34,958 nucleotides of DNA from a virus. Position numbers and translations under genes: made by a program. Below the pieces are notes generated by a model, which saw only the letters and a program-made list of their open reading frames with translations, did no database searches and was not told the origin of the DNA. Below are positions 1 through 34,958 of the stretch, in pieces. Location of the stretch: the IMG/VR virus record IMGVR_UViG_3300019487_000950, positions 1-34,958 of that record. One strand, 5' to 3'. The first letter of the stretch is position 1; each line of letters begins with the position of its first letter.

Positions 1-1188
1 CTTTTCGGCTTCCGTGTCGGTGAATCCGAGCGCATTGTAAATCCGCTTCGCCACTTCATCGGCTGTAGGAGCATCGCCTTGGCGGACGTACTCACCAAGA
101 TCGATGGTGACTGTCTCTCGCGGATCAGCAGCCGGCGCGCCGCGACGGAATTGATTTCTGATCGCTTCTGCGTACTGACCTTTGGGGAACGCTGAGAGGT
201 AAGTCTGAGCGAGTCGGCCCGCATCTTCGACGTTGCCCTCTTTGTGAGCAGCATACCACGCGCCGTACAACTCGCCTTCGACTTCCGGGCCGATCTGATC
301 AGGGAAGCCGCCCGCGCTGATGGTTTCTTCTTCTCTTACAGGCTCTGCCTGCGCGCTGTGCGACAAAACGCCCGCGCGAGGAGGGTAGTCCCGACTAGCG
401 ACTCTACGCCCGACCGAAGGCATTGTGACTGGAGCCTGCACCGGCGCGCCCGTCATGGCGGACTCGAACAGATCGCGCGGCGCGGTCGAGACAGTCGGCT
501 CTGATCGCGCCGGGATCATCAGCCCCGGATACTTCCTCTGCCCGTGCTTGCTCGCAAGGAAAGCCCGCGCGAATTCTTCGCCCATCCCCGTCGCCTGCGC
601 GACTTCATCTACTGCCGCGCTGTACGGGTCTGAAGGTGCGGACGTATGTACTGATCGCGGGTCTGGCCGAGGCGGGCCGAACAGATTTCGCATCGCTTCG
701 TCGAGGCTCGCGGTCGGCTTCTGCTGCCTGTCGCTCGTCGCCGTATCGAAGGCGGTCCCGACTAGCGCGCGGTCTATAGGGTCCAGATCGTCGGTTGAGA
801 ACTTTCCTTGTGGGCGTCCGCGACGACCATCTGGTTTGTAAGCGACATGCACGTGGTCGGAGTGTTTCCCTATGGCTCCTATATCGGAGCCGCGCTTGTA
901 GCCTCCCTCCGAGTCATAGAAAAGCTCTGCCAGGTCGGGGCCATAGGTGGCCCGCATGTGGCGATAGAATTCGGCCATCTTGTTCGGATCGCCGCTCACA
1001 TCGGCGGCCTGCCCGGAGAGATGGAAGGAATTCTTCGCGCCGCCCACCGCTCGGTTGCGCGCTGGCGATCTGCGTGTGGAGGTGACTCTAAGTCCGAAGC
1101 GCAGCGCCTCGCGCTGAATCGTTCTCATCGGCTCCTCGCCGAGGCTCTCGTAGTCAAGATCGTCGAGTGTGTATTGTCCGTCGCTCAT
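1..1188 (-). CDS. M15-family zinc peptidase (endolysin or virion lysin), 3' end cut by window edge
   Basis: The minus-strand frame is open from an ATG at 1188 to base 1 with no stop, so the product is at least 396 aa and continues beyond the window. Residues 54-63 read SFHLSGQAAD and residues 109-114 read HSDHVH. This is the SxHxxGxAxD plus DHxH signature of M15 D-Ala-D-Ala-carboxypeptidase-like peptidases: H56, D63 and H114 are the likely zinc ligands and D111 the likely catalytic acid. By family it would cut peptidoglycan cross-bridges, either at lysis or during DNA entry. After about residue 125 comes a long low-complexity linker and a further helical region of unknown role, which is more than a plain endolysin needs and suggests a virion-associated lysin. 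Its ATG overlaps the preceding gene's TGA (ATGA). The peptidase domain is confident; the exact role is inferred. Confidence 0.85.
   Translation of the reverse strand, partial: MSDGQYTLDDLDYESLGEEPMRTIQREALRFGLRVTSTRRSPARNRAVGGAKNSFHLSGQAADVSGDPNKMAEFYRHMRATYGPDLAELFYDSEGGYKRGSDIGAIGKHSDHVHVAYKPDGRRGRPQGKFSTDDLDPIDRALVGTAFDTATSDRQQKPTASLDEAMRNLFGPPRPDPRSVHTSAPSDPYSAAVDEVAQATGMGEEFARAFLASKHGQRKYPGLMIPARSEPTVSTAPRDLFESAMTGAPVQAPVTMPSVGRRVASRDYPPRAGVLSHSAQAEPVREEETISAGGFPDQIGPEVEGELYGAWYAAHKEGNVEDAGRLAQTYLSAFPKGQYAEAIRNQFRRGAPAADPRETVTIDLGEYVRQGDAPTADEVAKRIYNALGFTDTEAEK
383..397. repeat. Single copy of the GGGTAGTCCCGACTA 15-mer
   Basis: This is an exact copy of the unit that forms the 6-copy array at 19553-19642. 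It lies in the linker-encoding part of the M15 peptidase gene. A shorter relative sharing GTCCCGACTAGCG lies at 755-767 in the same gene. The core TAGTC-CC-GACTA is an inverted repeat with 5-bp arms. Confidence 0.8.
717..739. repeat. 23-bp direct repeat, left copy
   Basis: The 23 bases here are identical, in the same orientation, to 33994-34016 inside the integrase gene. This copy lies in the linker part of the M15 peptidase gene. An exact 23-bp match between two unrelated coding regions is not expected by chance in 35 kb. Its role is unknown; see the findings. Confidence 0.8.
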
Positions 1189-2141
1189 TCGACAGGCTCC
1201 GCGTCAAATTTGCCGTTGGGGTAGATTCTGGTGATCCTCATGCGCCGCCCCTTGATCGATCTGACCTCTCCGACTTTCAGCTGCCCGTTGCTCGCGCGCT
1301 CCAGTATCTTCACGTAGGGCCATCCCCCATTGCCGATTCCGAACTCGACCAGACCGGGGTAGGCGGATTGAAGCAGCTTCCCCTGGTTTATAATCTTCTT
1401 AAAGTCGCTTCCATCCGATTCATCAATCATGGCCTGAAGATTGCCCACCGCTTTGAGCGCCTTATCCGGGACACCGGATTCCGAATCGGCTGCCGTGCGT
1501 GACTTGCCAACCCTGCCGAGTCCCATCTGCCCGACCTGCTTGAATGACTTCTTGTCTACGGCGGTGACGGTGACGTTGCCATCGTCGTCGGTGTTCGTGA
1601 CCAGGTGAAGATCAGGGTTGGCGATCTCATACTGTTTCTTGAGGGCGTTTATCTCGTCTTCGGTCGCCTGATCTTTGCCCAGCATTCGAGCGATCTCCGG
1701 CGTGAGCCGCACAAGCGGCTTTGCAGCCCGCCGCGCTCGTTCGTCGGCCTCCTGCTTCTGCTCGTAAGAAGGCAGTCGATAGATGCCCTGTCCGGCAGGA
1801 CTTTCGACGGCGGGGCCGCGTTCCTTCGAGAAGAAAAAATCGCCGAGGTCGGAATATGCTCCGGCTCCGGCTCCGGTCATCTTGAGCGTTTCTTCGAAGG
1901 CATCCTTCTTGCGCGCGTATGTGCGGGCCTCGGCCTGCTCCGCCTGCTCCGCTTCGTATCGCTTCTCGGTCGCCTCGAACTGCCGCTCGCTGAACTGCCG
2001 GTTGTACTGCTCGTTTTCTATCTCGCGCCTGCGATCCTCCTCGCCATTCTTCAAGCTCTGGATTATCCGATACATCTCAAGCGCACGAAGACGTGCGCCG
2101 GTCATCCCGCCGCCGGGGAAAGGATCATAACCGTATGGCAT
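1185..2141 (-). CDS. Charged coiled-coil virion protein, function unknown
   Basis: The product is 318 aa from the ATG at 2141; a TTG at 2165 would add eight residues. I prefer the ATG because the longer start has no ribosome binding site. The first third is rich in Glu, Arg and Gln (residues about 25-80) and is predicted to form a long coiled coil. A central segment (about 110-190) is mixed, and the C-terminal third is Gly/Lys-rich with short beta-like stretches. There is no signal peptide, membrane segment or recognisable enzyme motif. It sits between a Gly/Gln-rich small protein and the M15 peptidase, where short-tailed phages often keep internal or ejection proteins. That role is inferred from position only. 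The bases upstream of the ATG carry an AGTCCCCC box. Confidence 0.7.
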   Translation of the reverse strand: MPYGYDPFPGGGMTGARLRALEMYRIIQSLKNGEEDRRREIENEQYNRQFSERQFEATEKRYEAEQAEQAEARTYARKKDAFEETLKMTGAGAGAYSDLGDFFFSKERGPAVESPAGQGIYRLPSYEQKQEADERARRAAKPLVRLTPEIARMLGKDQATEDEINALKKQYEIANPDLHLVTNTDDDGNVTVTAVDKKSFKQVGQMGLGRVGKSRTAADSESGVPDKALKAVGNLQAMIDESDGSDFKKIINQGKLLQSAYPGLVEFGIGNGGWPYVKILERASNGQLKVGEVRSIKGRRMRITRIYPNGKFDAEPVE

Positions 2142-2170
2142 CTCAAAATCTCTGGGGGACTTCAACCGAG

Positions 2171-2773
2171 TTATGAGTAGAGCAAGTCTCTGGCCCGCTG
2201 CTGGTTCATTATCTGCTGTAGCATGAGCCAGCTTGAGATATCAGACCCCGCGCTGCCTATCGCCTGCCCGAATGCCTGCCCGACTCCCATACCCGGCACA
2301 GTGCCTTCAGAGTCGGTCACTGAACGCGTATCGAAGCCAATTGGCCGAGAGAAGCCTGTAGACAGCCCTAACGCCTGCATCTGGCGGTCGAGCGCGTCCT
2401 GATAGAGTTTCGATTCGTTCTGCGAGAGCGCGTCGGCGCGGCCTCGCTCCAGTTGCAGCATGTTGAGGTTCGCCTTGCCACTCCCGCCGAATCCGCGCGA
2501 CGCCAGTATGGAGTCGAGACGGTTTTGCTGCTGATTGAAAATATCTCCAATCTCGCGGCGTCCTTCGAGCCTGAGACCCTCGTTGATGGTCGGGTTTTCG
2601 ATCAGCCCCAGCAGAGCCTTGCCGGTCTTCCGAAATAACTTTCTCCCCTTCGGCCCATAGATCGGGGTGTTAGTCGTCGTCGTCTCCGAGTGCGATTTTG
2701 TATTTTGAGAGCGCGGCCTTCCGAGTATTCCGCCGAGTATCGAAGAGCCTAAGCCGATAAGCGGTCCAGCCAT
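2171..2773 (-). CDS. Small Gly/Gln-rich putative internal virion protein
   Basis: The product is 200 aa. The N-terminus is a short hydrophobic Gly-rich stretch (residues 2-18, GSSILGGILG-like) followed by a Thr-rich linker. A helical middle region is rich in Gln, Leu and Arg (about 60-140), and the tail is Gly/Ser-rich before a final Gln-rich helix. This composition, an amphipathic N-terminus with long helices, is common in small ejection or internal virion proteins next to the tail genes of short-tailed phages, but no family was recognised. The ATG at 2773 has AAGG about 8 bases upstream and lies inside the last codons of the acetyltransferase gene. Function is inferred from composition and neighbours. 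Confidence 0.7.
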   Translation of the reverse strand: MAGPLIGLGSSILGGILGRPRSQNTKSHSETTTTNTPIYGPKGRKLFRKTGKALLGLIENPTINEGLRLEGRREIGDIFNQQQNRLDSILASRGFGGSGKANLNMLQLERGRADALSQNESKLYQDALDRQMQALGLSTGFSRPIGFDTRSVTDSEGTVPGMGVGQAFGQAIGSAGSDISSWLMLQQIMNQQRARDLLYS

Positions 2774-3330
2774 ACGTCGCCTTCTTCGTGTGGGGGCTGA
2801 TCAATCTGATGAGGTGAAGAGGCGATGAGGTGAAGAGGTGATGGTTCTCCTGTCCATTCATCTTTCAGTAAACCGAAAATCACGACATCAAGGGGCTGCC
2901 CGTCGCGGCGGGTGTGTCTGCGCAGTAAGCCCTCTTGCTTGCCGCCCAGTTTTTTGATGAGCGAGCGTATTGCGTGGTTATCCGCGAAGGTGGGCATCTG
3001 TATCTTTTCAAAGCCCGCGGCGAAAAGCTTGGCAGCGATCTGGTTGAGCGCGGGTATAGTCGTCCTGTGGCCGTAAAAACTTTTCTTAAACAGGCAGTGC
3101 GCGGCGACGACTATAGGAGAGACCTGCTCGACCCAGACTATGCCGCCGATTTCCTCATCGCGGTAGATGCCCCATGTATATAGATCATCGCTGCGCTCGA
3201 TCTGGTTGAGTAGAAACTCTTCGAGCGTCTGCGGCGAGAAGTCGTCTCTCGTCGCGCGCGGCACAGCGAGCGTCCACTCCCACACATCGGGCAAAGACTC
3301 TAATGGAAAAGGATTTCGAGCTTCGATCAT
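2749..3330 (-). CDS. GNAT-family N-acetyltransferase
   Basis: The product is 193 aa from the ATG at 3330, which has no clear ribosome binding site; an upstream GTG is possible. The layout is that of a GNAT fold: a strand pair around YTWGIYRDEEIGGIVWVEQ, a central strand and turn at the acetyl-CoA site (about residues 80-105, FKKSFYGHRTT), and the helix and strand ending in ADNHAIRSLIKKLGG. That last element matches the GNAT N-x-x-x-x-x-l-x-k-l-G-F/G element. GNAT genes recur among tail genes of short-tailed phages, where their substrate is unknown. The last ~30 residues are encoded partly by a duplicated 16-bp unit and overlap the next gene by 25 bp, so the natural C-terminus may have been shorter. 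The fold call is good; the substrate is unknown. Confidence 0.75.
   Translation of the reverse strand: MIEARNPFPLESLPDVWEWTLAVPRATRDDFSPQTLEEFLLNQIERSDDLYTWGIYRDEEIGGIVWVEQVSPIVVAAHCLFKKSFYGHRTTIPALNQIAAKLFAAGFEKIQMPTFADNHAIRSLIKKLGGKQEGLLRRHTRRDGQPLDVVIFGLLKDEWTGEPSPLHLIASSPHQIDQPPHEEGDVWLDRLSA
2808..2843. repeat. 16-bp tandem repeat, 2.3 copies
   Basis: GATGAGGTGAAGAGG followed by C or T is repeated at 2808-2823 and 2824-2839, with the first four bases (GATG) repeated again. It lies inside the 3' end of the acetyltransferase gene and encodes Pro/His/Ser-rich residues there. It looks like a slippage or micro-repeat insertion rather than part of the enzyme fold. Confidence 0.85.
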
Positions 3331-3436
3331 GGTCAACCAGAAGGGGTCTCTCACGAAAGATGTGGACGGTTCCGATATTATCACCTGGACCGCCGCGACA
3401 GAACACTTTCTGGGAGCGGTGGTCGGTGGTCGGAGT

Positions 3437-3590
3437 AGGGAACAGGTTACAGGTGACAGGTTACAGGCGGGAAATCTCCGGGCCTGTCCCCTGTTCCCTG
3501 TCACCTGTAACCTAGGGAACAGGTTACAGGTGACAGGTTACAGGCGGGAAATCTCCGGGCCTGTCCCCTGTTCCCTGTCACCTGTAACCT
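3437..3590. repeat. Two exact tandem copies of a 77-bp dyad-rich unit
   Basis: Bases 3437-3513 and 3514-3590 are identical. Each unit contains AGGTTACAGGTGACAGG and its exact reverse complement, and GGGAACAGG with its reverse complement, so several alternative hairpins can form. The repeat fills the gap between the LVIVD propeller gene (whose TAG stop uses its last bases) and the acetyltransferase. In RNA from the minus strand it could act as a processing, attenuation or termination element, but there is no U-tract. Nothing in it looks coding. Confidence 0.9.
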
Positions 3591-5418
3591 ATGGTATCTC
3601 GGTCAGGGTCAGGTTTCCGCCGACCACTGTTACCCGCCAGAGCGCGCCGGTTTCATCCCGAATGACGAGCGCCTCGCCGGAGATGTCTCCTACGACGGTA
3701 GCGGAGTTCGCGATCACATCGCCCTTGAGTCGCACATGGCGAGCGCGGATGAGTTCGGCGTCGATCTGCTCTCCGCTCAGGCTGCCCGCGTTGATGTGAT
3801 GGCAGTTGATGCCGCCGAGAGTGTAGCTGCGAAGCATGCATGTGCCTTCGTCCGGCACGTCGGCAAAGAAGATGCGGCTCCGGGTGAAATCCATCCCGCC
3901 CGTCGCGCCGTTTGGAGCTTCAAGGTTGCCCGCGATGCGCAAATCGCTTTCATCCGGCTTGAGCCTGTAGGCTCTCACACGCTCGCCGCTTGTGAAGATC
4001 ATCCCTCCGCTCGCTCCGACGAACTGTTCCGCGCCTCCCTCTCTGGTAGCGATCAACTCCGGGTTCTCTATGTCGTCAATGCTCACCACATAGACGGTCT
4101 CAGCCGCTACGAGGTAGACGATTGAATCGGCGACGATCACATCTTCGGGCGCGGACGGCAACGACAGGCTTGCTACTCCGCTCGGTGCGGTCGGATCCGA
4201 TACATCGAATATCTTGAGCGAAGAGTCCGCATTGTCGGCAACGAAGAGATATCCGCCGAGGGCGAAACAGGATGCGCCGCCCTCGATGTCGCTCGTAGCA
4301 AGGCAGGTCTGAGCGGCATAGATGCGGAAGCTGCTCGAAAAGCCGACGTAGATATACCCCCCTTCTGCATAGATGGCTGGGGTCGGCGTCAGGCCGTAGT
4401 AGCCTCCCTCCTCCTCTACGATCTTGCATACAGTCGGCAGCGACTTGTTGGTGATATTCCATATTTCAAGCTGGGATGCCCCGTCGCCTGCGTTATGCAG
4501 ATAGAGGTTCCCGCCACGAGCGAAGCAGCCTAAAACGGTTCCGATAGAGCCATCTACTTCGGTGATGGATTCGAGGAAAGGCGACGAAGGATTTTGCGCG
4601 TTTACTATAGCGAAAGACTTTGCTCCATTGTCTTCGACAGGAATGTAAAGATAGCCGTTTTCGACCGAGACCTGACCGAGATCAGTGATGGGGTCGGGAA
4701 TGCCGGCTATTTCTGTAACTGCAAGAATGTCGACCCCTGCGCCTAAATCCACATGTCCGAGTTCTGTGATTCCTCCCCCGTCCACACTGTAAATAACTAC
4801 CGTTCCCTGCGATGTTTCGACATTTTGTCCTATCGTATATAGAACGCCGCTGTCAGGATCGACAGCTATATATACGACGGGATGACAGCTTGTATCGACC
4901 AGAGCGTCAGGTGAAGCTCTCCCGGCGCTTCCCCCCTCGGAGGGAAAGCTAGTGAAGTAATGGAATACATCCACATTGTTTCCAGTAAGATCAAAAAAAT
5001 GATGCCACCACTGAATGAACAACGAACCGCGTCCCGCGTCCTGGGCATGCATCGCCAGTTCGGTCAACGTGTTAATCCGGTTTTCGGTGTGGGTATTGAT
5101 CGGGGCGGGAGGCGTTGCGGTCGAATCAACAGAATAGATTACGCAGACGGCGTTGCCGGTCACAGGGTGTTCGTGGGTTTCCATAACGAACAGGAGCGAG
5201 CCGATATTCGACATGCCGAGCGTGGGGTTGAACGAAAGAGCGAGCGAGCCCAGCAGAGACGGGGCCGATTTGTCGGTAATATCAAACTTATGAATCGAGC
5301 CGTTGTTATAGCATAGGTAGTCGCTTTCGTCCGAGACGAAAAACTGACGAACAGGCTCGCCGTCCGGGTCGGGAGTTTCACTGAGCAGCACAGGGTTGCA
5401 ATCAGGACCGCAGGCCAT
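3589..5418 (-). CDS. LVIVD-repeat beta-propeller protein, putative tail fibre or receptor-binding protein
   Basis: The product is 609 aa. From about residue 30 to 510 it is built of repeats of the type GGYLFVAD-SSLKIFDVSDPTAP, ending in strand-rich segments with D-x-S/T-x-P turns. These are LVIVD-type blades expected to fold as one or two beta-propellers. The last ~90 residues (from INCHHINAGS) form a separate strand-rich domain with xGDVIANSATVVGDISG, typical of trimeric fibre ends. It lies in the tail block downstream of the glycosyltransferase and has a paralogue at 6378-7295. The ATG at 5418 has AAGGAG 8 bases upstream. Host recognition is inferred from position and from the exposed propeller form. 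No enzyme motif was seen. Confidence 0.75.
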   Translation of the reverse strand: MACGPDCNPVLLSETPDPDGEPVRQFFVSDESDYLCYNNGSIHKFDITDKSAPSLLGSLALSFNPTLGMSNIGSLLFVMETHEHPVTGNAVCVIYSVDSTATPPAPINTHTENRINTLTELAMHAQDAGRGSLFIQWWHHFFDLTGNNVDVFHYFTSFPSEGGSAGRASPDALVDTSCHPVVYIAVDPDSGVLYTIGQNVETSQGTVVIYSVDGGGITELGHVDLGAGVDILAVTEIAGIPDPITDLGQVSVENGYLYIPVEDNGAKSFAIVNAQNPSSPFLESITEVDGSIGTVLGCFARGGNLYLHNAGDGASQLEIWNITNKSLPTVCKIVEEEGGYYGLTPTPAIYAEGGYIYVGFSSSFRIYAAQTCLATSDIEGGASCFALGGYLFVADNADSSLKIFDVSDPTAPSGVASLSLPSAPEDVIVADSIVYLVAAETVYVVSIDDIENPELIATREGGAEQFVGASGGMIFTSGERVRAYRLKPDESDLRIAGNLEAPNGATGGMDFTRSRIFFADVPDEGTCMLRSYTLGGINCHHINAGSLSGEQIDAELIRARHVRLKGDVIANSATVVGDISGEALVIRDETGALWRVTVVGGNLTLTEIP

Positions 5419-5421
5419 TTT

Positions 5422-6378
5422 TTATCTCCTTATGTAAACCTCATCCGGGTGAATGCGCTTTTTCGGTCCGGCCATGTCTAGTGAGTCTTCGTTTCTGCTT
5501 TCGAAATATCTAAGCAACTCGGTTTGTATGGAAGGGCGGCGGTCAGTGAGCCGCAAAAGACCTGTCGTCGATCGATACAGATCGACCACGGGGTCAAACT
5601 CGTTGCGAATCAGTATCGCCCATCGCTGTCGGTACTGTCTCGACTCATAATTGCCGTGCCAGTAATGCAGTAGCAGCCCCTCGACTACGCCCACCCCGGC
5701 TCCAATGGCGTTGGCGGCCTTTTCCTGCCATGCCAGCCAGTAATCGCTATAACCGGTCGACAGTCCTTTCGGCAAACTCGCCCGCACTCTGCCGACCAGA
5801 GCATGCGCCATGTGATCGTCGCCGCTCCCGGCAATTCCTATATCCCCGATCTCGCCGATAGCATCGAAAGCGTCTCTGCGGATCGCCCATGCCCCTCCGG
5901 GCGGCATCCGCCCCGTAAAACTCCTGCCGGGAATAACACGTCCATCCCGCTTTGCATGAAAAGCGGCCATAAACGATGGGCATATCAGCCCGTCCACCCG
6001 GCTCTCAGGATCAAGCGCGATGAATTCGCTAAACATCTGCACGATTTTGCAATCGCCGAGCGACCTGATCGTCTGCTCGACCCAATCCGGTCTGGCAAAA
6101 TGGACATCGGCATCAACCCATGCCGCATAGCTCCAATCCTGGGGCAATCGCTTGAGAGCTATATTTATAAGGTTTTCCTTATACCAAAGAGCCTGATCAG
6201 ACCTGAGCCTGATCACATATTCGGAATTAGCTATACGGAAAGGCTGATCGCCTATTGCTAATTCCACAGTCCACAGTGTTGCGCCGCTCGCTGCTATCAT
6301 CTGACAAAACCGCGCATAGTTCTCGTATCGTGAGCGAAATCCGCATGGGTTGTAAACAACTGTGATTACATGCAACAT
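5422..6378 (-). CDS. GT-A-type glycosyltransferase (phage tail-locus family)
   Basis: The product is 318 aa. It opens with a Rossmann-like strand (LHVITVVYNP), then SRYENYARF, a TVELA strand, WYKENLINIAL at about 65-74, and WVDADVHF at 88-94, where D89-A-D91 is the metal/nucleotide-sugar DxD motif. Further on come a GGAWAIRRDAFDAIG acceptor-loop region and a D-D-H pair (about 194-196). This layout matches a phage and environmental glycosyltransferase family that keeps WxKExLxN and the DAD motif. Its ATG overlaps the stop of the upstream fibre gene (TGATG), with AAGGTGA as ribosome binding site. It sits between two LVIVD proteins, so it may decorate the fibre or a host surface sugar. The donor and acceptor are unknown. 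Confidence 0.8.
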   Translation of the reverse strand: MLHVITVVYNPCGFRSRYENYARFCQMIAASGATLWTVELAIGDQPFRIANSEYVIRLRSDQALWYKENLINIALKRLPQDWSYAAWVDADVHFARPDWVEQTIRSLGDCKIVQMFSEFIALDPESRVDGLICPSFMAAFHAKRDGRVIPGRSFTGRMPPGGAWAIRRDAFDAIGEIGDIGIAGSGDDHMAHALVGRVRASLPKGLSTGYSDYWLAWQEKAANAIGAGVGVVEGLLLHYWHGNYESRQYRQRWAILIRNEFDPVVDLYRSTTGLLRLTDRRPSIQTELLRYFESRNEDSLDMAGPKKRIHPDEVYIRR

Positions 6379-7295
6379 CAATTCACCTTGACCATTTCTT
6401 CCGGGTTCGTGATGTTGACGACAGCAATCTCGTCTCCCACGACGTATAGATATCCGCCCTGCGCATATAAGCCCTGCGCAGCAAACCCGACATCGAGCGA
6501 GCCGAGTTCAGCGAGATTCCATGGGTCTCGGACGCTGATCGACAACAGGTTCTGCGAATCTGCCCCGTCGCGGCAGCCGTAGATTATCTGCCCGTGCAGA
6601 ACGAAGCGGCGTATCTCCTGACTGAGAACCAGCGAGTCGAGCAGCGAGAATCCATCCTCTCTGATGCGGTACGATTGCACTGTCGGGTCAGACGATTCTA
6701 CGCCCGCGACAAAGACATACTCATTCAAAACTCTGACCTGCTCGACGCTCGTGAGTCCCGTATCTATCTCAAGCCGGTGTTCGAACGTCGCCGGCGCACA
6801 GCCGACGCCGCCTCCCCCATCGCCGCCATCGTCGTCGTCATCATCGCCGCCCGCGAAAGCCGCGATCATCTCGTCAAACTCCAGGCAGCCGTCGAGAATT
6901 TTCACCAGATTCGAGCATTTGAGAAGCCGCTTCAGCGTGCGGAGGTTTACTATGTCCATGTCGTCTACGGGATCGTCGCAGTCCGCCCCGCGCCCGCCGT
7001 CGAGCGAGATTGATGGCATGTTCAGATTGCGAGTGTCGCGCTTCGTCTGCCGCGCGGCGACGACCGTGCCTCTGATTCCAGCCTGAGCGTCGGCCTGCTC
7101 GACGATTCGCTTGTTGAACTCATGCTGCTGGCGTAGAAGGCCATTGAACGCCTCCACCATTTCGGCCATAGTAGCCATCTCGCTGAGTCGCATCGGCTCG
7201 GTCGAGAATGCCTGTAGTTTTCGTTTGTTGTTCATCGTCAAACCGTAGGATCGACTCCGACCCTGATAGTAATCTCGGCGGTCGCTCCGCATCAC
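6378..7295 (-). CDS. Tail fibre protein with coiled-coil N-terminus, Asp/Gly linker and LVIVD-type C-terminus
   Basis: The product is up to 305 aa. Starts at 7295/7292 (GTG/ATG, AAGGAG too close) or 7235 (ATG, weak site) are all possible. Residues about 35-75 form a helix suited to trimer formation and virion attachment. Residues about 148-163 are a run of Asp then Gly (seven Asp in a row) that looks like a flexible linker. From about 165 to the end are strand repeats with GGYLYVVGDEIAVVNITNP, the LVIVD blade pattern of the 609-aa protein downstream. The chain stops within what looks like a blade, so a propeller may form between chains. The gene lies directly after the nozzle gene, the usual place for a fibre attached to the tail tip. 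Confidence 0.65.
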   Translation of the reverse strand: MMRSDRRDYYQGRSRSYGLTMNNKRKLQAFSTEPMRLSEMATMAEMVEAFNGLLRQQHEFNKRIVEQADAQAGIRGTVVAARQTKRDTRNLNMPSISLDGGRGADCDDPVDDMDIVNLRTLKRLLKCSNLVKILDGCLEFDEMIAAFAGGDDDDDDGGDGGGGVGCAPATFEHRLEIDTGLTSVEQVRVLNEYVFVAGVESSDPTVQSYRIREDGFSLLDSLVLSQEIRRFVLHGQIIYGCRDGADSQNLLSISVRDPWNLAELGSLDVGFAAQGLYAQGGYLYVVGDEIAVVNITNPEEMVKVN

Positions 7296-7298
7296 TCC

Positions 7299-10268
7299 TT
7301 ACCCGACCTCATCCGTCGGGAGTTGCACATCGAACCAGATCGCATCCTGAGTCTTTTCGACCGGAAGATCGACCCATGTCCAGGGCGAAGCGTTCGGCTC
7401 GCCCAAAAGTTTTATCCACGCCCGGATAGACTCGATTATGAGATTTGCCGAACTATTCGGCGTCGCCCTGAAGGTGAAGAGTCGCCCCTTCAGCGTGCCA
7501 TCGTAGCGGAGCTTGAGCGACCTCTCGCCCGTCGTGGTGACGAGATTCTGCGAGTCGCGTTGTGTGAGCGCCCCTCCGGGTTGATCAGACTGCACGACGA
7601 AAGTGGCCGCGCCCGCCGCCATGTCGTACACGATCTCGATCTCTTTGATGAGCTTCACTCGCTCGCTTCCGAAATCGATCACGTTGGAAAACCAGAACTC
7701 GCCCTCGCCTCCCAGCAAATAAGTCCCGTAAGTTTGAATCAACCATCGCAGGCCGTAGACATGAAAATCCGAACCGCTCATTCGGTTGCGGATGAGATGA
7801 CCGATGTAGTCGGCGTTGAAGACTACATGCTCTTTGCGTCTTCCCGTGCCGCTCGCTACAGTCGGACTCTGCCGGACGGTCATCTGCGCGCCGGGTTGGT
7901 CGGTCAGCAGATCGATAGTCACGGTCGTGGCGTTCTCCAGATCGATCTGGGCCTCGCGAATCTTCTTCATCTTCACCGTGCCGCAATCCTGCTCATCGGT
8001 GTCGAATGATTTGCCCTGGCGCGCCTCGAAGTAGTGGTTGAGTACGACATCATTGATTACGACTTCCGCAGAGGCAGCCTCGGCGATCCGCACCGCGGCG
8101 TTATAAGCCTGCACCCCGTCCCCGCTGTTTATCTGAAAAACAAACCGCTGTCTGCCGCTCCCTGTGAGATTGCCTAAAGCGATGCTCGATGCGCCGTCGT
8201 TGAGATAGAGCGTCACCGCGAGGGTCGCGCCTCCGGGGTCGGCATCGATGGTCACATCCTCGAAGGTCTTTTTCGTGTCGTTTGCGCCGGCGTCGAAATA
8301 TCTGGAGAAAAAATCGAGATTGATGGCCGCGCTGCCTGCGTCAGTCGTCCCTGTCTCAAGAGCATGCACGGCTCCGGTGGATTTGCCCCCCAGCAGATCG
8401 CCGTTCGCGCCTTCGTAGTAGAGCGCCGAGTATCCCAGATCGATTGAGTACCATCTGCCCGTTGCCAGATCGAGCGCCAGCGTCCGGTTCGGCGTCCCTC
8501 CGCTCGTCGCATACGAGAAGTAGAGCCTGCCGTTTACGAATTCCAGAACACTTTTGTCTCTCGCCGAGATGGGTGAGATGGTTACGCCGGTTGCGAGCGT
8601 GACCGTCTGCCCCTTGAATATAGGATCGATCTTATCTGAGATTTTCCGCGCGCTCTGACCGTCGAACTCGTACACTCCCTCTTTCGAAACGAAGTAATCC
8701 ACCCCTCCGGCATGAGTGACGGCCTGCGGCCCGACCGCGCCATAGTTGTAGTTGACTATCTCAAGCTCTCCATTGATATCGTCCGGGTCGCCGACGAGCC
8801 GCCAGATCGTATTCTCTTTGTAGATGTGGATGAAGCGCGGTCGCATCGTTGCGGCCACCACGTCCTCGCCGCTGTCTCCTACTGGCGCATGGTTGCCCAC
8901 TTCCGAGTCCGACCCCGGCCAGGCCCATGGCTGGTTGAGCTTCGACCAGTACATTCTCGCGCCGCCGAAGGCGATGAGCCGTCCGAGGTATGGCCCTACA
9001 AGTACCTGTGCCGCCGGGGGCGGATCGTTATCGAGCGGCGCTTCGAAGCCGAGCGCGATAGCGTCGGCGTCCGACAGCAGATCGTCATACTCCGTCTCCG
9101 AGATATCGATAGGACTTTCGGTCACTCTCCAGATTCTTCCGCCCAGCTTGCCGCCGGTGCGGTAGATGTGCATCTGTGTTACCTGCGCGTCGGGGCTGGA
9201 TGCAAAGCCGGAAATGCGCGCGCCCGTCCGGTTGAAAGCCGTCTTCGCGCTCAACTCCGACAGCGACGACTCATGCTCATCGTCGTTTAAGAATGTGTAG
9301 CCATACTGGATGTCTTCGCCTTCGAGTGTGCCGTCGAGCGAGCCGAACACCTCCCAGTCGTCGAAGCGCACATCCACGTCGCCGCGCGTGTCGAAAATGA
9401 TCCGGAGAGCAGCCACCGTCGACCAGTCCTTCGTCGAATCCCCTCCTGTTCGTTTGAAGAAGGGCAGCGCATCGTCCGACTTCTCGGATCTTCGAATCTC
9501 TATCCGCGCCCATCCCTTGCCGCGTTTTTTGAGGAATGAGTGAGGCAGTATCACCTCGTAGAAGTTTGTTCCGAACTCGCCGTCATCGACATCGACCTGA
9601 AGCGTAATCGATTCGAGCCGCTTCCACTTCGATGCATAAATCCAGATGCGGAATTTATCCTCTATGTCCTGCTCTGCGCTGCCCACCATGCTCAGATCAG
9701 GAGAAGCCGCCAGGTCGAGTTGATAGCTTTCGTCTGCGATGGCTTCTATCAACAGCGCGTGCGTCCCCTCCTTTTTCTCGGTATCGTCGAAAGATTCCGA
9801 ACCTGATGGACTTACCGTCCATCCTTCAGAGTCGTCGAAGGTGGCGACATCCGTAGTAAGTTCCGTGATCGATTCGACAGTCGGGGGCGAGTCGGGCGGA
9901 TCGATGTGCCATTGAAAATTGTCTGAGCCGTTGTCTTTCCGTCGGCGCGACGAATCCATCACCCAGAGGTAATCAAGGAAGTCGGCCAGTCCCATAGGCT
10001 CGCCCGAATACCCTGCGTCTACAGCAGCGAAATCCCGGAAGAGAGATGTGCTGCCCTGATAGCGAAGCCCCAGAGCTTTGATCAGCGACCGAATGGCTCC
10101 GCTCGCAGTCCCGGCCAGCGTCGAGCCGAAGCGAGAGCGCAGCGCGCCGAGTTGATCGCTTCTAAATCCCGTCAGGTTGAGCGCGTCGCCGTCGGGCAGC
10201 AGGTCGCGAGGCGCGAGCCAGTTGATCGAGCCTGCCAGTATCCGCGCTTTTTCCTTCTTGTAAGCCAC
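7299..10268 (-). CDS. Tail nozzle/hub protein with central beta-propeller (P22 gp10 / T7 gp12 functional type)
   Basis: The product is 989 aa, starting at a GTG that overlaps the previous TAG (TAGTG), with GGAGAGG upstream. The N-terminus (AGSINWLAPRDLLPDGDALNL) is the opening seen in nozzle-like proteins of short-tailed phages. Residues about 145-300 look like a carbohydrate-binding-module-type jelly roll. Residues about 470-640 contain HIYKENTIWRLVGD and YFVSKEGVYEFDG-ARKISD, blades of the nozzle propeller. The remaining ~350 residues hold repeated beta-sandwich-like segments. The protein would form the distal hexameric part of the tail and hold DNA in. Its place directly after three adaptor genes and before fibre genes supports this. 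The N-terminal and propeller match is good; the C-terminal domains are not identified. Confidence 0.75.
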   Translation of the reverse strand: MAYKKEKARILAGSINWLAPRDLLPDGDALNLTGFRSDQLGALRSRFGSTLAGTASGAIRSLIKALGLRYQGSTSLFRDFAAVDAGYSGEPMGLADFLDYLWVMDSSRRRKDNGSDNFQWHIDPPDSPPTVESITELTTDVATFDDSEGWTVSPSGSESFDDTEKKEGTHALLIEAIADESYQLDLAASPDLSMVGSAEQDIEDKFRIWIYASKWKRLESITLQVDVDDGEFGTNFYEVILPHSFLKKRGKGWARIEIRRSEKSDDALPFFKRTGGDSTKDWSTVAALRIIFDTRGDVDVRFDDWEVFGSLDGTLEGEDIQYGYTFLNDDEHESSLSELSAKTAFNRTGARISGFASSPDAQVTQMHIYRTGGKLGGRIWRVTESPIDISETEYDDLLSDADAIALGFEAPLDNDPPPAAQVLVGPYLGRLIAFGGARMYWSKLNQPWAWPGSDSEVGNHAPVGDSGEDVVAATMRPRFIHIYKENTIWRLVGDPDDINGELEIVNYNYGAVGPQAVTHAGGVDYFVSKEGVYEFDGQSARKISDKIDPIFKGQTVTLATGVTISPISARDKSVLEFVNGRLYFSYATSGGTPNRTLALDLATGRWYSIDLGYSALYYEGANGDLLGGKSTGAVHALETGTTDAGSAAINLDFFSRYFDAGANDTKKTFEDVTIDADPGGATLAVTLYLNDGASSIALGNLTGSGRQRFVFQINSGDGVQAYNAAVRIAEAASAEVVINDVVLNHYFEARQGKSFDTDEQDCGTVKMKKIREAQIDLENATTVTIDLLTDQPGAQMTVRQSPTVASGTGRRKEHVVFNADYIGHLIRNRMSGSDFHVYGLRWLIQTYGTYLLGGEGEFWFSNVIDFGSERVKLIKEIEIVYDMAAGAATFVVQSDQPGGALTQRDSQNLVTTTGERSLKLRYDGTLKGRLFTFRATPNSSANLIIESIRAWIKLLGEPNASPWTWVDLPVEKTQDAIWFDVQLPTDEVG

Positions 10269-10894
10269 TATTGAGCCTCTCCGTAAAGTCCCCTCATCGC
10301 CTGCTCGACGAGCGCGATCATCTGTTGCAGATTCGCCGCGACCTCCGGGAGCGCGGCGTCCGATTCCTTCGCGTAGGCGCGCATCAACACAGCCATTTCC
10401 AGATAGTCGCCGACGGGCGCAGGCACGGGAACCTCATCGACCACGTGCGCCTCGTCGAGTTCTTCCGGCAGTTGATGAATGATCAGTTCAGGCGACAGTC
10501 CCCCAGCCGCTGTGTTCGGGACAGGATAGAAGCCGATCTTCAGCCCGCTTCGATCTGCGTACCAGTAAGAAGGCGTTCCCTCGGTCGATTGAAATGTGTC
10601 GTCGAGCATTTCCAGTTCGCTCGTCGAGCTTGCGATGAGCGGCGCGCCGGAGAGTGAAACATGCAGCACATCTATCGTGCGCGCTGGCAGCGCGTAGGTA
10701 GCTGTCCCCGCAACGAGCGTCACCCCGTTGGTGTTTCTTGCAGCGAACACACCCGCGCGATAGCCGAGCCGCTTTACGGTCTCGTCGAAAAAGCGCGTGA
10801 GTTCGCCCTCCGACCACCACACGAGATTCGCGAAAGAATCGGAGTGAAGCGGGCCGAGCAGGTTCGATAGAAGATCATTGATGTCGAGCGGCAT
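10268..10894 (-). CDS. Head-tail adaptor/tail accessory protein (third of three)
   Basis: The product is 208 aa. A helical N-terminus (SEGELTRFFDETVKRLGYRAG) is followed by a strand pair (VAGTATYALPARTIDVLHVSL), a Gly-Thr-Pro-x-Tyr-Trp segment and a strand with FYPVPN. The C-terminal helices are rich in Ala/Glu (DYLEMAVLMRAYAKE). The same order occurs in the two upstream genes: helix, T-x-Y-x-L-P strand, G-T-P-x-x-Y, xPxP, then PxxxxxYL/I-xxA helices. It is the fold pattern of portal-bound adaptor or gatekeeper proteins. Its TAG stop overlaps the nozzle GTG. It probably belongs to the ring stack between portal and nozzle. Confidence 0.65.
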   Translation of the reverse strand: MPLDINDLLSNLLGPLHSDSFANLVWWSEGELTRFFDETVKRLGYRAGVFAARNTNGVTLVAGTATYALPARTIDVLHVSLSGAPLIASSTSELEMLDDTFQSTEGTPSYWYADRSGLKIGFYPVPNTAAGGLSPELIIHQLPEELDEAHVVDEVPVPAPVGDYLEMAVLMRAYAKESDAALPEVAANLQQMIALVEQAMRGLYGEAQ

Positions 10895-10897
10895 GGG

Positions 10898-11686
10898 CTA
10901 TCCTTTTTTCTTTTTTCTCCTATTGCAGTGTGAACCTGTCTCCGGTTTTGGTCGCGCCGGTTTGAGCGCGACTTTGAGCAATCTTCCGCGGTCGAAACTC
11001 GATAAATCAAACGGCTGCCGGTCGTAGAGTTGGCCCTTCGACCGCGCACGCATAAACTCCGCGTACATCTGCGCGCTATCCAGAAAGCTCTTCAGTCCGT
11101 CGGTCGTCTTTGCGAACTCCTGCCCTCCCTCTTTCGCTCTGAGCCACCAGATCGCGTAATCGATCAGGCATGGGTGATGCTCTTCGGGAATCTCCGGCAT
11201 ATCGCCGTTGCCCGTGAGTGTCACAGGCGACGCGGCATAAGTGATCGCGAGGCTTGCGCCCGCGCCCGCCGGCACTGGCGAGATGGCCAGCAGATCGAAG
11301 CCGAGTTGGGCGTATCTCGTCGGCGTGCCTGTCGTCGTGCGCCAGACGAGACTCGAAAGATTGAGTTCATGAATTGTGAAAGGGAGAACTCGCGCGCCCG
11401 ATGCGGTGACGCGCAGCGGCACGAGAAAGTCTTCTATCTGCTCGCTGATCAAATAAAAGGCGGTATTCGCGGTGAGATTGAAGGAAGCCGTGCGCTCGAC
11501 CGCGAGCGTCAAAAGGCAAAAGGCGCGCTGCGCCTTATTGATCGCCTCTTTGATCTCGGCAGCCGTCCAGTAGACCGGCGTACTCGGCTCGTCGAGTCTT
11601 TCCTTGACTCTTGTTTGTAGCTGCGAAAAATCCACCGGCTTAGTCGCCGGGGGCTTTGGGACATTGCGAGCAAGCGCCAGACTCAA
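10898..11686 (-). CDS. Head-tail adaptor/tail accessory protein (second of three)
   Basis: The product is 262 aa, apparently starting at TTG 11686, which overlaps the previous gene's TGA. Residues about 22-65 (LQTRVKERLDEPSTPVYWTAAEIKEAIN and following, paraphrased) form the adaptor N-terminal helices. TANTAFYLI, then TTTGTPTRYAQLG and ISPVPAGAGASLAITYAA give the central strands, and EIPEEHHPCLIDYAIWWLRA starts the C-terminal helix pair. This is the recognisable pattern of phage structural adaptors next to the portal/nozzle. The last ~40 residues are Lys/Arg-rich and disordered (a KKKKG end), perhaps DNA-facing. It is a paralogue of the genes on both sides. Confidence 0.7.
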   Translation of the reverse strand: MSLALARNVPKPPATKPVDFSQLQTRVKERLDEPSTPVYWTAAEIKEAINKAQRAFCLLTLAVERTASFNLTANTAFYLISEQIEDFLVPLRVTASGARVLPFTIHELNLSSLVWRTTTGTPTRYAQLGFDLLAISPVPAGAGASLAITYAASPVTLTGNGDMPEIPEEHHPCLIDYAIWWLRAKEGGQEFAKTTDGLKSFLDSAQMYAEFMRARSKGQLYDRQPFDLSSFDRGRLLKVALKPARPKPETGSHCNRRKKKKG

Positions 11687-12594
11687 TCGCTTCTTCTGAG
11701 CCAGTTGCGCAGGTCATCGCCATCATTGCCATAAGCTCGTGCGCGCCTGTGGCGAGTGAACCTTGAGGCCATCACCATCTGAGTCGGCACGTCGCGCGTG
11801 GTCTCAAGCCTGATCGCGTCCTGGAGCAACGAGTTAAACCGTATCTCGTCGGCCTTATACCCCACGAGGTCGCCGCCAAGCTTTTTAAGGTCGGCTTCGA
11901 CTCCTGCGAATATGCACTCCTCGTTGACCCACGGAAGAAAGCTCTCAGTCGGTGCAGTCAGCCGCGCGACCGTGCGCTTGTAGCGAATAGTCAACCCTTC
12001 AGCGAGTCGAGGTATGGGATACAACTCAACCTGCGGAAGCGGCGACGAATCGTTCTCATCATCATAAGGGGCATACATGCGGGGCCGGTCTACCTGCTCC
12101 CGATCCGGGCTGAGACGGTCGAGAGTTTCGCGCTCGATCTGATCGAGGTCGTCTTTCGCTCCCGGCGCTTTGATCGATTCGAGCGCGTCGAGGTCTGAGG
12201 GCAGCGCGTAAATATTCTGAAATATTTTATAACCGCCGCCTTCGATGTCGTCCCCCTCGTAGGCTCGATCTATAGTGAAGTCCGTCAGTGAGACGTGAGT
12301 GAAGATGTACATCTCGTTTCGGCCCGCGGGTCGAATCCTTCGCCCGGTCATCGCAGAAGTGAAAGCTGTGCCGTTTCCCGTGCCGCTCGTCGCTCCGTTC
12401 TCGATTGAGATCGTCCCCGTCTCATAGACTGCGACAGTGTTGAGCGCTCCGGTTTTGATGAGGCGCGACCATGGATACTTATCGAGAAATTCTCTGTAGC
12501 GACCATTGACATAGCCGTCGAGTAGCACCTTATCGACTCCGGCTCCTGCAGGAGTCTTCGCGGCTCTGACTCTCATCTCTCCCAGCGTTCCCAT
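11683..12594 (-). CDS. Head-tail adaptor/tail accessory protein (first of three)
   Basis: The product is 303 aa from the ATG at 12594. N-terminal helices end in YREFLDKYPWSRLIK, a motif typical of adaptors whose helical bundle docks on the portal. A small beta domain follows (about 55-115, GTISIENGATSGTGNGTAF and RAYEGDDI), inserted like an Ig-type or SH3-like bulge. Then come LPSDLDALESI, the Pro-rich strand QVELYPIPR and helical LPWVNEECIFAGVEADLKKLGG. The protein is larger than its two downstream paralogues. It lies between the LamG protein and the second adaptor. The function is inferred from motif order and synteny. Confidence 0.65.
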   Translation of the reverse strand: MGTLGEMRVRAAKTPAGAGVDKVLLDGYVNGRYREFLDKYPWSRLIKTGALNTVAVYETGTISIENGATSGTGNGTAFTSAMTGRRIRPAGRNEMYIFTHVSLTDFTIDRAYEGDDIEGGGYKIFQNIYALPSDLDALESIKAPGAKDDLDQIERETLDRLSPDREQVDRPRMYAPYDDENDSSPLPQVELYPIPRLAEGLTIRYKRTVARLTAPTESFLPWVNEECIFAGVEADLKKLGGDLVGYKADEIRFNSLLQDAIRLETTRDVPTQMVMASRFTRHRRARAYGNDGDDLRNWLRRSD

Positions 12595-12596
12595 AA

Positions 12597-13340
12597 TTAG
12601 TTCTCAAAGGGGTAGCTCAACCCGTCCCCGCCGTTCCATAACTGCGACCGTTCGTCGACTGTCAGCACTCTTTTCCAGAATCCCAACTCGTCCACGATTG
12701 CGCTTCCTGTTATGAGCGAAGATTGCATTCCGTCCGGATCCCGCATCACGAGAAAACTCGTGCCTGTATTTTGCGTGCCTGCGCCATAGGCCACTGAGAC
12801 CGTCGCGCCATTGTCTATCTGAATATTCAGCGTGTCTGCGTCTGCGTCGTGCCAGCAAACCAATAAATGAAAGTCTGCGTTGTCAGGATAGGATGCCTGA
12901 ACAAGTCCGGGGAAGCTTCCGACTCCGAATCGGCACAACGACCCGGTCTTTTGCACCAGGTACTCGCAAAAGACCGGGTCGTTGTTCCCTCCTTTCGCAA
13001 CTACCCAAAGGTCTTCGCTCATATCTGTGGCTGAGAGCCAGAGAGCAAGCGTGAATGAGGTGTCCGATCCCAGCGACAAGTCCGGATTGTCGTCAATCGA
13101 GAGGTACTCATCATTTTCAATAGTAAACTGAGCAGCGCCCTCGATCTTCCCGGCAGCCTGACCCACGCCGTTATTATCCGTCAGGTGAAGGCTTCCGACA
13201 GAATCATTGCGCGCGCCGCTCTCTTCGTCCAGTTTCCAGTAGGCCACTAGACCGAGCGCCAGCGTCGGCCCGCCGCCTCCGCCGCCTCCGCCGCCTCCGC
13301 CGCCTCCGCCGCCCGCACCGAGTAGAAGAAGGCTTCCCAT
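12597..13340 (-). CDS. LamG/concanavalin-A-like lectin-fold virion protein with polyglycine N-terminus
   Basis: The product is 247 aa from the ATG at 13340, chosen because GAGGAG lies 5 bases upstream; GTG 13346 would add two residues. A short hydrophobic start (MGSLLLLGAG) runs into about 15 consecutive Gly (residues 9-24). Next comes a LamG-like domain: LVAYWKLDE, a D-x-S hinge, FTLALWLSATD, WVVAKGGN, WHDADADTLNIQIDNG and DELGFWKRVLTVDER, the standard strand order of laminin-G-3 domains. Such domains bind sugars or serve as capsid or fibre decorations. It lies between a small beta-rich protein and the adaptors, so a virion-surface role is likely but unproven. Confidence 0.75.
   Translation of the reverse strand: MGSLLLLGAGGGGGGGGGGGGGGGPTLALGLVAYWKLDEESGARNDSVGSLHLTDNNGVGQAAGKIEGAAQFTIENDEYLSIDDNPDLSLGSDTSFTLALWLSATDMSEDLWVVAKGGNNDPVFCEYLVQKTGSLCRFGVGSFPGLVQASYPDNADFHLLVCWHDADADTLNIQIDNGATVSVAYGAGTQNTGTSFLVMRDPDGMQSSLITGSAIVDELGFWKRVLTVDERSQLWNGGDGLSYPFEN
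13272..13313. repeat. 9-bp tandem repeat encoding polyglycine
   Basis: GCCGCCTCC is repeated four times in full (13272-13307) and once in part. In the minus strand it gives alternating GGC/GGA glycine codons. It is a slippage-prone array and the length may vary between isolates. Confidence 0.9.
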
Positions 13341-13349
13341 TTCCACTCC

Positions 13350-13688
13350 TCACTGCGCCAGGGCGTAGACCAACCATCCGCCTACCTGCACCTCAACGCC
13401 GAGCTCTAAGACGAGCGACTCCCCGGGATTGGTTTCGAAGTGGCCCATCTCAGCTTCTCCCGGCGCGAACCCGGAGGCAGTCGTGAGCGTCATCTCTCCC
13501 GTCAGAGGGGTCTGGATTTCCTCTTCGCCGACAGTGACGCTGTGTAAGGAAACAGTCGTATCATCTGACGCGATGAGTACGATATTGTGTACTCGAATCC
13601 GAAAGCCCTCGACCGCCTCCACCAAAACCATCCCTTCGGTGGTGTCTATCGGCACATACTGCGGCGCGTATTTAGTCGCTCCCCTCAT
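13350..13688 (-). CDS. Small beta-rich head or decoration protein, unknown family
   Basis: The product is 112 aa from the ATG at 13688, five bases past the stop of the upstream beta-helix gene; the longer open frame to 13796 would overlap that gene by about 100 bp. The sequence alternates hydrophobic and polar residues throughout (YVPIDTTEGMVLVEAVEGFRIRVHN and so on, paraphrased after 20). It ends in SLVLELGVEVQVGGWLVYAL, which suggests a compact all-beta barrel or sandwich. There are no Cys, membrane segments or enzyme motifs. Small proteins of this kind are often capsid decoration or fibre-tip proteins. Only the beta character and the neighbourhood support this. Confidence 0.65.
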   Translation of the reverse strand: MRGATKYAPQYVPIDTTEGMVLVEAVEGFRIRVHNIVLIASDDTTVSLHSVTVGEEEIQTPLTGEMTLTTASGFAPGEAEMGHFETNPGESLVLELGVEVQVGGWLVYALAQ

Positions 13689-13692
13689 GATC

Positions 13693-14631
13693 CTATTCTG
13701 CTGGCTCGCCGTACTCTTCCTTGTCGGAGTAGTAGTTCGGCCCCCAAATCGACGACGCCGCTTTGACGAAGCGCGCGTTGACCACGGATGCTTCATCCGA
13801 AGCGCAGTAGAAGAAATTGCGCGCGACCAGGTTTTCCGCCCCTCCGGTCTCGTCTATCGCTATCGTGTTTGTCACTCCGAGCGAGACGTGATGGAAATGG
13901 TTGTCGGTGATCCTCGCGCCTGAAAGCGCGGCATCGATGTCTGTGTGGTTGGCGTGAAAATCGTTTCCTCTGATCCGCCATCCCCAGAGCGTGCCGATCC
14001 CGGCGCCGGTGACATTTATAATCGCGTCGTTGTCCGACTCCGAGAAGAGCATGAATTCGTTGTCATCGATGCTTATGCGCGCGCATCCTCCCGAATCCTG
14101 AATCCCGTACAACCCTCCCTGAAAGCGGCATCCGGTGATCTGTGAGTGCGAGGCGTCGCGCTCGTCGTCGCCCGATCCGCCATCGCGGAATAACTGGACA
14201 CAGCCGACGCTATCATCTTCGTCGCCGGTGAAGAGTGTGTTTGTGATGCGCCATCCCTGCTGCTGGATTTTCAAAAGCGGCGTCGAGGCCGTGGGCGAAG
14301 CCGGAGCGTTCCAGCGCGCCGAAGAGAAACCGCCGAGGTCTGAGTGTGAGTCCGGGTGACGTGTCACCGGCGACGGGCCGATTATGTGAACGTCGAAGAC
14401 GCCCGCGGGAGTCGATAGCTGTTCACGAATATTTCCGCGTAGATAGATGGCGTCTCCCGATCGGATGACGGCGAAGGCTTCCTCCATAGTGAGAAACGCG
14501 CTCTCAGGAGATTTGCCGCTCCCGCCTCCCTGATTCCCATCAACGTACCAGGCTCGCCCCCATGGGCTTTGCGGTGCCTGTGCGCCGATGAACTGATTTG
14601 CTTGAACTATGTCGAATCTTGTTACTCCCAT
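13693..14631 (-). CDS. Right-handed beta-helix (pectin-lyase-fold) virion protein
   Basis: The product is 312 aa from the ATG at 14631, where GAGGAAG gives a good ribosome binding site; the frame stays open to 14814 but that extension is low-complexity. After MGVTRFDIVQ and a Gly-rich turn comes WYVDGNQGGGSGKSPESAF, the start of parallel beta-helix proteins in phages. Then come coils with N-x-F/D-N-x-F periodicity (ITGCRFQGGLYGIQDSGG, ISIDDNEFML, IRGNDFHANH, ITDNHFHHVS) characteristic of about eight rungs. It directly follows the capsid gene. Such proteins serve as tailspikes or head fibres and some cleave polysaccharide, but no catalytic triad could be assigned. The 200 bp between this start and the capsid gene shows no separate gene. 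Confidence 0.7.
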   Translation of the reverse strand: MGVTRFDIVQANQFIGAQAPQSPWGRAWYVDGNQGGGSGKSPESAFLTMEEAFAVIRSGDAIYLRGNIREQLSTPAGVFDVHIIGPSPVTRHPDSHSDLGGFSSARWNAPASPTASTPLLKIQQQGWRITNTLFTGDEDDSVGCVQLFRDGGSGDDERDASHSQITGCRFQGGLYGIQDSGGCARISIDDNEFMLFSESDNDAIINVTGAGIGTLWGWRIRGNDFHANHTDIDAALSGARITDNHFHHVSLGVTNTIAIDETGGAENLVARNFFYCASDEASVVNARFVKAASSIWGPNYYSDKEEYGEPAE

Positions 14632-14832
14632 GTCTTCCTCACGCGCGACTGATCTATTTTCCCCGTCTGAAGACGTTGAGCGATTACGCTCGAAGCCTAA
14701 TCGCTTCGACGGGTCTAAACGGTCGGCGTCGGGGATAGTTTGCGGGCGACGGCTTATTGGCCTGTCCCTGACCACCGTCGCCCCAGGCTGAGTGTAAGCG
14801 CCCCCTTTGCTCACCCAGCTTTCCGAAAACCG

Positions 14833-15762
14833 CTATTGTCCGGGCGATCCGTAAAAGCCCATCCAGCTATGCCAGCCTACCGAAAATCTCATGCGGCCTG
14901 CAGTCTTCACCGAATCCGTGTCGAAATCTCGATCCGACATCGTGTCGAATTTCTTTCTCCAGAACAAGGTCAATCCATATCTCGGATGGCTTGTGTCGCC
15001 GATGATAAACCATGCGTCAGGGTCGTTGAGATAGTGATAAACCATGTAATCGGTGAAAGGCGATTCCTTCGCGCGATGGCGAAAGGCGTTCACAGTGTTG
15101 TTGGCCGTGTCGCTCCTCATCGGTCCTGCGAGTATCTCAGCCATCGTCCATTCCAGCGCAGGGCCCGCAACCAGCTTCTTCGGCCTGCACCGGATTTTCT
15201 TCCCTCGGTGATCCGTCCAGGTCGAGAACTGCGTGAGCGCAACTTCTATGGCCGGGATGTTCAGATCGCGATTCGTTGACGGGCGATTTGACTGCACGCC
15301 GCCGCCAACGCGCGGGTGCGCGGTCGAGCAGAGCGACACTCCGTCCGGGCCGAGAAATGACGAGTTGAACGCGCGGTCGAAAACGAGCGCGGCTTCGATC
15401 TCGACGGTCTCTTTAGCCGAGATACCCAGTTCGCGCGCAAGATTCTTGACGATGCGGAACTTGTCATCGTCGATCATTTCCTGCGAGACCTTGTATCCTC
15501 GACCGAATTTGCGGTGGACGTAGGTTTTGTCGAATGCCTGAAGCGGGTCGTCGTAAGTGACCGGCTCGCTTTCTGCGATCTCCGCCATCGTTGCAAAGCC
15601 GGTGATTTCTGTGAACTGCTCTATCGCGCGATCCGAATCCTCGACGTTGAACACCTCGCGATACTCGTCTTTGTATCGCTCGTACTCTCCCATCGTCACC
15701 ACGCGCAGCGCCGGAAGCTGATCCTCAAGAAAAGTGTCCGGGAATTGTGTTCTGGTTATCAC
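14833..15762 (-). CDS. Major capsid protein (Mu gpT-like, HK97 fold)
   Basis: The product is 309 aa, starting at GTG 15762 with AAGGAGG 9 bases upstream, the strongest ribosome binding site in the head block and fitting for an abundant protein. The sequence has the order seen in gpT-like coat proteins: an N-terminal arm, FNVEDSDRAIEQF, a strand-rich E-loop region with YDDPLQAFDKTYVHRKFGRGYKVS, QEMIDDDKF, a helical spine (VKNLARELGISAKETVEIEA), LCSTAHPRVGG, RPKKLVAGP and a C-terminal RMRFSVGWHSWMGFYGSPG. Scaffold and small head genes lie just upstream in the same operon. It builds the icosahedral shell. The family assignment is by pattern; the role is well supported by context. Confidence 0.82.
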   Translation of the reverse strand: MITRTQFPDTFLEDQLPALRVVTMGEYERYKDEYREVFNVEDSDRAIEQFTEITGFATMAEIAESEPVTYDDPLQAFDKTYVHRKFGRGYKVSQEMIDDDKFRIVKNLARELGISAKETVEIEAALVFDRAFNSSFLGPDGVSLCSTAHPRVGGGVQSNRPSTNRDLNIPAIEVALTQFSTWTDHRGKKIRCRPKKLVAGPALEWTMAEILAGPMRSDTANNTVNAFRHRAKESPFTDYMVYHYLNDPDAWFIIGDTSHPRYGLTLFWRKKFDTMSDRDFDTDSVKTAGRMRFSVGWHSWMGFYGSPGQ

Positions 15763-15789
15763 TGTCTAATCCTCCTTGTGCTTTCATCC

Positions 15790-15802
15790 CTAGGGGGACT
15801 AG
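15790..15802. repeat. Palindrome CTAGGGGGACTAG at a stop codon
   Basis: On the minus strand this reads CTAGTCCCCCTAG, and its first TAG is the stop of the decoration-protein gene. It belongs to the scattered AGTCCCCC family also seen at 2152-2162, 16323-16336, 19356-19367, 22035-22050 and 24768-24784. It lies about 30 bases upstream of the capsid start. Confidence 0.6.
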
Positions 15803-16314
15803 ACCCCGGCCACGCCGAATGCGCGACGGTGTTTGTTGATCTGCACTTCAAATCGGCAGTTGGCTCCGAAATCGTTGTTTTGAATCTTCAGCCGCCCGAT
15901 GATGTGCGCGTCGAGTATGGCGGTCGTATTCTTTGTGCTGCCGTCGAGTTCGTGTCCGCTCACTTGCGTCGAGGCGCTGCCAGCGTTGAATTCGAAGTTG
16001 ACGTTGAGTCCTTCATCAACCTCATCAATGCCGTCGCCGTTGTCCTGGGCCTCGAATATGGCGAGAGGATCGACGACTATAAGTTGCTGAGTTTCGGTGC
16101 TTGCCGCGCCGAAGTCGAGCGACACGCCATCGTAGAGCGTCGCTCCCGGAGTGCCTCCCGGCGCGAGCTTGCCGTCTGCTTCGCGCGCCACCAGATCGCC
16201 CCGAAATATCGCGGTCGCCTGCGCGGAGTCTTTCGTCAACTCTTTGACTCCCCACGGGCCGCCGTGTTGGGTGTAAAGCGGCCAGAGGCCATGCGGCCAG
16301 TCTGCATTCGCCAT
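15799..16314 (-). CDS. Head decoration or structural protein
   Basis: The product is 171 aa from the ATG at 16314 (GGAG 9 bases upstream). It starts MANADWPHGLWPLY with AIFRGDLVAREADGKLAPG. That is the opening seen in phage proteins directly before the coat gene that coat the shell at the local threefold or act as minor head proteins. The middle is acidic and the C-terminal half is beta-rich (VNFEFNAGSASTQVSG, ILDAHIIGRLKIQ, CRFEVQIN). There is no lipid, membrane or enzyme signature. Its TAG stop is the start of a TAGTCCCCCTAG palindrome. The position between a small head protein and the major capsid gene favours decoration protein. Confidence 0.65.
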   Translation of the reverse strand: MANADWPHGLWPLYTQHGGPWGVKELTKDSAQATAIFRGDLVAREADGKLAPGGTPGATLYDGVSLDFGAASTETQQLIVVDPLAIFEAQDNGDGIDEVDEGLNVNFEFNAGSASTQVSGHELDGSTKNTTAILDAHIIGRLKIQNNDFGANCRFEVQINKHRRAFGVAGV

Positions 16315-16332
16315 CTCTGTTTACTCCGGGGG

Positions 16333-16872
16333 CTAACCTACGCGGACACGCGAGGGCCGATATCGCGCGCTTTGAGATTTGAGGATTTCCACGCCCCCGT
16401 CGCGCTGCGCTTCTGCTTCTGCCTTGGTGTAATTCTCTTCTACGGACTTGAGGGCGGCGTTGCTGGTTTCGGCGAGCTTGCGCTCGCGGTGTTCCTTCTC
16501 CTCTTTCGGTATCCAGTGGAGGGTTTGATTTCCTGCTCTCACATCTCCGCCGTCTTTGGCTCTCACTTTCTGGAATCCGCGCGTTGTGCGCTTCTTCGAC
16601 TGCTCATTGCTGAGGAAGCGAAAATGCTTATCGGGATTTGCTTGCTTGTAAGGTTCTGCGGCGGCGTCGAACGGGTCTGTGCCGGTTTCGACTTGCCCGT
16701 GCCATTCGTCGCGTATCACATGCACCAGCGGGCCTGCGGCCTGCTTTCGCGCGATCTCTTCTTCCGAGTACATGACAGGCAACTGATCCGGGCCGATTCC
16801 GGCCATCGCTGCCGTGTTTTTGTCTTCTCGCCTGCTCTCACTCTTCTCTGATCGGATAACGTTTCTTCCCAT
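16333..16872 (-). CDS. Small charged head-region protein, unknown function
   Basis: The product is 179 aa from the ATG at 16872 with GGAGG 7 bases upstream. The N-terminus is Arg/Ser/Glu-rich. The middle contains MYSEEEIARKQAAG, a short strand-like VHVIRDEWHG and HFRFLSNEQSKKRTTRGFQ, a pattern resembling small phage proteins that describe themselves as head or lysine-rich. The C-terminal 60 residues form a charged helix. There are no Cys pairs. It lies between the scaffold and the decoration protein in the capsid operon and is probably a minor head component. The family was not recognised. Confidence 0.65.
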   Translation of the reverse strand: MGRNVIRSEKSESRREDKNTAAMAGIGPDQLPVMYSEEEIARKQAAGPLVHVIRDEWHGQVETGTDPFDAAAEPYKQANPDKHFRFLSNEQSKKRTTRGFQKVRAKDGGDVRAGNQTLHWIPKEEKEHRERKLAETSNAALKSVEENYTKAEAEAQRDGGVEILKSQSARYRPSRVRVG

Positions 16873-16874
16873 GC

Positions 16875-17642
16875 TCACCTCCGAAAGGCTTTCATCTCGT
16901 CCTTCTGCTTTTTGAACTGCTCCTCGCTCACGCCATAAATGCGACAAGCTTCCTTTTCGCCCTGTGTGAGTTCGCCAGAGGAATTTGACTCGCGACCCCG
17001 GTTGCCGCCTGCGCCCTGCTGAAAGCTGATGCTTTCCCGCCGGTCGGCTTCATCAGCCGCCTTGCTCTGCTGCTTTCCGTTAAGCGCGGACTCGGCGCGC
17101 ATGGCGGCGATCTCGACCTTCCTGATGTCCGGGAGTTTTGAGTAGTGCGGGTCGCGCTCGATCAATTCGAACTGCCGCCGCGCTTCTTTTTTGAAATCCG
17201 AATCGACTTCTCCGAGTCCGGGGTATCGTTCGACGAGGTGACCCGTCTCCGATAGCTCGCTCGCTCGCTCGGCAACCATTTGCTCGACATCCCCGCGTGT
17301 CGTCACGCCCATGCTTTTGAGCGTCTTGCGAATCGTTGCCTGCATGACCTTCGACAGACCCTCGACGTTATTCCCCGACACGATATCCACCAGATCAACC
17401 TCGCCGAGGTCATCGACTTCAGGCTCTTCTTTGCGCGCCGACTCCGGCTTACTTTGGGCCAGCAGGCGATAGGTCTCGCGCTCGCGCTCGGCGACTTCTC
17501 TGAGCGTTCGCTCATGCTCGATCTGCCGCTGCAGCTCGGCTTCCGAAGAGACGCCCTGCTTGTTCCCGGTTTGCTCGCCAGTCTTATCGACCGGCTCTTC
17601 GCTCGTGATTGTGGTTTGGAAGTGATCGCTTAAATTCGCCAT
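16875..17642 (-). CDS. Capsid scaffolding protein
   Basis: The product is 255 aa from the ATG at 17642 (GAGGA upstream) and is the first gene of the head operon. It is very rich in Glu, Arg, Gln and Ser. Residues about 30-65 are a coiled coil (ELQRQIEHERTLREVAERER) and 70-90 are acidic. There is a helical core about 95-190 and a Gly/Ser/Asn linker (GGNRGRESNSSGE). The basic C-terminal helix ends SEEQFKKQKDEMKAF. Acidic, coiled and with a basic C-terminal coat-binding helix is the usual make-up of tailed-phage scaffold proteins, and the order scaffold, small head genes, coat fits. No protease motif was seen. Confidence 0.75.
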   Translation of the reverse strand: MANLSDHFQTTITSEEPVDKTGEQTGNKQGVSSEAELQRQIEHERTLREVAERERETYRLLAQSKPESARKEEPEVDDLGEVDLVDIVSGNNVEGLSKVMQATIRKTLKSMGVTTRGDVEQMVAERASELSETGHLVERYPGLGEVDSDFKKEARRQFELIERDPHYSKLPDIRKVEIAAMRAESALNGKQQSKAADEADRRESISFQQGAGGNRGRESNSSGELTQGEKEACRIYGVSEEQFKKQKDEMKAFRR

Positions 17643-17747
17643 GTGTCCTCATAGCGATTTAAGCTTCGCTCAGGCTGCCGGTGGGTGAATCGGGAGTTGT
17701 GTTCTCACTGCGATTCTGAGGAACGCTTCGGCGGGCGTTCTATTGCG

Positions 17748-17775
17748 ATTGTAAGTCAGCCATTCCCTCTTTCAA
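17748..17775 (-). promoter_or_regulatory. Putative sigma70 promoter for the head operon
   Basis: Read on the minus strand: TTGAAA (17775-17770), 16-base spacer, TACAAT (17753-17748), five of six matches in each box. It points at the scaffold gene 105 bases away. The leader contains an inverted repeat GAACGC / GCGTTC at 17721-17740. The gap 17643-17771 holds no gene. If real, it gives the structural block its own transcription start downstream of the enzyme cluster. Confidence 0.5.
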
Positions 17776-18227
17776 GACTTTTTTAGACCGGGCCACTCAT
17801 CTTCGTCATAGGCGAGCGGCTGATGCTCGGCGTCCTGACGGTCGATTACAGGAATTATCTGCTCGTCGCCTTCGGCCTTTGCCCGCTTGATGCACTCATC
17901 AACGGACGTAGCAATCACTTTGAAGTAGAGCGACCAGTCAGGATGCCTCCACTCGTCGCGGCGCGCCAGTGTGTTATTCGTCGCGTCGAGTATGACGATT
18001 TTGTTCCCTGCGAGAAACAGCGAACGCACCATCAGTTTTGCGATAGCCCAGACGAAAGGCTCCGCCTGTGCAGCGAATCGTTGGCCATGAAGAGCCAGAC
18101 GGATCGAATCAGGACAGACTATCGGATAGCCCTGCCTTTTTGCCCACGTCGTCTTGCCGCTTTTAGGCAATCCAACCGTGCAGATAAGAATGTTTGTTTT
18201 TTCGTCTAATAACTTTTCCCAACCCAT
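17772..18227 (-). CDS. P-loop kinase of the polynucleotide kinase/AAA_33 type
   Basis: The product is 151 aa from the ATG at 18227 with GGGAGAG upstream. Residues 19-27 are GLPKSGKTT, a Walker A loop. CPDSIRLALHGQ follows as the D-x-I/S-R element of the T4 Pnk-type kinases. Then VILDATNNTLARRDEW is the strand and lid motif (D-x-T-N-x-x-x-x-R-R) that this family uses. The C-terminal half ends in CIKRAKAEGDEQIIP, the usual arginine-bearing lid. It therefore transfers phosphate from ATP to a nucleic acid 5' end or a small substrate; which one cannot be told. It is too short to carry a phosphatase domain. Neighbours are a VRR-NUC nuclease and zinc-finger protein, which favours a DNA- or RNA-end-processing role. 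Confidence 0.8.
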   Translation of the reverse strand: MGWEKLLDEKTNILICTVGLPKSGKTTWAKRQGYPIVCPDSIRLALHGQRFAAQAEPFVWAIAKLMVRSLFLAGNKIVILDATNNTLARRDEWRHPDWSLYFKVIATSVDECIKRAKAEGDEQIIPVIDRQDAEHQPLAYDEDEWPGLKKS

Positions 18228-18238
18228 ATTACTCTCCC

Positions 18239-18739
18239 TCACCGCTGTACTCGCGCGCAAGGCAGTTCAAGCCCCGCATGCCGCGTCAATTCAAGATGTT
18301 CTATGACCGCGACAGCGGCTTCCTGCCAATTGCGCGCGAGTACAGCGGTGAATCCCTGCTTTTCCATGAACTCTTTGTACTCAAGCTGCTCCGGCGTGTA
18401 CTTCTCGCCGGGAAGCTTCATCTCGATGATCATTCCGGGGCTGATGATCCGCCCGTAAGCGTCGCGTCGCACCCAGTCCACGCGCAGATCGTGGACGCCG
18501 GGAGTCAGCCCTTCAGCCTTGAGCTTCGCTTTCTGTTTCGGCGTGGTGTATGCGCCATTCGGAATCGAATGAATCCATCTGAGAGCTTCAGCCTTGAGTG
18601 GATCGCCCTGCATCCGGGCCGAGTCGAGACACCACTGAATGAAGCGCACCTGGTGCGAGTGTTCGGATCGACGCTCTCTGAAATAGGTTCGACGCGCGCC
18701 TTTGAAAAGAGGCGGCTGTATCGCTATCGATTTTGCCAT
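18239..18739 (-). CDS. VRR-NUC domain nuclease
   Basis: The product is 166 aa from the ATG at 18739 with GGAGG 5 bases upstream. An in-frame extension upstream is Lys/Arg/His-rich, overlaps the next gene and is probably not translated. The VRR-NUC core is clear: HSHQVRFIQW (about 27-36), SIPNGAY (about 58-64), LTPGVHDL (78-85) with D84, IIEMK (104-108) with E106 and K108, and Q118 in TPEQ. These give the PD-(D/E)xK catalytic set. Stand-alone VRR-NUC proteins in phages are thought to process Holliday junctions or branched DNA before packaging. The gene is coupled with the kinase (12-bp gap). Confidence 0.85.
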   Translation of the reverse strand: MAKSIAIQPPLFKGARRTYFRERRSEHSHQVRFIQWCLDSARMQGDPLKAEALRWIHSIPNGAYTTPKQKAKLKAEGLTPGVHDLRVDWVRRDAYGRIISPGMIIEMKLPGEKYTPEQLEYKEFMEKQGFTAVLARNWQEAAVAVIEHLELTRHAGLELPCARVQR

Positions 18740-18769
18740 CGCCCCTCCACCGAGACGCCGACGGCGCGG

Positions 18770-18799
18770 CGTATGATCGCTCGTATGATCGCTATGATC
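18770..18799. repeat. 12-bp tandem repeat, 2.5 copies
   Basis: CGTATGATCGCT occurs at 18770-18781 and 18782-18793, followed by ATGATC. It lies in the 79-bp gap between the VRR-NUC gene and the 56-aa gene upstream. It is close to the nuclease start and could affect its translation. There is no gene here. Confidence 0.8.
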
Positions 18800-18818
18800 T
18801 TTTTTCTGGCTCGTCTTC

Positions 18819-18989
18819 TCACTCTTCTTCCTTCGCGACCGCGATGCCATGCATATCGATAATGGTTCGGCCCTCGTCATTATCGTAGGCATGTTGATAG
18901 CCTGCCTCTTCGAGCTTCGCTTTGATTTCTTCGAATGCGCCATCGCTCAATTCAAGGATGGCGTAAGTTCGAGTTCGAGTGGTCGTCAT
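18819..18989 (-). CDS. Small 56-aa acidic protein, unknown function
   Basis: The frame starts at an ATG (18989) that overlaps the TGA of the zinc-finger gene (ATGA) and ends in TGA at 18819. The product begins MTTTRTRTYAILELSDGAF, then a helix FEEIKAKLEEAGY, a YDNDEGRTIIDMHGIAV strand pair and an acidic end. The beta-helix-beta order and coupling to its neighbour suggest a real gene. The shape recalls small phage proteins of about 60 aa that lie near nucleases, but no family was recognised. Confidence 0.7.
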   Translation of the reverse strand: MTTTRTRTYAILELSDGAFEEIKAKLEEAGYQHAYDNDEGRTIIDMHGIAVAKEEE

Positions 18990-19345
18990 TTATAACCCTT
19001 CCTGTATCCGTAGAGCGTGCCTTTGTACTGGGGGGCTTTCGGCTCGAATCTATCGGCGCACCTCTTACAGAGAATTTGCAGCACGCCATCTTTTACATGC
19101 ACGGTCATAGTCGCCGTGGGCTTTCTCTCGACGAGTAGCGCGAAACTCACCCCGCACTCGTTGCAGGCCCGCGGGCCTGAGCGAGACAACCCGCGGAGAT
19201 TTTCATGGTGCTTGTAGTAACAGGCCGTGCATAAATAACCGCGTTTCTCATTCCCGCTCACCATCTCGTTTGCCGGTTTGTGTCGCTGGCAGACGTTGCA
19301 CTTTCTTCTTGCCTGAAGCAGCACGCCGGCGTTTGCTATTACCAT
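18986..19345 (-). CDS. Four-CxxC zinc-finger protein
   Basis: The product is 119 aa with four CxxC pairs: CNVC (about residue 17), CTAC (about 40), CNEC (about 62) and CKRC (about 93). They would build two treble-clef or zinc-ribbon knuckles. Basic residues around the first pair (QARRK) and the end (YKGTLYGYRKGYK) suggest nucleic-acid binding. The ATG at 19345 lies inside the 3' part of the gene at 19248-19526. The first CxxC needs this N-terminus, so a much later start is unlikely. There is no good ribosome binding site; a CTAGTCCCCCGG box lies 11 bases upstream. It probably works with the VRR-NUC nuclease or kinase, by position only. Confidence 0.7.
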   Translation of the reverse strand: MVIANAGVLLQARRKCNVCQRHKPANEMVSGNEKRGYLCTACYYKHHENLRGLSRSGPRACNECGVSFALLVERKPTATMTVHVKDGVLQILCKRCADRFEPKAPQYKGTLYGYRKGYK

Positions 19346-19526
19346 TGCGAGTGTTCCGGGGGACTAGGGACAATATCTCTCGGAACTTGTCGTGCGTTGC
19401 CTGCCCGAACTCGATCACAAGTTCGCGCCCATCGTCGAGGTCGAAGAGGATCGAATAAGATTCTCCCTTTTGACCTTTCTTCGGATGATCTTTCGTTCTC
19501 AGTACGACTGGCTCGGTCGTAAGCAT
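19248..19526 (-). CDS. Small protein with strand-rich N-terminus and basic tail, unknown
   Basis: The product is 92 aa from the ATG at 19526 (weak ribosome binding site). The first 50 residues (TEPVVLRTKDHPKKGQKGES, then YSILFDLDDGRELVIEFG) form an alternating beta pattern, then a helix HDKFREILSLV. The last 40 are very Lys/Arg-rich. The overlap of 98 bp with the zinc-finger gene is unusually long for this phage, so the basic tail may be out-of-frame read-through and the original stop may have been lost. It lies just downstream of the 6 x 15-bp palindrome array. Confidence 0.5.
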   Translation of the reverse strand: MLTTEPVVLRTKDHPKKGQKGESYSILFDLDDGRELVIEFGQATHDKFREILSLVPRNTRNGNSKRRRAASGKKKVQRLPATQTGKRDGERE

Positions 19527-19552
19527 CGTTTCACTTGCTCTGCGGCCCGGCA

Positions 19553-19642
19553 GGGTAGTCCCGACTAGGGTAGTCCCGACTAGGGTAGTCCCGACTAGGG
19601 TAGTCCCGACTAGGGTAGTCCCGACTAGGGTAGTCCCGACTA
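19553..19642. repeat. Six perfect tandem copies of a 15-bp palindromic unit
   Basis: GGGTAGTCCCGACTA is repeated six times without a mismatch. Each copy contains TAGTC-CC-GACTA, an inverted repeat with 5-bp arms. The array fills the gap between two minus-strand genes, and the upstream gene's TAG stop is made by its last copy. An exact single copy is at 383-397 and a partial one at 754-767. It has no spacers and so is not a CRISPR array. It could be a protein-binding array, a REP-like element or slippage product. Confidence 0.95.
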
Positions 19643-19915
19643 TCGCCGCCGACTCGCTCTCATGCGCGCTCTCAACATGCCTTCTTCCTTTTTGTCGAGT
19701 TCGGCGCGTCGTTCTTCAATAAGCCTCTCTCTCGTCTGCACCGCCAGTTTCAGCCCTATATGCAGCCCTCTGAGTGAAGCTGTCTTTTTCTCATTGAGGT
19801 CATGCTCGACAAGTTCCTTCGCCGTGCGCCTCGCCTCTTCCGTGAGGTGATCGATGATTGCCTTATAGCCCGTATGATTTTTCAACTCTTCCAGACTTTC
19901 GATTAGTTCATCCAT
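19640..19915 (-). CDS. Small coiled-coil protein downstream of portal
   Basis: The product is 91 aa from the ATG at 19915, which overlaps the portal TGA (ATGA) and has GGAGG 5 bases upstream. It is almost wholly helical and charged: MDELIESLEELKNHTGYKAI, then an amphipathic helix with TREEARRTAKELVEHDLN-like spacing, then RERLIEERRAELDKKEEG and an Arg-rich end. Short helical proteins right behind the portal gene may assist portal or head assembly. No family was recognised. The TAG stop lies within the repeat array. Confidence 0.65.
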   Translation of the reverse strand: MDELIESLEELKNHTGYKAIIDHLTEEARRTAKELVEHDLNEKKTASLRGLHIGLKLAVQTRERLIEERRAELDKKEEGMLRARMRASRRR

Positions 19916-22029
19916 CAGACCTCCGACTGAGGCGGAATCTGCCATGCCGGTGGAGCCGGTTCTCCGGTCTCTGCTCCCAACCCAAGCGCGTTCGCCAAAG
20001 CATTAGCTTGCGCCTGCGCCTGCTGCTTCTGTTGAAGCGATTCCATATGATCGAGTATGTGCGCGGCCATGACCATCTCCGCTTCTGTGTCGCGCTGATC
20101 GGCGGGCTTCGCCTGCTCTTCAACGAGCCGCTGCTGGTGCGTCTCGATATGCCGCTGATCATCATCCAGCGGGTGAACCGATATCTCTTCGCCCTGAAGC
20201 GCGAGAGTCCATTCATCCGCGGCCTCTATGGGGAGCGGAATCTCCGCGGGCTTGGGCATGAACTTCGACATCCCGGATTTACCTTGGGCCTTGAGATAAT
20301 CGTCGAGGATGAGCCATTGCGCCTGCGGATTCGTCTGCACTATCGGGGCGGTCATAAGCGCCGTGAGCGTCTGCGCCTCGCGCTCGCGTCTCGCCTCCTT
20401 CGAATGCGCGGATGTGGCGAACCTCAGATCGAAGTCGAATCTTGCGCCGCGCTCGCGCTCGGTGAGCTTGCCGAATCCTTCGCTCACATCGAACAGCCCG
20501 CGCGCCTGCTCTTCGGTCACGCGGAAGAATATCTCCGGCGCTGCGTACTGACTATCGATGTTCCAGAGATGTTGAAGCACGAGCCTCAAATCCTCTCTCA
20601 GCGTTCTTGTGTCGAAAGATACACGCACGCTGCCCTCTTCGAGTAGCGCGATCTGCCCGCGCGCGGTGCGCGGCGCGTTCGGGCGATCTATGGCGCGTCC
20701 GATGTTTTGATCAGTTATGCCCGTCACTCGTTCGGCGTAAGCGAGCAACTCCTGCTGGCGCGCGACAGCGCCGCTGAGGTCGGCTTTCAGATAGATGACA
20801 TTCACATCGTCGCGAGGGTTATCTACGGGAATCATTTTGTGAGGCTCGTAGATCAGCACCTTCGGCGCGAATCCTGTACCCGGACGGTAGAAGATGAGCG
20901 GCCCGACGCTGCGCTCTATGGCCTCCGTCGCCAGATTGGAGTTTACCGATAGCTCCATCTCGATCTCCCCCAACAGTTCAGGGAAAGATGGACACCAGTA
21001 GGAGCCGTCCTTGACCATCGAGGATTCGACGAACGGGCGACGGTTGCGCTGGCGAGGATAAAGCTCGTCCAGCCGCTGGACGCCGATCACCTTGTCGATT
21101 GCCGGCAGATATCGCACGACGAGTTCCGTCTCCCGCATCTCACGGCGGTCGAGGTTATCCTCGCGCGCGTCCATACGGCCTTTAGGCATGCGCCATCTTC
21201 CATACCACTCCCATACTTCCAGAACCTCTCGGCACGTCTGGGAGTTGTCGCGGGCGACTCCCTCGAACTCATCGCGAAGCCGAGTTATCTCATCGGTTTC
21301 CCAGTTGCGGGTCTCCGACGTGCGCGCAGCCCGGACGATCTGCTCCCAGTCTTCCTCTATGCCGGAGTAGAGCTTCCCATCGCCGTCGAGCAAATCCTCC
21401 GGCGTCGCTTTATAGCGGCGAAGCACGAATGAAAAACCATGGATGGTTTTTACGTCCTCGGCGGGAACGACTATATCGTCGGGCCAGAGCGCGCGGAAAT
21501 CCGGCGCGTCGTAATCTACGACTCTGCCCTCGCCCGGAACCTCATACTCTTCGTATCGATAGGGCGCGTATGCTATCGCGCGCCCGAACATGATTTGATA
21601 AAAGAAAAATGTTATTAACTCGATAGCCCACTGCATCGAGACGAAGCAGCGCCACGTCATATAGCGTCCGATCTTATGGACTATTTTCTCGTCGGTCGGA
21701 GCCGTGGGAGTAGCGACAATCTCGGCGTCATCACCTAAAAGCGCGTCGCACACTTTCGCCCACTTCGTGAAGACCTGCCAGACGGTGAGCGGCACGGCGA
21801 AATTCGATGCGCCATGCTCGCCTCCCGGCCCGCCCACGGGATCGCGCCATACTCGCAGATAGCGAAGGAAGCGATTCATGCGCCGCCTGTGGTCGGCAAT
21901 GGCTGATGAGAAATCTTCCGTGATTCGCTGGGTGAGCCGTCTGAGTTCGCGCTCAGACAGTTTTAACTGCCTGCCCTTGGGTCTGGGCAGCTTCCCGGCT
22001 GTCGGGACGGCTGGGTCGATTGCTTGCAT
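19915..22029 (-). CDS. Portal protein
   Basis: The product is 704 aa from ATG 22029 (a GTG one codon earlier is also possible); the ribosome binding site is weak. The architecture is that of large podovirus-type portals: an N-terminal helical region with HRRRMNRFLRYLRVWRDP, then GASNFAVPLTVWQVFTKWAK (the wing). A stretch from about 170 to 290 contains WPDDIVVPAEDV. ELYPRQRNRRPFVESSMVKDG is followed by the stem-crown region with FRVTEEQARGLFDVS and a long Gln-rich C-terminal helix (HMESLQQKQQAQAQANALA). It forms the dodecameric vertex ring through which the terminase packages DNA. Terminase genes are directly upstream. Confidence 0.88.
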   Translation of the reverse strand: MQAIDPAVPTAGKLPRPKGRQLKLSERELRRLTQRITEDFSSAIADHRRRMNRFLRYLRVWRDPVGGPGGEHGASNFAVPLTVWQVFTKWAKVCDALLGDDAEIVATPTAPTDEKIVHKIGRYMTWRCFVSMQWAIELITFFFYQIMFGRAIAYAPYRYEEYEVPGEGRVVDYDAPDFRALWPDDIVVPAEDVKTIHGFSFVLRRYKATPEDLLDGDGKLYSGIEEDWEQIVRAARTSETRNWETDEITRLRDEFEGVARDNSQTCREVLEVWEWYGRWRMPKGRMDAREDNLDRREMRETELVVRYLPAIDKVIGVQRLDELYPRQRNRRPFVESSMVKDGSYWCPSFPELLGEIEMELSVNSNLATEAIERSVGPLIFYRPGTGFAPKVLIYEPHKMIPVDNPRDDVNVIYLKADLSGAVARQQELLAYAERVTGITDQNIGRAIDRPNAPRTARGQIALLEEGSVRVSFDTRTLREDLRLVLQHLWNIDSQYAAPEIFFRVTEEQARGLFDVSEGFGKLTERERGARFDFDLRFATSAHSKEARREREAQTLTALMTAPIVQTNPQAQWLILDDYLKAQGKSGMSKFMPKPAEIPLPIEAADEWTLALQGEEISVHPLDDDQRHIETHQQRLVEEQAKPADQRDTEAEMVMAAHILDHMESLQQKQQAQAQANALANALGLGAETGEPAPPAWQIPPQSEV

Positions 22030-22034
22030 CACCG

Positions 22035-22050
22035 TGAGCCGGGGGACTCA
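22035..22050. repeat. AGTCCCCC palindrome upstream of the portal start
   Basis: On the minus strand this reads TGAGTCCCCCGGCTCA, with TGAG/CTCA arms, 3 bases upstream of the GTG start of the portal gene. It is the nearest relative of the perfect dyad at 24768-24784 that precedes the small terminase gene. No Shine-Dalgarno site is seen between this element and the start. Confidence 0.55.
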
Positions 22051-22070
22051 GGCGTGTGGGACAGTGAAGT

Positions 22071-22109
22071 GGTCGCAGTCACTCCTGTTGTTATGGGGAG
22101 GCTGCGACC
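22071..22109. other. Inverted repeat in the portal leader
   Basis: GGTCGCAG (22071-22078) and CTGCGACC (22102-22109) are exact reverse complements separated by 23 bases. In minus-strand RNA they form an 8-bp stem in the 95-bp gap between the acidic protein and the portal gene. No U-tract follows, so control or processing is more likely than termination. Confidence 0.4.
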
Positions 22110-22127
22110 GCCCTCCCCCGTTGCATA

Positions 22128-22457
22128 TCAACTCTCGACGGTCGCCGGTACAGACGTTTGTACTTCGTCAGCGACCTTCTCGACGGGCGCGTCCGAAGTC
22201 GGAACTACCTCCTGCTTTTCTTCTTCGCGCGATTCGGGCAGTTGATCGTCCGTCTGTTCGCCTTCTTCCGGCGCGGTCTGAGTCAGAGGCGTTGTGTCGA
22301 GCGCGCCGTCGTCGGGAGCTTCGTCTGATTGCGACTTCGCATCATCGACCATGCTTATCCCATTGCCGATGATGAAAGGCGTCTTGCCCCAGTCGACTAC
22401 CGCGACGGACTTGGCGCGTTCGACGACTACCGGCCCGTTCGGGTGGAATGTATCCAT
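22128..22457 (-). CDS. Acidic, disordered protein of unknown function
   Basis: The product is 109 aa from the ATG at 22457 with GAGAGG 6 bases upstream. Residues 1-35 have strand character (VVVERAKSVAVVDWGKTPFI, then IGNG), while the remaining 70 are Glu/Asp/Pro/Thr/Ser-rich and disordered. Small acidic proteins between terminase and portal occur in many phages without known function. There is no zinc, membrane or enzyme motif. Confidence 0.6.
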   Translation of the reverse strand: MDTFHPNGPVVVERAKSVAVVDWGKTPFIIGNGISMVDDAKSQSDEAPDDGALDTTPLTQTAPEEGEQTDDQLPESREEEKQEVVPTSDAPVEKVADEVQTSVPATVES

Positions 22458-22511
22458 CTTCTACCTCTCTCGTTGCTATAGAACACCTGAATAACAGTCT
22501 GATTCATATCA

Positions 22512-22530
22512 GAAAACCCCCGAAAGGGGA
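22512..22530 (-). terminator. Putative intrinsic terminator after the large terminase gene
   Basis: Minus-strand text: TCCCCTTTCGGGGGTTTTCT, a CCCC/GGGG stem with a 4-base loop followed by a T-rich run. It lies about 40 bases after the terminase stop, in the 108-bp gap before the acidic gene, so termination of packaging-gene transcripts is plausible. The short stem makes partial read-through likely. Confidence 0.5.
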
Positions 22531-22565
22531 ACACTTCTTTATCAAAGATAATCCGGGGCCGAATC

Positions 22566-24305
22566 TCAGTCATCCCATCCATCGTCTTTCCTCTGCTCTC
22601 CATATCGGCTGTGGCTTATCCGCTCCCTCATCGTGGGAGCATACCTTCTCGCCGCGCTCGCTCGCGTCTTCGTGTCATCACGGAAGATCGGGGCTTCGAT
22701 CAGCCCCACCACTGCGAGCGCCGCCGCAAAAACGCAATCATCGTGACAGTCCTTAGCGGCTTCGGGTTTGCCATTCGGTTTATACACGAACGTCCGCAGT
22801 TCTTGGAGGGTGGTTTCATCGTAAATGATGATGTCGCCCTCGTTGATAGCGCGGTCGAGGTGACTGATCAACTGCGGGCGTGTGATGGCCGTCGTCTTCC
22901 AGCCCACTAAATTCGTCACCGGATTGCCTGTCTCGTCAGTCCTGCGACGTTTGTAGATGCGCTCCGGCGGATATCCTAGAATCTCCAACCTGTCCACAGT
23001 GGACAGCCCCTCGGCGTTGACCTCCGGGACGATGAATGCCCAGTTGTACCACTTGCCCAGATCGAAGAGATAATCGCCGAACGCCGCGGGCGCGATCCTC
23101 TCACGGAGCATAGCGACCTGCTCGCGCATCTCTCGCTCGAAAACCTGCCCGACGGAAAAGTCCGGGTCGGGAGTGCCTTCGCCCTCGTTGATATCGATTC
23201 CTCCCGATGTGTCGGCTCCGATGATGTATTGCCTGAGTCTCGACGGCTTCTTCCAGATCGTTAGCGCGCCCTGTGGTCTCGGCCTGAAGATTAGCTCGAC
23301 TCTCGTGCCTACTTGTTCCTGATCTAATTCACCGACTGTGCCGGCGACCTCGGTTTGCTTTTCGATGTTAGCTATGGTGAATCGCGGTCGGCCCGTGAGC
23401 AAAAACGCAACGCGTGGATTATGCGGATACTCCTGATCGAATATTCCGTCGTCGCCGCCGCACTTGTTCGCTATCGCCCACCTGCGCCAGTTAATGACTT
23501 CGAGATGGAGCGAATAGAGTTGCATCAATCGATGCTCGGCGTCCGTCATGCTCTGTTGAAATCTATCGGGCGGGACGTCGAGAGCGCGCCAGCAGTCCGG
23601 GTCCATCCAGAAAGGAAAAAACAATGGCTCCCAGATAGATTTCTTCTTCTGCGCGCTGGCCTCCATCCACAACTCATAGAACGGCCCGCCCATGCCGTTA
23701 GCCGTCGACTCTACGACGACGAACGTATCCGGGTCGTCCGGCACGGTTTGCATCAGCGCGGTCATGAGCTTCTTCGCATTCGGGTAGAAGGCGAATTCAG
23801 AGAGATGTATTCTGCGGAAGCCAAACGAGCGCGACCCTTCGAGGTTTTTTGCTGTCTGGATCAGTATCGACGACTGGTTTTCCCATTCGATCCCGTCTTG
23901 CCGGTCGCTTATGAGTTCAGGGAGAGCGATACCGCCGAAGTCGTCGGTTGCGCCGAACGGCCTATAATACTGCTGGAAACGGTCATACATCGGAAAGAGC
24001 GATTCTTTGACCGCCTTCGCGTCCTGCGCGACGACTACCGTTTTCTGCCCCGATCTGAATGGGGTCTCGCGGAAGAGACGCGCCGCGACGCCAGTTGAGA
24101 AACCCGCGCGGCGAGATTTGAGTATGACGAGTCGGACCGGATTGCCCTTCGCGCGAATCTCTTTGATCTTCTTGCTCAGAACCTTCTGTGCCTGGTTTTG
24201 CTCCATCGCGACAAGCTGCCCGTGCTTATCGAGGACACAGAGAGAGTCGCGGCAGAACTCCGCGTCGTCGTTGAAGCGGTCGAGCAGCGCGCGGGTATAT
24301 CTCAT
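22566..24305 (-). CDS. terL: Terminase large subunit
   Basis: The product is 579 aa. ATPase half: KSRRAGFST (63-71) is the terminase-type Walker A, RRIHLSEFAF (164-173) is Walker B with E170 as catalytic Glu, and ESTANGMGG (199-207) is the coupling motif. Nuclease half: YIIGADTSGG (360-369) supplies metal-binding D365, and CHDDCVFA near residue 535 supplies the late Asp pair of the RNase-H-like fold. It cuts concatemeric DNA and pumps it through the portal. The ATG at 24305 overlaps the small-subunit stop by four bases. The overall length is typical of the large podovirus-type terminases with an inserted lid. Confidence 0.92.
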   Translation of the reverse strand: MRYTRALLDRFNDDAEFCRDSLCVLDKHGQLVAMEQNQAQKVLSKKIKEIRAKGNPVRLVILKSRRAGFSTGVAARLFRETPFRSGQKTVVVAQDAKAVKESLFPMYDRFQQYYRPFGATDDFGGIALPELISDRQDGIEWENQSSILIQTAKNLEGSRSFGFRRIHLSEFAFYPNAKKLMTALMQTVPDDPDTFVVVESTANGMGGPFYELWMEASAQKKKSIWEPLFFPFWMDPDCWRALDVPPDRFQQSMTDAEHRLMQLYSLHLEVINWRRWAIANKCGGDDGIFDQEYPHNPRVAFLLTGRPRFTIANIEKQTEVAGTVGELDQEQVGTRVELIFRPRPQGALTIWKKPSRLRQYIIGADTSGGIDINEGEGTPDPDFSVGQVFEREMREQVAMLRERIAPAAFGDYLFDLGKWYNWAFIVPEVNAEGLSTVDRLEILGYPPERIYKRRRTDETGNPVTNLVGWKTTAITRPQLISHLDRAINEGDIIIYDETTLQELRTFVYKPNGKPEAAKDCHDDCVFAAALAVVGLIEAPIFRDDTKTRASAARRYAPTMRERISHSRYGEQRKDDGWDD

Positions 24306-24763
24306 TTGACTGACCCCTGCGCCAACATCTCCTCAAGCTGTTCAAGCGTGATGGTGGCCACTAACGGAATATTCGTCTTAGGCTCGGCCACGTCGAACAG
24401 GCGGATTGCATTCTGCACCGAAAGTTGACGCACGCGATGATCGGGCGTGAACGTGCCGTCGGGCTGCTGCATGTAAGTGCCGATCTGAGTTAGAAGCGCG
24501 GCAGACAGTCCGGCTTCGACAGCATCGAGAGACTTCTGGATGATGCGGTCGATCTGCTCGCGGTGAGGAGAGAGAAGCTGCTGCAAACGAAAGTAGGTTT
24601 CAGGCTGGTGTTTGATGCGCTGAACCTGGCTCCTTGATATGCCGACTTCCTGCGCTATCTCGGAATCGGTCTTTCCGTTGATGATGCCCTCGGCGACCTT
24701 CTGCTTTCTCGCTTTGGGGCGGCTCTGAGGTGTCGCGCTTTGTCGCGTTTTCGATTTCGGCAA
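24302..24763 (-). CDS. terS: Terminase small subunit (HTH DNA-binding)
   Basis: The product is 153 aa, from a TTG at 24763; no in-frame ATG is nearby. A basic N-terminal 20 residues precede a helix-turn-helix (TDSEIAQEVGISRSQVQRIK, about 32-51) that would bind the packaging site. A long helical region (REQIDRIIQKSLDAVEAGLS, about 68-87) follows for oligomerisation, and a C-terminal helix (ITLEQLEEMLAQG) would touch the large subunit. Placement just upstream of and overlapping the large terminase gene supports the role. The start is preceded by a perfect TGAGTCC/GGACTCA dyad rather than a normal ribosome binding site. Confidence 0.8.
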   Translation of the reverse strand: MPKSKTRQSATPQSRPKARKQKVAEGIINGKTDSEIAQEVGISRSQVQRIKHQPETYFRLQQLLSPHREQIDRIIQKSLDAVEAGLSAALLTQIGTYMQQPDGTFTPDHRVRQLSVQNAIRLFDVAEPKTNIPLVATITLEQLEEMLAQGSVK

Positions 24764-24767
24764 GTCG

Positions 24768-24784
24768 TGAGTCCGGGGGACTCA
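24768..24784. repeat. Perfect dyad TGAGTCC-GGG-GGACTCA before the small terminase gene
   Basis: Seven-base arms around three G's lie 4 bases upstream of the TTG start of the small terminase. The surrounding 24785-24849 is an AT-rich gap without a gene, holding TATAGT and TATTAT strings on the minus strand that could serve as a -10 box, but I see no matching -35. The dyad could be an operator, a cos/pac-adjacent site or a member of the AGTCCCCC repeat family. Confidence 0.6.
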
Positions 24785-24849
24785 TCAGGTGGGACGTGAT
24801 AAATGATAATACTATATGCAGGTGTTAAGGGAGAGTTTTAGAACGCCTG

Positions 24850-25098
24850 TCAGGGCGCGGGAGAGCCACTAAGGTATGTCCGACCGCCGCACTTACAACA
24901 TATAACGCCATCATCGCTACCGAATTCACCGCTGCGGATCGCCGCGCCTCCATTCACAAGACGCTCTTTGCTGCTGATCCAGCGCGCGACTTCGCGGTTG
25001 AGCCTACGACGCTCGCGCGCCAGCCGGACGTATGAGACCAACAGACCCACGCCCAGAAAGATATTGAAGATCGACATCGCAAATACGAAGGTTTCCAT
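24850..25098 (-). CDS. Small single-span membrane protein with C-terminal CxxC
   Basis: The product is 82 aa from the ATG at 25098 with GAGAGGG 7 bases upstream. Residues 3-24 (TFVFAMSIFNIFLGVGLLVS) form one membrane helix. An Arg-rich helix follows (LARERRRLNREVARWISSK), giving a cytoplasmic C-terminus by the positive-inside rule. The end carries CCKCGG, a half zinc-ribbon. It sits just upstream of the terminase genes. A holin or spanin role is possible from size and topology but is not supported by any motif. Confidence 0.6.
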   Translation of the reverse strand: METFVFAMSIFNIFLGVGLLVSYVRLARERRRLNREVARWISSKERLVNGGAAIRSGEFGSDDGVICCKCGGRTYLSGSPAP

Positions 25099-25109
25099 GC
25101 TTCGCCCTC

Positions 25110-25385
25110 TCAAGCATCGTGTTTCGGATCGAAGCCGAGCATCAACAGTTTATAGATATCGCCTCTGCTCGGATCGATCTCTTCGATCAGGTTCCGGACA
25201 ATCGCCTCGATCTCCTGCCGCGACAACCCGACGTTTCCGGGATGACGAAAGGCTAATTGCAACTGCCCGATCATCATCAACATCATTTTGATGTCGAGTG
25301 TCAGGACGATAGGCCGGTCAAATAATTTAAGTTCCTCGATAGCCCTCGCCGTGAGAGCCTTCTTTTCTGCTTCGCTCAGCTTCAT
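25110..25385 (-). CDS. Small helical protein, unknown function
   Basis: The product is 91 aa from the ATG at 25385 (MKLSEAEKKAL); an ATG at 25394 is also possible. GGGGG lies 10 bases upstream. It is all-helical: SEAEKKALTARAIEELKLF, a hydrophobic Met-rich segment DIKMMLMMIGQLQLAFRHP, and SRQEIEAIVRNLIEEI. The Met-rich segment is too short and interrupted for a membrane span. It resembles small early phage proteins without known function. Its start region overlaps the end of the transposase relic. Confidence 0.6.
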   Translation of the reverse strand: MKLSEAEKKALTARAIEELKLFDRPIVLTLDIKMMLMMIGQLQLAFRHPGNVGLSRQEIEAIVRNLIEEIDPSRGDIYKLLMLGFDPKHDA

Positions 25386-25524
25386 AACTCTCATACCCCC
25401 TTTCGGTCGCACAACGCGCCGACATTGCGCGAGTCAAGACCGTGCGCCTGTACTTAATCACCCACATAAGATGGTAAGTAAGTATGTGTTTGCTATGCGC
25501 TCCGCTCTGTGCTTTGTATGTCAT
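25327..25524 (-). pseudogene. Relic of an IS200/IS605 TnpA (Y1 transposase), N-terminus only
   Basis: An ATG at 25524 with a good GAGGGAGAG site opens a 65-codon frame whose residues 8-30 contain GAHSKHILTYHLMWVIKYRR and then TVL. This is the hallmark N-terminus of IS200/IS605 TnpA (GxHS-x-YHxVWxxKYRxxVL). The HUH motif and catalytic Tyr that should follow are absent: after about residue 38 the sequence runs out of frame into the next gene. So a transposase was truncated, or its first ~36 residues were captured as a small gene. It still begins directly after the stop of the zinc-ribbon gene and may be translated. Confidence 0.65.
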
Positions 25525-25527
25525 CTC

Positions 25528-25782
25528 CTACTCTCCCTCATTCAGACATGCTTCTATCTGCGTTGTCGTGCCGAGCGTTTGCATGTTTCCGCACTTGCAC
25601 CAAATCGCCCAAAGCAGTTGCCCGTTTTCGTAAAAGCTATTCAGGCGTTTCCGGTTGCCGCAAGCGGGGCAAGTGCCCATGTATCCCGCCCCGCCTCGCG
25701 CTGGCTTCGTTCTAGTTATTGCTACTTCCTTCACTTCTTCACCTTCTTTGCAGGCCCGCATGGAAAGAATCGACACGTCCAT
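25528..25782 (-). CDS. Zinc-ribbon protein
   Basis: The product is 84 aa from the ATG at 25782 with a perfect AAGGAGG 7 bases upstream. It contains CPACGNRKRLNSFYENGQ, then WCKCGNMQTLG, two Cys pairs (CxxC and CxC) spaced 25 residues apart as in a zinc ribbon. The first 30 residues are basic and polar. Zinc-ribbon proteins of this size in phage replication regions often bind DNA or a replication partner. The start overlaps the TGA of the 38-aa gene upstream (TGATG). Confidence 0.75.
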   Translation of the reverse strand: MDVSILSMRACKEGEEVKEVAITRTKPARGGAGYMGTCPACGNRKRLNSFYENGQLLWAIWCKCGNMQTLGTTTQIEACLNEGE

Positions 25783-25898
25783 CACAAGCCCTCCTTCAGA
25801 AAATTCATCTGCCGGTTATCATCAACCTTGGCGGCGCGCTCTGTTATCTCGCACGCAAGCTCGGAGAGAGTCACTCGCATCTTCTTCGCCGCCGACAT
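25782..25898 (-). CDS. Very small 38-aa protein between ParB and zinc-ribbon genes
   Basis: ATG 25898 is preceded by GGGAGGTGATC, an excellent ribosome binding site. The frame ends in TGA that overlaps the ATG of the zinc-ribbon gene. The product begins MSAAKKMRVTLSELACEITE and is wholly helical, with a hydrophobic face, then a Lys/Asp-rich second half. Such a compact fit (4 bp after the ParB stop, TGATG coupling) supports translation. It also carries the AAGGAGG site of the next gene inside its own codons. The function is unknown. Confidence 0.65.
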   Translation of the reverse strand: MSAAKKMRVTLSELACEITERAAKVDDNRQMNFLKEGL

Positions 25899-25900
25899 GA

Positions 25901-27655
25901 TCACCTCCCTGCCGCTTTCGCCCGTCCGGGCTTCTTCTCAGCATCAGGCTTTGTTGAAGATTTGCTACATTTCTTGAGTTCAGCGCGCACCTTCGATGCG
26001 ATCTCGCGCAGATCGAAACCCCATCCCTTAGCGAGCGCGAGGAATCGCTGATTATACTCGTGATAAACATACTCTCCGGCTTTCAGAAAGACGCACTCGA
26101 TGATTAACGCGATCATCTCAGGCACTGTCATCTTAGGCAGCATCTCCCGTATCCGCTTGTCCGCAGCGTCGAAATCCTCCTTCGCCTCTTTCTCGCTTAT
26201 CCACTTCCGGCGAATCGCCGCCTTATCGAGTTTCGAAAACACATCCCCGAAGGAACCGGACGCGATCACCTGTTCGAGGAAGAACGACAGCAGAGACACA
26301 GGGCCGCTCATCGTCACCCATTGCCTTTGCGCCTTCGCCGCGGCGAGACCCGCGATGCGGGCGACGACCGCTTCTCTGACTTTTCGCTCATCTTCAGCCT
26401 TCTTCTGCTCGACTGTCTGCGAGGAGGATTTAGACACCTTCGGAGTCTGCTGTACGCCTGCTTTCTTGAGCAGCTTCGACACCTCTGCCCGTGCCGCGAG
26501 TCGATGCGGCGTGCCATGCATGTCTTCGGCGATCACGGGTTTGACCTGATCCTTGACGATCTGGCCGAACGATCTCCCCTTCGAATCCTCCTGGCATCTT
26601 GCGTCGAGGTCTACGAACTCCTTGCCTGCATTCCAGGTCAGAGTCGTTCCGTTGAAGAGTTCCTTCGCCTGCTTCACGGGCATGATCTCGGCCCCGTCCG
26701 CGCGGTGACGCTCGATGAGCTTCGCGTTATGCGCTGCGAGCTTTCGCTCGTAGCACGACGGCAGAGTACACACGTCCGCACGTGTCCCTTCGAAGAGAGG
26801 ATTATTTCCGGCCATGTGCGGGCAGGCGTCGCAGGCTCCCGCTTCGGGCAGAAGCTCCGCGTCCTTGCGCGAAAACGGCGCGCGCTTGAGTTCGCGCGAA
26901 TAATCCCGTTCTATCAACTGCGCCGACGCCCGGACGGGCAATACTCCGCCGTCGCCCGCCTGCCATGCCGGGGGATGAAGTATCTGACCCGTCGCCTTCT
27001 CGCGCTGGTCGGGATCGGGGATGCGCGCGATCAGTTCCAGATGCGACTTCGTAAGCTTCCCCGACCTGAAGGCCGCGCGCGCCGATTCGGGAACATCCGC
27101 GAGCTTCATCAGCCCGTAGATGTAGCGCGTCTTCTTTCCTACTCTCTCGGCGAGAAGCTCCACCGACCACGATCTGTCCCTGACGAGCCGTCTGTAACCT
27201 TCGCCCTGCTCGATCAGATCAACATCCTCGCGCTGGACGTTCTCGACTATTTGCAAATCCTCGACCTCGATATCTGTAAGCTCGCGCACTATCGCAGGCA
27301 CATGCCCCACCATCGCTATTACCGAGGCTCGCACCCGGCGTTCGCCGACGACGAGTTCGAACCTGTCTCCTGTGGGTCGCACGACGACGGGTGCGAGCAC
27401 CCCGTGCGCTTTGATCGATTCGGCCAGTTCTTCAAGTCCCTCAGACGAGTAAGTCCGTCTCGGATTGGTGGGCGAAAAACCTATCGCCGAGATTTCGATA
27501 AGCTCGATCTCGGATGACTCCAACTGTGGTTTTTGCTTCATACTCTCTTCCTCCTCGAAGCGGCATGGATCGCATCCGTACCGCTGAATGAGTCGCGCCA
27601 GCGACTCCTCTTTCACTACGACCGACCGAGCGCATAACGGGCAGACGATTATCAC
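25901..27655 (-). CDS. ParB-like DNA-binding protein with zinc ribbon
   Basis: The long form is 584 aa from GTG 27655, which overlaps the previous TGA (GTGA). An internal ATG at 27541 with AGGAGG 8 bases upstream is a strong alternative start and would give 546 aa. Residues 5-31 of the long form hold CPLC and CDPC, a small zinc site. ParB core: FSPTNPRR (60-67), GERRVRAS (104-111), ENVQRED (138-144) and a helix-turn-helix around WSVELLAERVGKKTRYIYGL (163-182), followed by KLTKSHLELIARI. A second Cys cluster (CDACPHMAG, then CTLPSCYE) lies near 280-310. The C-terminal 250 residues are helical and Lys-rich. No ParA is nearby, so the protein may act in replication or transcription rather than plasmid partition. 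Confidence 0.8.
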   Translation of the reverse strand: MIIVCPLCARSVVVKEESLARLIQRYGCDPCRFEEEESMKQKPQLESSEIELIEISAIGFSPTNPRRTYSSEGLEELAESIKAHGVLAPVVVRPTGDRFELVVGERRVRASVIAMVGHVPAIVRELTDIEVEDLQIVENVQREDVDLIEQGEGYRRLVRDRSWSVELLAERVGKKTRYIYGLMKLADVPESARAAFRSGKLTKSHLELIARIPDPDQREKATGQILHPPAWQAGDGGVLPVRASAQLIERDYSRELKRAPFSRKDAELLPEAGACDACPHMAGNNPLFEGTRADVCTLPSCYERKLAAHNAKLIERHRADGAEIMPVKQAKELFNGTTLTWNAGKEFVDLDARCQEDSKGRSFGQIVKDQVKPVIAEDMHGTPHRLAARAEVSKLLKKAGVQQTPKVSKSSSQTVEQKKAEDERKVREAVVARIAGLAAAKAQRQWVTMSGPVSLLSFFLEQVIASGSFGDVFSKLDKAAIRRKWISEKEAKEDFDAADKRIREMLPKMTVPEMIALIIECVFLKAGEYVYHEYNQRFLALAKGWGFDLREIASKVRAELKKCSKSSTKPDAEKKPGRAKAAGR

Positions 27656-27897
27656 AGCCTCGCGAACTCGTAAATATTCTTCGCGGGACCCGGCCTGATC
27701 TCGCCCGATGCGATCAGGCGATTCCTGACGATAGACACGCGCTCTACAGGCATTCTCGTCCGGGCAGCCAGCAGATCCTCACTCGCCCAAAAACTGCCGG
27801 TCTCGGTAGCGAGGTCGGCCATCACCATCAACAGCATCCTCTCCTCGCCCTCGGCGTCAGACTCGCGTAAAACTTTTTGAAGGTAAACAACGCTCAT
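27652..27897 (-). CDS. Small winged-helix DNA-binding protein
   Basis: The product is 81 aa from the ATG at 27897 (AAGGAGG 8 bases upstream, overlapping the initiator-like gene's stop as ATGA). ERMLLMVMADLATETGSFWA, SEDLLAARTRMPVERVSIVR and NRLIASGEI give the helix, recognition helix and wing typical of replication-initiator and phage HTH_36-type domains. The wing is followed by RPGPAKNIYEFARL. It resembles the N-terminal domain of the 378-aa protein upstream and may be its partner or a regulator of the iteron region. Confidence 0.7.
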   Translation of the reverse strand: MSVVYLQKVLRESDAEGEERMLLMVMADLATETGSFWASEDLLAARTRMPVERVSIVRNRLIASGEIRPGPAKNIYEFARL

Positions 27898-29030
27898 CTC
27901 TTCCCTCCTTGTGTGGAATTCCATGCGGCGATCTCGCGCCGCACCGCGCGCAGGATAAGACTCCGCTTTTGAGCGAGAGAGCTGCCCGCGACAACTCCCA
28001 TAGTCGAGCGCGCCGCCCGCGCGCATCTGTCGTGAAGTTCACTAAGCGAAACCTGAAAGTAACGAAACGACCGCACAGGCGAGCCTGTGCGGTCCCGGAT
28101 TTTTTGCATCAGCGAACACACCGCCGCTGATGAAAACTCGAAAGCCGCGGCCGCTATCTCGATCTGCTCTCTGTCGGCGCGGATCAGTTGTAGTCCGGTG
28201 AGTCGTTCATACTCAAGCGCGACCACGAGTTTGTCGAAGCCTCCCGGATCGGAGTCGTCGAGCGTCCAGTAAAATTTCTCCGGAGGAGAAAAATTTTCCT
28301 CTGAGGCTGTCTCGTCCGTCTCGTCCGCGCGCGCGCATGACGGATCGACTGACGTTCCTACATGACGTTCTTCATGACGGATAGACATGACGTTCGAAGC
28401 CGCTTCCGCTTTCAAATCAAACAGTTCCGGGGAATTTCGTGCCGTGGATATCACCCTTTCTGTGCCGTGGATATCACCCTTTTCGCTCTGGATATCACCC
28501 TTTTGCACTCCAGATATCACCCTTTCCGTGCTAACTTCAGCATCGAAAAGGGTGTCGTCATGCATCACCCTTTTCGACTCGGAAAGGGTGATGCCGATAT
28601 CACCCTTTCTCCTCTTTCGGGGCTTGGAAAAGGGTGATGCCGATATCACCCTTTCTTGCTCTTCCCGCCGGGTGATTATCGCTTCCGCATGCTGGTTTGC
28701 TGCGAGCGGCGGAAGCCGGAGATGAGGGTGCTTTTCCAAAATTTCACGTATGGCTTCTCTGTCCAGGCCGCAGGTCACGAAAAAGTAGGTTTTACTTCCT
28801 CTGCCCTGCGCGTGTGGGTGAAGGATGAAGAGTTGCCCCGCTTCGACCGATTCCTTGAGCAGAGCTTGCACTCTCCGTTTCGATTTGTGTGTCTTTCGCA
28901 TCAGGTCTTTAAGTCCCGGCCATCCCAGGCCATCGTCATCACATCGGTCGGCCAGGGCAAGCAGTAATATCCTGCGTGAGTCCGGCCCGAAAGAATGTTC
29001 CCAAACGCGACTCGATGTTTTTACGCTCAC
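27894..29030 (-). CDS. Replication initiator-like protein with N-terminal winged helix (lambda O-type role)
   Basis: The product is 378 aa from GTG 29030 with AGGTAAGAGG upstream. The frame stays open to 29060, but the GTG is better placed after the stop of the gene upstream. Residues about 10-75 form a helix-turn-helix (SRRILLLALADRCDDDGLGW, KDLMRKTHKSKRRVQALLKE). The middle (about 125-195) is encoded by an iteron array and reads as repeats of KGDI and ERVIS, clearly unstructured. The C-terminal third (EKFYWTLDDSDPGGFDKLVV, then FEFSSAAVCSLMQKI) is helical and resembles the replication/DnaA-like C-terminal parts of phage O proteins. DNA initiation is inferred from the HTH plus an origin within the gene. 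It is the best candidate for a phage initiator. Confidence 0.7.
   Translation of the reverse strand: MSVKTSSRVWEHSFGPDSRRILLLALADRCDDDGLGWPGLKDLMRKTHKSKRRVQALLKESVEAGQLFILHPHAQGRGSKTYFFVTCGLDREAIREILEKHPHLRLPPLAANQHAEAIITRREEQERVISASPFSKPRKRRKGDIGITLSESKRVMHDDTLFDAEVSTERVISGVQKGDIQSEKGDIHGTERVISTARNSPELFDLKAEAASNVMSIRHEERHVGTSVDPSCARADETDETASEENFSPPEKFYWTLDDSDPGGFDKLVVALEYERLTGLQLIRADREQIEIAAAAFEFSSAAVCSLMQKIRDRTGSPVRSFRYFQVSLSELHDRCARAARSTMGVVAGSSLAQKRSLILRAVRREIAAWNSTQGGKR
28447..28655. repeat. Iteron array / putative replication origin inside the initiator gene
   Basis: At least ten copies of TCACCCTTT with the fuller consensus GATATCACCCTTTTC occur here. Direct copies are at 28447-28460, 28470-28484, 28491-28505 and 28513-28527. 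Then come inverted pairs at 28545-28554/28563-28575, 28582-28592/28596-28609 and 28627-28638/28642-28655. A degenerate copy follows at 28670-28680. The DNA unit is read in more than one codon frame by the gene (KGDI and ERVIS), so DNA rather than protein is conserved. Iterons inside an initiator gene are known from lambda-like replication origins. Confidence 0.85.
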
Positions 29031-29041
29031 CCTCTTACCTG

Positions 29042-29470
29042 TTAGTTGACGCGCGTGCAATTCCCGGTGTGATGATCCAGTTCGCGCTCTATAGCGGCGC
29101 GGTCTTCTTCGTCACTGCGCCCAATAGTGGTCTGGGTGAACCTCACCACTTCGCCGCAGTGACGGCACTCGAACGAGCGTACATGTTCGTCAAAGATAGC
29201 AAACCATCCCTCCGGCGCAATCGCATCGAAGATCGCCATACATGCTCCCCTCTCGTCACCGGCGGCGAGTCGCTCGACGGTGAGCGTCGCCGTGATCGCC
29301 CTTTGCGTCATGTGGAATAGCGCCGCCACTTCCGATTTGTTAGGCTCGTGTCCGTGTAAAAGGTACTTGCTGTAGTGAGTGAAGAACGTGCCAGCTACCT
29401 CGAAAAAATGTGCTGCCGTTTGATGCGTTCGGCTCCTGGAGCCGGTTTCAACCGTGTCGTCTTCGATCAT
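29042..29470 (-). CDS. Small protein with C-terminal zinc site, unknown function
   Basis: The product is 142 aa from the ATG at 29470 (GGAGGGAGC upstream). The N-terminal half is helical (HFFEVAGTFFTHYSKYLLHG, then SEVAALFHMTQRAITATLTV). The C-terminal part has FECRHCGEVV and, 30 residues later, HHTGNC, giving CxxC and HxxxxC zinc ligands. It lies immediately before the replication initiator-like gene and after the GFHVGH-type zinc protein. No family was recognised; a replication accessory role is a guess from position. Confidence 0.65.
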   Translation of the reverse strand: MIEDDTVETGSRSRTHQTAAHFFEVAGTFFTHYSKYLLHGHEPNKSEVAALFHMTQRAITATLTVERLAAGDERGACMAIFDAIAPEGWFAIFDEHVRSFECRHCGEVVRFTQTTIGRSDEEDRAAIERELDHHTGNCTRVN

Positions 29471-29484
29471 GCTCCCTCCATTTG

Positions 29485-29521
29485 TGTCCTACGTGAAAGC
29501 CGGTTTATGTCCTACGTGAAA
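29485..29521. repeat. Imperfect 23-bp tandem duplication at the end of the zinc protein gene
   Basis: TGTCCTACGTGAAA occurs at 29485-29498 and again at 29508-29521 within 23-bp units matching at 19 positions. Because 23 is not a multiple of three, the second copy is read in another frame and supplies the TAG stop. The C-terminus of the gene has therefore probably been re-made. Confidence 0.75.
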
Positions 29522-29704
29522 ACCGCCACATCGCTCATGGCGATAGACGTGCAGGTCGGACTCGCCTCTTTCGAGCAGTGACTGCATGGCTCTGACCGCA
29601 TCGGAGCGGAACCTGAAACCGCGCTTTCGACCACAGCGATAGCGATAAAAATTCGAGCGCCGCTTCCGCCCCTGGAATGCTTGCTTCGTCAGACTCACGC
29701 TCAT
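29489..29704 (-). CDS. Small basic zinc-binding protein of the GFHVGH type
   Basis: The product is 71 aa from the ATG at 29704 with AAGGAGG 8 bases upstream. It is basic (GRKRRSNFYRYRCGRKRGF), then a helix, then HVYRHERCGGFHVGHKPAF, giving C, C-x-G-F-H and H ligands. Many phages and some bacteria carry a ~70-aa protein with this Y-x-C ... CGGFHxGH layout, whose function is unknown. The stop was created by a 23-bp duplication (see 29485-29521). Its ATG overlaps the stop of the 40-aa membrane gene (ATGA). Confidence 0.75.
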   Translation of the reverse strand: MSVSLTKQAFQGRKRRSNFYRYRCGRKRGFRFRSDAVRAMQSLLERGESDLHVYRHERCGGFHVGHKPAFT

Positions 29705-29823
29705 CTGAACGCCTCCTTCAGGTATCCAATAATCGCGATGATCCCCTCGCCGACAATCAGCAGGCATACGAGCGCGAGCAGAACGAGCATGAAAGCGAGC
29801 GCGTCCATCCGGTTTCGTTTCAT
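29701..29823 (-). CDS. 40-aa single-span membrane protein
   Basis: ATG 29823 follows GGGAGGAAGG and overlaps the TGA of the gene upstream (ATGA). The frame ends with TGA overlapping the ATG of the zinc protein gene. Residues 8-27 (ALAFMLVLLALVCLLIVGEG) and following form a single membrane helix flanked by basic residues at the N-terminus (MKRNRMD) and a short KEAFR tail. Such tiny membrane proteins in early phage operons may be inhibitors of host functions or lysis regulators. The AAGGAGG site of the next gene lies in its last codons. Confidence 0.75.
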   Translation of the reverse strand: MKRNRMDALAFMLVLLALVCLLIVGEGIIAIIGYLKEAFR

Positions 29824-30050
29824 CCTTCCTCCCTCGCCAGCCCCGCAGGCCCCATAGAAAGCTCAGAACCTATATCTTCCGGTCGAAGCTCGCCCTGTTT
29901 TATCCTTCTCAGGCAAAGCCTCAAGCAGCCCAGAGAGAACTTCGACCGACTTGGTTGAAAAGGGACTTTGCGCCTCGCTTCGTCTAAATCCGCGAGGTCT
30001 TCTTCGCTCGCTGCAACCGGGAGGGTTGAATAGTGTTTGATTGCTTGCAT
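29820..30050 (-). CDS. Small protein, unknown function
   Basis: The product is 76 aa from the ATG at 30050 (a GTG at 30086 is also open). It is mixed: an acidic start (SEEDLADLDEARRKVPFQPS), a Cys-containing helix (LGCLRLCLRRIKQGE) and an acidic Pro/Gly tail. It ends in TGA overlapping the 40-aa membrane gene start, so it belongs to the coupled early operon. No family was recognised. Confidence 0.55.
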   Translation of the reverse strand: MQAIKHYSTLPVAASEEDLADLDEARRKVPFQPSRSKFSLGCLRLCLRRIKQGELRPEDIGSELSMGPAGLAREEG

Positions 30051-30094
30051 AACCCGGCTTTTCTCCTGTGTGACCCGGCTCACCAAAAACTACC

Positions 30095-30137
30095 GGCGCA
30101 GGCAGGAAAGCCGGGTTATCGGAAACCTGCCTGCGCC
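30095..30137. other. 12-bp perfect inverted repeat in the early-operon gap
   Basis: GGCGCAGGCAGG (30095-30106) and CCTGCCTGCGCC (30126-30137) are exact reverse complements around a 19-base loop. The 30051-30271 gap holds no convincing gene. A second inverted repeat, GGGAGTGTGG/CCACACTCCC, lies at 30209-30218 and 30256-30265. The first stem is GC-rich and could halt or attenuate transcription leftward, but no T-run follows on either strand. Confidence 0.55.
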
Positions 30138-30271
30138 CGATCCGGCGCGTGGTTCTGGGGAGCGCGCCGAACCGCTCGAAGGGGCTGTCTTTCAAAGCAT
30201 CGGAGTATGGGAGTGTGGGCGTGTGGGAGAATTAACCACCCGCATTTCCAACCAACCACACTCCCAAACGG

Positions 30272-30601
30272 CTATCCCAAGTTCGCTATCCGTCGGGCCG
30301 TGATGCTCGTAACGCCTTCCTTATAGTGATTTTCGCGGAAGGCGATTATGTCGCGGGGCAAAAAACGGAGAGGGTGTCTCTTGCCCTTTCCGCCTGACGG
30401 ATAGCGCACCACCGGGATGCGGTTCAAGCCCGCGCGCCGGTGGCGGACGGTCTCGTAATCGAGTCCCAGAAATGCCGCCACCTCGCGCACGCCCCAGGTG
30501 CCTCGAAAAAAATTCAGTTTCTCGCCGCGCTCGCCCGCGAGTTCGGCAAGCGTCGTAAGCTCTTCTCTGTAGGCCGCGAGTGCGTAGCTAACCACTGGCA
30601 T
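30272..30601 (-). CDS. Excisionase/MerR-type helix-turn-helix protein
   Basis: The product is 109 aa from the ATG at 30601. Residues about 35-60 (GTWGVREVAAFLGLDYETVR) form a helix-turn-helix of the excisionase-like winged-helix class, followed by a wing with VRYPSGGKGKRHPLRFLPRD and IIAFR, the usual order. The helical N-terminus may dimerise. It lies in the leftward early operon next to the RHH gene, as excisionases or early regulators often do. Excision of the prophage or control of the early operon are the likely roles. Confidence 0.7.
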   Translation of the reverse strand: MPVVSYALAAYREELTTLAELAGERGEKLNFFRGTWGVREVAAFLGLDYETVRHRRAGLNRIPVVRYPSGGKGKRHPLRFLPRDIIAFRENHYKEGVTSITARRIANLG

Positions 30602-30770
30602 GAAGAGACTCTTTTGCTCTGGCCGATGAAAAATCAGTCAGCTGGTTGCCCAGTCGGTCGAAACCGGCCTGCTTCTCGGCTTTCACTTCTTTGCATAGCT
30701 GCGCGGCGGCTATCGCGCGCAATGCCTCTGTACGTGGGCCGGGTTTGCGAAGGAAGATTCGACTCCTCAT
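30588..30770 (-). CDS. Small basic 60-aa protein
   Basis: The ATG at 30770 overlaps the RHH gene's TGA (ATGA). The product is Arg/Lys-rich with a helical middle (ALRAIAAAQLCKEVKAEKQA). It has no fold signature. Overlap of its 3' end with the excisionase-like gene (14 bp) and the tight coupling support translation. The function is unknown. Confidence 0.5.
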   Translation of the reverse strand: MRSRIFLRKPGPRTEALRAIAAAQLCKEVKAEKQAGFDRLGNQLTDFSSARAKESLHASG

Positions 30771-30934
30771 GCGGCCTCCTCAAGCCGTTGCAGACCTTCC
30801 TTGATAAACTTCTGCACCAGATAACTCACGGGCCGCTCCTGCTGACTCGCTCTTTCCTCAAGTTCTTTTTTGATCAGCGGCGTTACCCGAATCCCAATCG
30901 TTTTGGTTTTTACTGTCCTCTTTTTTGGCTTCAT
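30767..30934 (-). CDS. Ribbon-helix-helix (Arc/CopG-type) repressor
   Basis: The product is 55 aa from the ATG at 30934 with GGGAG 8 bases upstream; the open frame extends further but would cross the operator and promoter. TKTIGIRVTPLIKKELEERA is the beta strand and first helix of an RHH domain, with the signature I-x-I-R-V-T-x-x; RPVSYLVQKFIKEGL is the second helix. As a dimer it would bind short operator half-sites, here most likely GATGTTGTTC just upstream (30948-30967 and inverted at 30977-30986). It is the first gene of the leftward early operon and probably autoregulated. Confidence 0.8.
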   Translation of the reverse strand: MKPKKRTVKTKTIGIRVTPLIKKELEERASQQERPVSYLVQKFIKEGLQRLEEAA

Positions 30935-30947
30935 CTGAAAAACTCCC

Positions 30948-30999
30948 GATGTTGTTCGATGTTGTTCAACGACATCGAACAACATTATACAGCAACATT
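30948..30999. promoter_or_regulatory. Operator region: GATGTTGTTC half-sites
   Basis: Two direct half-sites GATGTTGTTC at 30948-30957 and 30958-30967 face an inverted GAACAACATT at 30977-30986. ATGTTGTTCGATGT (30949-30962) and ACATCGAACAACAT (30972-30985) are a perfect 14-bp dyad. A weaker inverted half-site is at 30992-30999. The dyad overlaps the -10 box and the start site of the leftward promoter, so binding would block it. RHH dimers are the likely ligands. Confidence 0.75.
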
Positions 31000-31011
31000 G
31001 AACCTTGTCAA
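30984..31011 (-). promoter_or_regulatory. Consensus sigma70 promoter, leftward early operon
   Basis: On the minus strand: TTGACA (31011-31006), 16-base spacer, TATAAT (30989-30984), a full match to both hexamers. The predicted start near 30977 lies within the operator dyad. It drives the RHH gene and, through coupled genes without obvious terminators, the leftward block to the replication genes. Confidence 0.8.
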
Positions 31012-31018
31012 TAGCAGT

Positions 31019-31047
31019 TTGACGAGGGGATTGCTTCGGAATACACT
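31019..31047 (+). promoter_or_regulatory. Putative sigma70 promoter, rightward regulator genes
   Basis: TTGACG (31019-31024), 17-base spacer, TACACT (31042-31047). The start near 31054 gives a leader of about 11 bases that carries AAGGAG before the ATG at 31065. It is weaker than the leftward promoter and lies just beside it, with the -35 boxes back to back. Confidence 0.6.
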
Positions 31048-31064
31048 GTTCAACAAGGAGCGTG

Positions 31065-31661
31065 ATGGCTAAAGTTAAAAACAACAATCAGGCTAAAAGC
31101 ATCGGCGTGAGGGTTACAGCAGACGAGCGCAAGCACCTCGAAGAGCTTATTTCTCGTTTGCAAGTACGACATCCATACTTGGATCAATCGAAGTTAATCA
31201 AAGAACTACTAGGGCTGTCTGATAGCGGTGTTGTCGCCAGCGAAGGCGTCTTTGGAGCAGACGAAAAGACCTTCACATTCCAAATGCACCCGGTGATGCG
31301 CAAAATGATAGAAGATTTCGCCGAGGCAGATGACAGGAGCTTTAACTATCTCTTCAACCAGATTCTTTGGTCTGGTCTTTTTAGCTGCCAGCATGACGAG
31401 GATCATTCATGGATGATGACCATGCGTGAAATTGAGGAATATATAGACCGGTTATTGACCGAGGCTAAAGAACAAGAAAAGGGTGAAGCACCTCTCTTGT
31501 TACCAGAAACTGTTAGTAACGGACACGCGACAACTGAGCAGAACTACTTGATGTCAACGGGCAGCGAGAAGCCTTCCCGTAAGAAGCCGCCTGCCACTGT
31601 AATAAAAGACTTGGCCGACGCGCGGAAAGATTTCGAGGAGAGAAGGAAGAAAAGGAAATAA
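31065..31661 (+). CDS. Putative phage regulator with two RHH-like segments
   Basis: The product is 198 aa from the ATG at 31065 (AAGGAG 4 bases upstream; GTG one codon earlier). The N-terminal segment KSIGVRVTADERKHLEELIS resembles the RHH strand and first helix, with DQSKLIKELLGL as a second helix. A second segment TFTFQMHPVMRKMIEDFAEA and RSFNYLFNQILWSGL repeats the strand-helix-helix order. The rest is a helical acidic stretch and a basic, disordered end. It is transcribed away from the RHH repressor across shared control DNA, and an ImmA-type protease follows directly. It is the best candidate for the maintenance repressor that the protease destroys. The fold call is moderate; the role is inferred. 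Confidence 0.6.
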   Translation: MAKVKNNNQAKSIGVRVTADERKHLEELISRLQVRHPYLDQSKLIKELLGLSDSGVVASEGVFGADEKTFTFQMHPVMRKMIEDFAEADDRSFNYLFNQILWSGLFSCQHDEDHSWMMTMREIEEYIDRLLTEAKEQEKGEAPLLLPETVSNGHATTEQNYLMSTGSEKPSRKKPPATVIKDLADARKDFEERRKKRK

Positions 31662-31708
31662 GTGTCCCCGCATTTAACCTGTTCGCACTTCGATAGATTT
31701 ATCCGGTG

Positions 31709-32161
31709 ATGGTTTCTGTTGGTTCTCAGTTGATCGATAGATTCTCGCGACTGGTTCCCGGCTTCAATCGCCGGTCGCTCGCGTTGGATGACCTTTATGG
31801 TTTGTGCGACATTCACAATATCGATGTCGTTCACCTTCCCTTGCGACGTGTCCACGGGATCGCGTTTGAAGAGGATAGCTATCGATGTATGTACATTAAC
31901 CGGCTGCTCCGCATCCCGTTTCAAATCATCGCCGGATTTCATGAGTTTTGCCATTTCGACTACCACACGGTCGATTCGCGCGTCTGCCTGTCAATGGGAG
32001 GACTTGCGAATCTGTCGAAGCGCGAACGTCAGGCTCAGGCGGTCGGCGTTGTCGCGCTAATGCCTGCCCCTTTAATCGTTGATATGACCGTCGATGACCT
32101 CATGCGAGAGTTCGAGGTCTCGCGGCAGATCGCGGAGTTTCGCGCTTCGCTGTGTTTGTAG
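31709..32161 (+). CDS. ImmA/IrrE-family metallo-endopeptidase
   Basis: The product is 150 aa from the ATG at 31709. Residues 78-82 are HEFCH, the HExxH zinc motif within IAGFHEFCHFDYH. E106 in KRERQAQAVGVVALMP is the third ligand, in the position and context (E-x-x-A ... ALMP) typical of ImmA/IrrE proteins. The N-terminal 70 residues form the helix-strand cap that ends with VHGIAFEEDSYRCMYIN. In ICEBs1 and related phages ImmA cleaves the repressor to allow induction. Here it is paired with an RHH-like rather than a Cro/CI-type regulator. It has no HTH of its own. Confidence 0.85.
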   Translation: MVSVGSQLIDRFSRLVPGFNRRSLALDDLYGLCDIHNIDVVHLPLRRVHGIAFEEDSYRCMYINRLLRIPFQIIAGFHEFCHFDYHTVDSRVCLSMGGLANLSKRERQAQAVGVVALMPAPLIVDMTVDDLMREFEVSRQIAEFRASLCL

Positions 32162-32174
32162 GGGGTACTATTGT

Positions 32175-32849
32175 ATGAAGCGGATATTGACTTGTCTTGT
32201 TGCTTTGATCTTCGCGTCGTCTTTAGTAATCGCTCAGTCCAAGTCTCCGGTTAAAAAACCGAACAAGAGGAAGACTATAACTGTTTCAGCCGACGAGCTA
32301 GAGCCGGTCGAACCAAATGGTAAAAAGAACGAATTGAAAAACGGACAGCAACGGCAAGGGATGTATTCCCTCAAAGACCTTGACCCACCTGAGATTCAAG
32401 ACGAACTTGATGCGGCAGTTTCAGAATTTATCGATGAGCGCAGTCATGGACATTGGAAGTTTATTACTGCCGATCCTGATATGAATTATTTCTGGGACTC
32501 TGACCGATTTACTATCGAGACGAATGGCAACGCCAAAGCTTGGATCAAGACCGGGTTGAAAGATTCTAGCCCGTTTGGTGCTGCAAAATACGTTCACTCC
32601 AGAAAGAAAGAGGCGTTGAGTACTAAGGGTTTTGAAAAGTTTTCCCACTCGATGAACCTACTCGAATTTGATTGCAAGAGGAGACAGATGAGAACTCTGG
32701 TCCAGATCAGCTATGACACCGATGGCTATGCGATTTCCAGCTATGAAAATCCAACTGCACCTTGGTCATCTGTAATCCCGGAATCAACCGGCGAGGATAT
32801 GCTGACGCGAGTTTGCAAACACGTCGCATTCAAACGGTCGAAGAAATAA
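32175..32849 (+). CDS. Secreted surface-adhesin-E-like protein (cargo gene)
   Basis: The product is 224 aa from the ATG at 32175. Residues 1-22 (MKRILTCLVALIFASSLVIA) form a signal peptide with an AxA-type cleavage site; there is no lipobox. After a Lys-rich linker comes a domain with HWKFITADPDMNYFWDSDRF, WIKTGLKDSS, LLEFDCKRRQMRTLVQISYD and a final ES-x-x-E-x-x-L-x-x-VCKHV. This is the surface-adhesin-E-like pattern with two conserved Cys. Such proteins are exported in many Gram-negative bacteria; their role is not settled. It is not needed for phage growth, so lysogenic-conversion cargo is likely. The base composition is more AT-rich than the head genes. Confidence 0.75.
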   Translation: MKRILTCLVALIFASSLVIAQSKSPVKKPNKRKTITVSADELEPVEPNGKKNELKNGQQRQGMYSLKDLDPPEIQDELDAAVSEFIDERSHGHWKFITADPDMNYFWDSDRFTIETNGNAKAWIKTGLKDSSPFGAAKYVHSRKKEALSTKGFEKFSHSMNLLEFDCKRRQMRTLVQISYDTDGYAISSYENPTAPWSSVIPESTGEDMLTRVCKHVAFKRSKK

Positions 32850-32873
32850 TAGGGCAGTTATTCACCTTTAAGT

Positions 32874-33209
32874 ATGAACAAAAAAGCGGGACCAAAAAGC
32901 TTCCTGTCGTTTTCTGTTCTCGGACGAATCGTCGTCGCGGGCCTGCTCGTTTATGCGCTCAGACGCCATCCCTACTCTTACTACACGATCTTGAGATGGG
33001 CCACCTCCGGCGTTTCAGCCTTCAACGCCTATATTGCCCACCAAAACGAAGCTAAGTTCTGGCTAGGTTTCTTTATCGCAATAGCTGTTCTGTTCAATCC
33101 AATCGTGCCTATCTACATGGCCCGCCAAACTTGGGCTACTGTGGACATTATTACTGCTGTCATCATGCTGGTATCGATCTTTTTCGTTCGAGAGCTAAAG
33201 GAGAACTGA
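32874..33209 (+). CDS. Three-span membrane protein (DUF6804-like)
   Basis: The product is 111 aa with hydrophobic spans at about 16-31 (VLGRIVVAGLLVYALR), 58-80 (FWLGFFIAIAVLFNPIVPIY) and 85-105 (ATVDIITAVIMLVSIFFV). YYTILRWATSGVSAFNAYIA between the first two may form another span or re-entrant helix. YTxLRWxxSGVSAFxAYxA, LFNPxxPxxMxRxxWxxxD is the pattern of a small membrane family I associate with DUF6804, of unknown function, mostly seen in bacteria and their mobile elements. It is followed by a coupled small gene (TGATG). It may be a superinfection-exclusion or other cargo protein, by analogy only. Confidence 0.7.
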   Translation: MNKKAGPKSFLSFSVLGRIVVAGLLVYALRRHPYSYYTILRWATSGVSAFNAYIAHQNEAKFWLGFFIAIAVLFNPIVPIYMARQTWATVDIITAVIMLVSIFFVRELKEN

Positions 33210-33361
33210 TGGCAAAAGGGAAAGAAGCAGCAACGCTTGATGATGTGCTAAAGACACTCAAACAGATACTCGCGCAGTTGAAGTATCTTCGAGCGGATTT
33301 GAACATCCGACAGGGAGTCGGACCCGACAGGCAAGAGGACAGGGACTCTAATCAGGAGTGA
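33209..33361 (+). CDS. 50-aa helical protein coupled to the membrane gene
   Basis: The ATG at 33209 overlaps the TGA of the DUF6804-like gene, with AAGGAG 5 bases upstream. The product (MAKGKEAATLDDVLKTLKQI then LAQLKYLRADLNIRQ) is one amphipathic helix with a Leu heptad and an acidic disordered tail. It could form a coiled coil or cap the membrane protein. Its last 14 bases overlap the convergent gene at 33348-33515. The function is unknown. Confidence 0.7.
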   Translation: MAKGKEAATLDDVLKTLKQILAQLKYLRADLNIRQGVGPDRQEDRDSNQE

Positions 33362-33515
33362 GACCCATAGCGTTAGCTATCCTCAGAGCGTTTTCGAAGT
33401 GGTCATACTCCCGGAAATTCGCTCTAATGTATTCCCCAAGCCGAACTGCCTGTTCGATCTTCTCGGCTCTCTCTCTACTTAGAGTGATCGTCTTATTTGC
33501 TGTCTCGTCGCTCAT
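33348..33515 (-). CDS. 55-aa helical protein, possibly leaderless
   Basis: ATG 33515 to TAG 33348. The product begins MSDETANKTITLSRERAEKI and continues with EQAVRLGEYIRANFREYDHF and ENALRIANAM, a helical RHH-like or coiled protein with an N-terminal T-I-T-L-S strand. An extended -10 box TGATATACT (TATACT at 33528-33523) ends 7 bases before the ATG, so the transcript would start at or near the ATG. No ribosome binding site is present. It converges on the 50-aa gene with 14 bp overlap. Its nature as a small regulator is inferred from the strand-helix start. Confidence 0.55.
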   Translation of the reverse strand: MSDETANKTITLSRERAEKIEQAVRLGEYIRANFREYDHFENALRIANAMGLTPD

Positions 33516-33612
33516 GTTGCGCAGTATATCACAGATTGAACTCGCGCGGCTTATGTGTTAAAACCGACTCCGGCTGTGGCAAGCCGAATGGCAGCGCGGA
33601 GATAGTCTCAAC

Positions 33613-33694
33613 AACGAGTCGCTCCGGAGCATGCTTCGCCGACCCTGCGCTGCGGGGAATTGTCACCGGCTGGCATGCTCCGAAGCGGCTCGTT
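33613..33694. repeat. Long imperfect inverted repeat upstream of integrase
   Basis: 22-bp arms (33613-33634 and 33673-33694) match at 20 positions around a 38-bp centre. The right arm ends 13 bases before the preferred integrase ATG. The sequence could be arm-type binding sites of the integrase, part of attP, or a hairpin that controls integrase expression. There is no gene in 33516-33707. Confidence 0.8.
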
Positions 33695-33707
33695 CGTTTT
33701 TGCTCCT

Positions 33708-34958
33708 ATGATAAAGAAAGTCGAAAGGATCATCGACGGCAAGCCCCGCGATGTGTGGGTGTATGACATCCGGCTCGGAGGCCGCAGGCTCAGAACGCCG
33801 AGGGACTCCTACTTCACCACACGAGACGAGTGCAGGGACGCGGTCGACGCTATCCGCGCCGATTACAGACGGGGCATCTATCGCTTCCCTGCGGATGAGG
33901 TGATTGTTAGCCTGAAAGAAGTCCGCGATGAGTGGATGAAAAAACTGAAGCGAAACAACAGTCACCCTTCGACGATTCGGAGAGCGGAGAGGAGCTTCTG
34001 CTGCCTGTCGCTCGTCATCCCGCTGTCGTCGTCGGTTATGAAACTCACTGATAAGCACCTTGAGCGGCTGGTCGGATTACGCGAGGCTGCCAATATCAAA
34101 ACACAGACGATCTTCGCCGACCTCACCCCGATACTTGCAGCCCTCAAGCAGGCGGTGAAGAAATACCCGGAACTCAAAGGCTGGCAGCCACCAGAAAGAC
34201 CGACACATATCGCAGGCAAGAAGTCGCGCCGCAACCGGGTGATCACCCTCGACGAAGAGCGCGCGATTCTCTCCGAACTGAGACGACCGCCGGAGGGAGT
34301 AGAAGCCAGATACAAAACCGTGCGCGAGCAGACCGCAGACGTTTTCGAGACCGCTCTAAGGACAGCCATGCGCGTCGGTGAAATCTTCGCGCTCCGCTGG
34401 TCGGATGTGTACTTTGATCGCAGTCCCGGTCATCCGCACGGGTGGATACTTGTCCGGGCCACGAAGACCGGAGACAGATCCACCGACAGCACGGATGATC
34501 GCGTCGTGCCGATCTCGCCCGCGCTACATGCATTACTCTTGCGGCGCAAGGCTGTATCAACCTCCGAATGGGTTTTCCCCGCGCATGGCACAAGAAAAGC
34601 GGAAGCCGGACATCAGACACAGATGTTTTGGGCGTTTAAGAAAGCCTGTGAGCGAGCGCGTGTTCTGCACGGGAGATTCACACCGGGAGGACTGGTCTTT
34701 CACGACACGCGACACACCGCCGTCACAAGGATGCTTCAGGCCGGCCACGATCTGCGCACGGTCATGGATATAGCCGGTCACAAGAGCGTAACGACGGCGA
34801 TGATCTACGCGCATTCAACCGCCGGGTCAAGGTATGCCGCCGTCGAGTCGGCTGATTTCTCCGAGTCCAGTTTAAGTCCGTCGAACATGCACAAAAAGCC
34901 CATTGAAGCCATAGAGACCAAAACAGCGCCAGACGATAAACACAGTATCAAAAGCTAA
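33708..34958 (+). CDS. int: Tyrosine recombinase / phage integrase
   Basis: The product is 416 aa from the ATG at 33708; TTG 33660 or ATG 33675 would lengthen it across the inverted repeat. The N-terminal ~70 residues (MIKKVERIIDGKPRDVWVYD, RLGGRRLRT) are the arm-binding type; about 75-160 is the SAM-like core-binding domain. The catalytic domain keeps every key residue (numbered from this ATG): R222 in TAMRVGEIFAL, K253 in RATKTGD, H332 and R335 in FHDTRHTAVTRML, H358 in AGHKS and Y367 in MIYAHST. It is therefore probably active. The stop TAA is the last three bases of the window. It would integrate and excise the phage; the target site is outside the window or not visible. Confidence 0.93.
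   Translation: MIKKVERIIDGKPRDVWVYDIRLGGRRLRTPRDSYFTTRDECRDAVDAIRADYRRGIYRFPADEVIVSLKEVRDEWMKKLKRNNSHPSTIRRAERSFCCLSLVIPLSSSVMKLTDKHLERLVGLREAANIKTQTIFADLTPILAALKQAVKKYPELKGWQPPERPTHIAGKKSRRNRVITLDEERAILSELRRPPEGVEARYKTVREQTADVFETALRTAMRVGEIFALRWSDVYFDRSPGHPHGWILVRATKTGDRSTDSTDDRVVPISPALHALLLRRKAVSTSEWVFPAHGTRKAEAGHQTQMFWAFKKACERARVLHGRFTPGGLVFHDTRHTAVTRMLQAGHDLRTVMDIAGHKSVTTAMIYAHSTAGSRYAAVESADFSESSLSPSNMHKKPIEAIETKTAPDDKHSIKS
33994..34016. repeat. 23-bp direct repeat, right copy
   Basis: Identical and in the same orientation to 717-739. It lies within the core-binding domain part of the integrase gene, encoding ERSFCCLSLVI-like residues that fit the fold. The distance between copies is 33277 bp. 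Confidence 0.8.

Follow-up and report, generated by a model that had tools for sequence, protein, structure and literature searches.

We propose that the virus DNA analysed here, a stretch of 34,958 nucleotides that is called the window in this report, carries a replication origin of the lambda type inside the gene for its own initiator, and that the iterons in this gene would be bound by that initiator. Judged from the sequence, this is very probably the correct reading because the gene product matches a family of replication initiators, the repeats are constrained at the DNA level, and the same design recurs in relatives, with distant ones, lambda O among them, carrying arrays in the same place. 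On these grounds the in-gene iteron origin claimed in the initial annotation is retained, but its further proposal that the array defines a separate class is not. The coordinates of the features are given in Table 1.

Table 1. Features of the proposed origin, the initiator gene, and their surroundings (window positions)
Feature	Position	Strand	Description
Replication initiator gene	27894..29030	-	378 aa with the GTG at 29030 as start; E 3.4e-13 to 0.003 against PHROG replication-initiation profiles
N-terminal helix-turn-helix / winged-helix region	28731..29030 (approximate)	-	profile matches
Iteron array, proposed replication origin	28447..28655	.	ten copies of AAAGGGTG(A) on gene strand, consensus AAAGGGTGATATC
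Direct cluster, four GATATCACCCTTT units	28447..28525	+	starts 28451+, 28474+, 28495+, 28517+; spacing 23, 21, 22 bp
Inverted pair 1	28547..28573	.	27 bp, AAAGGGTGTCGTCATGCATCACCCTTT; 28547-/28565+; mismatch in left half
Inverted pair 2	28583..28608	.	26 bp, AAAGGGTGATGCCGATATCACCCTTT; 28583-/28600+
Inverted pair 3	28629..28654	.	26 bp, same sequence as pair 2; 28629-/28646+
Second repeat set, five CGTCA (gene strand)	28338..28392	-	start-to-start 13, 12, 13, 12 bp; perhaps part of origin
Least stable 30 bp of initiator gene, weak candidate unwinding site	28268..28297	.	nearest-neighbour profile, lowest 0.6% of window
Small second HTH_36 / O-like protein gene	27652..27897	-	likely ATG start overlaps initiator stop codon (ATGA)
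Candidate early leftward promoter	30984..31011	-	TTGACA-16-TATAAT; consensus match only; reads toward initiator

The initiator gene and its iterons

The initiator ORF is intact and the length of 378 aa given in the initial annotation fits the GTG start, while an alternative TTG start at 29060 would give 388 aa. Its best profile matches (E 3.4e-13, 2.7e-8, and 7.2e-8) are to PHROG families named 'replication initiation protein' and 'O-like', and matches to PHROGs 1032, 6643, 8540, and 391 place it in the O-like / HTH_36 replication-initiation family. These matches fall in the N-terminal part of the protein. The Pfam HTH_36 match scored 19.2 bits, which is under the curated cut-off of 25 bits, and in a profile search of solved structures the best match was a chromosome replication initiation protein (2vn2, E 9e-4), the others being generic winged helices. 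Assignment of the winged helix rests on the profile matches because single-sequence AlphaFold models of the whole initiator and of its N-terminal part were too poor to confirm this fold or to be used in structure searches. The ORF had no Pfam match to plasmid initiators of the Rep_3, TrfA, or RepE type at E up to 0.1. No close relative of the initiator was found in the viral contigs, phages, and genome contigs searched. Relatives of the terminase were absent from the viral contigs, and only distant ones were found in phages. A perfect 12-bp inverted repeat, GACCGCACAGGC/GCCTGTGCGGTC, is also found within the gene's 3' part, at 28069-28094, and resembles a terminator when read on the plus strand.

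Located 400-600 bp within the initiator gene, the array is the densest non-tandem repeat cluster of the 35 kb window. It had been described as ten or more copies in about 210 bp, four direct and then three inverted pairs, and we counted ten in that order, namely, nine exact copies of TCACCCTTT between 28451 and 28654 and a single-mismatch copy, ACACCCTTT, at 28547. The only other exact TCACCCTTT in the window is at 31478 on the minus strand. When one mismatch was allowed the window had 18 matches to TCACCCTTT against 5.3 expected, a number that none of 100 shuffles reached, and all six occurrences of GATATCACCCTTT are inside the array. Read on the gene strand, the units AAAGGGTGAT have AAAGGGTG(A) in common and in six of the ten copies the unit continues with TATC, the remaining spacer varying from copy to copy. 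Repeats elsewhere in the window that differ in kind from the array are a perfect 15-bp tandem repeat, AGGGTAGTCCCGACT, in six copies at 19552-19642 between the minus-strand ORFs 19248-19526 and 19640-19945, and a 77-bp sequence, perfectly duplicated and containing inverted repeats (AGGTTACAGGTGACAGG), at 3436-3591 where ORFs 2749-3504 and 3589-5418 meet. TGTCCTACGTGAAARCCG occurs twice in direct orientation at 29481-29525, with a spacing of 23 bp, where ORF 29489-29767 ends and upstream of ORF 29042-29470.

The best exact 8-mer in the initiator gene has ten copies compared to a maximum of three in 100 Markov shuffles. A 9-mer with one mismatch allowed likewise has ten copies compared to a maximum of six in 60 synonymous-codon shuffles of the gene, a permutation that retains the protein and its codon usage. 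In one orientation the units are translated as ERVIS (three times), KGDI (three times), and KRVM (once), and in the opposite orientation as DTLF, ITLS, and SPFS. Since several reading frames and both strands are represented among the copies and their number is above that of every synonymous shuffle, the array is conserved as DNA and not as a peptide, which bears out what had been deduced earlier from the KGDI and ERVIS copies.

Other readings of the array

Two other functions for the array were weighed, both of them improbable. One is that it is a parS-like centromere for the phage's own ParB-like protein and segregates a plasmid-like prophage. In the gene order that follows the initiator, the small HTH_36 protein is succeeded by a ParB-like protein with N-terminal and HTH domains that is encoded about 0.8 kb downstream in the same direction, and plasmid centromeres typically contain clustered repeats. 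Against this, the phage encodes a tyrosine integrase, which suggests integration, and a partner ParA was not identified among the scanned ORFs. In the two phages whose ParB is nearest, the 14-17 kb that were read contain no exact array unit, and similar arrays are found within lambda O and other initiator genes. The chromosomal parS consensus had no match even with up to four mismatches allowed.

The other function, which we consider just as improbable as the centromere, is that the repeats are operators through which the initiator or another phage regulator represses the operon, and not an origin. The palindromic pairs do look like sites for a repressor dimer, and the presumed GTG start is overlapped by a unit with one mismatch. 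However, the array is hundreds of base pairs inside the gene and not at a promoter, the candidate early promoter has separate short repeats of its own, and the family that the protein matches is one of replication initiators.

Direct pairs of ATCACCCTTT in viral contigs (51 loci) are mostly on one strand, spaced in multiples of three, and largely collagen-like, and a scan for inverted pairs gave 37 loci, all of them isolated hairpins with no array among them. That the array is a protein-level repeat akin to these KGD collagen repeats, which share ATCACCCTTT, or a product of neutral expansion is hardly credible because it occupies both strands and several frames, its copies exceed the synonymous shuffles, and its spacers have diverged between copies as those of a fresh expansion would not.

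Elements around the array and a proposed mechanism

A second repeat set, five copies of CGTCA, sits between the array and the low-stability stretch, and it is the new element here. This run is unique in the window and none of 20 window shuffles has such a run, although the strength of this result is hard to state because the search rule was fixed after the repeats had been noticed. No run of the CGTCA type was seen in the 24 other initiator genes surveyed below. The alternation of 12 and 13 bp shifts the reading frame and therefore this set, too, is probably a DNA feature. A strong AT-rich unwinding element adjoining the array was not found; the least stable stretch is modest and about 150 bp off. 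The GC skew turns at 31.0 kb (minimum at 31,004) and not at the array, but since this is where transcription diverges the skew is uninformative about the array.

The candidate early promoter is a perfect match to the sigma-70 type. Short operator-like TGTTGTTCGA repeats (about 30950-30985) are found at it with a ribbon-helix-helix gene alongside, and this region (30947-31011) is a candidate lysogeny switch. Near the integrase gene, 32094-32849 encodes a protein that begins in a signal-like manner and matches Pfam Adhesin_E (4e-11), and this gene is perhaps expressed from the prophage.

If the array is the origin, the early leftward transcript would give the 378-aa protein with its N-terminal winged helix, and this initiator would bind the ten AAAGGGTGATATC half-sites midway in its own gene. 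Initiator molecules would be aligned on one face of the DNA by the four half-sites that are about two helical turns apart, and one dimer would be held on each of the three palindromic pairs. The resulting complex may bend the DNA and open it nearby, and the C-terminal part of the initiator would then recruit the host helicase or its loader. Recruitment from the host is proposed because neither a helicase nor a primase was recognised among the ORFs scanned. A lambda P gene was also not recognised. In iteron plasmids one half-site serves both in tandem monomer sites that initiate replication and in palindromic dimer sites that limit it. It is conceivable, but rather unlikely, that the origin here is a composite in which the half-site has both of these roles and the CGTCA repeats (one every 12.5 bp) form a second element, for example for single-strand capture or as sites for the small HTH protein.

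The probable origin is placed at base resolution on a bacterial virus without a close sequenced relative, and binding or plasmid experiments have a well-defined target in it. The initiator family should also be useful for studying the joint change of a DNA-binding domain and its sites.

Arrays in other initiator genes and in known systems

We surveyed 24 other initiator genes, O-like or retrieved by PHROG profiles, some of them from phages and the others from prophages in the genomes of a single phylum. Significant in-gene arrays, with copies above all 60 synonymous shuffles, were found in 13 of the 24 and copies in both orientations in 12 of these 13. These counts are rough: the genes were not sampled at random, orientations were scored with one mismatch permitted, and lambda O itself goes undetected in the test. 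About half of the 24 genes gave no significant array. Nearly all of the arrays are in the linker that follows the winged helix and the sequence of the unit differs from gene to gene. In the prophage initiator genes L112, L154, and L164 the arrays are made of inverted pairs, L190 has a tandem run with flanking inverted copies, and L109 and L151 have lambda-like 22-bp dyads. When L112 and L105 were used as queries against the viral contigs there were no matches, and eight DNA-binding regions, once aligned, proved too divergent for use in scanning. Rough as they are, the counts suffice to rule against a separate class marked by the mix of direct and inverted copies: both orientations are the rule in these arrays, L112, L154, L164, and L190 are similar, and the lambda iterons are themselves inverted repeats. 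The survey suggests instead that in-gene arrays of mixed orientation are common in this initiator family and that the sequence of the unit is specific to each phage.

The arrays of L112, L154, L164, and L190 resemble the one described here in being inside the gene and in having inverted pairs or a tandem run with flanking inverted copies. They differ in that their units are unrelated and the half-sites of their pairs are 10-14 bp apart, start to start, compared to 17-18 bp here. Iteron plasmids (F, R6K, P1, and RK2) have a winged-helix Rep protein, tandem sites about 22 bp apart, and a half-site that occurs as direct and inverted copies. The phage shares with them the winged-helix initiator, the tandem spacing, and the half-site in both orientations, but its origin is inside the gene and its initiator was not matched to a plasmid Rep family.

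Lambda O, gene 18 of P22, and gene 18 of phage L each have different iterons inside the coding region, those of phage L being six iterons of an 11-bp unit (PMC8022706). The initiator gene of the window likewise has distinct repeats of its own, while their sequence and number differ from those of P22 and phage L, and the helicase gene 12 present in the replication region of these two phages has no recognised counterpart here.

In lambda the origin occupies the middle of O and adjoins an AT-rich block, and each iteron is a 19-bp inverted repeat that is bound by O dimers (PMC7466680, PMC5043065). The iteron sequence is another one, and where lambda has four imperfect 19-bp inverted repeats and a 40-bp AT-rich block, the phage has four half-sites and three pairs of 26-27 bp, with neither a clear AT-rich block nor a recognised lambda P gene. 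On the other hand, the four annotated iterons of lambda O are spaced 20, 24, and 23 bp compared to 23, 21, and 22 bp in the array, and in both cases the repeats are in mid-gene after the DNA-binding region with a direct run at 20-24 bp. Iterons in the linker of the coding sequence after the DNA-binding domain, at about this spacing, are among the traits of the lambda type, as are an AT-rich stretch for unwinding next to them and a helicase or loader gene adjoining the initiator, in whose place the phage has the small HTH_36 protein and then ParB. Early transcription crosses the origin from PR in lambda and would do so here from the putative consensus promoter. The in-gene arrangement is already well known from lambda and its relatives, and the array is a further example of it.
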